This document shows, in pieces, positions 1 to 56,078 of a stretch of 56,078 bases of DNA (position 1 is its first letter; the number at the start of each line of letters is the position of its first letter). Made by a program: the position numbers and the translations under genes. This DNA is from Actinomycetota bacterium (GTDB lineage Bacteria; Actinomycetota; Aquicultoria; Aquicultorales; Aquicultoraceae). Where the stretch lies: the NCBI GenBank assembly GCA_014859275.1, contig JACUUO010000003.1, positions 1 to 56,078 of the forward strand. Direction: 5' to 3'. The notes below the pieces were generated by a model, which saw only the letters and a program-made list of their open reading frames with translations, did no database searches and was not told the origin of the DNA.

Positions 1-321
1 TTCGTACATACCATGTAACAATATCACGGTTGATTTTGGCGCTCTGTTATTTAATTTATAGTAGCGCCCGTAAACGGTGTTGTTTTTCAGGTGGGGTGTC
101 TCGACTTTGCTTGAGAAAGCATAATGGTATATATTGATCGAATCCTTTACCTTAACCCTCTTAAGAAATAGCTTAGGTGTTTTAATAAGCCTTTTCAGTG
201 GAATAGGCGGGTTATCAAGCAAGAGAAGGTTTTGATCTTTAAATGCTTCAGATGCACTAAACCTTGGTGATAAGATATCGATGGCTAATCCATCGATTGC
301 TCGGGCAAATAATTTGTTCAT
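1..321 (-). CDS. N-terminal part of a possible alpha/beta hydrolase, cut by window end
   Basis: An open frame of 107 codons runs off the left edge. It starts at ATG 321 (MNKLFARAIDG) with a weak AGAGAG upstream. It has no stop. It ends in a hydrophobic strand followed by a glycine turn (VILLHGMYE), which resembles the first strand and oxyanion-hole HG motif of alpha/beta hydrolases. The preceding 95 residues are basic and show no recognisable domain. The family is inferred from this short motif only; that the frame is coding is better supported, as it is long, uninterrupted and has ordinary codon use. Confidence 0.5.
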   Translation of the reverse strand, partial: MNKLFARAIDGLAIDILSPRFSASEAFKDQNLLLLDNPPIPLKRLIKTPKLFLKRVKVKDSINIYHYAFSSKVETPHLKNNTVYGRYYKLNNRAPKSTVILLHGMYE

Positions 322-413
322 GATACACAAACTCTCTGTTGTAGGTGTACATTGGCGTTCGAATACTATTTTTAGCAAATTTTGCCATAGATATCAACCT
401 AATTTCCAGTATT

Positions 414-515
414 TATTCACCATTATCTGAAGCTCAATCGCATTACCAGGGCGAATAGTAAAGGGGACTGCAAAATGGCACTCGATCTACTTGCGGTTTT
501 GGATAATGGTGAATA
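414..515. repeat. MITE-like repeat, copy A
   Basis: A 102-bp element bounded by perfect 14-bp inverted repeats (TATTCACCATTATC at 414-427, its complement at 502-515). A closely similar copy, same orientation, is at 40911-41011. No coding frame is present. A partial extra end (TATTCACT) follows at 533-540. The structure is that of a non-autonomous miniature inverted-repeat element; the transposase that would move it is not in the window. Confidence 0.7.
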
Positions 516-600
516 GTTTCAATTTCCATAACTATTCACTCCAAATTACCAGGTTTAAATACCGCTTGAGAAGCACTTTTATGATCCTAGGACAAGTAGT

Positions 601-662
601 GCGGAAGTCAGGGGAGATCATTAATTACGAGCCTCTCACCAACCTGAAGGTGGGTGGTTAAG
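601..662. mobile_element. possible IS200/IS605-type end remnant
   Basis: An intergenic stretch with an imperfect hairpin (ACCAACCT at 638-645, AGGTGGGT at 648-655, seven of eight pairs) beside a purine-rich GGAAGTCAGGGGAG segment at 602-615. Subterminal hairpins of this kind mark ends of IS200/IS605 elements, and the right end of the window carries a related CCACCT/AGGTGG hairpin. There is no transposase or TnpB gene here, so this is only a tentative remnant. Confidence 0.25.
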
Positions 663-701
663 GGAAGAAAACTCCTGGTAAAAGAAGTGTGTCCTAGTGC
701 G

Positions 702-1997
702 TTACCATTCTAGCTTATTAAACACCAAACCAGAGAGGAGCTTTGGATGGAAGTACGTGGATTTTTGCGGCATAACCTCACTAGCACCGGCGATATCCCT
801 AATATCGCCGACCCTGGTAGGATTTAGGAAAAAGGCCATCTGGTACTTACCATCCGTTACCAGGAGCACGGCCTCGTGCTCGTCGGTGGTGAACTTTATA
901 CTGTTTTCGATGTTGGTTCCACCAAAGCCTAGTATGCGGTTGATGATTACATGATGGAGGATGGTGACGTCAAGGAGCTTCCACGCCCTGGATTTGCTTT
1001 CATCAAGAAGCTCCACGATGCTATCCGCATCTCTGATTTTAAGCAAGTAATAGGTATTATCTCCTAAATAAATACCGATACAGTGCAAATCAGCATTTCT
1101 AGCAAGGCCGGACATGACCTCTTCGACCGAAGAGAGCTGCTCTATTTCAAAGATATGCTCGAGATTGTTCCGAAACTTGCTGCGGTTAATCTTCGGTAGA
1201 TTCTTCAATGCCCTGTGGGTCGGTAGAATTGTTAGGCCATCACTGTCCATATTCACAAACATCATCATGGTATAATCAAAGGGCGCCTTGCCAGAGTTAT
1301 CGCCCGTTATCTGCCTCATCTCGTTCCTATAGTTAAGAGCGGTCTCATATCTGTGATGGCCATCGGCGATGAAGAGCGGTTTATCGCGCATTAGCTCGGT
1401 GATAGAGCTAATCGCCTCTGGATCACGTAGCGTCCAGAGGCGATGGGAGACCCCATCTATCTCTATATCGATACGGGGCTTACCTCCCATATGTTTATAA
1501 AGGATATTATCTATCTTCTGCTCCGGATCGGAGAATAAGCTAAAGATCTGGCTAAAGTTAGTGCCACAGGCTCTCAGAAGACGCAACCTATCCGCTTTAG
1601 GTCCCTTAAGGGTTTTTTCATGAGCTTTAATTCTACCTGTCGAGAAATCCTCTATTTTCGCGAGTGCAATAAACCCAACTCTTTTTTTACGGGCATCTCT
1701 GACAGTATACTCTTGCTCGTAAATATAGGTGGCTGGCTCGGTATCTCTGACAAGCACGCCTTTCTCAAGCCACTCGATAAAGGTATTGCGCGCTCTCATA
1801 TATTTACTATTTTTTGAGCTGTCGCCGGATGATCCTTGCGGGAGGATAAGGCGAACTACGTTATACTTGTTTTCATTTAGCAAACGCCTCTGTTCTTCAT
1901 CGCTTATCACATCATAGGGGGGGGCGACTACGGCTGCGAGGTCCTCGATAACATCTTTATCATATAGGAACCCCTTAAAAGCTCTAATTTCTGCCAA
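702..1997 (-). CDS. DUF1015 family protein
   Basis: 431 residues, TTG start at 1997 chosen because a GGAG lies 10 nt upstream. The N-terminus (IRAFKGFLYD, then VAPPYDVIS around residue 26) and the later ADGHHRYETAL segment are hallmarks of the DUF1015 (COG4198) family of about 400-430 residues, so it appears full length. The biochemical role of the family is not established. It is transcribed alone and divergently from the partial hydrolase side; no operon partner is visible. Confidence 0.85.
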   Translation of the reverse strand: MAEIRAFKGFLYDKDVIEDLAAVVAPPYDVISDEEQRRLLNENKYNVVRLILPQGSSGDSSKNSKYMRARNTFIEWLEKGVLVRDTEPATYIYEQEYTVRDARKKRVGFIALAKIEDFSTGRIKAHEKTLKGPKADRLRLLRACGTNFSQIFSLFSDPEQKIDNILYKHMGGKPRIDIEIDGVSHRLWTLRDPEAISSITELMRDKPLFIADGHHRYETALNYRNEMRQITGDNSGKAPFDYTMMMFVNMDSDGLTILPTHRALKNLPKINRSKFRNNLEHIFEIEQLSSVEEVMSGLARNADLHCIGIYLGDNTYYLLKIRDADSIVELLDESKSRAWKLLDVTILHHVIINRILGFGGTNIENSIKFTTDEHEAVLLVTDGKYQMAFFLNPTRVGDIRDIAGASEVMPQKSTYFHPKLLSGLVFNKLEW

Positions 1998-2193
1998 TCC
2001 TTAATTCTCCAATCCGATTGTTGCAGTAGTAGCTTGCACGGCAATCTACGTTCGGTGCTGCCCTATTGTTTTCTAATATACTAAGGAACTAGCTTGCTTT
2101 ATGCAAGCGCCGTGAGCAATCAGTCGGTAGGTTTAACATCAGGCAAGAAAGCGGATGATAAATGCTTAGTTAGTAAATAAAGCTACGAATTAG

Positions 2194-2790
2194 CTAGCCT
2201 GCATGCTTACTCTGTTCAAGCTCTTTATTTGGTGCTTTGTCCTTTAATTGCATTGGAACTGGTTCCTCTACCTTACCCTCTTGTTCTGTCTTTGCAGATC
2301 GTTCTTGTCTTGCGAGAGCGGTGTCTAGACGTATAAAGTAACCTTCACCGAGTTTTCCGCCGAGGGTTCCACCGATAACGGCAAGAATGACTATGATAAC
2401 TAACGTAGTTGCAACAGAGCCGATTGTTTCTATGATCGGGCCTAATACATCGATACCCAGGCTGTTTCCAACAATAACCACAAATGTACAGGCAAAAAGT
2501 AGCGCCAATAAGCTAAGAACAACAATCATTGCCCCATTGATAGCCCCTGCAAGTGCAGCCATGCGTCCGGCAACGTAGCCACCCACGAAGAAGGAGATAA
2601 ACATTGAAACGAAGATAACAAAGTTGAAGGAAAAGCTGATAGGCTGACCATTCTTATTCAGAGATGAAGCGAGGTCTATGTTTAGAGACAATGCGATTCC
2701 AATAGCTCCAGCAATGATAACGAATAATATGAATAGGCTAGTGATCCAACCTACTAGTATCGCACCTAACTTAATTCGAGATACCGACAC
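2194..2790 (-). CDS. four-helix membrane protein
   Basis: 198 residues, GTG start at 2790 preceded by a strong GGAGG. Four hydrophobic segments are visible at about residues 9-33, 53-75, 80-108 and 122-146; a glycine-rich GGTLGGKLGEGY turn follows. The charged C-terminal tail (about 155-198) is rich in Lys, Glu and Gln and is probably cytoplasmic. The glycine/alanine-rich helices resemble small YrzE/TIGR04086-type membrane proteins, and the protein at 15734-16159 has a similar plan. Function unknown. Confidence 0.75.
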   Translation of the reverse strand: MSVSRIKLGAILVGWITSLFILFVIIAGAIGIALSLNIDLASSLNKNGQPISFSFNFVIFVSMFISFFVGGYVAGRMAALAGAINGAMIVVLSLLALLFACTFVVIVGNSLGIDVLGPIIETIGSVATTLVIIVILAVIGGTLGGKLGEGYFIRLDTALARQERSAKTEQEGKVEEPVPMQLKDKAPNKELEQSKHAG

Positions 2791-3692
2791 GCTGCCTCCT
2801 ATCTAAAATTAGATACGGATTACCAATAACCAATCGCGGACCATTTAGAAGATCTACCTCCAACTTACAACGGGCACGCATCAGTAGGCTTAAATACTGA
2901 TGCTCCCAAAAGGTCAGGCGGCAAGTATAAACATCCGAGACTAATGTTCCCGGTTAAACTCCGGTCAAAACTCACACTTGGGCTATTTTCGCATAAACTA
3001 TCTTTTGGTATAGTACAACGTCGCAGATTACTGACAGTTGATAGCTATTTTAAAATCGATTGAATTATTGTTGCTTGCGATTGCACGGCAATGCTTATTA
3101 TGAGGCAATGAGTTTAGCAGCTAACGAAAGATCTATTGTAGCAACTAATCACGCTCTTATCGCTCTATTGATAAAATTTTCATTGAATCATAGAATGGGT
3201 TGGCGCAAGTTTAGTGGGTTATTCTTCGCATTTCAGGGGGTAGAGGCGATAATTCGCTTCAACGGCGTTAACCAACATAGAAATTTTAGCGATTTAAAGG
3301 GAGCGCTTGCTATTGCAATTTAGTCAACTTGTTGTTCATTCTATACATTATTAGGATAATGATATAATTGATTGGCGTCACGTTTAGATAGTGGCATGGA
3401 CTTGCTTTTTTGAGGAGCTGATAATAATTTTGAGGAGGTGATAATAACTCTCTATGCTAGCGGTCTTAGCCTCATCCTGTGCTAGCGTATTCTGGCTTTA
3501 TGCATTTTATTTAAACCATCGGGGTCCAGATAATTAGTTATATCTTCTTTGAGAGGACCCTCGCACGTTTCGTACCTATCACGAAACGAACGCTGTTTAG
3601 ATTGCTTGTGGACTAGTATTTGGTGGTGTTTAACTGTGAACGTAGCTGGCGATTTACAATGTACATCTTTTATTGGACAAAATAAGCGGGGG
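2791..3692. other. long intergenic region with weak ORFs
   Basis: About 900 bases separate two genes. The forward frame at 3060-3323 starts with TTG and has no ribosome site, so I do not accept it. A 27-codon frame at 3454-3537 (hydrophobic MLAVLASSCASVFWLYAFY) follows a tandem duplicated GAGGAGGTGATAA, but the spacing to ATG is about 15 nt, too long for a confident call. The sequence is AT-rich and otherwise featureless. Confidence 0.4.
3408..3447 (+). repeat. 20-bp tandem duplication carrying an SD-like motif
   Basis: Two adjacent 20-bp units (3408-3427 and 3428-3447) differ at one base. The second contains GAGGAGGTGAT, an almost ideal anti-16S pairing sequence. The duplication sits before a 27-codon frame at 3454. 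Confidence 0.8.
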
Positions 3693-4109
3693 ATGGCAGT
3701 GCGAGATGACCAGTGGCTGAGGGGTAAGCTTGATAAGATATGGTCGGAATTCTTTTCCGATGTTCCAAAGACCGATAAAGTAATTATTCACTTCAGTAAG
3801 AGATGCAGGAATAGGCTAGGCTCCATTCGCCTAGTAAATAATACGTTCAGCGAGATAAAAATTAATGGGTTTTTAAAAGGACCGGATATCCCTGAGTTCG
3901 TTTGCGAGGCGGTCGTTGCGCATGAGCTGACCCATTACATTCACGGGTTCGGCTCAAGCCGGCCTCAACTCTATAAGTACCCGCATCGCGGCGGTGTCGT
4001 CGCCCGCGAAATGATAAGAAGGGGCCTTGGTGAGGTTCACTATGCTGCAAAGGATTGGATAAATACAAACTGGATTGATTATTATAATCAAAAACAGGGA
4101 CGTAAATAA
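3693..4109 (+). CDS. small HExxH zinc metalloprotease-like protein (SprT-like)
   Basis: 138 residues from ATG 3693. The frame stays open upstream to 3549, but that extension is cysteine/tryptophan-rich and unlike the rest, so I start at MAVRDDQW. The motif HELTHYIHGFG (around residue 82) is a zinc-metalloprotease HExxH helix, followed by a conserved-looking YPHRGG segment, as in SprT-like or YgjP-like zincin proteins. It is followed 36 bp later by a TPR gene in the same direction. The substrate is unknown. The start is uncertain because the GGGGG upstream touches the ATG. Confidence 0.7.
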   Translation: MAVRDDQWLRGKLDKIWSEFFSDVPKTDKVIIHFSKRCRNRLGSIRLVNNTFSEIKINGFLKGPDIPEFVCEAVVAHELTHYIHGFGSSRPQLYKYPHRGGVVAREMIRRGLGEVHYAAKDWINTNWIDYYNQKQGRK

Positions 4110-4145
4110 TTCTGAAGATGAGTAAATCCTAAGAAAGGTTCTAGC

Positions 4146-4472
4146 TTGGGCAAGAATGCGTATGAATTATTCCAACAAGGAAAGAGCTTGCTTGAGGAAA
4201 AACATCCGGCGCAGGCTGCCCTGGTTCTGGAGAAAGCAAAGGGCTTATTTCCCAATAAGGGATCGATAAGAGAGGCCCTTGGGAGGGCATACTTTAACTA
4301 CGGCCAGTATTGTTTGGCAAAGGAAGAGTTCGATAAAGCGGTCGAGATAGAGCCGACTAATCACTATGCGCACTTCGGCCTTGGTCTTTGCTTCAAGAAA
4401 ATGGGCGATAATGATATGGCATACCGCCATTTAAAGCTGGCAATCGCTATGAAACCGGATGATTTAGGATGA
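4146..4472 (+). CDS. tetratricopeptide repeat protein
   Basis: 108 residues, TTG start 4146 with AAGAAAGG six nt upstream. At least two complete TPR units are readable (ALGRAYFNYGQYCLAKEEF...AVEIEPTN and AHFGLGLCFKKMGDNDMAYRHLKLAIAMKPD), with a degenerate one before them. There is no signal peptide, so it is a cytoplasmic protein-binding module. It probably shares a transcript with the upstream metalloprotease. Confidence 0.75.
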   Translation: MGKNAYELFQQGKSLLEEKHPAQAALVLEKAKGLFPNKGSIREALGRAYFNYGQYCLAKEEFDKAVEIEPTNHYAHFGLGLCFKKMGDNDMAYRHLKLAIAMKPDDLG

Positions 4473-4615
4473 TTTATATATTAAGGCTCTTGCAAGGCTG
4501 TCAATCTAGTACACCATCAAAGATCACTTGGTAAGTAACAATTACGAGAATCGATAATCGAGAATCGACCAAATCGAAAATGGGTTAATGCCGCATCAGC
4601 TTTTCGGGTAGTATA

Positions 4616-4639
4616 GATGGAGTATGAAAATACTCCATC
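4616..4639 (+). promoter_or_regulatory. perfect GAAA-tetraloop hairpin in metK leader
   Basis: GATGGAGTAT and ATACTCCATC form ten perfect pairs closed by a GAAA tetraloop, 44 nt before the metK ATG. A short TTTTT follows at about 4647. It could be a weak terminator/attenuator or an mRNA-stabilising hairpin. No SAM-riboswitch consensus is recognisable to me. Confidence 0.5.
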
Positions 4640-4683
4640 GTCTGCGTTTTTAGGCGGAATTACCAGCCCACGTAGGAGGTCTA

Positions 4684-5907
4684 ATGAGAGAGAGTAGGAA
4701 TATCCTCATCGAGAAGCTCGCTGGAAGCCCGGTTTTCGAGCATGGGGTTGAGATTGTTGAGCGAAAAGGCGTCGGGCACCCTGATTCCATCTGTGATGCA
4801 GTAATGGAGGACATATCCATCGCTCTTAGCAGGGAGTACTTAAGCCGCTTTGGGAGGGTTCTCCACCATAATGTAGATAAAGGTCTGCTCATAGCGGGTG
4901 AGGTGGAGCATAAGCTCGGTGGCGGGCTCGTCACCCAGCCGATGCGCCTGGTCATCGGCGATAGGGCGACTTTTGAATCTGATGGCGAGCGCATCCCGGT
5001 TGAAAAGATTGCCGTAGAAACGGCCAAGAGGTGGATAAGGGACAACCTTCGTTTCGTTGATCTAGATAGGGATTTTGAGTTTGAGGTTGAGTTAAAGCCC
5101 GGCTCACCGGAACTCGCCGATATATTCGCACGAGGAAATCGTGTTCTCGGGGCGAACGATACTTCGGCGGCTGTTGGCTATGCCCCTCTTACCTCAACGG
5201 AGAAAATGGTCCTCGCAACAGAGCACTATTTGAACTCTTCGGGGTTTAAGGAGCAATTCCCAGCAGCTGGAGAGGATGTCAAGGTTATGGGATTTCGTAC
5301 CGGCAAAGACCTCAATCTAATTATTGCCATGCCGCTCGTCGACCGTTTCATCGACAGCCCAGAGGCCTACTTTAATCTCAAGCAGCAAATACTGGATGAC
5401 GTGGTGGAGTTTGCGAATGATAAAAAGCAGAAAGATCTGGATAACATCTATGTTGATTTAAACACCCTTGATGATCCAAGCCGGGGAATCGGTGGTATTT
5501 ATTTGAGCGTTACTGGGACATCAGCTGAGGATGCTGACTCGGGCGAAGTGGGGCGTGGAAACCGCGTAAATGGTGTGATATCGTTAAACCGGCCCACGGG
5601 AACCGAAGCAGCGGCCGGCAAGAATCCCGTAAGTCATGTAGGTAAAATATACACTATCCTGACTCACCGTATTGCAAATGAGATTTATAACTCAGTCGAG
5701 GGAATCCGGGAGGTCTATATCTGGCTCTGCAGCCAGATAGGGCAACCGATCGATGAGCCCAGGATAGCCTCGGCCCAGCTGATACTGGAGTCAGGGATTT
5801 CTATAGATAAAGTTACTCCTAAGGTTGAAGAAGTCATAGGCCTTGAGCTGGCAAACATCATCTCATTCACGTCTGAGCTATCAGAAGGTAGATATAAGGT
5901 ATGGTAG
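4684..5907 (+). CDS. metK: archaeal-type S-adenosylmethionine synthetase
   Basis: 407 residues from ATG 4684 with GTAGGAGG upstream. It makes S-adenosylmethionine from methionine and ATP. The N-terminus (RNILIEKL, then VEIVERKGVGHPDSICDAVME) and length match the archaeal AdoMet synthetase family (COG1812/PF01941), not the usual bacterial MetK of about 385-400 residues with its own GHPDK signature. GIGGIYLSVTGTSAEDADSG and GRGNRVNGVIS are further family blocks. It appears complete and stands alone behind a leader hairpin. Its presence in a bacterium suggests ancient transfer from Archaea or replacement of the bacterial enzyme. Confidence 0.92.
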   Translation: MRESRNILIEKLAGSPVFEHGVEIVERKGVGHPDSICDAVMEDISIALSREYLSRFGRVLHHNVDKGLLIAGEVEHKLGGGLVTQPMRLVIGDRATFESDGERIPVEKIAVETAKRWIRDNLRFVDLDRDFEFEVELKPGSPELADIFARGNRVLGANDTSAAVGYAPLTSTEKMVLATEHYLNSSGFKEQFPAAGEDVKVMGFRTGKDLNLIIAMPLVDRFIDSPEAYFNLKQQILDDVVEFANDKKQKDLDNIYVDLNTLDDPSRGIGGIYLSVTGTSAEDADSGEVGRGNRVNGVISLNRPTGTEAAAGKNPVSHVGKIYTILTHRIANEIYNSVEGIREVYIWLCSQIGQPIDEPRIASAQLILESGISIDKVTPKVEEVIGLELANIISFTSELSEGRYKVW

Positions 5908-6032
5908 ATACCTATGCGGTCATTTTCATTCTTGCACGCTCTCTAACCATTGCTTCTGAATACTCGAGCGTTCCACTGCAATTCCCGTGACGCGATCTAC
6001 CGCATATCACCCTACCGGGCGCACGAAGAAAA

Positions 6033-6057
6033 AGAGAGGGGATCACGTCCCCTCTCT
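6033..6057 (-). terminator. strong terminator shared by converging genes
   Basis: Ten perfect pairs (AGAGAGGGGA / TCCCCTCTCT) with a TCACG loop. The run AAAAA at 6029-6033 gives a U-tract on the minus strand, so it ends the cytochrome fragment transcript. It may also stop metK transcripts coming from the other side. Confidence 0.85.
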
Positions 6058-6069
6058 GACTTAATTCTA

Positions 6070-6531
6070 CTATCTAACTTTGCCCTTATGTCCGGTAGCA
6101 GGTACTTTCTTCAGGTCGGAATGGCATGTTGTGCAATTCTCTTTTCCGCGGGTGAACTGACCTGCCGAATAGTTGGTGCCCAGATAATGACAGGATACGC
6201 AGACCGTCTTGTCACCCGGAGTTGGAACCGTGGTCAACGGAACGCCTGCATTCAGCATTTCAACAGCCTTGGCTGCAACATCACCCGAGAGTATCGCACA
6301 ACGCTCGGACCTCTCAGGGGAGCCGCTGGCATAACCGGAAGCCCGGCACCAATTCGTTACTGACGCATGGCAGTGAGTCGTTTTGGCCACACTCTGGGTA
6401 AGCGGTCCGGTAGGGGCATATAAGTTTGTGGGCAGGGCTGTTTCACAATACCAGGTCAGGAGGTCAGATATCTTTTCAGAATAATTCGAAACTTGACAGA
6501 AAAATGATAAGATTTGGCTAGCTTCTTTCAC
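6070..6531 (-). pseudogene. C-terminal part of a split-Soret-type diheme cytochrome c
   Basis: 153 codons from GTG 6531. The recognisable part is CHASVTNWC, SPERSERC, then DVAAKAVEMLNAG and two haem-binding motifs, CVSCH and CTTCH. The order matches the end of split-Soret cytochromes c (C_GCAxxG_C_C domain plus tail). The first 45 residues have no signal peptide, although haem attachment needs export, and the GTG has no properly spaced ribosome site. I infer a 5'-truncated gene. It could still be an exported protein if an upstream start was missed. Confidence 0.55.
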
Positions 6532-6540
6532 CTCCCTTTG

Positions 6541-6930
6541 GATAAATTTCAGGTGAGTCTTTTAAAGAGTGCCGGAGACTTACCTGCGAGTCCAAATGTT
6601 GCTTTCGCTCTTCAGACCCACCAAATATTCCATCCTTCTGCTTGAAGGACTGCAAATATATTTAAGCTTTTAATTGCTAATAACAGTGATGTGAATTAGC
6701 TTTCAAGCCAAAGCATCGGTGCTTGCCGTCAAAAGACCGAAGTCTGCCGGTATTCCTTCCAAACTGAAATATTATCAAGCTACCGTCACAGAAACGTCAA
6801 AAAACCGACCATTTGTTGATAAAATTAGAATTTATTTCAAAGGGTTAAAGGGGGATGTTAAAGGGAACGCTGCGCCCCTCTTAGATTTACATAGCATCTT
6901 AGCTATTACCTAGTATTCCTATTAACAATA
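6541..6930. other. intergenic, nothing recognised
   Basis: An AT-rich stretch upstream of the cytochrome fragment. The forward frame at 6719-6913 has no ribosome site and I do not accept it. I could not find the missing N-terminal part of the split-Soret cytochrome here in a continuous frame. Confidence 0.4.
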
Positions 6931-6966
6931 TAGACAACCGCTACTACATTATGGTATAGTTGGTAC

Positions 6967-7071
6967 ACTTGGTAAGCAAAGGGAAGCGATGAAGGCCTAT
7001 CTTTATCTGGTCACTTGGGTAGACTCTGAGCAAATAGTGAACCCGACCCTTCTTTGGGGTCGGGTTTTTTT
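6967..7071 (+). ncRNA. possible small RNA ending in a strong terminator
   Basis: A promoter-like pair, TAGACA (6931-6936) and TATAGT (6955-6960) with an 18-bp spacer, lies about 80 bases before a strong terminator at 7040-7071. There is no upstream forward gene for that terminator to serve, the nearest being metK more than 1 kb away past another terminator. A short independent transcript of about 105 nt is inferred. I do not recognise the family. Confidence 0.3.
7040..7071 (+). terminator. orphan intrinsic terminator
   Basis: AACCCGACCC pairs with GGGGTCGGGTT around a short TTCTTT loop and is followed directly by a run of seven T. This is a textbook forward-strand terminator with no gene immediately before it. 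Confidence 0.85.
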
Positions 7072-7123
7072 ACGTGAGGGGCCACATTAGTCTCCAGTCG
7101 GTATGGGCAAGAGATGAAAGATT

Positions 7124-7160
7124 GAGATTGCCACGTCGCTATCGCTCCTCGCAATGATGG
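7124..7160. repeat. dispersed GAGATTGCCACGTCGCT...CGCAATGA repeat
   Basis: The stretch reads GAGATTGCCACGTCGCT then CGCTCCTCGCAATGATGG. A diverged copy in the opposite orientation lies at 20072-20107. This intergenic motif is familiar from many anaerobe genomes as a short dispersed repeat. No function is assigned. Confidence 0.6.
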
Positions 7161-7337
7161 GGTATAAGGCTTGCAATGGCAGCAGTCAATGCAGTGCTGA
7201 CGGGCACTAGGCTTTGCCCTTGATTCTGCAAGCAAATCGCTTAAATAAGGATAAATGCTATTATATGAGGGAAGCAGCAAACAAGAATATTTCCGGTCCC
7301 TAAATGGGGTGAATATCTATTAGAGAGATCATTTACC

Positions 7338-8999
7338 TTAAATTGGATTCAATATTTTATCTATTGTCACCCTTGCTGTAACAAGAGGATCTATAAATGC
7401 ATTTTCCATATCATACTCGATATCCCTCTTGTTAGAGAGGTATGTAATCCGATCTTGCATTCTTCTTCTGAGGAACTGAAGATAGTTCATTTTTCTCGTT
7501 GGCTTGTATTTTTTATCGTAATTGGCATCAAACAGGTCTACTCCATTCTGAGGTATCATGAGTCCAGGGAACAGCTTCCATTCTCTCCACTTTATTGACT
7601 TTCTTACTATGCCCGTAACAATAGAAAGCGATAACTGCAGGGGAATATCGATCTCTTTTCCCGGTAACCCAAAGGCGTGTGTGTTCATTACGTAGCATTC
7701 AGTTCCAAGTTTGAACAGCTTTCTAAATTGTTGACAGTCAACCATCAGTGGGTGGACTCTAAACGGATTGGCAAAAGGCTCTATAACAAGTTTCTCAAGT
7801 TCTTCAGCTGGAACATTCTCAACCCCTTTAGCTCTCATAGTGCTAAGCGATGCTCCCATCGCAACAGCAAGACCTAAATCCGTAACTTTACAAACGGGGG
7901 GTAGTGAGGGATCTTTTTGCAGCCATATAACGCTACCAGGTCTTTTACAGTGATTAGCATGGTTAAACATATCTCGTGACTTAATACAGCGCCCATTCTC
8001 GTTTCTGATATCCTCGGCTACAATCAATCTAGAGCTATCGTCTAACTCCGTTACCGCTACGTTCTGTGCAGAATAAAAGAATTTTATGTTTGGATCGTTA
8101 AACTTTACGGCATCGGTTTTGTCAAAAAGGCTTGGCTCAAGAGCAACTGTGGTATCAGCATCGAGATCAATGAGGAACGCGTCATCGTGAATGACCGTAA
8201 CTTTTTCGTTCTCTTTTAACGTTTCACCATGGTCATGACTATTAGTCAGCGATGATTTTCCTGAGCCCGATAACCCGAAAACAGCTATTGGGGAGTTTTC
8301 ACTGATGGTTTTAATCCCACCGTGGCATGCGACCATGTTTTGTCTTGTCCCGATAGTCCACGCAAGAGTGAGCGTACCCTTTTTTCTTTCACCAAAATAG
8401 CGCAAACCAAGTAAAGCTGCACAATTCTCGTTCTCGTCGATTATGACAAGTCCGTCAGGAAATCTGGCGTCTCGCCATTCGGGATCGGCAAGCACCAGGA
8501 TGTCAGGCTCATTTATCTGTCTTGAGTTCTTGTATATACCTGTCCATGGTTGCATCCATGGTGTAAAATTAGTGCCCCAATCAAACATATTCTTTGCATC
8601 GGTTACAGGGCTAAGAAGGTTGGCCTTTATCATAAAGTCAGGGTGAAGGCCGACGATGGCCTCAAGCCACAGCGCCCCACGCTTGTTTAGCTGGTATATA
8701 GCTTCGCTGAGTATTCGTAAGTACTCTCCCTTATCCGCTCCCATCTCTCTTACAAGCCGTCTTGCTCTTGCAGTACGTCCTACAATACCTCCATCGTTTG
8801 AAACAAGAACTTTTGCATCCTCTGAAAGACCAAACTGTTCGGGTTTATAGAAAGGATGTGACGTTACTACGACTTCCGGTTGTTTTAATGTCAAGCTATA
8901 AAGTTCAGGAATGGTTGTTTTTCTGACAGAATTAGCATAGAATGCACTTTCAAGCATTGCCCTCCACGCCGAGCGTGGAGGTATTTGAGCACTTGCCAT
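7338..8999 (-). CDS. pckA: phosphoenolpyruvate carboxykinase (ATP)
   Basis: 553 residues, ATG 8999 with GGAGG nine nt upstream. It interconverts oxaloacetate plus ATP with phosphoenolpyruvate, CO2 and ADP. The PEPCK P-loop is FGLSGSGKSSL at about 241-251 (family form GLSGTGKTT), followed by HDDAFLIDLD as the kinase-2 region. The C-terminal half (PFRVHP, CYVMNTHAFGLPGKEI, PGLMIPQNGVD) aligns with E. coli PckA landmarks. The kinase-2 segment lacks the usual GDDEHGW wording, so this is a divergent subfamily. It is monocistronic and points to gluconeogenesis or anaplerosis. Confidence 0.85.
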   Translation of the reverse strand: MASAQIPPRSAWRAMLESAFYANSVRKTTIPELYSLTLKQPEVVVTSHPFYKPEQFGLSEDAKVLVSNDGGIVGRTARARRLVREMGADKGEYLRILSEAIYQLNKRGALWLEAIVGLHPDFMIKANLLSPVTDAKNMFDWGTNFTPWMQPWTGIYKNSRQINEPDILVLADPEWRDARFPDGLVIIDENENCAALLGLRYFGERKKGTLTLAWTIGTRQNMVACHGGIKTISENSPIAVFGLSGSGKSSLTNSHDHGETLKENEKVTVIHDDAFLIDLDADTTVALEPSLFDKTDAVKFNDPNIKFFYSAQNVAVTELDDSSRLIVAEDIRNENGRCIKSRDMFNHANHCKRPGSVIWLQKDPSLPPVCKVTDLGLAVAMGASLSTMRAKGVENVPAEELEKLVIEPFANPFRVHPLMVDCQQFRKLFKLGTECYVMNTHAFGLPGKEIDIPLQLSLSIVTGIVRKSIKWREWKLFPGLMIPQNGVDLFDANYDKKYKPTRKMNYLQFLRRRMQDRITYLSNKRDIEYDMENAFIDPLVTARVTIDKILNPI

Positions 9000-9150
9000 T
9001 AAATTATTCCTCCTTGGTAAGTTTTCCCATTAGTAATTAGGATACTACCTACCTAGGTGTTTTGGCAACGCATCTATGTTTGTACAAGCTACTGACACTT
9101 GACGAGATCAATCCAGGTAATATAGGGAAGATATTTGGCGCAGGGATATT

Positions 9151-9190
9151 GTATCTTAAAAGAGAATGTAGCAAAAACTCTTTAAGATAC
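9151..9190. other. long inverted repeat upstream of pckA
   Basis: GTATCTTAAAAGAG (9151-9164) and CTCTTTAAGATAC (9178-9190) pair almost completely around a 13-nt loop. It lies about 150 bp before the pckA start on the minus strand, so it could be a leader hairpin or an operator. The rest of 9000-9573 shows nothing else I can name. Confidence 0.45.
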
Positions 9191-9573
9191 TAAAAAACTC
9201 CTACAAGAAAACCGGTAAGCTGTTGACTATCTGTCCTAAGCACTTCTAGAATACAAAGAGATTGGCAGTGAGAAGCAATAGGGATTATTAGGAACAATAT
9301 TAAGGAGCAGGAAAGGTGAAAACATAGTTTGATAATCGGCCAATTGAGTTTATAGGAGTTGTGATGCTATTCTTAGTGGAGGTATCGGTTGAGATTTTTG
9401 CTTGCTTTAATTGTAATCATTAAGCGATTGAAATATCGTAATAACGAAGGGCAGGATTAGATAGGTTAATAGATACAATTGATACAGTTGTTCCCAAGCC
9501 AAAGATAGATTAGCTTGCTTGCTTCACTAATTAAAGTTCTGTGGAAATTGAGGAGGCATTTAAGGAGAAACTT

Positions 9574-9780
9574 ATGAAGATTAAACTAGTTAGAGACGGC
9601 ATTGTTCTTACACCTGAGAACGAAATGGAGGAAATATACATGAATGATTTTCTAGGGCTTGGGAAGAAAAGGGAAAATACTTGCTTTTGTTATACAGGGG
9701 TTACTTTTGCAGGGGATGAGCGAATGCCTGAATATGAATGGACCATTACTAAAGAAAAAATAGAGAAACTCCCCTGGTAA
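9574..9780 (+). CDS. small hypothetical protein
   Basis: 68 residues. I start at ATG 9574 because AAGGAG lies seven nt upstream; the frame is open to GTG 9541 but that start has no ribosome site. The sequence begins MKIKLVRDGIVLTPENEMEE and contains FCYTGVTFAGDER. It is acidic/basic mixed and has no membrane segment. It is followed by a terminator that also serves clpC. No family recognised. Confidence 0.65.
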   Translation: MKIKLVRDGIVLTPENEMEEIYMNDFLGLGKKRENTCFCYTGVTFAGDERMPEYEWTITKEKIEKLPW

Positions 9781-9799
9781 TTGAAGCCTAATAAAGCAC

Positions 9800-9830
9800 A
9801 AAAGAGCGGGATTTAATAACCCACTCTTTT
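9800..9830. terminator. bidirectional terminator between small ORF and clpC
   Basis: AAAAGAGCGGG pairs with CCCACTCTTTT with one mismatch. The A-run on the left and T-run on the right provide U-tracts for both strands, fitting the converging gene pair. Confidence 0.75.
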
Positions 9831-9862
9831 GCTCTGCTTTTGCATTACTATCTATTATTTAC

Positions 9863-12601
9863 TTAAGCCTCAAGCATACCACCATCAGCCTCATCAGCCG
9901 CTTCCTCAGGATTGGATCCCCCGGTTCCTCCGGTAGTGGATGCGCCATCTGCAGCCTCAGGCATAGCGGCCCCAGTTTTTCTGAAGATTATCTTATCGTC
10001 TTCGGCATCGACGATGACGGTATCCCCCTCGGAAAACTCGCCTCTAAGCAACTTAGAAGCAAGCGGATTTTCGATGCGCCTTTGAATCGTTCGCCTTAAT
10101 GGCCTTGCACCGAGAAGCGGATCGAAGCCTTCTTTGGCAAGCATATCTTTGGCCGCATCGCTTAGCTCAAGTGCTATCTGCTGGGCCTTGAGTTCTCGCT
10201 CAACGCGCAGCATCAATATGTCGACGATCTTCCTTATCTGCTCAGAAGTGAGCGGATGGAAGACTATTATCTCATCGACGCGGTTCAGGAATTCTGGCCT
10301 GAAGCTTTTTTCAAGCTCACGAAGTACCTGTTCCTTGATGCTCTCAAACCGCTTGGCTTCCTCAATGACCACCTTGAACCCAATTGTCGAGGCCTGCTTG
10401 ATGAGATGACTGCCGATGTTCGATGTCATGATGATAACCGTGTTCTTAAAGTTGACCGTACGTCCCTTCGCATCGGTTATCCGTCCATCATCCATTATCT
10501 GAAGCAATATATTGAGCACATCTGGGTGCGCCTTTTCGACCTCGTCGAAAAGTACCACGGAGTACGGGCGACGCCTTACCGGCTCGGTGAGCTGTCCGGC
10601 CTCTTCGTATCCGACGTAGCCGGGAGGTGCACCGATCAATCTTGATACGGTGTGCTTCTCCATGTATTCGGACATATCAATCCTTATCATCGCCTCTTCA
10701 TCGCCGAAGAGGTGCTCGGCTAATGCTCTTGCAAGCTCAGTCTTCCCAACACCGGTCGGACCAAGGAATATGAATGATCCGATCGGCCTGTTTGGGTCTT
10801 TTAGGCCCGCTCGGGCGCGCCTGATAGCTTCCGATACAGCCTCGATGGCTTCTTCCTGGCCGATAACTCTCTTATGGAGGGACTCCTCCATCTTAAGAAG
10901 CCTCGTCTTCTCCTCCTCAACGAGCTTGGTTGCGGGAACACCGGTCCAACCGGATACTATCTCGGCGATATCTTCGGTGGTTACGACCGCATCAGCCATA
11001 CCCCTGGCACGAGCCCAGTCGCGCTCGGCCTTCTCGAGCTCTTCCTTAATCTCCTGCTCCTTCTCGCGGAGCCTCATGGCCTTCTCGTAATCCTCGGCCT
11101 TGACCGCCGCTTCCTTCTCGCGCTGGATGACTTCAAGCCTTTCCTCTATACCCCTTACATCAACCGGTGGAACAGTTGACTGAAGCCTTACCTTAGCCCC
11201 CGCCTCATCTACGAGGTCGATCGCCTTATCTGGGAGGAACCTGTCGGTTATGTACATATCGGATAGCTCAGCTGCGGCTACAATCGCGTCGTCGCTTATT
11301 GCCACCCTGTGGTGGGCCTCGTAACGGTCACGAAGGCCCTTGAGTATCTCTATGGTATCCTCGACCGTCGGCTCGCCCACCATGATCGGCTGGAACCTTC
11401 TTTCAAGGGCGGAATCTTTTTCGATATGCTTTCTATACTCATCCAGCGTCGTCGCGCCGACTACCTGCATCTCCCCTCTAGTAAGAGCGGGTTTTAGCAT
11501 GTTGGACGCATCGATTGCACCCTCGGCTGCACCGGCACCGGCGATCGTATGAAGCTCATCGATAAAGATGATGATCTCGCCGCCTCTCTCGCGGATCTCG
11601 TCCATAACCCTCTTCAGGCGTTCCTCAAACTCGCCCCGGTAGCGTGTCCCGGCAACCATTCCGGCCAAATCTAATGCCACAACCCTCTTATTCTTAAGGA
11701 TATCAGGTACTTCTCCGGCCATTATCTTCTGTGCGAGGCCTTCGGCAATAGCCGTCTTACCGACCCCCGCCTCGCCGATTAACGCTGGGTTGTTCTTTGT
11801 ACGACGGCTGAGGATCCTTATGATCCTCTCGATTTCTTTCTCGCGGCCGATGACCGGATCGAGTTTTCCTTCGCTGGCAAGCTGGGTGAGGTCACGGCTA
11901 TACTGATCGAGCGTAGGCGTTTTGCTTTTTCTCGGTATGGCTGAAGCCGCAGGCGGCATCTCGCCTCTACCAACCATGTTTGTTATCTCCTGTCTTGCGC
12001 GTCTAAGATCGATTCCGCGTCTCTTTAATACCTGTGCGGCAATGCCCTCATCTTCTCGTATTAAACCGAGAAGGAGGTGTTCAGAGCCAATGAACCTTTC
12101 GCCCGCTGATCTTGCCTCCTCGAGTGCAAGCTCAAGGGCCCTTTTGCTTCGCGGGTTTAGTGGTATCTCTTTTTCGGCCGCACCCTTGCCCCGGCCGATC
12201 AGGTCCTCGACCTCTTTCCTTAAGTCATCGAGGTTAACGCCGAGGTCCATTAGTATCCTGGAGCCGATCGGTTCGCGACTCAATCCCAGGATGAGATGCT
12301 CTGTGCCGATATAATCAAAGTTAAGTCTGACCGCTTCATTTGCTGCCAGGTTAAGCGCTTCCTGTGCGCCTGCAGAAAGCATTTCTAAAATATCTCCGCG
12401 GCGCTGCTTGAAGAACTCCGGGAACATCTTTGATATATCTGGTATACCGAAGAGACCACCGAAATCCTCAAGCGGTGATCCCGGAAGTATTCCTAAATCG
12501 CGCGCACACTCTTCGCAGACGTAGGCGACCTCTTTTTTATCACCTTTAATCTGTGTATAGGTGACGCTGGCAGGTCTCTCGTTACATCTCTGACAAAGCA
12601 A
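9863..12601 (-). CDS. clpC: ClpC AAA+ unfoldase with ClpE-like N-terminal zinc finger
   Basis: About 912 residues; ATP-driven unfoldase that feeds ClpP. In order: a four-cysteine finger (CxxC at 3-6 and 29-32), two Clp_N repeats (about 75-215), AAA-1 with GEAGVGKT (about 276), a UVR-type coiled coil (about 480-520), AAA-2 with GPTGVGKT and an IGF ClpP-docking tripeptide, then a Gly/Ala-rich acidic tail. The frame is open to GTG 12622, but the ideal AAAAGGAGG lies inside that extension, nine nt before TTG 12601. I therefore start at MLCQRC, as in ClpE and McsA. The finger plus full Clp_N repeats make it a ClpC/ClpE hybrid. Confidence 0.93.
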
Positions 12602-12632
12602 AGGACTCAACCTCCTTTTCACTCTATAAATT

Positions 12633-12668
12633 TCTTCCCGTTCTTTTTACTTACGACGAACGGGAAGA
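12633..12668 (-). promoter_or_regulatory. 11-bp inverted repeat in clpC leader
   Basis: TCTTCCCGTTC (12633-12643) and GAACGGGAAGA (12658-12668) are perfect complements separated by 14 nt, just upstream of the clpC ribosome site. The geometry recalls heat-shock operators such as CIRCE but the sequence does not match CIRCE. It is either a repressor operator or a leader hairpin. Confidence 0.45.
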
Positions 12669-12757
12669 TATAATTTTATGCGGTTTAAACCACACTGTCT
12701 ATAAATATTATATCAGCCTATGCAATAACAAGGTTTGGGATTGGCTGGCTGGAAATC

Positions 12758-12805
12758 GGTGAATGGGTGAATCGGTGAGTAGGTGAGTAGGTGAGTAGGT
12801 GAATT
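12758..12805. repeat. six 8-bp tandem repeats
   Basis: Units GGTGAATG, GGTGAATC, three GGTGAGTA and GGTGAATT follow each other without gaps. This is an intergenic microsatellite likely to vary in copy number. Confidence 0.85.
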
Positions 12806-12863
12806 GGAGTGTGGGTAGGAAGTGTGGGCACTACCTTGATGTACCAATGTGAGGGTAGACGTA

Positions 12864-12959
12864 GTTGCCCGATTCATCGGGCGATAGAACTTAAGCAGTT
12901 GCCCGATTCATCGGGCGGACCCTGGCAATGTGAGAGATCGCCCCATAAATGGGGCAACT
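12864..12959. repeat. three short palindromic repeat units
   Basis: GTTGCCCGATTCATCGGGCG occurs at 12864-12883 and 12898-12917; a variant in reverse orientation, CGCCCCATAAATGGGGCAAC, is at 12940-12959. Each has seven-base arms around a two-base centre (TC or AA). They lie upstream of nif3. See also the palindromes at 20042, 34029, 34076 and 48728. Confidence 0.8.
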
Positions 12960-13049
12960 ACGAATGGATATTGGCATGTTAGCACATCAAGACCGGTAAC
13001 TGCAGCACCATTAAACTGCGGCACTTTTTGTGCTACTATAAGCGGGATA

Positions 13050-14168
13050 ATGAAAATGGCGATCGTATCTCAAATAATGAGTATAGTTGATAGTATAGCT
13101 CCAGCCTACCTGAGATTTGAGGATGATAAGATCGGGCTTCAGGTAGGCAGTCCGGACGCTGCAATCAATAAAGTCCTGGTTACCCTGGAGCTTACTAAAG
13201 AAGTCATCAATGAGGCCCAAGATAAAGGGGTTCAGCTCATACTATCTCACCATCCCCTGATTTTTCAGAGCCTCGACCGGGTATTGGCCGATGACCATGT
13301 CGGTGGGCTGGTTACGAGTCTAATAAAATCTGACATATCGCTTCTCACTGCGCATACTAATCTCGACCGTGCCAGAGGTGGCACCAGCGACGTGCTAGCT
13401 CGCACCCTTGACTTACAGGATATTGAAGTGATGCTTCCAGCAAGGGATATCCAGATGTTCAAGCTGGTGGTTTTTGCCCCTAAAGATAACGTGGACGAGA
13501 TGATCTCCGCCTTGGGCAATGCTGGCGGAGGGGTTATCGGTGATTACAGCCACTGTACTTTTAGGACTGAGGGGACGGGAACGTTTTTTCCAATGACCGG
13601 AACGCGCCCTTACCTTGGGAATATCGGTGAGCTAAACCAAGTAGGTGAGTATAGGCTCGAGATTCTGGTCGCGCCCGATAGAATTGAGAGGGTAACCAAA
13701 AAGATGTTGGATGTTCACCCATACGAGGAAGTGGCCTATGATATCTACGAGGTAAAAAATCCCCCAGCTGGCGCAGGATTTGGCCGCATTGGGAACATGA
13801 AAAAGCCGCTAAAGCTTCGCGATTGTGTCGAGCGCTGGAGTGAAAGGCTTGGCTCCGAGCTTAGGGTGTCTGGGGATTGGGAAATGATTATAAGTAGAGT
13901 AGCTGTTTGTGGCGGGAGCGGCGGTGAACTCATCGGGGCCGCTAATGCTACCGGGGCCGACGTGTTTGTAACCGGTGATGTGAAGTATCATACGGCGCAC
14001 GCTGCGCGTGCAATGGGCCTGGCCCTTATTGATGCAGGCCATGCCGAAACTGAAAGGCTAATTGTGCCGGAGATTGCCAGAAAACTCCAGGATCGCATCT
14101 TCGAATCGGGCCTGAAGGTCGATGTCTTAGCATCGGATATAGATACCAACCCATGGAATAAGGGATAG
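13050..14168 (+). CDS. Nif3-like dinuclear metal-centre protein
   Basis: 372 residues. I start at ATG 13050 (MKMAIVSQIMSIVD); the open extension to 12930 runs over palindromic repeats and is unlikely to be coding. LILSHHPLIF (about 66-75), TAHTNLD (about 100) and GHAETE near the C-terminus are the metal-ligand blocks of the NIF3/DUF34 family. The length equals that of Bacillus YqfO-type members, which carry a PII/CutA-like insert in the middle (about 130-230 here). The exact reaction is unsettled in the family. It is followed 2 bp later by the zinc-ribbon gene, the standard order in many bacteria. Confidence 0.9.
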   Translation: MKMAIVSQIMSIVDSIAPAYLRFEDDKIGLQVGSPDAAINKVLVTLELTKEVINEAQDKGVQLILSHHPLIFQSLDRVLADDHVGGLVTSLIKSDISLLTAHTNLDRARGGTSDVLARTLDLQDIEVMLPARDIQMFKLVVFAPKDNVDEMISALGNAGGGVIGDYSHCTFRTEGTGTFFPMTGTRPYLGNIGELNQVGEYRLEILVAPDRIERVTKKMLDVHPYEEVAYDIYEVKNPPAGAGFGRIGNMKKPLKLRDCVERWSERLGSELRVSGDWEMIISRVAVCGGSGGELIGAANATGADVFVTGDVKYHTAHAARAMGLALIDAGHAETERLIVPEIARKLQDRIFESGLKVDVLASDIDTNPWNKG

Positions 14169-14170
14169 AT

Positions 14171-14878
14171 ATGGACGAACATAAAGCGCTATCACAACTT
14201 CAAGAGATCGACTCGCAGGTCGATGTTCTTGATTATCGCGAAAAAAATCTTCCAGAGCGCAATAATTACTTGAGGCTAAAAGAAGAGGTCAGCAAGATAG
14301 AGGGGCTGTACAAGGCTGTCTCAAAAAAGCTCCACGATGAGGCGTTAGTCCAAAAAAGGCTTGAAGATAAACTTGACATTCTTAGCGCTAAGATAGACAG
14401 GGAGCAGAAGCGTCTATATAGCGGCACGATAAAAAACCCTAAGGAGCTGGCGAGCATACAACGGGAACTTGAGCATCTCAAGGAACAGGTAGATAATATT
14501 GAGACCGATCTTTTAGGACAGATAGATGTGGTTGATAAATTAAAATCCGATAGTAGGGTTATTGAGGATAGGTTGGCCTCTAAAAGAGCTGAGCTTGATG
14601 AGGCTAAAAGTAGGATGGAAGAGGTTTTAGCTGATATCAACGATAAGAGAAGGTTCTTACAGGCTAAGAGAGAGCCGGTCTATGCATCTCTTAGCGAGGA
14701 GACCAGGGAGCTATATAACAGGGTGAGGATTAAACAACCGCTGGCGGTAACGGTTCTAGAAGAGGGTATTTGCCTGGGCTGTAGGGTTGAGCTTCCAAGC
14801 ACGGAAGCGGAGAGGATATTGAGTTCATTGAGGCTCGAGCGGTGTCCAAATTGCAGCAGGGTACTGGTGAAGGTGTGA
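14171..14878 (+). CDS. coiled-coil protein with C-terminal C4 zinc ribbon (COG1579)
   Basis: 235 residues from ATG 14171. Residues about 5-175 are heptad-rich Lys/Glu/Leu coiled coil. The C-terminus carries CLGC and CPNC around residues 199-229, the zinc ribbon of the COG1579 (zf-RING_7) family. It is translationally coupled on both sides: nif3 ends 2 bp before it and its own stop overlaps the RNase H start as TGATG. This trio is widely conserved, suggesting a shared nucleic-acid role that is not established. Confidence 0.88.
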   Translation: MDEHKALSQLQEIDSQVDVLDYREKNLPERNNYLRLKEEVSKIEGLYKAVSKKLHDEALVQKRLEDKLDILSAKIDREQKRLYSGTIKNPKELASIQRELEHLKEQVDNIETDLLGQIDVVDKLKSDSRVIEDRLASKRAELDEAKSRMEEVLADINDKRRFLQAKREPVYASLSEETRELYNRVRIKQPLAVTVLEEGICLGCRVELPSTEAERILSSLRLERCPNCSRVLVKV

Positions 14879-15348
14879 TGGCGGGGCATAAGAGGTTAAT
14901 GATCTACAGTGATGGTGCAGCCAGGGGCAATCCTGGGCCTGCTGGCGCAGGGGGCCAAGTACTTGATTCGTCGGGAAATGTGCTCGCCGAAGTGTCCGAA
15001 TACCTTGGTGAAATCACCAATAACGCTGCCGAGTACAAGGCCCTTATACTAACGCTTGAGCGTGCTTTACAATTCACGCCGGTGGAGATTGAGATTCGCT
15101 CGGATAGTGAACTACTGGTAAAGCACCTTCACGGTGAGTACAGGGTTAAGAACGAGAGTTTAAAGCCGCTCTTTGAGAGAGTAAAGCAGCTTTTGGCTGG
15201 GATTAATAAGGTCGATGCAAAGCATATTTACAGGAGCGAAAATATCCGTGCAGATGAACTTGCAAATGAGGCCATCGATAGGTTTATAAAGGGCGAGAAG
15301 GTGGATGTGAGGATCGATGGGCTGCCTGAGCAGGGAAGCCTGTTTTAA
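14878..15348 (+). CDS. RNase HI-like protein
   Basis: 156 residues starting at ATG 14878, which overlaps the stop of the zinc-ribbon gene (TGATG). It is predicted to cleave RNA in RNA-DNA hybrids. The acidic catalytic set is visible: YSDGAARGNPGPAG (about 10), NNAAEYKAL (about 48), RSDSELLVKHL (about 72) and ENIRADELANEAID near 128. The C-terminal tail is not part of the RNase H fold. The Asp-Glu-Asp-Asp pattern is complete, so it is probably active. Confidence 0.9.
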   Translation: MAGHKRLMIYSDGAARGNPGPAGAGGQVLDSSGNVLAEVSEYLGEITNNAAEYKALILTLERALQFTPVEIEIRSDSELLVKHLHGEYRVKNESLKPLFERVKQLLAGINKVDAKHIYRSENIRADELANEAIDRFIKGEKVDVRIDGLPEQGSLF

Positions 15349-15411
15349 GTTCAGGACGATTACTGGAAACACCGGCCAAGAAAGCGGTCTGAGTGATGGT
15401 TTATGCAACTG

Positions 15412-15729
15412 TTAAGTCAATGCCCTGCGCAGAGCCTTGCGAGCAATAGTAACCTGGTTAGCTTTCTCATTAAATTCTGCGGGTGTATAACATAGAGCTT
15501 CTAGCGCTTGGGGTAAGTGCCAGTAGTCATAAAGCATCTTAGTACAGGAGGTAAAAAAGACTCCTTCAAAATCTGGCGAAACGATTATAAAGTCACAATC
15601 ACTATCTTTAAGAGCATTATTTTTTGCCCTTGAGCCAAAAAGGATGATTCGACCGACATTAAAATTAGCTTTAATGTCCCGTATGAACTGTAAAACCTGT
15701 TCGTTTACTTTAATTTCTTCTTGGTCCAT
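15412..15729 (-). CDS. MNT-type nucleotidyltransferase domain protein
   Basis: 105 residues from ATG 15729. GRIILFGSRAKNNAL followed by DSDCDFIIV is the GSx10DxD signature of minimal nucleotidyltransferases (polymerase-beta superfamily). Such proteins often pair with HEPN partners as toxin-antitoxin modules, but the neighbour upstream in this operon is a membrane protein, not HEPN. It follows the membrane gene by only 4 bp. The role is unknown. Confidence 0.8.
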   Translation of the reverse strand: MDQEEIKVNEQVLQFIRDIKANFNVGRIILFGSRAKNNALKDSDCDFIIVSPDFEGVFFTSCTKMLYDYWHLPQALEALCYTPAEFNEKANQVTIARKALRRALT

Positions 15730-15733
15730 ACGA

Positions 15734-16159
15734 CTATCTCCTCAGCTTGTGTAAGATGTGCTCTCGGTTTGCCAGTCCCTCGCCAATTATGCCGCCGATG
15801 ACTTCGGCAGGCAATAGGAGTGATAAAGCAACTGCTGGCCAAAAATCGAAACCTGCGCCACCAAAGCCCCGCGCTGAACCATAATAGACTCTATCTATAC
15901 CGATTACGCCCACGATAAAACCAGAAATCCAACCGTACTGCTTTCCGATGTAGCCAGCAGTAAGACCCCCAACACTGCCCGAGATTATAGTTGCCACTGC
16001 ACCAAAACAAGCTATATCAGCACCATATGCAAATAGGTCTCTAACGCTTTGTCCATTTAGTAATACCACCGCTAGTATAGGCATCAATAAGAGAAGCAAA
16101 GTAGCTCCAGCTATAATGCCTAAGATTACTCGAAGAATGGCTATAATCCATGACGTCAT
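15734..16159 (-). CDS. four-helix membrane protein
   Basis: 141 residues from ATG 16159 (MTSWIIAILRVILG) with AGGG upstream; the frame extends to 16231 but the added residues lack a ribosome site. Hydrophobic segments occur at about 3-32, 45-72, 78-95 and 108-130, with glycine-rich turns (GSVGGLTAGYIG, GGIIGEGLANRE). The layout resembles the protein at 2194-2790. Function unknown. It lies between the START-like gene and the nucleotidyltransferase in one apparent operon. Confidence 0.7.
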   Translation of the reverse strand: MTSWIIAILRVILGIIAGATLLLLLMPILAVVLLNGQSVRDLFAYGADIACFGAVATIISGSVGGLTAGYIGKQYGWISGFIVGVIGIDRVYYGSARGFGGAGFDFWPAVALSLLLPAEVIGGIIGEGLANREHILHKLRR

Positions 16160-16255
16160 GTTGTAGCCCTGCAAGAATCCGCAATCTTGTCTAAGCATAT
16201 TGGATGTTAGCCTAACAAGTAAATTGCACATTTATAATCGTTCGAGAGTCGCCCG

Positions 16256-16813
16256 CTATTCTCCACCATACGCTGCCCTAAATGTTCGCTCAGCCTCGTA
16301 CTTAATCACTGCCAGTGTCTTTCTTGCGAAGATATAGTGAACTGGTTTGGTAAGAATCCAGTATGCCCTTTGAATTAGTGCCGGCCGTGGAGAGATCAAA
16401 TCCAGAGATAGAACCGTTCCATTATCTGCTTGCTTAATGATGTATCCAGCCTCTAAATCAAATAGCTTGGTTTTGAGCGTAAAGAAATACTTTTCACCTT
16501 CTTTTGCTTCTGAGAGTGTAAACGGACCGAATGAGTCCCCGATAGCCAGTGGTCGTTTCATATTTTCTCTTGCCGTATGAAAGAAGCGGCGCGAGATAAG
16601 CATTTTAAGTCCTGACTTAAAGTGGCCGATTAAAAATACGCGAAGCGCTAAGAATGGCCAGGATTCGAGCATCCTAAATATCGGAAACTTACCCGGCCTC
16701 TCTTCAAGGTGCCGATACACGTCCATTGGCGCTGCACGTATAAAAATGTTATGGCTTTCTCTAATCATAGGACCCTTTTTAGGGGTGGTTGTTAAATATG
16801 TCATTGCAATCAT
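16256..16813 (-). CDS. START/SRPBCC-like protein
   Basis: 185 residues from ATG 16813; an equally good ATG is at 16804. The stretch ESHNIFIRAAPMDVYRHLEERPGKFP resembles the first strand and helix of polyketide-cyclase/START-like folds, and GTVLSLDLISPRPALIQRAYW the closing long helix region. There is no signal peptide. It probably binds a hydrophobic ligand; this is inferred from fold resemblance only. It heads a three-gene minus-strand operon. Confidence 0.6.
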   Translation of the reverse strand: MIAMTYLTTTPKKGPMIRESHNIFIRAAPMDVYRHLEERPGKFPIFRMLESWPFLALRVFLIGHFKSGLKMLISRRFFHTARENMKRPLAIGDSFGPFTLSEAKEGEKYFFTLKTKLFDLEAGYIIKQADNGTVLSLDLISPRPALIQRAYWILTKPVHYIFARKTLAVIKYEAERTFRAAYGGE

Positions 16814-16981
16814 ATGTTAATATGCTATTATTGCCTTATTATAAATTGCTAAGCAACCGTTATTATTAACATACACCTATGCTTAATGTTCAATAGAAGT
16901 GATACTTTACTAAATAAAATCCGTAGCATTTGTTTTTGAGCGGTCTTTTTCAAGTAGCTAGCTGCCGCCTGCAAAAAGGGT

Positions 16982-17584
16982 GTGGGTGATGTGCTAAAGA
17001 TTATAATAGCTGAAGATGACCCTTACATAAGGTTAATCTTGCGAAGGATTATCGAGAAAATCTCAGGATTAGAGGTAGTAGCAGAAGCAGAAGATGGCAT
17101 TAAGCTTATCCGTCAAGTAGAAAAGCTGATGCCAGATGTCGTGTTTTTAGATATCACCATGCCCACTATGAATGGATTAGAGGCGGCTAAAAAGATCTTT
17201 AGCATAGACCCCACCATCGCCATGATCTTTGCAACTGCCCATGACAGCTACATGCGCGAGGCCTTTGAGGTCTATGCCTTTGATTATCTTGTTAAACCGT
17301 TTAACCTTGATCGCATCAGACAGACGCTGTCCCGGATAAAGGAGATAAAGGCAAAAGAAAGGGGTGATGGCTCTTCTGCAACACAGCCCATCACTAACAG
17401 ACTTACCGGACGAGAGAAGCAGATTTTAAGGCTTCTTAAGAGAGGTTTGCCATATAAAGAAATTGCTGCTGAGCTCAATATTACTATAAAAACAGTTGAA
17501 TCCCACGTCACAAAGATATTCAGGAAGCTTCAATGCAATGACCGCTTTGAGTTAATTGGTAGAAAAGACCTAAAAATTGATTAG
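16982..17584 (+). CDS. NarL/LuxR-type response regulator
   Basis: 200 residues from GTG 16982 (another GTG at 16991 is possible). Receiver domain about 1-120: acidic pocket EDD, phospho-acceptor Asp in VVFLDITMP, switch threonine in IFATAHD and Lys in YLVKPFN. LuxR helix-turn-helix about 138-195 (LTGREKQILRLLKRG, IAAELNITIKTVESHVTKI). The receiver ends like LytTR-type regulators (AFDYLVKPF) while the output domain is LuxR. No histidine kinase is adjacent, so it is an orphan regulator. Confidence 0.88.
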   Translation: MGDVLKIIIAEDDPYIRLILRRIIEKISGLEVVAEAEDGIKLIRQVEKLMPDVVFLDITMPTMNGLEAAKKIFSIDPTIAMIFATAHDSYMREAFEVYAFDYLVKPFNLDRIRQTLSRIKEIKAKERGDGSSATQPITNRLTGREKQILRLLKRGLPYKEIAAELNITIKTVESHVTKIFRKLQCNDRFELIGRKDLKID

Positions 17585-17890
17585 GGAAAACTAAGGTTTT
17601 TTCAGGGTTTTTAGGGGTTTTTCAGGTTGCTATGCATTGATATGCAATGCAACAATATAGGCATCACAAAAACGCTAACTTAGCATTGTAGAGTTAGGTT
17701 TGTTGATGACGCATAAACTTGAGGAAATCTTTTAAGACTTAAGCGACAAGTAGCATACCAAATATAGAACATTACAAGTTCTGAGTCAGGGCGAACCAGA
17801 GGAGTGGTTTTCTGGCAGAGAGTGTCTTAATGCGATGGCAAAAGAAGGGAGGATGATGGTTAATAAAAAACAGAAGGCTAATTCAATGTT
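17585..17890. other. intergenic with T- and G-runs
   Basis: Just after the response regulator, 17590-17632 alternates G-runs and T5-T6 tracts without a clear stem. The remainder up to the ABC remnant shows no gene or recognised signal. Confidence 0.4.
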
Positions 17891-18496
17891 GATATAGGCT
17901 TTAACTTAAGGAATGGATTTATAAGAGAATTGGTACTTTGCCCTTTATGAATAGGTTCAGGAAAGACATCAATTCTTAATATTATGGCTGGGTTTCTTGC
18001 ACCAACATCAGGAAAAGTTTTTTATGGCAGTTCGAACCTATATGAGCTAAGCAGCGTAAACATTGCAAAGTATCGCAATAGAGAAATTGGCATAGTACAT
18101 CAATTTTTTAATCTTATCTCAGATTTTAACGCCATTCAAAATGTAATGACACCGCTGCTTGTCTCTGGGAAAAAACGGCGTGAGGCAATTGAGATAGCAG
18201 AGATGATGCTTGAGAAAGTAGGCGTTCTTTCAAGAGCGAAACATTATTCATCAGAGCTATCCGGCGGAGAGCAGCAAAGAGTGGCAATTGCCAGGGCGCT
18301 TGTTAATAAACCCAAAGTGGTATTAGCGGATGAGCCAACTGGCAATCTTGACAATAGGAACAGCCAAGAAATTATTGATATATTCTGCGATATACATAAG
18401 CAGGGAAACACAATCGTATTGGTAACGCATGATCCGATGATAGCCGAGAGGGCTGATAGGTCTATAGATCTTAGTAAATACTTATGTGCAGTTTAG
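17891..18496 (+). pseudogene. decayed MacB/LolD-type ABC transporter ATPase
   Basis: From 17984 a 170-codon frame contains Q-loop (VHQFFNL), signature LSGGEQQRVAIARAL, Walker B VVLADEPTGNLD and H-loop VTHD. In the same frame upstream, DIGFNLRNG and GSGKTSILNI (the Walker A) are readable, but a TGA at 17948-17950 interrupts the P-loop and the first 45 or so residues are missing. Full proteins are about 225 residues. No permease gene is adjacent. I conclude it is a broken gene; the TGA replaces no cysteine, so selenocysteine is unlikely. Confidence 0.8.
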
Positions 18497-18606
18497 ATAT
18501 AAGTATTTGGTAACGCAAGCATATAATATCGCTAAAACGCATTCTAAGTATAGTTCAATATATGCAAGTATCTGAAGCTACATAAAGAAGTTATAATTTT
18601 ACAATA

Positions 18607-18873
18607 ATGGGATCAACAAAGGATACGAGGATGTTTGGCGGAAAAGGAATAATTGAGTTACTATATATTGCTGCCCTAATCATATCTACGATTTGGGTTT
18701 ATATTGACGCACCTAGGTTTAGCATCAATAGGTATCTTGCTGCGCTTGTGACGTTATTAATTGTTTATCCATTAGGTTTTTTCCTATATTTGCTAGTTTC
18801 AAGGCTACAAAAGCATGTTCACAGTGAACCTGTAAAAGTTAAGAGCTTCTTTCTGAAAGGCATGCTCCTTTGA
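18607..18873 (+). CDS. small two-helix membrane protein
   Basis: 88 residues from ATG 18607. Two hydrophobic segments, about 15-33 and 44-66, are separated by YIDAPRFSINRY. The tail is basic. No clear ribosome site is visible, so coding is likely but not certain. No family recognised. Confidence 0.45.
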   Translation: MGSTKDTRMFGGKGIIELLYIAALIISTIWVYIDAPRFSINRYLAALVTLLIVYPLGFFLYLLVSRLQKHVHSEPVKVKSFFLKGMLL

Positions 18874-18903
18874 GACGAGGTTTGCGCCTGTACCCGAACT
18901 GTA

Positions 18904-19050
18904 CTAGTTTATAAAGTGCTGTACATAAGCACCACTATAGCCGTTTTCTGTTATGCCGATCCCTACCTTATCCCAATCGCCTAGCATGTTTCTGATGTGG
19001 CTTTTGCTATTTTTGAATGCTGTTACGCAATTATCGTAATACATAGTCAT
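18904..19050 (-). pseudogene. C-terminal remnant of a CAP/SCP-domain protein
   Basis: A 48-codon frame (MTMYYDNCVTAFKNSK...) ends at TAG 18904. AFKNSKSHIRNML followed by DWDKVGIGITENG and a terminal YVQHFIN matches the last third of the CAP superfamily (normally SPGHRxNxL, VGIG, W/YxQxF). The first two thirds of the domain are absent and no continuing frame is seen upstream, where the transporter gene begins instead. I call it a gene fragment. Confidence 0.6.
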
Positions 19051-19066
19051 GTCTCCGCTGATAATT

Positions 19067-19942
19067 TTATCCATGCACCCCATACGGCTCTACGTGAACG
19101 AGCACATCTGCGACTTCTGGATAGAACTTTTTAACTTCCAATTCGACCTCGTCGGCAATTTTATGGGCCCTGTTTACGCTGATTTTGGGGTCTACCAGAA
19201 TATGCAAGTCGAGATATATTTCATTCTTCCGGCCGCGGGTTCTTATTGCGTGGCTATCCCAAACGCCGTTAACCATTGCGACCACACTGCGGATCTGTTC
19301 GCGCTCGATTGCGCACGCATCGCATAATACATCCGAGCTCTCCCTAAATATTGAGAATCCCATGTAGCCGATGATGACGGCGATGATTAGGGCGACGATA
19401 ACATCGACGATTGGGTAACCGAGTCTAACTGCAATCAAGCTCCCAATAACCGATAATGAAACGAATATATCGCTTCTTGTATGCAAAGAATCGGATATTA
19501 GAAGCTCGCTCTTGAGCTGTCTCCCACGCCTGCTCTCAAACGTGGTGACTGCAAAGTTTACGGCAATCGTGGTTAACATTATGATAAAGCTGATTTCCGT
19601 TACCTCGGGTGCTACCCCAGTGAACAGGCGCCGGTATGAGGAGAGGAGTATCTGGACTGCGGTGATAAACAAGAGTGTGCCTATAGCCAGCGATGCGAAT
19701 GTCTCGTATTTCGTGTGGCCATAGGGATGGTTAGGGTCGGCAGGTCTAGAGGCTATATAAATACCTATAAGACCTATAATGTTTGAGGTTCCATCAAACA
19801 GCGAGTGGAAACCATCGGCAAGCATGCTCACAGAGTTAGTAAGGTAACCATAAATCCCTTTGGCAAGTGCAACAAAGATATTTAAGGCGAATACGGTTAT
19901 CAGGATGTTCCTGATAACGGTGTATCTTGGATTGAAATGCAA
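19067..19942 (-). CDS. cation diffusion facilitator (zinc/iron/manganese efflux)
   Basis: 291 residues, TTG 19942 with GAGAGGTG seven nt upstream. Six membrane helices are followed by a cytoplasmic ferredoxin-like domain (about 205-291, YLDLHILVDPKISVNRAHKIADEVE). The paired metal sites are visible as ADGFHSLFD in helix 2 and SDSLHTRSD in helix 5, the HxxxD pattern of CDF proteins. It exchanges a divalent metal for protons. The exact metal cannot be told from sequence. Length is normal. Confidence 0.92.
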   Translation of the reverse strand: MHFNPRYTVIRNILITVFALNIFVALAKGIYGYLTNSVSMLADGFHSLFDGTSNIIGLIGIYIASRPADPNHPYGHTKYETFASLAIGTLLFITAVQILLSSYRRLFTGVAPEVTEISFIIMLTTIAVNFAVTTFESRRGRQLKSELLISDSLHTRSDIFVSLSVIGSLIAVRLGYPIVDVIVALIIAVIIGYMGFSIFRESSDVLCDACAIEREQIRSVVAMVNGVWDSHAIRTRGRKNEIYLDLHILVDPKISVNRAHKIADEVELEVKKFYPEVADVLVHVEPYGVHG

Positions 19943-20041
19943 ATCTTACACCTCTCGGTAAGTATTCTGACAAAGGGCCACATTTAACCATTCTCTAAAC
20001 TAAAAGCATAGACCTGTAGCTCCGTAGGGTCTGCCCATCAG

Positions 20042-20069
20042 ATTTTAGTGTGATCCATCACACTAAAAT
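20042..20069. repeat. 13-bp perfect palindrome with two-base centre
   Basis: ATTTTAGTGTGAT and ATCACACTAAAAT flank a CC centre. It abuts the dispersed repeat at 20072. The same design, 13-bp arms and two-base centre, occurs at 34076-34103 with a different sequence. Confidence 0.8.
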
Positions 20070-20071
20070 AT

Positions 20072-20107
20072 CACTGCGAGGACCTGAAGGCAAAGCGGCA
20101 ATCTCAT
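20072..20107. repeat. dispersed CGAG...GCGGCAATCTC repeat, second copy
   Basis: CACTGCGAGGACCTGAAGG followed by CAAAGCGGCAATCTCAT is an inverted, diverged relative of 7124-7160. It is intergenic. Confidence 0.55.
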
Positions 20108-20251
20108 AATAGGTTCCTCGGGTCTGACTCAGAGAGATAAAGCTACCATAATGCCGGATTTAAAATCAAGCATCTCTGTCAGAACAGGAACATGTACGGC
20201 TTATTGATTGCACGGTGACAAATTCGGGGTTAAAACTAGAATAAGAAAGAG

Positions 20252-20436
20252 TAAAAATAAAGAACCCCAAGAAACCTCACTTGAGAAAGCTCCTTACTCG
20301 CGAATTTCCCATTTCGTTCCTCTCGGCAGATACCTACTCACTCTGGCCTCACGACCATACCTTTCGCATCTCACCTCGAGGCCACTGCTGGTACGTTCAT
20401 TTTCTCGAACCTCTCGCATTCAGCCCCTTGGGGTCT
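20252..20436 (-). ncRNA. structured non-coding RNA of about 185 nt (6S-like shape), unidentified
   Basis: On the minus strand a consensus promoter (complement 20443-20471) points into a stretch with no credible protein. The predicted 5' end ACCCCAAG pairs with CTTGGGGT near the 3' end, which is followed by the T-rich TCTTTATTTTT. Inside, GGCCTC pairs with GAGGCC around a GAAA-containing loop, GCGA with TCGC, and GGGGCT with AGCTTT, giving a long interrupted rod closed at both ends. Length and rod shape recall 6S RNA, but I cannot assign it. The short frames in the region overlap only by chance. Confidence 0.65.
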
Positions 20437-20442
20437 AGTCTT

Positions 20443-20471
20443 AAGGTACCAAATGCGGCAGTTATTGTCAA
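20443..20471 (-). promoter_or_regulatory. promoter of the orphan RNA
   Basis: TTGACA (complement 20466-20471), exactly 17 bp, then TACCTT (complement 20443-20448). The -35 box is perfect and the -10 box keeps the key A2 and T6. The start would be near 20436. Confidence 0.75.
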
Positions 20472-20639
20472 CATATTTTTCAAAAACTTTTTCTTTTTAC
20501 CACTAAGATCAAACCTATAGCTAAGATCAGCGCAATGCGTCACTAACCTGGTAGAGAAGTTTAGTGCGACTTTTAGGGTTATACCTTAACCAATACCTAG
20601 CTTGAGCTGCATAGATTTAAACCTAACTACAATATTAAA

Positions 20640-20668
20640 TTGCAAGTTTATTCAGGCAAACGTATAAT
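20640..20668 (+). promoter_or_regulatory. promoter of the menaquinone operon
   Basis: TTGCAA (20640-20645), 17-bp spacer, TATAAT (20663-20668), 34 bp before the ubiD start. This is a strong sigma-70-type match. Confidence 0.8.
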
Positions 20669-20701
20669 TACAGGTTAATAAATGAGAGGTGGAAATTAGT
20701 C

Positions 20702-22147
20702 GTGGCATTTCGTGACCTGCGAGATTTTATACGCTTCCTTGAATCAAAAGGGCAGCTCAAAAAAGTTGATGTTGAAGTCGATCCGGTTCTTGAAGTTACT
20801 GAGATTACCGATAGAGTAAGCAAATCCTATGGGTCGGCCCTTCTTTTTGAAAAGCCAAAAGGCTCAAATATCCCAATTCTTATCAATGCCTTCGGTTCTT
20901 ACGAGAGAATGAGCTGGGCGCTAGGGGTAAATCATCTAGATGAGGTTCCGAAAAGGCTTGGTGAACTTTTACCGGACGGAGAGCCGGAAACCTTCTGGCA
21001 GAAGATTTCTACCTTATTCAAGCTTAAAAATATCGCCGACTATAAGCCGAAAGAGGTAAAGAACGCGCCTTGCCAGGAAGTCGTTTTAACCGATAACCTG
21101 TCACTCGATGATATCCCGGTTCTTAAATGCTGGCCACAGGATGGTGGGAAATTTATCACCTTGCCGCTTGTTATTACTAAAGATCCAGATAGTGGCAGGC
21201 AGAATGTTGGCATGTACCGGATGCAGGTATATGATAGCCAAACAACAGGCATGCACTGGCATGACCACCATGATGGAGCCCATAATTACCGCAAGCACCA
21301 AAAACAGGGCAAGCCGATTGAAGTCGCGGTCGCCCTCGGTGGCGATCCCGCAACAATATATTCCGCAACTGCGCCGCTTCCTCCACACGTGGAGGAGCTA
21401 TTTTTTGCTGGTATGCTACGTAAGCAAGCTGTAGAGGTAGTAAAGGCAAAGACGGTTGATCTTGTGGTTCCAGCGAATGCGGAGATAATCCTAGAAGGCT
21501 ATGTTGATTCCGAAGAAACGAGGTGGGAGGGTCCATTTGGTGATCATACCGGATATTATTCGTTAGCCGATTACTACCCGGTATTTCATGTCAAATGCAT
21601 CACGATGCGCGAAAAGCCAATTTACCCGGCGACAATAGTCGGTAAACCTCCAATGGAGGATTGCTATATGGGCAAAGCGACTGAGAGGATATTTTTGCCG
21701 CTTCTTAAAGTTGCTTTACCTGAGATACAGGATTTAAACCTACCACTTGAGGGGGTCTTTCATAACTGTGCTATCGTATCTATAAAGAAGAGTTACCCGG
21801 CCCACGCCTATAAGGTGATGAGTGCGCTCTGGGGCCTCGGCCAGATGATGTTCACCAAGATAATAATCGTTGTCGACCACACGGTCGATGCACAGAGCAT
21901 GTCCGAAGTTCTCTGGAAGGTCTTTAATAATGTCGACCCAAAACGTGATATTATGATAGTCAAGGGTCCTCTTGATGCTCTGGACCACTCATCCAATACA
22001 CCAAAATTCGGCTCTAAAATGGGGATAGACGCCACCAAGAAGTGGCCCGAGGAGGGTCACACCCGGGAATGGCCGGATGATATAATAATGGATGAAGAGA
22101 CCAGACAATTGGTCGACAGGAAGTGGAAGGAATATGGCCTCGGGTAA
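20702..22147 (+). CDS. ubiD: UbiD-family decarboxylase of menaquinone synthesis
   Basis: 481 residues, GTG 20702 with GAGGTGG upstream. It is a prenylated-FMN-dependent decarboxylase. MAFRDLRDFIRFLESKGQLKKV at the start, MHWHDHHDGA around 185-195, and EGPFGDHTGYY near 280 (E and metal-binding residues of the prFMN site) are UbiD signatures. First gene of the operon; it probably removes the carboxyl group of the prenylated 1,4-dihydroxy-6-naphthoate (MqnL role). It needs the flavin cofactor made by the UbiX gene two positions downstream. It overlaps ubiA by 14 bp. Confidence 0.92.
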   Translation: MAFRDLRDFIRFLESKGQLKKVDVEVDPVLEVTEITDRVSKSYGSALLFEKPKGSNIPILINAFGSYERMSWALGVNHLDEVPKRLGELLPDGEPETFWQKISTLFKLKNIADYKPKEVKNAPCQEVVLTDNLSLDDIPVLKCWPQDGGKFITLPLVITKDPDSGRQNVGMYRMQVYDSQTTGMHWHDHHDGAHNYRKHQKQGKPIEVAVALGGDPATIYSATAPLPPHVEELFFAGMLRKQAVEVVKAKTVDLVVPANAEIILEGYVDSEETRWEGPFGDHTGYYSLADYYPVFHVKCITMREKPIYPATIVGKPPMEDCYMGKATERIFLPLLKVALPEIQDLNLPLEGVFHNCAIVSIKKSYPAHAYKVMSALWGLGQMMFTKIIIVVDHTVDAQSMSEVLWKVFNNVDPKRDIMIVKGPLDALDHSSNTPKFGSKMGIDATKKWPEEGHTREWPDDIIMDEETRQLVDRKWKEYGLG

Positions 22148-23012
22148 ACTCAAGATAGCTCTTGAGACGATTAAGTTTGAGCATACTATTTTCGCACTAC
22201 CTTTTGCCTACATGGGCATGATGTTGGCCGCAAACGGTATGCCGAGTCTTAAGCAGTTCTTGTGGATTACGATCGCGATGATAGGAGCAAGAAGCTTTGC
22301 TATGGCAATCAATCGCTATATCGATCGCGATATAGACGCCCGCAACCCGCGCACGAAGAACCGTGCGATTCCAGCAGGCAAGTTAACCTCAAGGTACGTA
22401 TTTATCTTTAGCGCCATAAGTCTTACACTTTTTTTTATCGCCACTTATCAGCTAGCACCGCTTGCTCGGATTGTCTGGCCGGCGATCGTTATACCATTTG
22501 TTATCTACTCCTATACAAAGCGTTTTACCTGGCTTAGTCATGTAGTGCTTGGTATATGCCTCGGGTTAGCCCCAATTGGGGCCTGGATTGCTATTACAAA
22601 TGGCCTAAGCTGGCCGGTTGTTATCCTCGGTGCGGCAGTAATGTTGTGGGTGGCCGGATTTGATATCATTTACGCCTGCCAGGATATTGATGCTGACCGG
22701 CGGGACGGGCTTTTTTCGATCCCAGCTGTTTTTGGCATAAAAAAGGCGCTTTTGGTCACGAGAGCATTCCATGTTTTGACGGTAGGCTTATTATTTACGG
22801 TCGGCGTAGCCTTTAAAATGGGTGCCGTCTACTATTTCGGTGTAATGATCACGACGCTGCTACTTGCCTACGAGAACCAGCTAGTAAAGCCACATGACCT
22901 ATCTAAAGTGAACATGGCTTTCTTCACCGTTAATGGATTTATCAGCCTTCAAATATTCGCCTTTACCGGTCTTGACTTTGCCGCAAGGTATTTGCTTAAG
23001 GGGCTGGATTAA
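22134..23012 (+). CDS. ubiA: UbiA-family prenyltransferase (MqnP-like)
   Basis: 292 residues. I start at ATG 22134, inside the end of ubiD, since GGAAGGAA lies just upstream. An integral membrane prenyltransferase with about eight helices. The two Asp-rich motifs are NRYIDRDIDARNPRTKNR (about 65) and DIIYACQDIDADRRDG (about 182), which bind the polyprenyl diphosphate through magnesium. In this operon the acceptor is expected to be the 1,4-dihydroxy-6-naphthoate intermediate of the futalosine route, rather than 4-hydroxybenzoate. Confidence 0.92.
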   Translation: MASGKLKIALETIKFEHTIFALPFAYMGMMLAANGMPSLKQFLWITIAMIGARSFAMAINRYIDRDIDARNPRTKNRAIPAGKLTSRYVFIFSAISLTLFFIATYQLAPLARIVWPAIVIPFVIYSYTKRFTWLSHVVLGICLGLAPIGAWIAITNGLSWPVVILGAAVMLWVAGFDIIYACQDIDADRRDGLFSIPAVFGIKKALLVTRAFHVLTVGLLFTVGVAFKMGAVYYFGVMITTLLLAYENQLVKPHDLSKVNMAFFTVNGFISLQIFAFTGLDFAARYLLKGLD

Positions 23013-23606
23013 TTGGAGTATATAGTCGCCGTTACCGGTGCGAGCGGCTCTATCTATGGAAAGAGAATCCTGCAAATTCTCCTCGAACATGGTTTTAATA
23101 TCTCTCTAATCGTCTCTGAGCCGGGAAAGTTAGTAGTCGCCCACGAGTTGGGGTTTTCCTTTGACGAAGCCGACGCCGTTACTTCTTTAGCGAATTGGCT
23201 TGGGGTGCCCGGGGCGGAAAAGCTTCTTAAATATTACCGCGATGATGATCTGATGGCGCCGGTTTGCAGCGGATCTTATACAACGGCTGGCATGGTGATA
23301 GTGCCATGCAGCATGGCAACCCTTGGGGCAGTTGCAAGCGGGCTATCCTCAAGTTTAATCGAGCGCACGGCGGATGTTGTACTAAAGGAGTCCAGACGGC
23401 TTATAATAGTGCCGAGGGAGACTCCGCTTAATCGCATCCATATTAGGAACCTTCTTGTGGTTGAGGAAGCCGGAGCGAAGATAGTGCCAGCGATGCCTGC
23501 ATTCTATCATAACCCAAAAACGATCGATGAGATCGTCGATTTTATCGTGGGCAAAGTGCTCGATCAGCTGGGTGTTAAGCACGACCTTTTTGCGAGGTGG
23601 GGATAA
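23013..23606 (+). CDS. ubiX: flavin prenyltransferase UbiX
   Basis: 197 residues, TTG 23013 with AAGGGG upstream and starting directly after the ubiA stop. It makes prenylated FMN from FMN and dimethylallyl phosphate for UbiD. Signs: VAVTGASGSIYGKRIL at the N-terminus, PCSMATLGAVASG (about 92), and RLIIVPRETPLNRIHIRNLL (about 130). The family is about 190-200 residues, so it is complete. Confidence 0.92.
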   Translation: MEYIVAVTGASGSIYGKRILQILLEHGFNISLIVSEPGKLVVAHELGFSFDEADAVTSLANWLGVPGAEKLLKYYRDDDLMAPVCSGSYTTAGMVIVPCSMATLGAVASGLSSSLIERTADVVLKESRRLIIVPRETPLNRIHIRNLLVVEEAGAKIVPAMPAFYHNPKTIDEIVDFIVGKVLDQLGVKHDLFARWG

Positions 23607-23630
23607 GATTTTTACTTGGAGGTTATATAG

Positions 23631-24734
23631 ATGTCAACCACACTAACGACGATTGATCTAAAAGAAATAGAAGAGAAGGTGATATCGGGTGAGCGACTCT
23701 CGCGAGATGAGGGTATCGCCCTTTATGGCATAAATGATATTCTTTTTCTGGGCGCGCTTGCAAGGTATGTTAAGGAAAAGAAGACTGGTAATTATGCCTA
23801 TTTTAATGTCAACCGCCATATAAACCTAACAAATGTATGCATATCACGATGTAAATTCTGCGCTTTTAGTGCGGATAAGGATGATCTGCATGCCTACACC
23901 ATGACCCTTGAAGAAGTCCTGGATCGCGCTCTAGAGGCGCCGAAGTTAGGCGCAACCGAACTTCATATTGTAAGTGGCTTGCATTCCGATCTCCCCTTCG
24001 ATTATTACCTGGAGGTCATCAGCGAGTGCAAGAAGGCTCTTCCAGATATTCACATCCAGGCCTTCACTGCGGTCGAGATCGATTATTTTGCGCAGATAAT
24101 TGGCTTAAGCATACGAGAGGTCCTTGAGAAATTAAAGGAAGCAGGGCTTGGGTCGATGCCAGGCGGTGGCGCCGAGATATTTAGCGGTCGCGTTCGCGGC
24201 CTTACTTGCGAGAAAAAGGCTAGTGGCGAGCGGTGGCTAGAGGTTATGAGAACCGCGCATGAGCTTGGCCTTAGATCGAATGCGACCATGCTATATGGGC
24301 ATGTTGAGACCATCGAAGAGCGAATCGATCACCTGATAAAACTGCGCGAACTTCAAGACGAGACGGGCGGTTTTCAGAGCTTCATACCACTACCATTTCA
24401 CCCGGATAATACCAGCCTAGCGGATATAAAAAGGACGACCGCATTTGACGATATGAAGACGTTTACGATCTCGAGATTGATCCTTGATAACTTCGACCAT
24501 ATCAAGGCCTTCTGGATAATGGTGGGGCTCAAGCTAGCTCAGCTATCGCTTGATTTTGGGGTCGATGACCTTGATGGAACAGTTGTCGAGGAGAAGATAA
24601 CTCACTCTGCTGGTGCTCAGACCGAGGAGTCAATTGAGAAAGAAGAATTGGTAAGGTTGATTAAGGATGCTGGACGCACGCCGGTCGAGCGGGATACCCT
24701 GTATAACGTGATAAAGATTTATAAGGAGGAGTAA
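23631..24734 (+). CDS. mqnE: aminodeoxyfutalosine synthase (radical SAM)
   Basis: 367 residues, ATG 23631 with TTGGAGG upstream. It joins 3-[(1-carboxyvinyl)oxy]benzoate to the SAM-derived adenosyl radical to give 6-amino-6-deoxyfutalosine. The radical-SAM cluster is CxxxCxxC in NVCISRCKFCAFS (about 70-80). PFHPDNTSL and the absence of MqnC-type residues assign it to MqnE rather than MqnC, whose paralogue lies two genes on. The two share an overall 360-residue plan with conserved GxGAEI and DDLDGTVVEEKI blocks. Confidence 0.92.
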   Translation: MSTTLTTIDLKEIEEKVISGERLSRDEGIALYGINDILFLGALARYVKEKKTGNYAYFNVNRHINLTNVCISRCKFCAFSADKDDLHAYTMTLEEVLDRALEAPKLGATELHIVSGLHSDLPFDYYLEVISECKKALPDIHIQAFTAVEIDYFAQIIGLSIREVLEKLKEAGLGSMPGGGAEIFSGRVRGLTCEKKASGERWLEVMRTAHELGLRSNATMLYGHVETIEERIDHLIKLRELQDETGGFQSFIPLPFHPDNTSLADIKRTTAFDDMKTFTISRLILDNFDHIKAFWIMVGLKLAQLSLDFGVDDLDGTVVEEKITHSAGAQTEESIEKEELVRLIKDAGRTPVERDTLYNVIKIYKEE

Positions 24735-24737
24735 TAA

Positions 24738-25568
24738 TTGCATAGGCCAAGAGTTGGTCACATACAGTTTATTAACTGCCTGCCTCTCTACTATGGTCTA
24801 GTGCATAATAACGTTCTCCTTGATGTAGAACTGGTAAAGGGTACCCCAACAGAACTGAATGGGTGGCTGCTTGAAGGAAAGCTCGATATAAGCCCGATAT
24901 CCTCGATCGAGTACTGTCGAAATTATAAAGACCTGATGCTCTTACCAAATCTTGCCGTAGCGGCAGATGGCGAGGTAAAGAGTATTTTATTCGTCAGCAA
25001 GGTTCCGGTGGAAGAGATTGACGGATGTCCTGTGGCGTTAACAAATACTTCTGCAACGTCGCAGGCGCTGATACGAATCATCTTGCGTGATAAATATAAA
25101 GCTTCCCCAAAGTATTTCGTCTGCCCACCAGATCTATCCAAGATGCTGATGGAGGCGGATGGCGCTCTCCTCATCGGCGACGACGCCCTTCGCATCCTAT
25201 ACGATCCACCCAGGGGTCTGTATCTCTACGATCTTGGCAAAGAATGGAAGGAGATGACGGGAAGGCGCATGGTTTTTGCCGTCTGGGCTGTAAGGCGTAT
25301 CTTTGCGGCTGAAAACCCCGAGCTGGTCGCTGGAGTTTATCGGGCGTTTATGAGGTCGATGGAATACAGCATCATGAAGGTGGATGAGATTGCTCAAGCG
25401 GCCTCGAGGTGGGAGAATTTTGACGCCGGTTTCATGAAGGACTACTTCGTGAGCCTCAAGTTTGACCTTGGTTCGACCTACCAGCGGGATTTACTCGCTT
25501 GTGCGACGAGGGCATATGAACTCGGCTTCATACAGGAAATCCCAAGATTCGAGTTCGTGGAGGTTTGA
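24738..25568 (+). CDS. mqnA: chorismate dehydratase
   Basis: 276 residues, TTG 24738 with AAGGAGGAG upstream. First committed step of the futalosine pathway: chorismate to 3-[(1-carboxyvinyl)oxy]benzoate. RVGHIQFINCLPLYYGL at the N-terminus and the SPISSIEY and TNTSATSQAL blocks fit MqnA (periplasmic-binding-protein fold) rather than MqnD, whose N-terminus has a different SPCPNDT-type motif. Its stop overlaps the mqnC start. MqnD, needed later, is not in this window. Confidence 0.9.
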   Translation: MHRPRVGHIQFINCLPLYYGLVHNNVLLDVELVKGTPTELNGWLLEGKLDISPISSIEYCRNYKDLMLLPNLAVAADGEVKSILFVSKVPVEEIDGCPVALTNTSATSQALIRIILRDKYKASPKYFVCPPDLSKMLMEADGALLIGDDALRILYDPPRGLYLYDLGKEWKEMTGRRMVFAVWAVRRIFAAENPELVAGVYRAFMRSMEYSIMKVDEIAQAASRWENFDAGFMKDYFVSLKFDLGSTYQRDLLACATRAYELGFIQEIPRFEFVEV

Positions 25569-26635
25569 TGGATCAACAATTACTACTGCATGAGGTGCTT
25601 GAAGGCCGTCGCCTGACCGAGCAAGAGACAATCTTGCTTCTTAAAGAGGGGGATCTGCTAGCCATAGGCTCAGCTGCCGATATTGTGAGGGAGCGCCTAT
25701 TCGCGGATACGGTCACGTTTATAATCGACCGTAATATCAATTATACCAATATCTGCACGAGTAAGTGCCGCTTCTGTGCTTTTTATCGCGATAAAGACGA
25801 TTCTGAAGCCTACCTCTTAAGCAAGGAAGAGGTATTTAGCAAGATTGAAGAGACCCTTGCCCTTGGGGGCACGCAGATAATGATGCAAGGAGGTCTCCAT
25901 CCCGAATTAAAGATCGATTATTATGAGGATTTACTGAGAAGTATCAAGGAGCACTACCCGATCGTGATTCATTCATTCGGTGCCCCAGAGGTTGCTTATA
26001 TCGCTAGCATATCGGATATAAGCATTGACGAAGTCCTGAAGCGGCTAAAAGATGCGGGCCTGGATTCGCTTCCCGGGGCGGGTGCCGAGATTCTGGTCGA
26101 CCACTACCGAGAGGCTGTAAGTCCGAATAAAGTATCGGCAGATCGTTGGCTTGATGTTATGGAGAGAGCCCATTACCTGGGCATTGAGAGCACATCCACT
26201 ATGATGATGGGCGGCCCGGAAAGCGTGGAAGACCGGATCGAGCACATGAGCAAGATAAGGCGGTTGCAGGATAGAACCGGTGGATTTAGGGCTTTTATCG
26301 CATGGACCTACCAACCCGGGCATACCGAACTCGGCGGGGAGACGGTCTCATCAAGGGAGTATCTAAAAACCCTGGCGGTGGCTAGGCTATTCTTCGACAA
26401 TATTAAGCACATACAGGGTTCTTGGGTGACCCAGGGAAAAGATATTGGTCAACTCAGCCTTTCTTTCGGGGCTGATGACCTTGGAAGCATTATGATAGAG
26501 GAGAATGTAGTGCGTGCCACCGGCGTTACCTATAAGATGTCGAAAGATGAGATGGTAAGGCTAATAGAAGCAACTGGCAAGCGTGCCGCAAGACGAAACA
26601 CGACGTATGAGATTATTGAGAGGTTTGAGGTTTAA
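25568..26635 (+). CDS. mqnC: cyclic dehypoxanthinylfutalosine synthase (radical SAM)
   Basis: 355 residues. The start ATG 25568 overlaps the mqnA stop (TGATG) and has GGAGG just upstream; a TTG one codon earlier is also in frame. It cyclises dehypoxanthinylfutalosine by radical chemistry. CTSKCRFCAFY (about 60-70) carries the CxxxCxxC cluster; HSFGAPEVAYIA, SLPGAGAEILVD and TYQPGHTELGG are MqnC blocks. Coupled to the next gene through TAATG at 26633-26637. Confidence 0.92.
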   Translation: MDQQLLLHEVLEGRRLTEQETILLLKEGDLLAIGSAADIVRERLFADTVTFIIDRNINYTNICTSKCRFCAFYRDKDDSEAYLLSKEEVFSKIEETLALGGTQIMMQGGLHPELKIDYYEDLLRSIKEHYPIVIHSFGAPEVAYIASISDISIDEVLKRLKDAGLDSLPGAGAEILVDHYREAVSPNKVSADRWLDVMERAHYLGIESTSTMMMGGPESVEDRIEHMSKIRRLQDRTGGFRAFIAWTYQPGHTELGGETVSSREYLKTLAVARLFFDNIKHIQGSWVTQGKDIGQLSLSFGADDLGSIMIEENVVRATGVTYKMSKDEMVRLIEATGKRAARRNTTYEIIERFEV

Positions 26636-27462
26636 TGTCTGATAAAATACCGGCCGCTCAATATGCAATAATCGGTGGATCGAGCACGTTTTCAATAAAG
26701 TTTCCGGACGCGTTAGGTGAGTCGGATGTAGAGATTGTCGAAGGCGGTATGGTTTTCGATACCCCTTATGGCGAAAGCCCGCGTTTTAAGCTGTTTAAAC
26801 TTGGTGGTAGACCAGTTCTAACCTGTAAAATGCACGGATGGCGATCTGGAGTAAGCAGGGCTGATGCTTCAAGGCAGGTATTCTGGGTGTTCCGTGAGGC
26901 TGGGGTTAAAAGAATCCTCACCGAGGGGGGTGTCGGCGCGGTTAACCATCTCTTGAACCCACGCGATATCGTTATTCCAACTGATTATATCGACAACTCA
27001 ATGAGAAAAGATGCAAACCTGGGCTCCGACTACTTGTTAATTATGAGAAAGGCCATCTGTCCAGATTTACACGAAAGCCTATTGCAGGCAGCGAGAAAAA
27101 TTGCACCGGCTAGGGTTTTTGAGCGGGGGATTTACGCCAACACGGATGGTCATCATTTTGAAAGCCCAGCGGAGGTATCCGTCTTGAGGCAATGGGGTGC
27201 AGATATTGTCGGCCAGAGCATCTGTCCTGAGGTCTACCTTGCACGTGAAATCGGCGCGTGCTATGCGGGCGCATACCTGGTGGTAAACTATGCAGAAGGA
27301 ATAGTTGAAGATTGGAAGCACGATGAACTCTCTTCAATATTTTACGGTGAGTCGGAAATGGTCGGAAGGCTTCTGATCAGTGCGCTCCGCGGTGCTGGGG
27401 ATAATCCAACCTGCGAATGCGCCGGGTTAAGAAAACCAACGCTTCTAAAAGAGGAACTCTAA
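26635..27462 (+). CDS. purine-nucleoside/MTA phosphorylase-like protein in the mqn operon
   Basis: 275 residues, ATG 26635 overlapping the mqnC stop. It belongs to the PNP/MTAP superfamily: AIIGGS at the N-terminus, TEGGVGAVNHLLNPRDIVIPTDYID (about 97-120), TDGHHFESPAEV, and ICPEVYLAREIGACYAG. The usual MTAP base-binding NMT triplet reads GQS and the later ATDYD reads VVNYAEG, so substrate preference has probably changed. From its place I infer it removes hypoxanthine or adenine from (amino)futalosine, replacing the usual MqnB hydrolase, which is absent here. Ordinary MTA phosphorylase is the alternative. Confidence 0.75.
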   Translation: MSDKIPAAQYAIIGGSSTFSIKFPDALGESDVEIVEGGMVFDTPYGESPRFKLFKLGGRPVLTCKMHGWRSGVSRADASRQVFWVFREAGVKRILTEGGVGAVNHLLNPRDIVIPTDYIDNSMRKDANLGSDYLLIMRKAICPDLHESLLQAARKIAPARVFERGIYANTDGHHFESPAEVSVLRQWGADIVGQSICPEVYLAREIGACYAGAYLVVNYAEGIVEDWKHDELSSIFYGESEMVGRLLISALRGAGDNPTCECAGLRKPTLLKEEL

Positions 27463-28746
27463 GTGATCTACGCTGCCGATGCTGTTCTTCCGATCACAAG
27501 CCCGCCAATAAGAGAAGGAGCGGTTCTCACCAGAGAGGGACGCATTATCTCCGTTGGTGAGCGAGACACCTTAATTGCCAGAAATCCAAGTGAAGAGATC
27601 CGCGATTTCAAGGACGCGATTCTTATGCCTGGGCTGGTTAACCTCCACGGTCACGTCGAGTGCGCCTCATTTGGTTCTCTTGCCGAACCTACACCTTTTC
27701 TGCAATGGCTCGGGCGCATAATAAAAGCAGGCCGCAATATGAACAGGGATGATTGGCTGCGAGCAGCCCGCAAGGGCGTTAAGAGATACCTAGAAGCCGG
27801 GATAACGTGCACGGCCGATATAACGCGAACCGGTGTTGGTCTTCAGGCGATGGCAGAAGCGGGCATGCCTGCTCTTATCTATTTTGAGGTGGTTGGAGTT
27901 GATGACAGGGTCTTAATTGAAGCGGTTGTTGATTTATTGGAGAAGATAAAGAGCGGTGAAAGTATTGCCGAGGCCAGTGGCCTCAGGCTCGGGGTATCAC
28001 CGCATTCAATTTATACGCTCTCATCATCAGCGCTTAAAATGTGCTCTGAAATATCAAGCGAATATGAATTGCCCCTAAGCATTCATCTAGCTGAAACTCA
28101 AGCTGAGGTTGAGCTGGTACGGGATGGTTCTGGGCCTCTCGCATCCGCCATCCGCGGTAGGTTGAGGCTTGAGGTTATCAAGCAAGGGGGGTCGGGCAAG
28201 ACGCCAGCGGGTTTTCTGGACGGCTTCGATCTGATAAGAGACTCACTCATCACAGCGCACGGCGTGTGGCTAAGCGACGAAGATATCGCATTACTAAAAA
28301 ATAAGGGCGCATCGGTCGCTATCTGCCCCACATCAAATGAGTTGCTGGGGGTTGGCGAGGCCCCGATTAACAGGTTTATCGATCACGGGTTAGGGTTTGG
28401 TATTGGCACTGACAGCCTGGCTAGCAATCCAGAGCTTGATCTATTTCTAGAAGTAAGAAAGGCTCGGGCCTTGCTCGCAAAACAGATCGGATTGAAAACA
28501 AATTTGCTCCCCTTGCCCTCAAAAAAGCTAGTAGAGATGATTACAGTCGATGCCGCCAGTATGCTTGGACTTAACGACCAACTTGGAAGCATCGAATCTA
28601 GCAAAAGGGCCGATCTTATCGCTATAGATTACGATGGTACAGGTTCATCTGTTGATCTATACAATTACCTGGTGGAAAGTGCTTCAAAATTATCGATTAG
28701 CCACACCATCCTAGGCGGCGATATAGTCTACAGTCGCCACAAATAA
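27463..28746 (+). CDS. amidohydrolase, likely aminodeoxyfutalosine deaminase
   Basis: 427 residues, GTG 27463 right after the phosphorylase stop. Metal-dependent amidohydrolase of the TrzN/MtaD group: NLHGHVE (first metal His pair), SIHLAET, TAHGVWL and GTDSLASN give the full metal and catalytic set. Position as last gene of the futalosine operon suggests it deaminates 6-amino-6-deoxyfutalosine to futalosine. Adenosine/SAH/MTA deamination is a family alternative. With the phosphorylase, it would cover the middle of the pathway. Confidence 0.8.
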   Translation: MIYAADAVLPITSPPIREGAVLTREGRIISVGERDTLIARNPSEEIRDFKDAILMPGLVNLHGHVECASFGSLAEPTPFLQWLGRIIKAGRNMNRDDWLRAARKGVKRYLEAGITCTADITRTGVGLQAMAEAGMPALIYFEVVGVDDRVLIEAVVDLLEKIKSGESIAEASGLRLGVSPHSIYTLSSSALKMCSEISSEYELPLSIHLAETQAEVELVRDGSGPLASAIRGRLRLEVIKQGGSGKTPAGFLDGFDLIRDSLITAHGVWLSDEDIALLKNKGASVAICPTSNELLGVGEAPINRFIDHGLGFGIGTDSLASNPELDLFLEVRKARALLAKQIGLKTNLLPLPSKKLVEMITVDAASMLGLNDQLGSIESSKRADLIAIDYDGTGSSVDLYNYLVESASKLSISHTILGGDIVYSRHK

Positions 28747-28886
28747 CCTAGCTAGGCGATTTCTTTTTCCTAACGGCAGTCACCCACAAATCGGGCTCTT
28801 CTTTACATGTTTTCTGAGTCTTCGTTTCGGGTAGAAAAACCGCGTAACCTGGGTTTTTAAAAGCAGAGGGGGAGGTAGCTGAGGAA

Positions 28887-29558
28887 ATGACGAGTGAAGG
28901 TATTGTAAATGATGTTGAGCGATCGCTGGCTTCAGATACACGTATCGATCACACTATGATCAGGGTGAGTGCCGGTGATACTGATGTTATAGTTCTTGAT
29001 GGTCAGGTTGATACCTATAATGAAAAAATCTTAGCCGAGGAGATTGCGGGTAGGGTGAGAGGCGTAAAGGACGTCGTTAACAACGTCAGCGTAGTTCCGC
29101 CAATTGCAAAAAGCGATGAGGAGATAACTGAGGATGTAAGGAAAAATCTAGAATTGGACGCCTGGGTTGATGATACCAGGGTAAGCGTAGAGACGATAGA
29201 CGGCGTTGTATTTTTGAGAGGTACCGCAAACTCAAGAGTGGAGAAGCAAGAGGCTGAAAATGATGCGCGCTGGGTTGCTGGGGTGATCGATGTTGTGAAC
29301 CACCTCGTAGTGAAACCGGAGATGAAGATTGCTGATGCTGAGGTAGCCCGTGATGTCAGGGCTGCCTTGCTCAAAAATACAAGACTTGATTTAACCGAGG
29401 TGAATGTCGATGTAACGGACGGTGTCGTCACGCTGACGGGTGAGGTTCCGAATTTTACCCAGAAGCGAATTGCCGAGTACGTGGCGTTCTCGGTTCCCGG
29501 TGTGGTCGATGTGGTAAACGAGCTTTATGTTCATGGCGCACGGAGACCTGCTGCTTAA
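28887..29558 (+). CDS. triple BON-domain protein
   Basis: 223 residues, ATG 28887 with GGGGGAGG upstream. Three BON repeats are readable at about 5-70, 78-140 and 150-215, each ending in a GVxDVVNxLxV strand. There is no signal peptide or lipobox, unlike OsmY-type relatives, so it appears cytoplasmic. BON domains bind phospholipids or act in envelope and osmotic stress. Function here is inferred only. Confidence 0.85.
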   Translation: MTSEGIVNDVERSLASDTRIDHTMIRVSAGDTDVIVLDGQVDTYNEKILAEEIAGRVRGVKDVVNNVSVVPPIAKSDEEITEDVRKNLELDAWVDDTRVSVETIDGVVFLRGTANSRVEKQEAENDARWVAGVIDVVNHLVVKPEMKIADAEVARDVRAALLKNTRLDLTEVNVDVTDGVVTLTGEVPNFTQKRIAEYVAFSVPGVVDVVNELYVHGARRPAA

Positions 29559-29603
29559 GAGTATTTTAGCCACCGGGCTATCAATAAAATTTAGGAGGTT
29601 AGG

Positions 29604-29846
29604 ATGCCGAAGACCGTAAAGGTATATACCACGCCAGCATGTGCGTATTGCTCGTTGCTCAAGAGGTTTCTTGCAGAAACTAATGTAGAGTACGAGGAGA
29701 TTGATTTAGCAGCCGACCCAGGTAGAGTAAATGAGCTTGTGGAGGTGTCTGGCCAGTTAGGGGTACCGGTGACTGTTATTGATGGACAGGAGGTTATTAT
29801 CGGTTATGACCGGGGATGCTTACAAGCGGCCCTGGCAAAGAAGTAG
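29604..29846 (+). CDS. glutaredoxin-like thiol protein
   Basis: 80 residues, ATG 29604 with TTAGGAGG upstream. The redox motif is CAYC at 13-16 in YTTPACAYC, and GQLGVPVTVIDG is the cis-proline loop. It resembles NrdH/Grx-type small thioltransferases. The thioredoxin-reductase-like flavoprotein starts 14 bp after its stop, so the two probably form an electron-transfer pair. Confidence 0.9.
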   Translation: MPKTVKVYTTPACAYCSLLKRFLAETNVEYEEIDLAADPGRVNELVEVSGQLGVPVTVIDGQEVIIGYDRGCLQAALAKK

Positions 29847-29860
29847 TCTGGAGGGTTATA

Positions 29861-30772
29861 TTGCGGGATTTGGTGATTATCGGTGCTGGGCCGGCGGGGA
29901 TGACTGCCGCAGTCTATGCAGCAAGAAAGAAGATCGATCCAGTCCTATTTACAAATACTATAGGCGGTCTTGCAGCCTGGAGCGTGGGCATTGAGAACTA
30001 CATGGGCTACAGCCTCATCTCGGGGCCAGAGCTTATGTCCAAGTTTGAGGACCAGGTGAGAGAGTTTAGTATCCCCATAGAGTTAAAATCGGTGGAGAAG
30101 GTAACGAGGGAAGACCGGGTATTTACCGTACATATTGAAGGCGGGGAGCAAGTTCAGGCGAAGAGCGTGATAATGGCCACCGGTAGGTCGCCCCGCCGGC
30201 TAGAAGTTCCCGGCGAGAAAGAGTTTGTTGGGAGAGGAGTGACCTATTGTGCCACCTGCGATGCTCCGCTCTTTGCAAAGATGGATGTTGCGGTTATAGG
30301 TGGCGGCAACGCGGCGCTCGGCACTATCGAGCAGCTTCTTAAGATCGCGAGCAAGGTATATTCGGTATCGATAGTCGGCTGGAGTGCCGACCCTATTCTC
30401 CAGGAGCGCGTGCAACACGCCGAGAATGTCGAAATTTATAAAGGCTATGATATAGTTTCGATTGAGGGCCAGGTTTTTGTTGAGAGGCTTAGAATAAGGT
30501 CTAAAAAGACCGAAGAGGAAATCGAGCTGCCCGTAAGAGGGGTGTTTATAGAGATAGGCTCAGAGCCTAATTCCGGAATTGTCGCCGATCTTGTTGAGCT
30601 TAACGACCGGCAGGAGATAAAAGTCGATTGTGGTGACCGTACTAGCATTGAGGGCCTCTTTGCCGCAGGCGATGTAACGGACATTCCTGGAAAGCAGATC
30701 ATAGTGGCGGCGGGTGAGGGTGCTAAGGCGGCATTATCCGCCTATGATTACCTAATTAGGCTTTCTGATTGA
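29861..30772 (+). CDS. thioredoxin-reductase-like flavoprotein
   Basis: 303 residues. I start at TTG 29861, six nt after CTGGAGGG; the upstream extension overlaps the glutaredoxin gene. FAD-binding GAGPAG at 8-13, redox-active CATC at 130-133, and NAD(P)-binding GGGNAALG at about 145-152 are in the order of TrxB (about 310 residues). It should reduce the adjacent glutaredoxin-like protein. The Ala in GGGNAA and the absence of the usual HRR(D/E) leave the NADPH preference open. Confidence 0.88.
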   Translation: MRDLVIIGAGPAGMTAAVYAARKKIDPVLFTNTIGGLAAWSVGIENYMGYSLISGPELMSKFEDQVREFSIPIELKSVEKVTREDRVFTVHIEGGEQVQAKSVIMATGRSPRRLEVPGEKEFVGRGVTYCATCDAPLFAKMDVAVIGGGNAALGTIEQLLKIASKVYSVSIVGWSADPILQERVQHAENVEIYKGYDIVSIEGQVFVERLRIRSKKTEEEIELPVRGVFIEIGSEPNSGIVADLVELNDRQEIKVDCGDRTSIEGLFAAGDVTDIPGKQIIVAAGEGAKAALSAYDYLIRLSD

Positions 30773-30812
30773 TATATCGTTCGTTATACTCAAAGGCTAC
30801 TTCAAAGGTAAA

Positions 30813-30938
30813 CTATCTGGTATAAACGAGCACAAAGATGTAGAAGATAAGTGTAAGTGTTGTAGCTATGATTAAGCTCTTCCAGACGATCGGATCTTCG
30901 TTCCTAACAAAGTTCCTGAATCCTTCTAAAATGCGCAT
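30813..30938 (-). CDS. 41-residue single-helix membrane protein
   Basis: MRILEGFRNFVRNEDPIVW followed by a single membrane helix (about 20-39) and a basic YTR end. ATG 30938 has AAGGA eight nt upstream, and stops at TAG 30813. The amphipathic basic N-terminus and one helix suggest a small membrane-anchored peptide. It is antisense to its neighbours and may extend by three residues to an earlier ATG. No family recognised. Confidence 0.55.
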   Translation of the reverse strand: MRILEGFRNFVRNEDPIVWKSLIIATTLTLIFYIFVLVYTR

Positions 30939-31182
30939 TTCGCCCATCCTTATAAGAGAACTGTTGTAGCTTGCCTTAACCGCACGCAGTTAAAATCCCT
31001 GACACTAATCTATAATTTATACTAATGTGTCGCACAATTCTACCCTGAAATTAGCAACCAATTGTAGTTAATGCTTCTGCGTTATCAGTTAACTACAATG
31101 GCTAGCGGTTTACGCTGGTAATGGAATATAATGCATTTATGGCATTTATAGGAAAAAGTAGGGAAATGAGGGTGAGGATGCT

Positions 31183-31461
31183 TTGGCTGATTATTATAAG
31201 ATTCTAGAAGTTGATCCCCAGGCCTCAAGGGAGGTAATAGAGAAAGCATACAGGGCGCTCTCACTCAAGTACCATCCTGATAAAAGCCTACCCGATATGA
31301 AAGAGGCTACAGCACGAAGGTGGATGCAGATACACAGGGCATATGAGGTTCTCTCAGATGAGAGCAGGCGAGCAGCCTATAATGCTTCCAGGAAGCAGGA
31401 GATGCTTGATGTATTTTTAAGTGATGGTCTGCTGGGTCTTTTAAGAAGATACCTGAGGTAG
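31183..31461 (+). CDS. J-domain protein
   Basis: 92 residues, TTG 31183 with GAGGATG upstream. MADYYKILEVDPQASREVIEKAY with the HPD tripeptide in LKYHPDK and RAYEVLSDESRRAAYN makes a complete J domain (about 2-68), which stimulates the ATPase of DnaK-type chaperones. The G/F and zinc domains of DnaJ are absent; a short hydrophobic tail follows. The HAD gene begins about 40 bp downstream. Confidence 0.88.
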   Translation: MADYYKILEVDPQASREVIEKAYRALSLKYHPDKSLPDMKEATARRWMQIHRAYEVLSDESRRAAYNASRKQEMLDVFLSDGLLGLLRRYLR

Positions 31462-31500
31462 GTGGGTCGGGATCTCGGCTGTGGAAAAAGGAGAGCTGTT

Positions 31501-32343
31501 TTGGGATATAAATTAGTTGCGCTTGATCTTGATGGAACTTTACTCTCTGAGGATAAGGCTATAGCCGATAGCACATCCAAGCTAATAAAAGAGGCGCGCA
31601 ATAGTGGGGTGAAGTTTACGATCGCCACCGGCAGGATGTCCAGTGGAGCAATAAGGTATGCTAAGCAGCTCGGGATAGATATACCGATCATAACGTATAA
31701 CGGGGCGGTGATAAGAAACTTAGCCTCTGGTTACACCTATCGTGAATACAAAGTCCCAGCAGAGGGGGCTATGGATGCGATAGATATGCTAAAAGGTGAG
31801 CCTGCCTTAAGGTTCGTCTTTTTAGGTGATGATGTTTACACCGATACCCCTCATGAGTGGACGGATGGTTATGCTGAGTTGCTTGAGGTGAAGATGAACT
31901 TCGTAGACGACGTTCGAGATCTTCTAGCGCAAGACCCGACCATGCTTGTCTTTATGGTCCCCACATTGAGGGCGGTCGAACTCGCAGGGGTGCTAAAGGC
32001 CAAGCTCAACTCCCAGGTTAGAATAACAAATTCAACGGATTGGTTTTTAGATATACTTCATCCTAAAGCATCAAAGGGCTTGGCATTGAGACAATTAGCT
32101 GAGAGCCTCGGTGTTGCCAGGGAGGAGATAATAGCGATAGGGGATAATCTCAACGACCTTGAGATGGTAGAGTACGCTGGCATTGGCGTTGCTGTTGCCA
32201 ATGCTACCGATGATCTAAAGGCTGCAGCAGACTATGTTACTGATCTGCCGCTAAGTGAAGGAGTAGGAGAAGTTATCATGAAGTATGTGCTCTCTGAGCC
32301 GGATCTCAACGACTCTCTCTTTGCACCTAATATAAGCCCCTAG
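31501..32343 (+). CDS. Cof-type HAD phosphatase
   Basis: 280 residues from TTG 31501, chosen for the AAAGGAG eight nt upstream; the frame opens at 31462. HAD motif I is VALDLDGTLL (about 6-15), motif II TIATGR, motif III the Lys in HPKASKG, and motif IV IAIGDNLNDLEM. The C2-type cap between motifs II and III (about 85-185) identifies the Cof/IIB group of sugar-phosphate or FMN phosphatases. Substrate unknown. Confidence 0.9.
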   Translation: MGYKLVALDLDGTLLSEDKAIADSTSKLIKEARNSGVKFTIATGRMSSGAIRYAKQLGIDIPIITYNGAVIRNLASGYTYREYKVPAEGAMDAIDMLKGEPALRFVFLGDDVYTDTPHEWTDGYAELLEVKMNFVDDVRDLLAQDPTMLVFMVPTLRAVELAGVLKAKLNSQVRITNSTDWFLDILHPKASKGLALRQLAESLGVAREEIIAIGDNLNDLEMVEYAGIGVAVANATDDLKAAADYVTDLPLSEGVGEVIMKYVLSEPDLNDSLFAPNISP

Positions 32344-32433
32344 CAGTGGATCTAGTATTTTTGTGGATTAGCTCGTGGACCAGTCGAGTGCACAGTCTCC
32401 TAGTACCCGCTAGTTTCACTACCTGCGTTGTTA

Positions 32434-33825
32434 CTATGCGGCCATACGCCTTTCTTGATGAATTAATTCATCAAGATCAATAAAGGCATTTCCTACACCC
32501 TCAGACATAGTTAGCTCGCAATGAATCGCTTGTGCAAGTTCGGAGATTTTTATCCTTGATTGCATGGCTATAACGCCCTCATGAATCATCTCATCAGCGT
32601 GGTGACCAATTACATGGAAGCCGATTATTTCCCCGGTATCAAAATCGGCAATTGCCTTTACAAAGCCGAGGCGCTCTCCATCAGTGAAAGCCCTTCCAAG
32701 ACCAGAGAAGGTAAATTTCTCGATCCTGTAATTTATACCTTTTTCTCTTGCCTCATCTTCAGTTATGCCGACGCTTGCAATCTCAGGATAGCTCCAGGTA
32801 ACCCTTGGGATGACTCTAAAACTAACCTCTACTTTATTGGCGCTTAGCGCATTTAGAGCTACAAGATCTCCTTCATATGCAGCCGCTTGAGCTAGCTGGA
32901 ATCCAGGGATAACATCTCCCGCAGCATAGATGTTTTCTATGCTTGTTTGCAGGTGCTTGTTTACTTTAATGCCCTTCTTGCCGGTTTCTACACCGATATT
33001 TTCAAGATTAAGATTATCCGTTAGCGGGCGCCTGCCGGTAGCAATTAGTATCTCTCTTGCACCTACAATAATCTCGCCCTCCGGGTTCTCAAAGGAAAGT
33101 GCCTTTACGCCGTTATCTAAGAAAGCCCTCTTTATCCTGGCATCTGTGTAAATAGTAACGCCCCTGCTATTCATATAATTATGAAGGGCGTGGCTTATAT
33201 CGGCATCCTCTTTCGAAGCGATTCTTGGCGCCAACTCTACAATAGTAACTTGAGAACCGAACGATTCGTAGACGGTGCCGAATTCAAGCCCGACAGCTGA
33301 GCCGCCAACTATAATAATGGATTCGGGTAGGCCCCTAAGATTGATCGCCTCATTACTGGTTATATATCCTACCTCATCTAAGCCTTCAATAGGCGGCACA
33401 AAAGGGGTAGACCCGGTTGCGATAACCGCCTTATCAAAGGAGATTATCCTGCCATCAACATCGATTTCATTTGCTGATTTAAAGCTAGCTGTGCCATCAA
33501 TGATATCGATAGCCTGGGCCTTAAAGTATTCCCTCATTCTCGGTCCGGTTATTTGAGAGACTATCCAATCCTTTCGATCGATAATCTTTGAAAAATCAAA
33601 GCCTATACCATCGGTTGACAGGCCAAACTCAGCTGCCTTTTTAAGTGTGCGAAAAGCTGCTGCTGACGCTAGCAAAGCCTTGCTAGGTATGCAACCGGTG
33701 TTAGGTCATGTGCCGCCAAGCTTTGACTTTTCAACCATCCCAACTTTAGCTCCGAGGGAGGCTGCTCTTACCGCAGCACCCGACCCCGCACTCCCAGACC
33801 CAATGACTAAAAGATCGTAGTCCAT
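32434..33825 (-). CDS. selenocysteine-containing MerA/lipoamide-dehydrogenase-like flavoprotein
   Basis: 463 residues if TGA at 33708-33706 is read as selenocysteine. ATG 33825 has GGAG seven nt upstream. Order: FAD site GSGSAGSGAA (about 9-18), redox motif GGT-U40-PNTG-C45-IPSK, NAD site GGSAVGLEFG, AAGD, and a dimerisation domain. The family motif is GGTC(V/L)NxGCxPSK, so TGA stands exactly at the first disulfide cysteine. A SECIS-like hairpin follows. The C-terminus reads LTMSEG, like MerA (LTMVEG), and lacks the lipoamide-dehydrogenase HPT. A start at TTG 33675 would lose FAD site and disulfide. A premature stop in a pseudogene is the alternative, but the rest is intact. Confidence 0.85.
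33669..33686 (-). promoter_or_regulatory. SECIS-like hairpin of the flavoprotein
   Basis: In the mRNA, CUAGCAA and UUGCUAG form seven perfect pairs around a GGCU loop that begins 26 nt after the UGA. Bacterial SECIS elements need a stem-loop with G among the first two loop bases about 16-37 nt after UGA, which is met here. Confidence 0.75.
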
Positions 33826-34028
33826 ATCAATACTCCTTGACTCGTTGATAGGTATTAGTACATGAGAGCTAGTGTGCCTCTATACTACTTTAAGAGCACA
33901 GACAACACATCTCGCCATCCTGCGCGCACCTCCTGTGGATTCTTGATAAAATAGCTATCAGCTATCAGATAGACAATAATTCAATCTATTTTCTACCCTG
34001 AGAATTTGCTATTTTCATCCTCTGATGG

Positions 34029-34103
34029 TGCCACTTCTAGTGGCATGGATGTCTACTTTCTAATTTCTAATCTCTAGTACAGCGTCACTTGTGACGCTGT
34101 ACT
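34029..34103. repeat. two intergenic palindromes
   Basis: TGCCACT-TCT-AGTGGCA at 34029-34045 and AGTACAGCGTCAC-TT-GTGACGCTGTACT at 34076-34103, the second with 13 perfect pairs. The half AGTACAGCGTCAC recurs at about 52979-52991. The rest of 33826-34197 holds no gene. Confidence 0.75.
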
Positions 34104-34197
34104 TACCCCTCTTGTTTAAAGCTAAACGCATCACGGAAAAGATTGGGTAATCCGGTAGTACATTGTCGTAAGCGAGGTTAAGGGGAATTGTCCTATC

Positions 34198-36294
34198 ATG
34201 AACGTTACAATTAGTGAAGGGACGTCTTTCATCATATCAAATGAGGTTGGGGATATCTCGCCGGGGAAAGAGGCCGGTCTTTACAGCCAGGATACCCGGT
34301 TCCTTAACCGGTATGAGATGTTCATAAATGCCGTTAAGCCGATCGTACTGACCGGAAGACAGGTAGATTATTATTCAGCAGTTCATTACCTGACAAATCC
34401 AGAGATGGATGATATCCTTCCCGATTCGATAAGCATCTCAAGAAAGCGATTTGTTGGGGATGGACTTCATGAAGATTTTGATATCATTAATCACGGCTTA
34501 AGCCCCGTACGCATGGAGCTTCATCTTGAGTTTGATACGGATTTCGCCGATATTTTTGAGGTTAAGGCAGGCCGTCCACCAACCAAGGTAGCCCCCGAAT
34601 TTTTTGTAGACGAAGAGAATAGGATCATATCCTTCAAGCATCAATCCGAAGATTTTTACCGGGAGACCAGGGTAGTCTTTGGCGAACTGCCGAAATTTGA
34701 TAAGAGCAAGAGAGCAGTTAGCTTTAACATAAAACTTGAGCCGGGTCGCCGCTGGCATACCTGCATCGATTTTTTAACGCTTGCGGCTCCAGAGGTCATC
34801 AGACCTAAGTATACCTGTGCGTCTTTTGGTATGGTCAGTGGCTACAAGCCTGGATATCAAGCAGATTGGATACGGAAGTCCGCTAAATTATTTACCGACT
34901 ATGATGCATTACAGCATGCTTATGGGCAGAGCCTACTGGATATGGTGGCTCTCCGCCTAAAAGAACCCGAATTCGCCAAGATAGGCATTGTTCTCGCGGC
35001 GGGCATTCCGTGGTACGTTGCCTGCTTCGGGCGAGATAGCCTAATAACTGCCTACCAGACCCTACCCTTCATTCCAGACGTTGCTGTCGGCACCCTTAGA
35101 AAACTGGCCAGATACCAGGGTCTCGAGGTGAATCCTTATAACGAGGAGGAGCCAGGTAAGATATTGCATGAGATAAGGTGGGGTAGGCTGGCAACGACCG
35201 GAAAAATCCCGCACAAGCGCTATTACGGAACGGTTGATGCGACCCCGCTCTTTATTATTCTCCTCTCTGAGGTGTATAAATGGACTGCAGATAGAGCGAT
35301 GATCGAAGAGCTTAAAGAGCCACTGCTAAAAGCTCTTGAGTGGATTGATCTGTATGGGGATAAAGATAAGGATGGCTACGTTGAGTATAAGAGAATGAGC
35401 GATAGAGGTATCGAAAATCAGGGGTGGAAGGACTCATGGGACTCAGTGAGATTTGCCGATGGAAGGTTTCCCGAGCCCCCTATTGCCATGTGCGAGGTAC
35501 AGGGCTATGTTTACATGGCAAAATTAGGAGCTGCTGAGCTCTTAGATGTCCTCGGTGAGGGCAAAAGGGCCGATGGGCTAAGAAGTGAAGCGGCCGAGCT
35601 AAAGAAGAACTTTAACCGCGACTTTTGGATGGAGGGGGCGGGGTACTTTGCCGAAGCGCTCGATAAAGACAAAAATCAGATCGATGCGATAACCTCTAAT
35701 CCAGGGCACCTTCTCTGGTCCGGTATCATTGATGAAGGGAAGGCAGATAGTGTAAGAGACTGGCTGTTCTCTCCGGATATGTTCTCTGGCTGGGGTATTC
35801 GCACCATGAGCTCGCGCATGCAAGCATACAATCCAATAAGTTACCATAATGGAAGCATATGGCCCCATGATAACTCGATAATAGCAATGGGTCTTATGAA
35901 CTACGGTTTTTATAAAGAAGGCTTGAGGGTTATTGATTCTATTCTCGATGCTGGCCAGTACTTTAGTTATCAGCGCCTTCCTGAGCTATTTTGCGGTTTT
36001 GATCGGAAATCCTCCGTAGTGCCGATAGAATATCCTACGAGCAGTAGTCCTCAGGCCTGGGCATCCGGAGCATCAATGCTGATGCTCAAAGCGGTCTTGG
36101 GTATGAGGGCAAAAGCGGATCAGAAATTGCTCATCCTTAAACCCAGGCTACCCCTTGAAATCTATAGAATACACCTCGCCGGGATGAGAATTGGCGATAG
36201 CTATATCAGCTTCGAGGTTCTTAAAGAGCGAGGCGAAATCGAGTTGAACATAACCGAAAATCCAGGTTCTTTTAAGATAAAGCTCGAGAGGTAG
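34198..36294 (+). CDS. amylo-alpha-1,6-glucosidase / glycogen-debranching-type protein
   Basis: 698 residues, ATG 34198 with AAGGGG upstream. An N-terminal beta-rich GDE_N-like domain (about 5-220; GLYSQDTRFLNRYE, RKRFVGDGLHED) precedes an (alpha/alpha)6 catalytic barrel (about 250-680). Barrel landmarks include YVACFGRDSLITAYQ, DGYVEYKR, ENQGWKDSWDS and SYHNGSIWPHDN, typical of the MGH1-like/GH15-like debranching family. It probably trims alpha-1,6 branches of glycogen or acts on related glucosides in the cytoplasm. No signal peptide. It is monocistronic. Confidence 0.88.
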   Translation: MNVTISEGTSFIISNEVGDISPGKEAGLYSQDTRFLNRYEMFINAVKPIVLTGRQVDYYSAVHYLTNPEMDDILPDSISISRKRFVGDGLHEDFDIINHGLSPVRMELHLEFDTDFADIFEVKAGRPPTKVAPEFFVDEENRIISFKHQSEDFYRETRVVFGELPKFDKSKRAVSFNIKLEPGRRWHTCIDFLTLAAPEVIRPKYTCASFGMVSGYKPGYQADWIRKSAKLFTDYDALQHAYGQSLLDMVALRLKEPEFAKIGIVLAAGIPWYVACFGRDSLITAYQTLPFIPDVAVGTLRKLARYQGLEVNPYNEEEPGKILHEIRWGRLATTGKIPHKRYYGTVDATPLFIILLSEVYKWTADRAMIEELKEPLLKALEWIDLYGDKDKDGYVEYKRMSDRGIENQGWKDSWDSVRFADGRFPEPPIAMCEVQGYVYMAKLGAAELLDVLGEGKRADGLRSEAAELKKNFNRDFWMEGAGYFAEALDKDKNQIDAITSNPGHLLWSGIIDEGKADSVRDWLFSPDMFSGWGIRTMSSRMQAYNPISYHNGSIWPHDNSIIAMGLMNYGFYKEGLRVIDSILDAGQYFSYQRLPELFCGFDRKSSVVPIEYPTSSSPQAWASGASMLMLKAVLGMRAKADQKLLILKPRLPLEIYRIHLAGMRIGDSYISFEVLKERGEIELNITENPGSFKIKLER

Positions 36295-36554
36295 CGGGTA
36301 AGTATCGGGATAAATATCGGCGACATTACCTCAGACGGTCACGGGGATAAACCATGAATTTGGCTACTCACCGAAATTAAACATGGGATAATGAAATTCT
36401 TGTGAGGGTTCTCCAGGTGAATATAGGTGAGAAGAGTGAATACCTTGCCCGCGCTTAGTTTTGGGCAATCTGGCAGATCCATGCATATTTCTGTCCCGCA
36501 GGGGAATATCCTTCCTGTAATATCCGAAAACCGAGTTCTAATGGAGGTATTCCT

Positions 36555-36956
36555 ATGGCAACGAGAAAAGAGATCTTTGATGAGATGGAGCGGATGCTCG
36601 GACGGGTCCCATCTTGGATGATGACTATGCCGGATCCGGTCCTCGAGTCCGATTGGAACACGATGAAAGCCATCGAACTTAGGGATACAAACATCCCTAA
36701 AATGCATAAGCACTTAATTGGGGTTGGGGTGGCCGCTGCCAATAGCTGCATGCATACATCACTCTGGCATGGGATGATGGCGATGGCCTTCGGTGCAACT
36801 GATACGCAGATAGATGAGGCATTATTAATGGCCAGAATCACCTCTGGATGGAGCGCTTACCTTGAAGGTTCAATGGTTAATATGGAAGATTTCACCAGGG
36901 AAGCGACCGAGATCGGACAGTATGTTAGGGACCAGCAGGCTAAAAAGGCAGCCTAG
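36555..36956 (+). CDS. carboxymuconolactone-decarboxylase/AhpD-like protein
   Basis: 133 residues, ATG 36555 with ATGGAGG upstream. The all-helical CMD fold is indicated by AAANSCMHTSLWHGMMAMAFGATDTQIDEALLMAR. The redox CxxC of AhpD appears as CMHT here: the first Cys and the partner His are kept, the second Cys is Thr. It may be a one-cysteine peroxidase partner or an enzyme of different function. A hairpin terminator follows at 36999. Confidence 0.8.
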   Translation: MATRKEIFDEMERMLGRVPSWMMTMPDPVLESDWNTMKAIELRDTNIPKMHKHLIGVGVAAANSCMHTSLWHGMMAMAFGATDTQIDEALLMARITSGWSAYLEGSMVNMEDFTREATEIGQYVRDQQAKKAA

Positions 36957-36998
36957 GAGAGATTTCTTGCACTCAATTCGACCTTTAAACTGTATTAG

Positions 36999-37022
36999 AG
37001 ACCAGGCTAAACAGCCTGGTCT
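36999..37022 (+). terminator. hairpin after the CMD gene
   Basis: AGACCAGGCT and AGCCTGGTCT pair perfectly around AAAC. Only short T stretches follow, so termination may be partial. Confidence 0.65.
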
Positions 37023-37152
37023 GTCTATATTCGATAGGTTGAACAGAAATAACTAATGCATTGATGTTAGGACCGGTAGTTCGCTTAAGTGTGGATAACT
37101 TAGCGTACGGATTATCAGCAAGCTTAAAGGATTAGCTAATGGAGGGGTTTAA

Positions 37153-37404
37153 ATGGCAATACTTCCTAAGGCCAAAGAAGAACCTTTTGAAGAACCGCTA
37201 GAAGAAGAGGTCGAAGAGACGAGGTATATGGACGAAGGACCGGCTGAAAGAAAGAAGGGCAAGACTGAGGAGTCCGAGACCGCATATATGGGCGAGCCTG
37301 AGGAGCACAAAGAGCCTAAACATGAAAAGGAATACAGAAGGGGCGGCCCTTATAGGGGTAGGAAGGCCACACTTCAAACACGTAAGAGAGGAAAGAAGAA
37401 GTAG
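37153..37404 (+). CDS. small charged low-complexity protein
   Basis: 83 residues, ATG 37153 with an excellent ATGGAGGGG upstream. The N-terminal 60 residues are Glu/Lys-rich with two similar (R/A)YM(D/G)E repeats; the C-terminal 25 are very basic (RGGPYRGRKA, KRGKKK). It is probably disordered and may bind nucleic acid. No family recognised; coding is supported by the strong ribosome site and clean frame. Confidence 0.65.
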   Translation: MAILPKAKEEPFEEPLEEEVEETRYMDEGPAERKKGKTEESETAYMGEPEEHKEPKHEKEYRRGGPYRGRKATLQTRKRGKKK

Positions 37405-37637
37405 CTAGAGGAACATAGGGGTATTACACATTGTTGATGGCTTATCGCCAAAGACAATGCAATAGTAGGGTTAGGACTTTAGTTTATTCTAGTGCATATG
37501 ATATAGTGTTTAGGATGAAGCATGCAGGCGTAAACGGGGCTGATGTTACTTCTACTTAATTACGCTATCATTTCTTGTGCATGGCGCTTACACACCATCA
37601 ACTTTGGATTTATGGATAATCCTGAGGCCGGTGCATT

Positions 37638-39962
37638 ATGTTGGTCGAAAAGAACTTCTTCGAACCTGCTGAAAGAACCTATGCGAAGATGCTATCTTCG
37701 TTAATCGAATCTGCCCGTGTACTCAGTGGTAAGCTATCCCTCGATGAATTGGGGTATGCTGTAATCTTTGAGGTCAGACGGATTTTTGATGCTAAGGCGG
37801 CCTGGGTATTGCTCTACGATTCAATGGATGATCGGCTTAAGATGCACTGCTACTGGGGTCCCGATGAAGAGGCGTTCAGAGATATGGTAATCCGGCCTGG
37901 GGTGGGTATTTCGGGGGGAGTTTTCTTAACACAGCGACCGGAAGTAATTCTGGCGTCAGGCAAACACCCGGCTTCGATGTTTCGCAAAAAAGCTCTGAGT
38001 GCCGATATCCCCGCAATTGCGACGTATCCACTTACGGTCGGTGAAAAGAAAATTGGGGTTTTCGGTATATCTTCAGAGAAGATCGCTACAGGTGAGAACC
38101 TAGAGGGCGATATTGACCCGGTTTTGGCCTTCGTGAAACAGACCGCAATCGCATTCGAGAATGCGATGCTTTTTGAGGAGAAGAAAAAATCGGAGCGCGA
38201 ACTCAAGAGCAGCGTCAAAAGTCTGCAGATGCTAAACGAGATTGGCATCGACCTTGACTTATCGGCAATTATCCGGAAAGTTGCTCGATATACAGCCGAG
38301 ATTTTAGATGCTGATGCTGCAGTTATTAACCTTGGTAATGAAAAAGGAACGGCTATCGACTCAGTTTATCTCTATAATATGCCCCCCGAAACAGAAGAGA
38401 TATTGTTGACAAGACAGACTATTGCTCGCGCTGTATTTAAAAACCCGCGTCGAATACTGATAAATAACTATCCAAGCTATCCTGAAGCCATTGCCGAGTT
38501 TGTTAAGGCCGGGTTACGCTGTATAATCTTGGTTCCAGTTATTTCAAAGGGTAGTGTGTTGGCAACCCTATCGGCGATTAGTTTTAGTGAAGAAAGGGAG
38601 TTCTCGGAAGATGATTTCGATAAGCTCGAATTCGTAGCCCGCCAGGTAGCGATAGCTATCGAGAATGCGAGGCTTTATTGCGCTCAAATCGAAACCAGGA
38701 AGCGGATGGAGACCTATGCTGATCAACTCAGGCTGCTTAATGAACTTTCGCAGGCCATAATCAGAGAGAAAGAGCCTCAATACATGGCAGATCAATTGGC
38801 CGATGGGGCGCGGATCTTACTTGATTGCACCTCTGCAGCTGTTCTGCTGTATAAAGAAGTAGGAGACGGTAACCCAATGATGTCCTGGTCGGCTGATAGT
38901 AGTGAATCCTGTGAGATAACTAGCACCAGTCTTGATCTCTCGGTTCATGATGGTTTATACAGCGAGATGTCTAGGACGAAGAAGTCAATTCGCCTGGACG
39001 ATGTATCTAGCCATCCACACAGTAGAGGTACCCCCGAGAGGCACCCCGGGCTTCGCGGTCTACTCGGCGCACCACTCCTTGATTCTGAGGGTAATTTTAT
39101 AGGTCAGGTTATGGTTACAAACAAGAAGGATGGCTCGGAGTTTTCAGAAACCGACGAGGAGCTACTTGTCACGCTATGCGCCCAGGTGTCTATAGGGATT
39201 GAAAAGGCCAGGGCGTACGAGAGAGAGCATGGCATAGCGGAAGTACTCCAGCAGGCAATTCTTGATGTTCCGCGAAGCCTGCCCGGGGTAGAGATTGGTA
39301 TCACTTACGAATCGGCAGGAGAAGCTGCGAAGGTAGGCGGGGATTTCTATGATCTCTTTGAGCTCGGTGATGGCAGGATCGGTATTTTAATCGGCGATGT
39401 TTCAGGTAAGGGGCTTGAAGCAGCAACCATTACCTCGATGGTAAAAAGCACTATAAGGGCATTTGCGTACAAAGGTCTTCCTCCTGCATATGTCCTGACT
39501 GAAGCCAACAGGGTTATCTGCGAGCAGCTTAGGCTTGACCAGTTCGTGACCATGGTGTATGGCGCACTTGATCCAAAGAATGGGAAATTGCTAGTAGCCC
39601 GTGCTGGACATCCTGAAGTCGTTATCTGGCGAGAGTCCGGATGCAATATATGCGGAACAGAGAGCAATTTACCGCTTGGTGTTATCACAGAGGTAACCTA
39701 CAAGGAAAATGAGGTCGATCTATCGGTAGGCGATACCTTGATTCTCTACACCGACGGATTAGTCGAGGCGAAATGCGATAATCTGTTTCTTGGAGAGGAT
39801 CGTATGATTGAGGAATTGAACCGGGTTGTTGCGGGCAGAGATCCACAACAAGTTACTCTCGAAATGGTTAACATCGCCAAGGAGTTTACCGGCGGTAGGC
39901 TTCAGGATGACGCAGCTGTAGTCGCATTGAGATTAAGCCTGTGCCAGGTCAATAACATTTAG
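37638..39962 (+). CDS. three-GAF PP2C-type (SpoIIE) phosphatase
   Basis: 774 residues from ATG 37638. Three GAF sensor domains are placed at about 20-175, 195-350 and 375-525, joined by coiled-coil linkers, then a SpoIIE/RsbU-type Ser/Thr phosphatase at about 550-765 (VGGDFYDLFELGDGRIGILIGDVSGKGLEAA, LYTDGLVEAK, DDAAVVALR). It would control an anti-anti-sigma factor, but no such partner is nearby. GAF2 resembles the lone GAF protein encoded on the opposite strand just downstream. The stop codon lies in a 26-bp tandem duplication. Confidence 0.9.
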   Translation: MLVEKNFFEPAERTYAKMLSSLIESARVLSGKLSLDELGYAVIFEVRRIFDAKAAWVLLYDSMDDRLKMHCYWGPDEEAFRDMVIRPGVGISGGVFLTQRPEVILASGKHPASMFRKKALSADIPAIATYPLTVGEKKIGVFGISSEKIATGENLEGDIDPVLAFVKQTAIAFENAMLFEEKKKSERELKSSVKSLQMLNEIGIDLDLSAIIRKVARYTAEILDADAAVINLGNEKGTAIDSVYLYNMPPETEEILLTRQTIARAVFKNPRRILINNYPSYPEAIAEFVKAGLRCIILVPVISKGSVLATLSAISFSEEREFSEDDFDKLEFVARQVAIAIENARLYCAQIETRKRMETYADQLRLLNELSQAIIREKEPQYMADQLADGARILLDCTSAAVLLYKEVGDGNPMMSWSADSSESCEITSTSLDLSVHDGLYSEMSRTKKSIRLDDVSSHPHSRGTPERHPGLRGLLGAPLLDSEGNFIGQVMVTNKKDGSEFSETDEELLVTLCAQVSIGIEKARAYEREHGIAEVLQQAILDVPRSLPGVEIGITYESAGEAAKVGGDFYDLFELGDGRIGILIGDVSGKGLEAATITSMVKSTIRAFAYKGLPPAYVLTEANRVICEQLRLDQFVTMVYGALDPKNGKLLVARAGHPEVVIWRESGCNICGTESNLPLGVITEVTYKENEVDLSVGDTLILYTDGLVEAKCDNLFLGEDRMIEELNRVVAGRDPQQVTLEMVNIAKEFTGGRLQDDAAVVALRLSLCQVNNI

Positions 39963-40000
39963 CTCATAAACTAATCAATAACATCTAGCTCATAAACTAA
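39949..40000. repeat. 26-bp tandem duplication across a stop codon
   Basis: Units at 39949-39974 and 39975-40000 differ at one base. The first contains the last codons and TAG of the phosphatase gene, so the duplication did not alter the protein. Confidence 0.85.
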
Positions 40001-40002
40001 TA

Positions 40003-40494
40003 CTAATGCCCAGCTGTTTTACGTTTCGCCAATTCTAAGAGGGCAATTATTTTTTCAGCATATCGCTCGATCTCCTCGATATCATCCTGTGAAAAATGCC
40101 TTTTCTTATTAATGCTTAGGACAGTAACCGCACCGGCTAATCTTCCCTCTATCAAAACAGAGACACTTGCCACCGATCTTGTACCTATCTGCACCCACGC
40201 GGATACTGCTTTCGAAAAGGATGGATAATCATCGATAATTATAGGCTTTTTGGTCGCCAATACCATCCCGACTACGTCGATGCCTTTTGAGACCGTTAAT
40301 TTCCCCAAATAGTTCACGACATTGTAGAGGGCACAATAACCGATCGATTCATCGTCATTTACCATAGCAAAGCCGGCGGCGTCTGAATTGAGGTGCTTGG
40401 CCATATCTTCCAATATTCTTGCTATCTCGGATTCGAGCTCTTTACATAGGCCTGTTGAGTAGCTCGTAATTAAACCTTTAGGCTTTAGGGCCAT
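40003..40494 (-). CDS. single GAF-domain protein
   Basis: 163 residues from ATG 40494 (MALKPKGLITSYSTG); the frame opens at 40533 but lacks a ribosome site there. A single GAF domain fills most of the protein. IIIDDYPSFSKAVSAWVQIGTRSVASVSVLIEG closely parallels the GAF2 segment ILINNYPSYPEAIAEFVKAGLRCIILVPVISKG in the adjacent phosphatase, so it likely arose from it or senses the same ligand. No output domain. Confidence 0.78.
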   Translation of the reverse strand: MALKPKGLITSYSTGLCKELESEIARILEDMAKHLNSDAAGFAMVNDDESIGYCALYNVVNYLGKLTVSKGIDVVGMVLATKKPIIIDDYPSFSKAVSAWVQIGTRSVASVSVLIEGRLAGAVTVLSINKKRHFSQDDIEEIERYAEKIIALLELAKRKTAGH

Positions 40495-40706
40495 AACACC
40501 ACTGATTCTATACCATGATTGCCAATATTTCAATCTAGCGATATGAGGACTCTATAAAGAGGCTACGCAGGCCAATTCAAGGCTTGTTAAAGGAGTAGAG
40601 TGTGGGGTCTTTATCGGAAACAGAAACACCAAGAAGTTCCACGTACCCAATTGTTACATGCTTCCAGAATCTAAGAACCGGATACTTTTCAGTAGAAGAA
40701 AACAGT

Positions 40707-40731
40707 AGAGCAGCGCCATACGCGCTGCTCT
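40707..40731 (-). terminator. terminator of tRNA-Leu
   Basis: AGAGCAGCG and CGCTGCTCT pair around CCATACG, directly after the tRNA 3' end on the minus strand and followed there by ACTGTTTTCT. Confidence 0.75.
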
Positions 40732-40735
40732 TACG

Positions 40736-40819
40736 TGTCCGAGACTGGACTTGAACCAGCACGGCATTGCTGCCACTAGGCCCTCAACCTAGCGCGTCTA
40801 CCAATTCCGCCACTCGGAC
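40736..40819 (-). tRNA. tRNA-Leu (GAG)
   Basis: 84 nt. The acceptor stem GTCCGAG / CTCGGAC, D-arm GGCGGAATTGGTAGACGC, anticodon loop with GAG, a class II variable arm and the T-arm GGTTCAAGTCC are all present. CCA is not encoded. Its promoter is 48 bp upstream. Confidence 0.95.
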
Positions 40820-40866
40820 TGGTTCTCATCCGTTGGAGAATTTCACTTTAACTTTACGCAGGAGTA

Positions 40867-40894
40867 ATTATATCATTTCGAGATAGCCTGTCAA
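40867..40894 (-). promoter_or_regulatory. promoter of tRNA-Leu
   Basis: TTGACA (complement 40889-40894), a 16-bp spacer and TATAAT (complement 40867-40872). The MITE-like copy begins just upstream at 40911. Confidence 0.8.
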
Positions 40895-40910
40895 CGCGCC
40901 GCAAGGTATT

Positions 40911-41043
40911 TATTCACCATTATCCGAAGCTCAATCGCATTACCAGGGCGAACAGTAAAGGTGACTGCAAAATGCACTCGATCTACTTGCGGTTTTGGAT
41001 GATGCTGAATAGTTAGGCCGCAAGGAAACTATTCACCATTATC
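40911..41043. repeat. MITE-like repeat, copy B
   Basis: Closely similar to 414-515. Left end TATTCACCATTATC at 40911-40924; right inverted end slightly decayed at 40998-41011; an additional intact left-type end at 41030-41043. CCGCAAGG occurs on both sides (near 40900 and 41018), suggesting a nested or duplicated insertion. Confidence 0.7.
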
Positions 41044-41247
41044 TAAAACACCTTAACATAAAGGGTAAATCCCTGTATCGGCCTGGTCTGGGACCGGGCC
41101 CTACATGCCTTGATTATAAAAAGTTTATTATTTTGGATGAGAGTGAGTATGTACGCTAAAACTAATTTGCAAAATTCCGCTGGAGAAATACACTATAACT
41201 TGTTGGCAATACTATTATGAGCTTAATAACTGGGAGGAATTATCGTT

Positions 41248-42330
41248 GTGTTTGGCCTGTTCTCTTTTAAAAACCCAAGATTTCGGTTTATTATAATCGC
41301 GGTATCACTCACGTTTGTCGCCTGCACAGCGCTCATTGGCTACGTGGCTTTGCCGGCGCAGATTAAGCCTTTCGGCATAAAGAACGATGTAATTAAAGCT
41401 CCTACGCTTATCGGGTACGGTGTGATAAAGGCGAGCGAAATTGCAAGGGCTTCCGGTCTGAGAATCGAGGTTGATCGGTGGGTCTCGAGTAAAGATTATC
41501 CTATAAACCATGTAGTTGGCCAAAAACCCCTCCCTAACCAGAAGATAAGGAAGGGAGATAAAGTTATTATCGAGCTAAGCGGCGGTAATACACATAGGGA
41601 TAGTGGCGAAGCACGTGGACAATCTACGGTTACAAGTGAGGACCAAAGGCCACTTCAATCACTACCTGACCAATCATCTAAGTCTTTATCGGGCAGGGTT
41701 GTGGTGATCGATCCCGGTCACCAGCGTCGCGCGAACCTTAAGCGAGAACCGATCGGTCCTGGGGCGACTGAGACAAAAGAGAAGATCCAGGGGGGCACAA
41801 CCGGCATAAAGTCAAAGAGGCCTGAGTACCAGGTCACACTTGAGATTTCAAAAAGGTTAAAATCAGTTCTCGAGTCACATGGCATTAAGGTGGTAATGGT
41901 CAGGGAGACGCACGATGTGAATATCAGCAATGCGGAGCGCGCCGAGGTGGCAAACATCGTTAATGCCGATCTTTTTATTAGGATTCACGCAGACGGCGCC
42001 CTTGACCCACAGAAGAATGGCATCTCAACTCTCTATCCTGCTTTAAATAAGTGGACCGCTCCGATCTATAAGGAAAGCCTCAGGGCGGCGCGCATAGTCC
42101 AGAAGAGCGTGATCGAGACTATCGGACGTAAAGATAATGGCATTATCGGGCGGAATGATATAAGCGGTTTTAACTGGTCTAAAGTTCCGGTAATTCTTGT
42201 TGAGATGGGATTTTTAACCAACCCTGAAGAAGATCTCCTGCTAAACGATACTAAGCATCAGGATCTTCTAGCATCAGGCATCGGTGATGGAATTGTTGAG
42301 CACCTCCGGACCATCGAGGAGAGCCGATAG
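41248..42330 (+). CDS. PASTA-domain N-acetylmuramoyl-L-alanine amidase
   Basis: 360 residues, GTG 41248 with CTGGGAGG upstream. A signal anchor (about 12-35) is followed by one PASTA repeat (about 48-110, APTLIGYGVIKASEIARASGLRIEV), a Ser/Gln linker, and an Amidase_3 domain (about 148-355). Catalytic zinc residues are in VVVIDPGHQ, YQVTLEISKRL and FIRIHADGA, and the last Glu in LVEMGFLTN. It cleaves the peptide from MurNAc in peptidoglycan outside the cell. Confidence 0.92.
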   Translation: MFGLFSFKNPRFRFIIIAVSLTFVACTALIGYVALPAQIKPFGIKNDVIKAPTLIGYGVIKASEIARASGLRIEVDRWVSSKDYPINHVVGQKPLPNQKIRKGDKVIIELSGGNTHRDSGEARGQSTVTSEDQRPLQSLPDQSSKSLSGRVVVIDPGHQRRANLKREPIGPGATETKEKIQGGTTGIKSKRPEYQVTLEISKRLKSVLESHGIKVVMVRETHDVNISNAERAEVANIVNADLFIRIHADGALDPQKNGISTLYPALNKWTAPIYKESLRAARIVQKSVIETIGRKDNGIIGRNDISGFNWSKVPVILVEMGFLTNPEEDLLLNDTKHQDLLASGIGDGIVEHLRTIEESR

Positions 42331-42436
42331 CGATAATCCGTAATCGCCAGCCTCAAGCAGAAGATATGATGCTAGTAAATCGTTTCACGATCGGGTAGAT
42401 AAACAATGTACGGATTGAACTCGATGGAGTGAATCT

Positions 42437-45268
42437 ATGCAGCCCTATCAACTGACAAAGGAAGAGGCATTCAGCCAGTTAGAAACATCACCGCGAGGTC
42501 TTACTGAGGTTGAGGCGTCGGCTCGCCTGGAGAAGTACGGGCGCAACAAGATCGAAGAGGTAAGACGCACTCCGCTTATATTTAAATTCCTGGCCAACCT
42601 GTATAATCTCTTTGCCATTCTCCTCTGGGTGGGCGCTGTCCTCTCCTTTATCACGGGGGTTCCTGAGCTTGGATACGCAATAATAGCGGTTATTATTCTC
42701 AATGCAATCTTCGCTTTCATACAGGAATACAAGGCAGAGAAAGCGATAGAGGCCTTAAAACAATTGCTACCAAGTTATGCCAAGGTACTCCGAGAAGGAG
42801 ATATAAGGCAGATACTGGCAGAGGGAATCGTTCCTGGCGATATTCTGGTTCTGGAAGAGGGAGACAATATATCTGCCGATGGCAGGCTAACCGATGCATT
42901 CGAGATGCGAACAATTAATGCAGCCCTTACTGGAGAATCCGCTCCAGTAAGGAAGACGACCGATCCACTGCCAACTGACAATATCCATATAACCGAAGCC
43001 CCTAATCTGGTATTTGCCGGGACCAGTGTTGCCAGTGGTTCTGGTAGAGCTGTGGTATACGCCACCAGTGGAGAGACCCAATTTGGACAGATCGCCCGGC
43101 TTACTCAAGCCATCAGAGAAGAATTGAGCCCGCTACAGAGAGAGGTGGTAAAAGCAACCCAGGTTGTTGCTACGTTGGCTGTCGTCTTTGGAACAATTCT
43201 TTTTATAGTCGCACTTTTCATTACCGAACTAGGGACTACTGCCAGTCTACTATTCGCGATAGGCATCATTATCGCCAATGTTCCAGAGGGCCTACTCCCA
43301 ACGTTATCTCTATCTCTGGCTGCTGGAGTACAGAGGATGGCAAGAAAACACGCCCTAATAAAGAAATTATCAAGCGTTGAAGCTCTTGGATCTACAACTG
43401 TCATTGCCACGGATAAGACGGGCACGTTAACCCAGAACGAGATGACTGTGCGGGAAGTATGGGTTGACAACAGGGTACTTGAGGTAACGGGAGTCGGCTA
43501 TGAACCAGTAGGTACCTTTATCGACAATGGTAGAGAGTTAACTGCAGATGAGTTACGCCAGTATTATAACCTATGGCGCTCCGCATCGTTTTGCACTACA
43601 TCAAGGCTTGTTCCCCCTGGGGATGGACGGAGGAGCTGGAGTATCGTAGGTGATCCCACAGAGGCGTCGCTTCTCGTAGCGGCCAGCAAGGCGGGCTTTG
43701 ATATTACCGAGGAGTTCAAAAAGAACCCGCGAGTGTATCTGATCCCGTTCGAATCGGCAAGAAAGAGGATGACGAGCATTAATCAAGTTGGTCCTGTTGA
43801 TGTGGCATGTGTAAAAGGTGCCCCGAAGGAAACGCTTGACCTAAGCACTAAGATTAAACTAAACGGCGAGATCGTTGAACTTACACCAGAAAAGTGCGCC
43901 GACATAATACGGGCAAACGATGCCTTTGCCCGGCGTGGCTTGAGGGTGCTTGCAATCGCAGAGAGAGAGGTCAGCCCTGAGATTGGATTTACTGCTGAGA
44001 ATGTAGAGAGGAATCTAATCTTTTTAGGGCTGATGGCTATGCAAGACCCGCCCCGTCCTGAGGTAGAACACTCGGTTATTGTGGCCAAGCGGGCCGGAAT
44101 TCGGACCATCATGATAACTGGAGATTATGGCTTAACGGCCGAATCAATCGCACGCAAGATCCGGATTGTTGAGAGTGATAATCCAAGGATTATCACGGGT
44201 GTCGAACTTAACGCGATGAGTGATAAACAACTTAAGGATGCCCTGTATGGCGGTGAAGTTATCTTTGCTAGGGTGGCTCCCGAGCACAAGATGAGGATAG
44301 TTTCGGTACTTAAGGACAGAGGAGAGATTGTTGCTGTTACTGGTGATGGTGTAAATGATGCGCCGGCTTTAAAACGAGCGGATATCGGCGTGGCGATGGG
44401 AATTGCCGGGACCGATGTAGCGAAAGAGGCATCTGAGATGGTGCTCACCGATGATAACTTTGCCAGTATAGTGGCTGCAGTCGAGGAAGGGCGCACCGTG
44501 TTCGACAATATCAAGAAGTTTATTACCTATATATTTGCACACCTCACTCCAGAGATAGTGCCCTTTGTCCTTTTTGTGGTATCTGGCGGGGCCATACCGC
44601 TCGGTATAACCGTTCTCCTAATTCTTGCGATCGATCTCGGTACTGAAACCCTTTCGGCACTGGCGTTAGGGATTGAGCCCGCAGAGCCCGGTGTAATGGA
44701 ACGGCTACCAAGAAAAAGAGGTGAGGGGATCATTGATCGGCACGTGCTCTTCAGGGGATATGTGTTCTTTGGTCTCATCGAGACGGTCCTGGTGTCGGGG
44801 GCCTTCTTCACAATTTTGTACTCGGGTGGTTGGACGCTCGGTACGCCGGATATCTCTGATCCGGCGAGCCCACTGCATGGCCTCTACCTTACGGCGGTAA
44901 CTATGACCTTCCTCGGTATTGTGGGAACGCAGGTGGGAACGGTATTTGCAACCCGCACAAGCAGGGCGTCGGTGTTTGAGGTTGGTTTATTCTCAAATCG
45001 CTGGGTTATACTTGGCATTATCTTTAGTTTGCTGGTTGCGGCGGCTGTAATCTACATACCATTCATGCAAAACATATTCGGTACTGCACCGCTTGGTGTA
45101 TTTGAATGGGTGGCAGCATTATTGTTTGGCATTGTAATTCTTGTCGCCGATGAATTGCGTAAATCGTATCTACGCAGGAAATTACCGCCCTCCGAGCGTG
45201 CCTATTTTGGGAGGGAGCCGGAAACTCCAGCGGAAGTTAAGGCTGTTAAAAAGCGTGAAGTCGCATAA
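42437..45268 (+). CDS. Na,K-ATPase-like P-type cation pump
   Basis: 943 residues from ATG 42437. All P-type marks are there: TGES in the actuator domain, phosphorylation DKTGTLTQNEMTV (about 335), TGDYGLTAESIA and GDGVNDAPALK. Helix 4 PEGLLPTLSLSL and helix 6 IDLGTETLSALALGIEPAE resemble the eukaryotic Na,K/H,K-ATPase (IIC) type, as does the ending ADELRKSYLRR. Ten helices predicted. The ion is not certain: Na+, K+ or Ca2+. The two TrkA proteins directly downstream favour a monovalent cation role. Confidence 0.87.
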   Translation: MQPYQLTKEEAFSQLETSPRGLTEVEASARLEKYGRNKIEEVRRTPLIFKFLANLYNLFAILLWVGAVLSFITGVPELGYAIIAVIILNAIFAFIQEYKAEKAIEALKQLLPSYAKVLREGDIRQILAEGIVPGDILVLEEGDNISADGRLTDAFEMRTINAALTGESAPVRKTTDPLPTDNIHITEAPNLVFAGTSVASGSGRAVVYATSGETQFGQIARLTQAIREELSPLQREVVKATQVVATLAVVFGTILFIVALFITELGTTASLLFAIGIIIANVPEGLLPTLSLSLAAGVQRMARKHALIKKLSSVEALGSTTVIATDKTGTLTQNEMTVREVWVDNRVLEVTGVGYEPVGTFIDNGRELTADELRQYYNLWRSASFCTTSRLVPPGDGRRSWSIVGDPTEASLLVAASKAGFDITEEFKKNPRVYLIPFESARKRMTSINQVGPVDVACVKGAPKETLDLSTKIKLNGEIVELTPEKCADIIRANDAFARRGLRVLAIAEREVSPEIGFTAENVERNLIFLGLMAMQDPPRPEVEHSVIVAKRAGIRTIMITGDYGLTAESIARKIRIVESDNPRIITGVELNAMSDKQLKDALYGGEVIFARVAPEHKMRIVSVLKDRGEIVAVTGDGVNDAPALKRADIGVAMGIAGTDVAKEASEMVLTDDNFASIVAAVEEGRTVFDNIKKFITYIFAHLTPEIVPFVLFVVSGGAIPLGITVLLILAIDLGTETLSALALGIEPAEPGVMERLPRKRGEGIIDRHVLFRGYVFFGLIETVLVSGAFFTILYSGGWTLGTPDISDPASPLHGLYLTAVTMTFLGIVGTQVGTVFATRTSRASVFEVGLFSNRWVILGIIFSLLVAAAVIYIPFMQNIFGTAPLGVFEWVAALLFGIVILVADELRKSYLRRKLPPSERAYFGREPETPAEVKAVKKREVA

Positions 45269-45310
45269 AGGGTGCAGATTATCGGTATAAAGGTTATAGG
45301 GGTGGTTACT

Positions 45311-45964
45311 TTGCGGATTATAATTGTCGGCTGCGGCCGTCTAGGCTCTGAACTCGCGAATTCGTTATGGCTTGATAGACATGATATTGCTGTAATTGAC
45401 CAAGATCCTGAGGCATTTCGACGCTTGTCAAAAACGTTTACCGGCGAGAGGATAATCGGTCACGCGGTAGACCAGCAGACGCTGAAAAAGGCGAGAATTG
45501 AAGAGGCTGATGCCTTTGTAGCAGTTACCGGAGACGATAATCTCAACATCGTCTCGGCAAGAATCGCACGAGAGTTATTCTTTGTTCCCCGGGTTGTGTC
45601 CAGAATATTTGATCCTATACGGGCGAACATCTACGAACGCCTTGGAGTCTCAACTGTCTCAACAACCGTATGGGCGGTAAGCAAAATCGAAGATTTACTA
45701 TTCCACCGTGCCTTGGATGTGCAATTAAGCTTTGGCAATGGGGAGGTTGAGCTCGTACGAGTTGCGATTCCAGCTGGGCTTTTTGGAAGAGCCGTTGAGA
45801 GCATAACTATTCCCGGGGAACTTCAAGTTGCTGTTATAACCAGGCGTGGAAGGCCTTTTATACCTACGCTTGGAACGGTTTTCGAAGAGGGAGATATCGC
45901 AAGGATTGTTGTTGCAAGGGCTGCAGTTTCGCGTCTCGAAGAATTTATAAGCGCTGTTGCATAG
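45311..45964 (+). CDS. TrkA-type potassium regulator, first of pair
   Basis: 217 residues. I start at TTG 45311 since GGGGTGG lies just upstream; the frame extends to GTG 45272. RCK_N domain with GCGRLGSELA (NAD-binding turn, about 8-17) and ADAFVAVTGDDNLNI; RCK_C at about 140-215. Such proteins gate K+ channels or Trk/Ktr transporters in response to nucleotides. No TrkH/KtrB gene is in the window. It starts just after the P-type pump gene. Confidence 0.87.
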   Translation: MRIIIVGCGRLGSELANSLWLDRHDIAVIDQDPEAFRRLSKTFTGERIIGHAVDQQTLKKARIEEADAFVAVTGDDNLNIVSARIARELFFVPRVVSRIFDPIRANIYERLGVSTVSTTVWAVSKIEDLLFHRALDVQLSFGNGEVELVRVAIPAGLFGRAVESITIPGELQVAVITRRGRPFIPTLGTVFEEGDIARIVVARAAVSRLEEFISAVA

Positions 45965-45975
45965 GGAGGCTTAAG

Positions 45976-46632
45976 ATGTATATATTGATTGCTGGTGCTG
46001 GTAAAGTAGGTAGGTATCTGGCGTTAAGCCTTAGCGATCTGCACCAGATCGGCTCAATCGATCTCAGAGATGACCACTTGGCTCAGCTTGAGGGAAAACC
46101 TAATATAACTACCTATAAAGGTGATGCAACCGATCCCAGAAAGCTGGAAGAAGCGGGTATCTTAAGAGCGGATGTCGTTGCTTCAGTTACCGGCGATGAT
46201 GAGGATAACCTGGTTATTTCTCAGCTTGCAAAGCAGGTATACCAGGTTCCGAGAGTTATAGGGAGGATCAATGATCCTAGAAATCAATGGCTTTTTACAA
46301 GGAAATGGGGGGTTGATATTGCGGTAAGCAGCCCACATATAATGCTCCAGTTAATTGCCGAAGAAATTTCCCTTGGAGAAGTTCTCACCCTGCTAAAACT
46401 TAAAGTCGGTGAACTGTCCCTGGTAGAGATTACCGTTGCAGATGATTCACCTGCAAGAAACAGGGAGATTAGAGATCTGGGATTTCCTGCTAATGCGGTA
46501 GCGGTTGCTGTTTTAAGAGATACTACGGTTATGATACCGCATGGGGGAACTGTTATTGAATCTGGGGATAGCCTATTGTTTGTCACCCGCCCGGAGCTGG
46601 AGAGAGATATTAGGCAAATACTGGCTGGGTAG
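45976..46632 (+). CDS. TrkA-type potassium regulator, second of pair
   Basis: 218 residues, ATG 45976 with GGGAGG upstream. RCK_N with GAGKVGRYLA at 7-16 and ADVVASVTGDDEDNL; RCK_C from about 138, with GGTVIESGDSLLFVTRPE. It is 11 bp after the first TrkA and homologous to it. Two half-size RCK proteins in tandem suggest a hetero-oligomeric gating ring. Confidence 0.88.
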   Translation: MYILIAGAGKVGRYLALSLSDLHQIGSIDLRDDHLAQLEGKPNITTYKGDATDPRKLEEAGILRADVVASVTGDDEDNLVISQLAKQVYQVPRVIGRINDPRNQWLFTRKWGVDIAVSSPHIMLQLIAEEISLGEVLTLLKLKVGELSLVEITVADDSPARNREIRDLGFPANAVAVAVLRDTTVMIPHGGTVIESGDSLLFVTRPELERDIRQILAG

Positions 46633-46975
46633 TCCGGGTTTGGTCTATTCCTTTGGTAGATATAGATAGGTAGATATAGATATATAGATGTTCCCTCCTA
46701 TGCAATCCCTTTGCTGAGCTGAGCTAGCAACAAATTGGAGGCTACTTTCTTTTCATACCTTAACCTCGCGGCCTGTACACCGATAGTCACACAAAGCGAC
46801 CGATTGCAAGTTAAATGGTCAACTGATATAGTAGTGGTATTAATGGCACTACACAATAAATGCGGTTGCAAGTATTTATAGATAAATCCTAAATGTCCTG
46901 GATAACGTTGCCGATAGAATAGTTAGGATTTGATGATAGACTTAGTATGCCGTACAGGTCGTGAAGGATAGGGAA
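46633..46975. other. intergenic with a TAGATA microsatellite
   Basis: 46659-46690 is rich in TAGATA/TAGATATA units. Beyond that no promoter, hairpin or gene stands out before the XRE regulator. Confidence 0.45.
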
Positions 46976-47326
46976 ATGTACGAGAGCGATATTGGTTGGC
47001 GTCTCCGAAACGTACGGGAAAGCAGAGGTTTAAGTCGTAAAGATGTCGAGAATATGACCGGAGGAGAATTCAAGGAGTCAATTCTCGCGATGTACGAAAA
47101 CGCACGGCGCAGGATACCAACACCACGTCTCAAGCGTCTTGCCGATTTCTACGACATATCGGTCGCCTGGCTCGTTGGTGAGGCGGTCGCCCAGAGTAGC
47201 AATAAGGAGATTGATATCGAAGCTCTCTTAATGGCAGACCCGAACTTTTCTGAAAATGAGCGCCGCTTAATGCTTGATATGTTAGAGATGATAAAAGCCA
47301 AACGTAGGGCTGAGGGTAGAGAGTAA
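46976..47326 (+). CDS. XRE-family regulator (ImmR-like)
   Basis: 116 residues. I start at ATG 46976, which follows AAGGATAGGGAA; GTG 46961 is in frame but lacks a ribosome site. HTH_XRE at about 5-60 (IGWRLRNVRESRGLSRKDVENM, ...PRLKRLADFYDISVAWLVG). The downstream ImmA-type protease, 11 bp away, is its likely partner, as in ImmR/ImmA of mobile elements, where the protease cleaves the repressor. Confidence 0.85.
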   Translation: MYESDIGWRLRNVRESRGLSRKDVENMTGGEFKESILAMYENARRRIPTPRLKRLADFYDISVAWLVGEAVAQSSNKEIDIEALLMADPNFSENERRLMLDMLEMIKAKRRAEGRE

Positions 47327-47337
47327 GGTGGTGTCCT

Positions 47338-47850
47338 ATGCCCATATATACACATCAATACATGAAAACGCAGGCGTATAACATAATCGAAGAATTCAGA
47401 ATCACAGACCCACCCGTCGATGTGAGAGAGATTGCCAAAAGGCTCGGCATCGAGATTATTGAGATATCTACCGATAGTTGGTTCTATGGGATGCTCACTC
47501 GGTATGACGAGAGTCTTTATATGGTCATTAACAAAATGATGCCGGAAACCCGAAAGCGATTTGCGATAGCCCACGAGATTGGCCATTACCAGTTACATAG
47601 CCATGATCTCAGCTATCAGCAGAGTCCTATTAAAGAGCATTACCATCGAGAGGCCGATGTATTTGCGTTAGAACTTTGCATTCCCACCCCCTTTATTAGG
47701 CGTGAAGCCAATAACTGGTTTAACGACCATAAGTTTTTAGCTGGGCTTTTTGATATCAGCGAGACACTGGTGATCAAGAAGATGGAGGAGTTAGACCTTA
47801 TCCCTAAGGGTAAATTCAACTGGGCCTATGTTAACTGGAAGGCTGTATAG
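47338..47850 (+). CDS. ImmA/IrrE-type metallopeptidase
   Basis: 170 residues, ATG 47338 with AAGGTGG upstream. Zinc motif FAIAHEIGHYQLH (about 80-92) with a downstream glutamate in HREADVFALELCIP fits the ImmA/IrrE (COG2856) family. It should inactivate the XRE partner on a signal. No integrase or phage structural genes are near, so this is a stand-alone stress/regulatory pair or a relic. Confidence 0.9.
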   Translation: MPIYTHQYMKTQAYNIIEEFRITDPPVDVREIAKRLGIEIIEISTDSWFYGMLTRYDESLYMVINKMMPETRKRFAIAHEIGHYQLHSHDLSYQQSPIKEHYHREADVFALELCIPTPFIRREANNWFNDHKFLAGLFDISETLVIKKMEELDLIPKGKFNWAYVNWKAV

Positions 47851-47935
47851 CTGGTAATACGAGAATGACCTTCAGCTAAAAGCGCAAAATCCTGATGTAT
47901 GAGCCTATGCTTAAGTTACTTAAGCATAGGCAATC

Positions 47936-48592
47936 TTAATCCCGCGTAAAAAACTCAAACATCATCTTAGCGACAAGCCGGGCGCCTCGCTCATTAAGGT
48001 GCACGCCATCAACCGTAAGCGAGAACTCCGCATAGCAGCCCTCTTTTTTCATCTCTGCTAAATTCTCTTTGATTGCGAAGTCCAGGTCGATAAGCTCGCA
48101 ATTCTTCTCGTATGAGATCGATCTTATCGCGTCGTTTATTGGGGTGAGACTCTCTGTAATACCTAAATTCATACTGCCCTCAACCGCTGTTGTTGTGCAG
48201 ATAGCCAGGTTTTGCACTTGATCTTTGAGGATGTCGATTAAGCTTGAGTAGTTGTCTGTGAAGTGCTCAACCATACGGCGGTGTATGGACGGCTCTCTCA
48301 TCGGGTTATCCATCGGCATATCTTCCATAAGGATCGATTCGTAAAAAACGTCGTTTATGCCGGCTAACACGACGACCCAATCCGGCCCGAGAGAGAGTAC
48401 ATCGTTTTCGACCCGTTGTAAGAGGTCTTCAACCATATCCCCATCTCTGCCTGCATTGATAAAATGAAAATTGTTACTTGTCGAATATTCGGAAAGCAGG
48501 CGTTTTAGGGCAGTAATATAGTTACTGCCAACATTTCCCCTGGTGATACTGTCCCCAAAAAAAACTATGGTTTGTCCATCTTTTAATTTCAT
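47936..48592 (-). CDS. SGNH/GDSL-type esterase
   Basis: 218 residues from ATG 48592. The four SGNH blocks are visible: FFGDSITRG (Ser), NAGRDGDMV (Gly), VVVLAGINDV (Asn) and VDGVHLNERGARLVA (Asp-x-x-His). No signal peptide, so an intracellular lipase/esterase acting on small acyl esters. Alone on the minus strand. Confidence 0.9.
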   Translation of the reverse strand: MKLKDGQTIVFFGDSITRGNVGSNYITALKRLLSEYSTSNNFHFINAGRDGDMVEDLLQRVENDVLSLGPDWVVVLAGINDVFYESILMEDMPMDNPMREPSIHRRMVEHFTDNYSSLIDILKDQVQNLAICTTTAVEGSMNLGITESLTPINDAIRSISYEKNCELIDLDFAIKENLAEMKKEGCYAEFSLTVDGVHLNERGARLVAKMMFEFFTRD

Positions 48593-48727
48593 GATCTCAC
48601 CTGATTTAGCACTCTAGGGCTTTTCTATCGCTGATGTTATTGTATGCATATGGAGACGGCAACTCAATCTATAGACACAGGGGTTTTGCAACTGCTTGAG
48701 CCATGCTTCTTCCCACCGCATCCCATC

Positions 48728-48884
48728 TCGTAGCGCAGGGCTTTAGCCCTGCTAAAACATTATGGTATACCGTAGCGCAGGGCTTTAGCCCTGCTAAAAC
48801 TTACACGTGCACGCAGCAGCCCTAAAGGGCTGCGCTACAATAGGATCGTACACCATGACGGCAGCCCTAAAGGGCTGTGCTATG
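48728..48884. repeat. four copies of an AGGGCT-TT-AGCCCT palindromic repeat
   Basis: GTAGCGCAGGGCTTTAGCCC is at 48730 and 48772, each followed by TGCTAAAAC. Two copies in the opposite orientation, AGCAGCCCTAAAGGGCTGCG and GCAGCCCTAAAGGGCTGTGC, are near 48814 and 48861. Each has a palindromic core with a two-base centre. The array sits just upstream of the cobalamin-riboswitch promoter. Similar repeats are common in other bacterial genomes. Confidence 0.85.
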
Positions 48885-48924
48885 ATCTGGTGGAAACACT
48901 GGTCGCTATGCTCTAGTGCTAGTT

Positions 48925-48953
48925 TTGCACTTATAATTATCGTGTGATATACT
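48925..48953 (+). promoter_or_regulatory. promoter of the cobalt-transport operon
   Basis: TTGCAC (48925-48930), 17-bp spacer, TATACT (48948-48953), 26 bp before the riboswitch aptamer. Confidence 0.75.
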
Positions 48954-48978
48954 GGCGCAAGAACTGAAAAGCTAATAG

Positions 48979-49157
48979 ATCCCAGGTTGCTTAAGGCCAG
49001 GTTTAAATAGGTGGCCGAAGAGCTATGGGAAGCTGGTGAAAGTCCAGCGCGAGCCCGTCACTGTAATCGGGGAGCAAGCTGCGGTATGCCACTGGCGTTG
49101 AACGGCTGGGAAGGTGTGGCAAGCGATGATCCGAGAGCCAGGAGACCTGCCTGGGAT
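48979..49157 (+). ncRNA. cobalamin riboswitch
   Basis: The aptamer has the AdoCbl-riboswitch core: GGGAAGCTGGTGAAAGTCC, AGCCCGTCACTGTAATCGGG and GCCAGGAGACCTGCC (B12 box). The outer P1 helix is ATCCCAGG (48979) with CCTGGGAT (49150). It controls cbiMNQO: with bound cobalamin the terminator at 49219 should form and stop synthesis of the cobalt importer. Confidence 0.95.
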
Positions 49158-49218
49158 TGAAGTATTAAGGCCACTCTCGAGGCCTGGGGTGGATACTAAT
49201 AGTCAAAGTGGCGCTAGT

Positions 49219-49252
49219 AATCCTGGCCAAAGGCGGCCGGGATTTTATTTTC
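49219..49252 (+). terminator. riboswitch-controlled terminator
   Basis: AATCCTGGCC and GGCCGGGATT pair, with one G-U pair, around AAAGGC and run into TTATTTT. It is the expression platform of the cobalamin riboswitch. Confidence 0.85.
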
Positions 49253-49329
49253 TTCGATTGCACTTAAAAGCTCAGCCTAATCAAAAGAGAAGCAAAGGGG
49301 TAGAAAAAAGGGAAGAGTTAAGGGGGATT

Positions 49330-50109
49330 ATGAAAAAATACCTAGTTGCTCTGGCGCTAGCTGCTTTCATAACAGCTATTACACCTACTCCTGCCCATGC
49401 CATGCATATTTCAGAGGGGATACTTCCCCTTCCATGGGCTACCCTTTGGTATCTTGTCGTAATACCGTTTGTTGCTAAAGGCATATCTGATATCAGAAAG
49501 AGGAGTGGGCAAATATCGGCTTTTGTACCATTTACCGGTATGGTTTCTGCAGGGGTGTTCGTAGTATCCGCGATGCCGATCCCCGTTCTTATGGTGGGTA
49601 CGAGTTCACACCCCGCTGGAGTTGGCTTGGCCGCAATACTAATAGGGCCCTTCGCCACGGTTGTAGCTGGGTCAGTATCTCTGTTGATCCAGGCCCTGTT
49701 CCTCGCTCATGGAGGTATAACCACTTGGGGAGCGAATATTCTCTCGATGGGCATAATTGGGGCATTTTCCGGGTATTACGTTTTTAGGGTATTTATGAAA
49801 CTCAAACTCCCGCTAACACTGGCCGCATTTATGGCCGGGCTGATATCCGATTGGGCAACATATACGGCAACCGCATTCGAGCTGGCGCTAGGCCTTAGCG
49901 GCCAAGAGCCGTTCTTTGGATTATTTAAAGCGATATTGGTTGCATTTATTCCAACGCAGCTTCCTATTGGGATACTGGAAGGGTTTGCCGCGGCAGGCTT
50001 TTTTGCCTTTGTCCTGAAGCGAAGGCCAGATATACTAGTGAAGCTGGGGACGGTTCCGGGAGGGCCTCTTCTACAGAAGGATGCGGTTTATGAAAAAGCT
50101 GTTTATTAG
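49330..50109 (+). CDS. cbiM: cobalt ECF transporter S component CbiM
   Basis: 259 residues from ATG 49330 (MKKYLVALALAAF, AAGGGGG upstream); the open extension to 49114 covers the riboswitch and is not coding. After a signal-like helix the mature N-terminus begins MHISEGILP, the invariant cobalt-binding Met-His of CbiM. Some seven helices follow, ending in a positively charged tail. It captures Co2+ for cobalamin synthesis and works with CbiN, CbiQ and CbiO encoded next. Confidence 0.93.
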   Translation: MKKYLVALALAAFITAITPTPAHAMHISEGILPLPWATLWYLVVIPFVAKGISDIRKRSGQISAFVPFTGMVSAGVFVVSAMPIPVLMVGTSSHPAGVGLAAILIGPFATVVAGSVSLLIQALFLAHGGITTWGANILSMGIIGAFSGYYVFRVFMKLKLPLTLAAFMAGLISDWATYTATAFELALGLSGQEPFFGLFKAILVAFIPTQLPIGILEGFAAAGFFAFVLKRRPDILVKLGTVPGGPLLQKDAVYEKAVY

Positions 50110-50452
50110 GGGGAATAAAGGTACTGGGATTATTGGATTGATCGTGATCTTCGTTGCTATCCTCCTGGTAACCTGCGAGGCTACGTTGGGAGCTAACTGG
50201 TCAGGCGTGGATGAGTCTGTCGTTGAGTATTACGCTGAGCAGGCAGGGCGGCCAGCGTGGACGCCCCTTATAAATACCGATCGGGGAGATCTTCTCCTAT
50301 TTATGTTTTTGCTGGCTGGTGCTATAGGCGGCTTTGTCATTGGTTATTACTGGCGAACTCTGTTTAATGATACCAAATGGGTGCGGCGGGAACATGCTTC
50401 AAATGAGAAGATACTTGATGGAAAGGGAAGTAAGGTGGATGAGAGGAAGTAG
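50090..50452 (+). CDS. cbiN: cobalt transport protein CbiN
   Basis: 120 residues. I start at ATG 50090 (MKKLFIRGN), overlapping the end of cbiM, because GAAGGA lies eight nt upstream. Two helices, at about 13-33 and 68-88, flank an external loop with a conserved-looking WSGVDE..E stretch, as in CbiN. It loads cobalt onto CbiM. The stop overlaps the cbiQ start by 14 bp. Confidence 0.88.
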   Translation: MKKLFIRGNKGTGIIGLIVIFVAILLVTCEATLGANWSGVDESVVEYYAEQAGRPAWTPLINTDRGDLLLFMFLLAGAIGGFVIGYYWRTLFNDTKWVRREHASNEKILDGKGSKVDERK

Positions 50453-51224
50453 CATAGAGTTATTCTCTGATTATTTTGCACAGGCATCGAATATTTTTAC
50501 GCTAATCGATGCCCGCGTAAAACTGATTTTTGTACTTGCAGTCCTTGCCCTTGTTCTTCTCGGCGATAAGGTTGGTGTTTCGCTTCTTATAGTGGTTTTA
50601 TGCATCTTTATCCTTCTGCTGATAAGAATTCCCTTTAGAGTGATTTTAGCGAGGATGGCAGGCCCACTTGCGATGGTTAGCGTTATCATTGTATTGCAGG
50701 GCTTATTTTTCGGTAAGACGCCGCTTTATTCATTCGATCATGCTGGATTTTGTATATCCATCTACAAGGAGGGAATTGGCAAGGGGTTACTGATGGCCAG
50801 TCACGTTATGGCGGGAACTTCGCTGGTACTTTTCTTAAGCATAACAACTCCGGTGAATAAATTGCTAGGCGCGCTAAAATATTTTAGGGTACCTAACGGA
50901 TGGCTAGAGATAATGGCATTTACCTATAGGTATATCTTTGTATTTATAGAGGAAGCTCAAAGCATAATGGATGCACAGCGGTTAAGGCTTGGCTACAGGG
51001 GAGTAGCAAACGGATTAAGGTCTTGGGGAACTCTGGTAGGATCGTTATTCACCAGGGTCTACGATCAAGCGAATGCAACGCATACCGCCATGGTCCTCAG
51101 GGGGCATAGCGGAATGCTCCATATTAAAAACCCGGATCGCCTAACGATGAGCGACATAGGCGCCAGTCTGCTGATGGTGGCAGTCTTTTCGCTCTTGTTA
51201 CTGGCGACCTTCTACTGGGGGTAG
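50439..51224 (+). CDS. cbiQ: ECF transporter T component CbiQ
   Basis: 262 residues from ATG 50439 (MRGSSIELFSDYFAQ) with TAAGGTGG upstream; the longer frame back to 50334 overlaps cbiN. Five or six helices. The paired coupling motifs of T components are readable as AQRLRLGYRG (about 178) and VYDQANATHTAMVLRGHSG (about 205). It couples CbiM movement to ATP hydrolysis by CbiO. Confidence 0.9.
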   Translation: MRGSSIELFSDYFAQASNIFTLIDARVKLIFVLAVLALVLLGDKVGVSLLIVVLCIFILLLIRIPFRVILARMAGPLAMVSVIIVLQGLFFGKTPLYSFDHAGFCISIYKEGIGKGLLMASHVMAGTSLVLFLSITTPVNKLLGALKYFRVPNGWLEIMAFTYRYIFVFIEEAQSIMDAQRLRLGYRGVANGLRSWGTLVGSLFTRVYDQANATHTAMVLRGHSGMLHIKNPDRLTMSDIGASLLMVAVFSLLLLATFYWG

Positions 51225-51229
51225 CTTAA

Positions 51230-52099
51230 TTGTCATTCCTTGAGATAAAGGATCTCTCGTACAGGTTCGAGGATGGAACGGAAGCCCTCGATGGGGTAAC
51301 TATAAGTGTAGAGAAGGGTGAGTTTGCCGGCCTTCTGGCATCAAACGGCGGCGGAAAAACAACCCTTCTGAGATCGATAGTAGGGCTTCTTAAATCCAAA
51401 CCGGGGTCGATTCTTATCGATAAAAAACCATTGGATAAGATGGGGCGGACTGGGCTTTCCAGTAAAATCGGACTTGTCTTCCAAAACCCTAGCGATCAAC
51501 TTTTCGCATCAACGGTGGAAGAGGATGTTGAATTCGGGCCTAGAAATCTGGGCTTAAGTGAGGGTGAGATAACAGAGAGAGTTAAAAGTTCACTGGAACT
51601 GGTTGATCTTATGAGCTGCGCAAAGAAGCCGATACACCACCTGAGCTTTGGGCAGCAGAAAAGAGCATGTATTGCGGGCGTATTGGCGATGAGACCCGAG
51701 ATATTATTGCTTGACGAACCAACCGCCGGGCTGGATCCGAAGAGCGAATCTAAATTGCTGTACGTTCTAGGAAGGCTTAATAAAGAAGCGGGCATCACAA
51801 TAATCATAGCGACGCATATGGTCGATCTCATGCCCTTATTTGTCGACCGAATTTATGTATTAAAGGAAGGTAAACTCGCAATTAAGGGAACTCCCGAGGT
51901 GGTATTCTCCAGCACACAGGTCATGGAGGGGGTAGATTTAAGGCTTCCTTATATAACCCACCTGATCGAAGAGCTTAAGCACAAGGATCACTTGCCCCTC
52001 GATGAGTTACCCCTTACAATCAAGGATGCTAGGAGTAAGTTGGTCTCACTCATACCACAGAATATTCTTACCGTTAAGGAAAGCATCCGATTAAGTTAG
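51230..52099 (+). CDS. cbiO: ECF transporter ATPase CbiO
   Basis: 289 residues, TTG 51230 five bp after cbiQ. Walker A reads ASNGGGKTT (about 38-46), where the leading Gly of GxxGxGK(S/T) is Ala; Q-loop VFQNPSDQLFA, signature LSFGQQKRACIAGVLA, Walker B ILLLDEPTAGLD, H-loop IIATHMVDL. Q-loop NPxxQ(L/I)F is typical of ECF ATPases. Apart from the A substitution all catalytic residues are present, so it should be active. Confidence 0.92.
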   Translation: MSFLEIKDLSYRFEDGTEALDGVTISVEKGEFAGLLASNGGGKTTLLRSIVGLLKSKPGSILIDKKPLDKMGRTGLSSKIGLVFQNPSDQLFASTVEEDVEFGPRNLGLSEGEITERVKSSLELVDLMSCAKKPIHHLSFGQQKRACIAGVLAMRPEILLLDEPTAGLDPKSESKLLYVLGRLNKEAGITIIIATHMVDLMPLFVDRIYVLKEGKLAIKGTPEVVFSSTQVMEGVDLRLPYITHLIEELKHKDHLPLDELPLTIKDARSKLVSLIPQNILTVKESIRLS

Positions 52100-52229
52100 G
52101 CTATCCCATAAAGCCAGTGATTATTGGCCTTAATAATGATAAATTCTCATCAAATACTGGTATCGGCAAGCGCAATAGGGTATTTTATAAAGGAGAAAGA
52201 TAGGGCTGCGTTAGCGAGGAGGGATTCTT

Positions 52230-52643
52230 TTGAGGCAAGAAAAAGCGGGTTATCGGAGATGGATGAGCATTTTGGTGCTCCTGCTCCTGGTAGCACTTAC
52301 AAGCTTTGTGGTTGCTGGATGCTCTGGAGGCGGCAAGGAGGAGGGTACAACGACTGGGAAAGCCGAATCGGCTAGCGGAGAGCATGCAGAGCACGCAGAA
52401 GAGAGCGAAGAAGAGACCAATAATCCAGGGCTGCTGTATACGAATAACTGTGGTGCTTGCCATGGACATGATGGCAGTGGTGTAGTCGGCCCTGCAATAA
52501 AAGGAACCGCTCTTACTATTGCTCAAATTGAAGAAAAGATAAACAACGGCAGTGGGAACCAAATGCCAAAATTTAAGGGTGGCGAGCTAAAAGAAGAACA
52601 GATCAAGTTGATAGCAAATTACGTGAAGGATGAGTTGAAATAG
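52230..52643 (+). CDS. lipoprotein cytochrome c (class I)
   Basis: 137 residues, TTG 52230 with GAGGAGGG upstream. A lipoprotein signal ends at Cys31 (VVAGC). After a Gly/Ser/Glu/His-rich linker comes a cytochrome-c domain with haem motif CGACH (74-78) and axial Met in GNQMPKF. It is a membrane-anchored electron carrier on the outer face, similar to the c551/c550 type of Gram-positive bacteria. Monocistronic. Confidence 0.92.
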   Translation: MRQEKAGYRRWMSILVLLLLVALTSFVVAGCSGGGKEEGTTTGKAESASGEHAEHAEESEEETNNPGLLYTNNCGACHGHDGSGVVGPAIKGTALTIAQIEEKINNGSGNQMPKFKGGELKEEQIKLIANYVKDELK

Positions 52644-52775
52644 ACATAAAGGGCTGCTTAGGCAGTGTAATTAAAGGATCCATGTGACTTAATTGACGTT
52701 ACACCCCTTAGTTCCTTAGCTGCATTGAACTTTTACCTTAGTAATTTGAAATTAAGGGGTCAGAAATAGATCAAC

Positions 52776-52808
52776 AGAGAGGACCGGCTTTTGCCCAGTC
52801 CTCTCTTT
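52776..52808 (+). terminator. hairpin downstream of the cytochrome gene
   Basis: AGAGAGGAC and GTCCTCTCT pair perfectly around a 13-nt loop, followed by TTTGC. It overlaps the start of the ion-channel remnant frame. Confidence 0.5.
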
Positions 52809-52916
52809 GCATGCTCAATGTTAGCGCTAATGGTCTATGCAATGGTGATCTTTGCCTACCTCACCACGTCGATCGCGTCCTTCTTTATTGGAAAGGAGAG
52901 AGAAAGGAAACAATAA
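52791..52916 (+). pseudogene. C-terminal remnant of a potassium-channel-type protein
   Basis: A short frame ends at TAA 52914 and encodes LMVYAMVIFAYLTTSIASFF followed by the basic tail IGKERERKQ. This matches the inner helix (S6/TM2) and exit of two-helix K+ channels, where GxFGYLTAxIASFF is typical. The pore loop and selectivity filter are missing. No ribosome site is placed properly. I call it a leftover of a deleted gene, but a tiny membrane protein cannot be excluded. Confidence 0.5.
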
Positions 52917-53015
52917 TAGCGACCCGTCGATTACCATGGTATTTAATAACTCATTTGTGGGAATAAACCGGATAAAGCTAGTACAGCGTCACATCTTAAT
53001 GCTGGGAGTGATTAT

Positions 53016-53573
53016 ATGGCTAAGCAGCTTGTATCCGGTATAATAGGTCTTCTACCGCTTCCATTGACCCTAGTAACCGTAGCAAATAAAGCTAATATCT
53101 CGGATGTCTTTACGGCCTCTTGGGTAGGCGTGCTCTGCCCCGATCCATTGTATATTGGTGTTGGGATTAATGCTGTAAATTACTCGCATGAGTTGATAGA
53201 GGATAATGGCGAATTTACAGTTAACATCATACAGGAGGGTTTCGTCAGAGAGGCGGATATATTAGGCATAACATCTGGCCGGGACCTCGATAAGTTTGAA
53301 AAAGCTAGAATTACCCCCCAGCCGGCAAAAGAGGTAAAGGCACCTAACATTCTTGAGGCTGCAATCAGTATCGAGTGCAGGGTACAGGAGGTTCTGAGGC
53401 TTGGAACTCATGATTTCTATGTCGGGCGGGTTTTAGCGACGCATGTCGACGAGTCAGTTCTCGATGGAAAAAAGATCAACGTTGAGGCTCTCAGGCCGAT
53501 AGCATATGCTGAAAATTCATATTGGTCGCTTGGGCGAAAGATGGGTCGGGTTGGTCGAGTTATGCCGGAGTAG
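53016..53573 (+). CDS. flavin-reductase-like flavoprotein
   Basis: 185 residues from ATG 53016 with GGGAG upstream. The flavin_reduct domain fills the protein: PLPLTLVTVANKANISDVFTASWVG at the N-terminus, YSHELIEDNGEFTVNII, and SIECRVQEVLRLGTHDFYVGRVLATHVDE. It binds FMN and resembles flavoredoxin/HpaC-like electron carriers. The gene upstream is a remnant and the thiol cluster starts 250 bp downstream. Confidence 0.88.
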   Translation: MAKQLVSGIIGLLPLPLTLVTVANKANISDVFTASWVGVLCPDPLYIGVGINAVNYSHELIEDNGEFTVNIIQEGFVREADILGITSGRDLDKFEKARITPQPAKEVKAPNILEAAISIECRVQEVLRLGTHDFYVGRVLATHVDESVLDGKKINVEALRPIAYAENSYWSLGRKMGRVGRVMPE

Positions 53574-53779
53574 GTGTAGATCTAATTTCTAATTTCTTAC
53601 CGTCAACTGATGTGTGATGGAGTAGTAGAAGCTATGCGCATCGTTGAATTGAGACTGGTATCTGTTTAGTCTTGAACTTTCACTGCTTAAGCACATCTAA
53701 TTCTAATACTGTATACAGTGCATTTACCAAGCTTAAACAGACTATAGATTGAGCCGTTCAAAAAAAGTGAAGAGTACTA

Positions 53780-53810
53780 TTGACATTTATACCCCCCTGG
53801 GGTATAAATG
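53780..53810 (+). promoter_or_regulatory. thioredoxin promoter with CsoR/CstR-type operator
   Basis: TTGACA (53780-53785), exactly 17 bp, TATAAA (53803-53808). A perfect inverted repeat, CATTTATACCCC-CCT-GGGGTATAAATG (53784-53810), spans the spacer. C-runs and G-runs flanked by AT-rich arms are the operator form of the CsoR/RcnR/CstR family, whose member is encoded at 55054. Repressor binding would block both boxes. Confidence 0.8.
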
Positions 53811-53832
53811 GGAATAAAAGGAGTGGTTGATA

Positions 53833-54144
53833 ATGGCTAATAACATAACCGATTCTCAGTTTGATTCTGAGGTGTTGAGGTCAGATATGCCGGTGATCGT
53901 AGACTTTTGGGCTCCTTGGTGTGGCCCTTGCAGAATCATTGCGCCCCGGCTTGATGAGATTGAAAAAGAGTACGATGGCAAAGTAAGGGTATTGAAACTT
54001 AATGTCGATGAGGAACGCCAGTGGGCGAGCAAATTTGGAATAATGAGTATTCCAACCATTATGCTGTTTAAGGATGGTCAAGTTGTGGGCCAGATTATCG
54101 GAGCTGTGCCAAAAGAAGAGATCATTCGCCAATTTAAACTATAA
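53833..54144 (+). CDS. trxA: thioredoxin
   Basis: 103 residues; ATG 53833 follows AGGAG by nine nt, a TTG two codons earlier is also open. [14 protein letters not shown] carries the standard CGPC redox site and [11 protein letters not shown] the cis-proline loop. Cytoplasmic disulfide reductase. It starts a thiol-related cluster and is preceded by a promoter overlapping a CsoR-family operator. Confidence 0.93.
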
Positions 54145-54233
54145 TAACGCCGATTTATAATATGTTATAGTATTGCATGGTAGTAATAGTTGAGAATATT
54201 GATCGGCTCTAGACCGATACGATTGGAGGGAAT

Positions 54234-54449
54234 ATGCCAACTTATCAATTCGTTTGTAATGATTGCGGCAGGGATTACGAATTTTTCCTGACAAGAATGT
54301 TGCGTGATGGTGATGAGCTATGTCCGGACTGTGGCAGCACCAATGTGAGGCGGGCATACCGCGACTTTTTTGGCTATAGGGTAAGTCACTCTAGTGGCGA
54401 ATCTTCCGGTGGATATTCCAGCGGGAGCAGTTGCAGTAGCAGTGGCTGA
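54234..54449 (+). CDS. FmdB-type zinc ribbon protein
   Basis: 71 residues, ATG 54234 with TTGGAGGG upstream. MPTYQFVCNDCGRDYEFF and CPDCGSTNVRRAY give the two CxxC pairs of the FmdB/CxxC_CxxC_SSSS family; the Ser/Gly-rich tail (SSGGYSSGSSCSSSG) is also typical. Small regulatory or metal-binding protein of unknown role. Confidence 0.9.
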   Translation: MPTYQFVCNDCGRDYEFFLTRMLRDGDELCPDCGSTNVRRAYRDFFGYRVSHSSGESSGGYSSGSSCSSSG

Positions 54450-54556
54450 GGGTTTTAGAAGTACTCGGGTCGGCGGCCCGAGTTACAAGAGTTGCCCGCA
54501 AGCGGCGGCCCGGGAAGGCAAAGTTCGCCTTATATCGTGTTATACTTTGCATTAAT

Positions 54557-54574
54557 ACCAATCATATCATTGGT
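54557..54574 (+). promoter_or_regulatory. palindrome before the Sec-thioredoxin gene
   Basis: ACCAAT-CATATC-ATTGGT is an 18-bp symmetric site, located just after a TATACT box (54541-54546) and before the ribosome site. It could be an operator or a leader hairpin. Confidence 0.35.
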
Positions 54575-54591
54575 TTATTGATTGGAAGGAG

Positions 54592-55032
54592 ATGACGTTG
54601 CCCGGCAGAAGGCATATATTGAAAATCCTGGCTATTATTGCATTAATCGGTCTTGTTCTGGTGGTGGTGGTTGGATGTCAAAAGGGCCAGACCCAGAGCA
54701 TAAATGATCAGGCCACAAATAACCAGAATGGCCAACAAATGCAGGTTGCTGGGCCCAGGGTACTATATTTTTCATCGGAGTACTGATCGTATTGCAGAAA
54801 TATGAAGCCGCTAGTTGAGCAGGCAAAAAATGAGTATGCTGGTAAGATAACGTTCGAGGTTTATGACCTCGGGAATCAAGATCAAGATAGTGTAAATGTC
54901 GTCGATCAATACGGTGTTGGACCGATTCCGACGCTTATTTTTATCGATAAGGATGGATTGATTGCGAATAAGGTGGTTGGCGAAGTTCCCAAAGATGTTA
55001 TCGATAAAAACGTGAAAAATATTATTGAATAG
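54592..55032 (+). CDS. selenocysteine-containing thioredoxin-like lipoprotein (UxxC)
   Basis: 146 residues if TGA 54784-54786 is selenocysteine. A lipoprotein signal ends at Cys29 (VVVGC), then a Asn/Gln-rich linker, then a thioredoxin fold: VLYFSSEY-U65-SY-C68-RNMKPLVEQ, and later VGPIPTLIFID (cis-Pro) and VVGEVPKDVI. TGA replaces the first Cys of CxxC; the frame is intact after it, and a SECIS-like hairpin follows. TTG 54598 is a better-spaced start (AAGGAG, six nt) than ATG 54592. A downstream ATG 54802 would give a useless fragment. It likely reduces or senses thiols outside the membrane. Confidence 0.85.
54807..54824 (+). promoter_or_regulatory. SECIS-like hairpin of the thioredoxin-like gene
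   Basis: GCCGCU pairs with AGC-A-GGC (one bulged A) around the loop AGUUG, which begins 26 nt after UGA and has G as second loop base. This meets the bacterial SECIS rules, and the spacing is the same as in the flavoprotein gene. Confidence 0.65.
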
Positions 55033-55053
55033 TGAAGATATGGGGGTATTGCA

Positions 55054-55338
55054 ATGTACGATCGCGATGAGGAGGCCAAGCGGATTGTCACGCGGCTTAA
55101 AAGGCTTGAGGGGCAGCTAAGAGGCCTTCAGCGGTTAGTTGAGGCGGGCGAGGATTGCGAGAGCGTGCTAACGCAGTTCGCTGCTGCAAAAGGCGCTTTC
55201 CAGCGCGTCGGTGAGATTATTCTTGCCAGCGTGATACGCGACTGCATAGCAAAGGAGAGCTTGGGTGATAAAGCGCCTGAAGAAAGCATCGAATCAGCCT
55301 TGGCTCTTTTCGAGCAATATGTAAGGCATCTTCAGTAG
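55054..55338 (+). CDS. CsoR/CstR-family transcriptional repressor
   Basis: 94 residues, ATG 55054 with GGGGG upstream. All-helical DUF156 fold: RIVTRLKRLEGQLRGLQRLVEAGEDCESVLTQFAAAKGAF. The two cysteines (DC at about 30, RDC at about 66) are kept, but the His of copper sensors (HxxxC) is replaced, here SVIRDC. This matches CstR, the persulfide sensor, rather than copper-sensing CsoR. GGGGGTAT just upstream of its start resembles half of the operator at 53784, so autoregulation is possible. It ends the thiol cluster. Confidence 0.87.
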   Translation: MYDRDEEAKRIVTRLKRLEGQLRGLQRLVEAGEDCESVLTQFAAAKGAFQRVGEIILASVIRDCIAKESLGDKAPEESIESALALFEQYVRHLQ

Positions 55339-55414
55339 AGCCTTGGAGCTATAAACAAAGAACAAAATAGCTGAGCCAACCATGGCAAATATAGCAAGTA
55401 CATCGAATATCTAA

Positions 55415-55448
55415 GGGAGACCATTCGCGGGATCTCCCATAATTTTTC
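55415..55448 (+). terminator. terminator of the thiol cluster
   Basis: GGGAGA and TCTCCC enclose a 12-nt loop and are followed by ATAATTTTT. Confidence 0.7.
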
Positions 55449-55498
55449 TAGAGGGCGTCGTCTAGCTAGAGTTTCAGGGTGTATGAAACTACCGCTAT

Positions 55499-55527
55499 TT
55501 GCAGAATTCACGGAGAAGTGGTAAAAT
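55499..55527 (+). promoter_or_regulatory. promoter of the tRNA operon
   Basis: TTGCAG (55499-55504), 17 bp, TAAAAT (55522-55527), thirteen bases before the first tRNA. Confidence 0.75.
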
Positions 55528-55539
55528 TTTTTTCACAGT

Positions 55540-55612
55540 GCGGATGTAGCTCAGTTGGTAGAGCACAACCTTGCCAAGGTTGGGGTCGCGGGTCCGAGTC
55601 CCGTCATCCGCT
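55540..55612 (+). tRNA. tRNA-Gly (GCC)
   Basis: Acceptor GCGGATG / CATCCGC, D-arm GCTCAGTTGGTAGAGC, anticodon loop TTGCCAA, T-arm GGGTCCGAGTCCC. CCA not encoded. Confidence 0.96.
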
Positions 55613-55662
55613 CATCTCCAGGGAGGGAACCAGAAGAGGTTGTTCTCTCCCATATTTATCAT

Positions 55663-55737
55663 GGCGACGTGGCCGAGTGGCTTAGGCAATGGTCTGCAAA
55701 ACCATGTACACCGGTTCGACTCCGGTCGTCGCCTCCA
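55663..55737 (+). tRNA. tRNA-Cys (GCA)
   Basis: Acceptor GGCGACG / CGTCGCC, D-arm GGCCGAGTGGCTTAGGC, anticodon loop CTGCAAA, T-arm CCGGTTCGACTCCGG, discriminator T, CCA encoded (55735-55737). Confidence 0.95.
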
Positions 55738-55747
55738 AGGATTGCAA

Positions 55748-55819
55748 GGGCGCTTAGCTCAGGGGGAGAGCACTTCCTTGACGCGGAAGGGGCCAGAGGT
55801 TCAAATCCTCTAGCGCCCA
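55748..55819 (+). tRNA. tRNA-Val (GAC)
   Basis: Acceptor GGGCGCT / AGCGCCC, D-arm GCTCAGGGGGAGAGC, anticodon loop TTGACGC, T-arm AGAGGTTCAAATCCTCT. CCA not encoded. Confidence 0.95.
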
Positions 55820-55828
55820 CAGGTCAGA

Positions 55829-55865
55829 GGCCTAGAATCACCAAGATAGGGTTCTAGGCTTTTTT
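55829..55865 (+). terminator. terminator of the tRNA operon
   Basis: GCCTAGAA and TTCTAGGC pair around a 14-nt loop and are followed by six T. Confidence 0.9.
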
Positions 55866-55896
55866 ACTGAAGTGCGAGGGAAGTGCTGCAAGATGA

Positions 55897-55920
55897 AAAG
55901 GCCCGGATTTCCAGGCCTTT
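55897..55920 (+). terminator. second hairpin after the tRNA operon
   Basis: AAAGGCC and GGCCTTT with a ten-base loop, followed by GCTTTTC. Suitable as a backup or reverse-strand terminator. Confidence 0.7.
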
Positions 55921-56035
55921 GCTTTTCTGTATTTATTTTGCTCTTGCTTTACAGCGCTAACTTTTTCTACGCTCCTTGGTTAGACTTATTTGCAGAATCA
56001 ACATAGAATATAGGCTAATTAGCTTTATAAAACCC

Positions 56036-56078
56036 CGAACTTGAATACCCACCTCTTTGAGGTGGGATGAAAAGTTCG
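56036..56078. mobile_element. nested hairpin at the window edge, IS200/IS605-like end
   Basis: CGAACTT (56036) pairs with AAGTTCG (56072) around an inner perfect hairpin CCCACCTC-TTT-GAGGTGGG (56048-56066). This double palindrome without a U-tract is unlike a terminator and like a subterminal IS200/IS605 end. The element body would lie beyond the window. Confidence 0.35.

Follow-up and report, generated by a model that had tools for sequence, protein, structure and literature searches.

The window, a stretch of 56,078 nucleotides of an Actinomycetota contig (JACUUO010000003.1), carries the following genes on its forward strand: trx (53833–54144), encoding a cytoplasmic thioredoxin of the Cys form with a CGPC motif (131.8 bits to TIGR01068, above the cut-off); fmdB (54234–54449), encoding an FmdB-family zinc ribbon protein (PF09723; TIGR02605 above the cut-off) and ending in the stop codon TGA; the selenothioredoxin gene (54598–55032), encoding an anchor with a lipobox, a linker and a thioredoxin domain with a UxxC motif; and a CsoR/CstR-family repressor gene (55054–55338; PF02583, with Cys35 and Cys64), which begins 21 nt 3′ of the selenoprotein stop. 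Named relatives place the family of the source organism with Candidatus Aquicultor (Actinomycetota, class Aquicultoria). The usual gene order in this family is cbiMQO, lipoprotein cytochrome c, flavin reductase, trx, fmdB, selenothioredoxin, CsoR-family regulator, and tRNA-Gly, -Cys and -Val; the flavin reductase was unmatched at three family loci (L062, L063 and L067). The sequence-only reading of this DNA had named a thioredoxin and a CstR-type sensor as the neighbours, and both are present in a cluster conserved in the family. Further upstream, a cobalamin riboswitch (48967–49168) lies 5′ of the cobalt-uptake genes for CbiM, CbiQ and an ABC ATPase (49114–52099), a block that several genomes of the family keep next to the selenothioredoxin cluster. 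A lipoprotein-type monohaem cytochrome c (52230–52643; CxxCH, lipobox AGC) is kept upstream of trx in the family, and is a possible client or partner.

Translation of the open reading frames gave a frame at 54592–55032 interrupted solely by the TGA at 54784–54786, the proposed selenocysteine codon at the first position of U-S-Y-C. A single thioredoxin frame split only by TGA at the start of a UxxC motif, as first proposed, is thus what was found, and U-S-Y-C aligns to the CxxC of the Pfam thioredoxin model PF00085 (49.2 bits). The gene had been given the bounds of this frame, which hold except for the start at ATG 54592. A putative ribosome-binding site, GGAAGGAG (54584–54591, forward strand), was recognized by its sequence, and relatives share the arrangement. 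Because ATG 54592 abuts GGAAGGAG with no spacer, while TTG 54598 lies 6 nt 3′ of it and is common in relatives (at the corresponding position, TTG in eight of the nine other family members and ATG in one), TTG 54598 is the more likely start; counted from it, the proposed Sec is residue 63.

Homologues of the selenothioredoxin were sought in 99 genomes. The TGA at the selenocysteine codon was kept in 10 of the 11 family genomes, that is, in all ten with a close homologue; the eleventh genome, 77 % complete, had no close selenothioredoxin homologue. The nine other family genomes share the TGA at 34–51 % protein identity, with intact frames, and five more distant homologues (L030, L032, L037, L043 and L045), spread over four other families within the order, class or phylum, have TGA at exactly the codon of the window. 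Inspection of this position base by base in 15 homologues showed TGA in all 15, and the internal stops among the matches listed were 34 TGA, one TAG and no TAA. A homologous lipoprotein of the Cys form, which the sequence-only reading had proposed to look for, was also found (L029). The in-frame UGA, which stands where a redox-active Cys would be, is conserved across species and has Cys counterparts. The sequence downstream of the TGA is under purifying selection with strong constraint, dN/dS 3′ of the UGA being 0.09–0.14 for close pairs.

A bacterial SECIS-type hairpin, GCCGCU-AGUUG-AGCAGGC, follows the UGA at 54807–54824 (forward strand), with the loop AGUUG, a 6 bp stem, one bulge and 26 nt from the UGA to the loop. 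The folding energy was −11.7 kcal/mol for a stretch of 42–52 nt and −7.1 kcal/mol for the 26-nt stretch alone. The published bSECIS model has a loop of 3–9 nt, a stem of 4–16 bp, a G in the first two loop positions, a distance of 16–37 nt from the UGA and an MFE of at most −7.5 kcal/mol (PMC13188914), and the window hairpin falls within it in loop, stem, spacing and the MFE of the 42–52 nt stretch. The hairpin recurs at the equivalent place in all 15 Sec genes, with the stem starting approximately 23 nt from the U of UGA; most Cys homologues have it weakly or not at all. On the alignment, 92 % of the cells of the six-pair stem were paired, compared with 19–46 % in slid controls, and two stem pairs showed compensatory changes on both sides. 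Against a null in which the protein was kept and synonymous codons were resampled, the mean z of the hairpin region was −1.99 for Sec genes and −0.28 for Cys homologues (Mann–Whitney p = 0.0002, the sequences not being independent). The SECIS-like hairpin after the TGA, first noticed from the sequence alone, is upheld by fold, codon-preserving null and covariation.

The source genome (2.83 Mb, 98 % complete, 299 contigs) encodes the pathway for selenocysteine biosynthesis and insertion. The genome search for this machinery, suggested by the sequence-only reading, located selD, selA, selB and tRNA-Sec complete in one cluster on contig C138, with matches of 615 bits for selA and 412 bits for selB. 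The selD of this genome (L070, contig C138, 7341–8258) has an in-frame TGA of its own and is thus also a selenoprotein gene. Among the 99 genomes, selA was present in 26 of the 28 with an in-frame-TGA homologue and in 45 of the 71 others (p = 0.002, a value that ignores kinship). Two MAGs run counter to this: G007 (97 % complete) and G066 (91 % complete) have a TGA homologue and no detectable selA or above-cut-off selB; because both assemblies are incomplete, the Sec genes may lie on a missing contig. For G007, either contigs are missing or the genome shows an early loss of selenocysteine use; its copy (L024) has the TGA and is without the lipobox Cys.

In the read-through protein an N-terminal hydrophobic helix, which terminates in the lipobox VVGC, is joined by a linker to a thioredoxin domain, as had been proposed for the lipoprotein signal and linker before the thioredoxin part. 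The lipobox Cys, identified by inspection and predicted to be lipidated, occurs in 13 of 15 aligned homologues, the exceptions being L024 and L032. In the AlphaFold2 model the linker was of low confidence and the block-mean pLDDT over the thioredoxin domain was 86–98, with U just before helix 1. The thioredoxin fold is accompanied by (U/C)xxC at the N-terminal end of helix 1 and by a cis-Pro (IPT motif, invariant P111), and the best PDB fold matches were thioredoxins, with ResA (4nmu) third. The score to PF13098 (39.6 bits) was below that to PF00085, that to the thioredoxin equivalog TIGR01068 was 43 bits against a cut-off of 96.8, and no NCBIfam selenoprotein model scored the protein above its own cut-off. 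An N-terminally anchored thioredoxin, mostly of the lipobox type, is well supported.

Of all members of the cluster, the regulator is the best conserved (83–94 % identical). In all nine sequences it has Cys35, Cys64 and a V or T four residues before Cys64. A Cys pair is the CstR pattern and Cys-His-Cys the CsoR pattern, and the His four residues before the second Cys is a Cu(I) ligand in CsoR and a sensing-site residue in FrmR. The regulator, a CsoR/DUF156 protein, thus has the Cys pair but lacks a His in the metal site. Its best PDB sequence match was 7mq3/7mq1, labelled CsoR, which we take to be the CstR of S. pneumoniae; a literature search yielded no confirmation of that identity. This residue pattern, together with knowledge of the family, suggests sulfide or persulfide as its signal.

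Operators of the CsoR family are as a rule pseudopalindromic and contain a run of G or C. A candidate operator of this type, the 21-bp palindrome TTATACCCCCCTGGGGTATAA (53787–53807), lies between the −35 and −10 elements of the predicted trx promoter (53780–53808, forward strand), which consists of TTGACA (53780–53785), a 17 nt spacer and TATAAA (53803–53808). Both the palindrome and TTGACA are conserved in 10 of 10 family genomes. The operator is separated from the trx start codon by 25 bp, and a pattern search found its core, ATACCCN5GGGTAT, at a single site in the 2.83 Mb genome. In a genome of another family, G011, an operator-like palindrome with TTGACA lies approximately 190 bp upstream of a selenothioredoxin frame (L069, 5783–5808); a CsoR homologue was sought in that genome and not found, despite the operator-like site.

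Upstream of the selenoprotein gene, in the intergenic region after fmdB, we identified an extended −10-like motif, TGTTATACT (54538–54546, forward strand), which is conserved in the family as TGNTATACT in nine of ten genomes and as TGTTATATT in the tenth. G+C-rich hairpins at 54455–54520, after fmdB, recur in all family genomes and are perhaps terminators or attenuators between two transcription units. The gap between the selenoprotein and regulator genes was 17–38 nt in the eight family genomes measured. A single operon from the trx promoter was considered and rejected as the simple reading, since in every genome fmdB is followed by hairpins and an extended −10 motif before the selenoprotein gene starts. 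The best reading of the sequences is that of two transcription units, trx–fmdB under the operator and selenothioredoxin–regulator from a promoter of its own. Because the operator was found only at the trx promoter and the selenoprotein–regulator pair has its own −10 motif, the sensor is predicted to control trx–fmdB. The source genome also has a second CsoR paralogue, on contig C207, which could bind the operator in place of the cluster regulator.

Taken together, we consider the gene to encode a true selenoprotein, a UxxC thioredoxin held, usually through a lipobox Cys, on the outer face of the cytoplasmic membrane, with a probability of approximately 0.9. We infer a scheme that runs from Sec insertion and lipidation through the electron donor and substrate to repressor–operator binding and the sulfur signal. 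SelB and tRNA-Sec would decode the UGA at 54784, aided by the hairpin at 54807–54824, and selenocysteine would be the attacking residue of the anchored thioredoxin, most likely an extracytoplasmic disulfide, polysulfide or persulfide reductase. Disulfide reduction is the activity of thioredoxin-type UxxC proteins, which need an electron relay when they act outside the membrane. Because of this need, and because the genome encodes two CcdA-like DsbD_TM proteins (contigs C292 and C66), we propose that electrons would pass from the cytoplasmic thioredoxin through a CcdA/DsbD-type protein to the selenothioredoxin, and from there to an extracytoplasmic disulfide, polysulfide or apocytochrome. The CcdA-like protein on C66 adjoins a multihaem cytochrome c. 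That on C292 (L073) lies in an arsenic-type cluster with an ArsR-like regulator, LMWPc, an SBF transporter, an ArsP permease and a Cys thioredoxin that is a homologue of the selenothioredoxin. The selenothioredoxin would be co-transcribed with the CstR-type repressor, which, with its Cys pair reduced, would occupy the operator in the trx–fmdB promoter until released by reactive sulfur or an oxidant, and would thereby match the supply of cytoplasmic thioredoxin to reactive sulfur. This sulfur-response part has, in our estimate, slightly less than an even chance of being correct.

Two alternatives deny that the UGA encodes selenocysteine. The TGA is one base from TGC and TGT and the assembly that includes the contig is fragmented (299 contigs), so that the codon could be an assembly error, or else a real stop in a decayed or truncated thioredoxin pseudogene. 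Misassembly of TGC or TGT at 54784–54786 is, however, opposed by the same TGA in nine other family genomes, at the identities given above, and in more distant homologues; decay after the stop, which the sequence-only reading had set as grounds for refutation, was not seen in relatives, the frames being intact with dN/dS near 0.1; and the Sec machinery is present. We therefore regard this explanation as very improbable. Still less credible is an altered code that assigns UGA to tryptophan or some other ordinary amino acid. The frame is indeed open under TGA=W, but the UGA stands at the catalytic Cys of CxxC, the neighbouring fmdB ends in TGA, and tRNA-Sec and SelB are present.

An alternative of greater weight accepts the selenoprotein and questions its link to sulfide: the selenothioredoxin would be a reductase dedicated to apocytochrome c or to disulfides in general (ResA/CcmG/CcsX-like), with the nearby lipoprotein cytochrome c as its client, and the repressor would sense copper, another metal or aldehyde. 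The lipoprotein cytochrome c (CxxCH) conserved upstream in the family, ResA among the best fold matches and FrmR as the best NCBIfam match of the regulator (53.7 bits, below the cut-off) all favour it. On the other side, ResB, sought in the genome to test a role in cytochrome c maturation, was absent, and the regulator lacks the His before Cys64 that serves as the Cu(I) ligand of CsoR and in sensing by FrmR. We consider this alternative unlikely, though by no means negligible.

The sequence-only reading had proposed a Sec-dependent thiol or sulfide response at the cell surface. Its elements of Sec decoding, an anchored thioredoxin and a CstR-type neighbour stand, but the predicted operator lies at trx and the selenoprotein gene has a −10 motif of its own; such a response is a plausible interpretation of the sequences. 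More tentatively, and with the odds against it, the selenothioredoxin and CstR-type sensor on one transcript may make up a response to reactive sulfur shared by the whole family in Aquicultor-type Actinomycetota, in which the sensor adjusts the feeding cytoplasmic thioredoxin. If so, the selenium supply would set polysulfide or disulfide reduction at the surface, a selenium-dependent arm of sulfide homeostasis that was not described in the literature searched. A connection of selenium use with a CstR-type switch for reactive sulfur can be tested directly at this locus. The UxxC selenoproteins also gain an anchored, extracytoplasmic thioredoxin, encoded in uncultured Actinomycetota by a gene that the standard code breaks at the UGA and so hides. 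Literature searches on Aquicultor selenoproteins and on extracytoplasmic selenothioredoxins returned nothing specific, and the text of a 2026 review on the selenoproteins of prokaryotes makes no mention of Actinomycetota by name (PMC13188914).

Among known systems, the selenoprotein thioredoxin (PF00085, UxxC) is listed as experimentally verified and the thiol:disulfide interchange selenoprotein (PF13098, UxxC) as predicted (PMC13188914, Table 1). With the former the window protein shares the fold, a Sec that takes the place of the first Cys of CxxC, and a bacterial SECIS within the coding region, but it has an N-terminal membrane anchor or lipobox and a linker, which suggest an extracytoplasmic location, and it reaches just approximately 49 bits to Pfam thioredoxin and stays below the TIGR01068 cut-off. 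With the latter it shares UxxC, a likely function as an exported disulfide reductase and a match to PF13098; the two are set apart by Pfam scores, PF00085 scoring higher in the window protein. SaoT, TsoB and TsoX (NF040730, NF045694 and NF045809) are likewise thioredoxin-like with Sec near the active site, but the window protein scored 18 against a cut-off of 65 bits for NF040730 and 26.5 against 805 for NF045694, and had no match to NF045809 at E 0.01. ResA, StoA and CcmG are also anchored extracytoplasmic proteins of thioredoxin fold, from which the window protein differs in Sec for Cys, in a genome without ResB and in scores below the curated cut-offs. The regulator resembles the persulfide-sensing repressor CstR of S. 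aureus and E. faecalis and YrkD of B. licheniformis in the Cys pair, the lack of a metal-ligand His and a thioredoxin gene in the cluster, which for YrkD, the CstR of B. licheniformis, is ydfQ (PMC9918477); unlike in those systems, no rhodanese, SQR or persulfide dioxygenase was seen adjoining the window regulator. UxxC thioredoxin selenoproteins are thus already known, and what is new is the anchored extracytoplasmic form and its fixed gene cluster: the selenothioredoxin is no new category, but an anchored variant in a fixed genomic setting.
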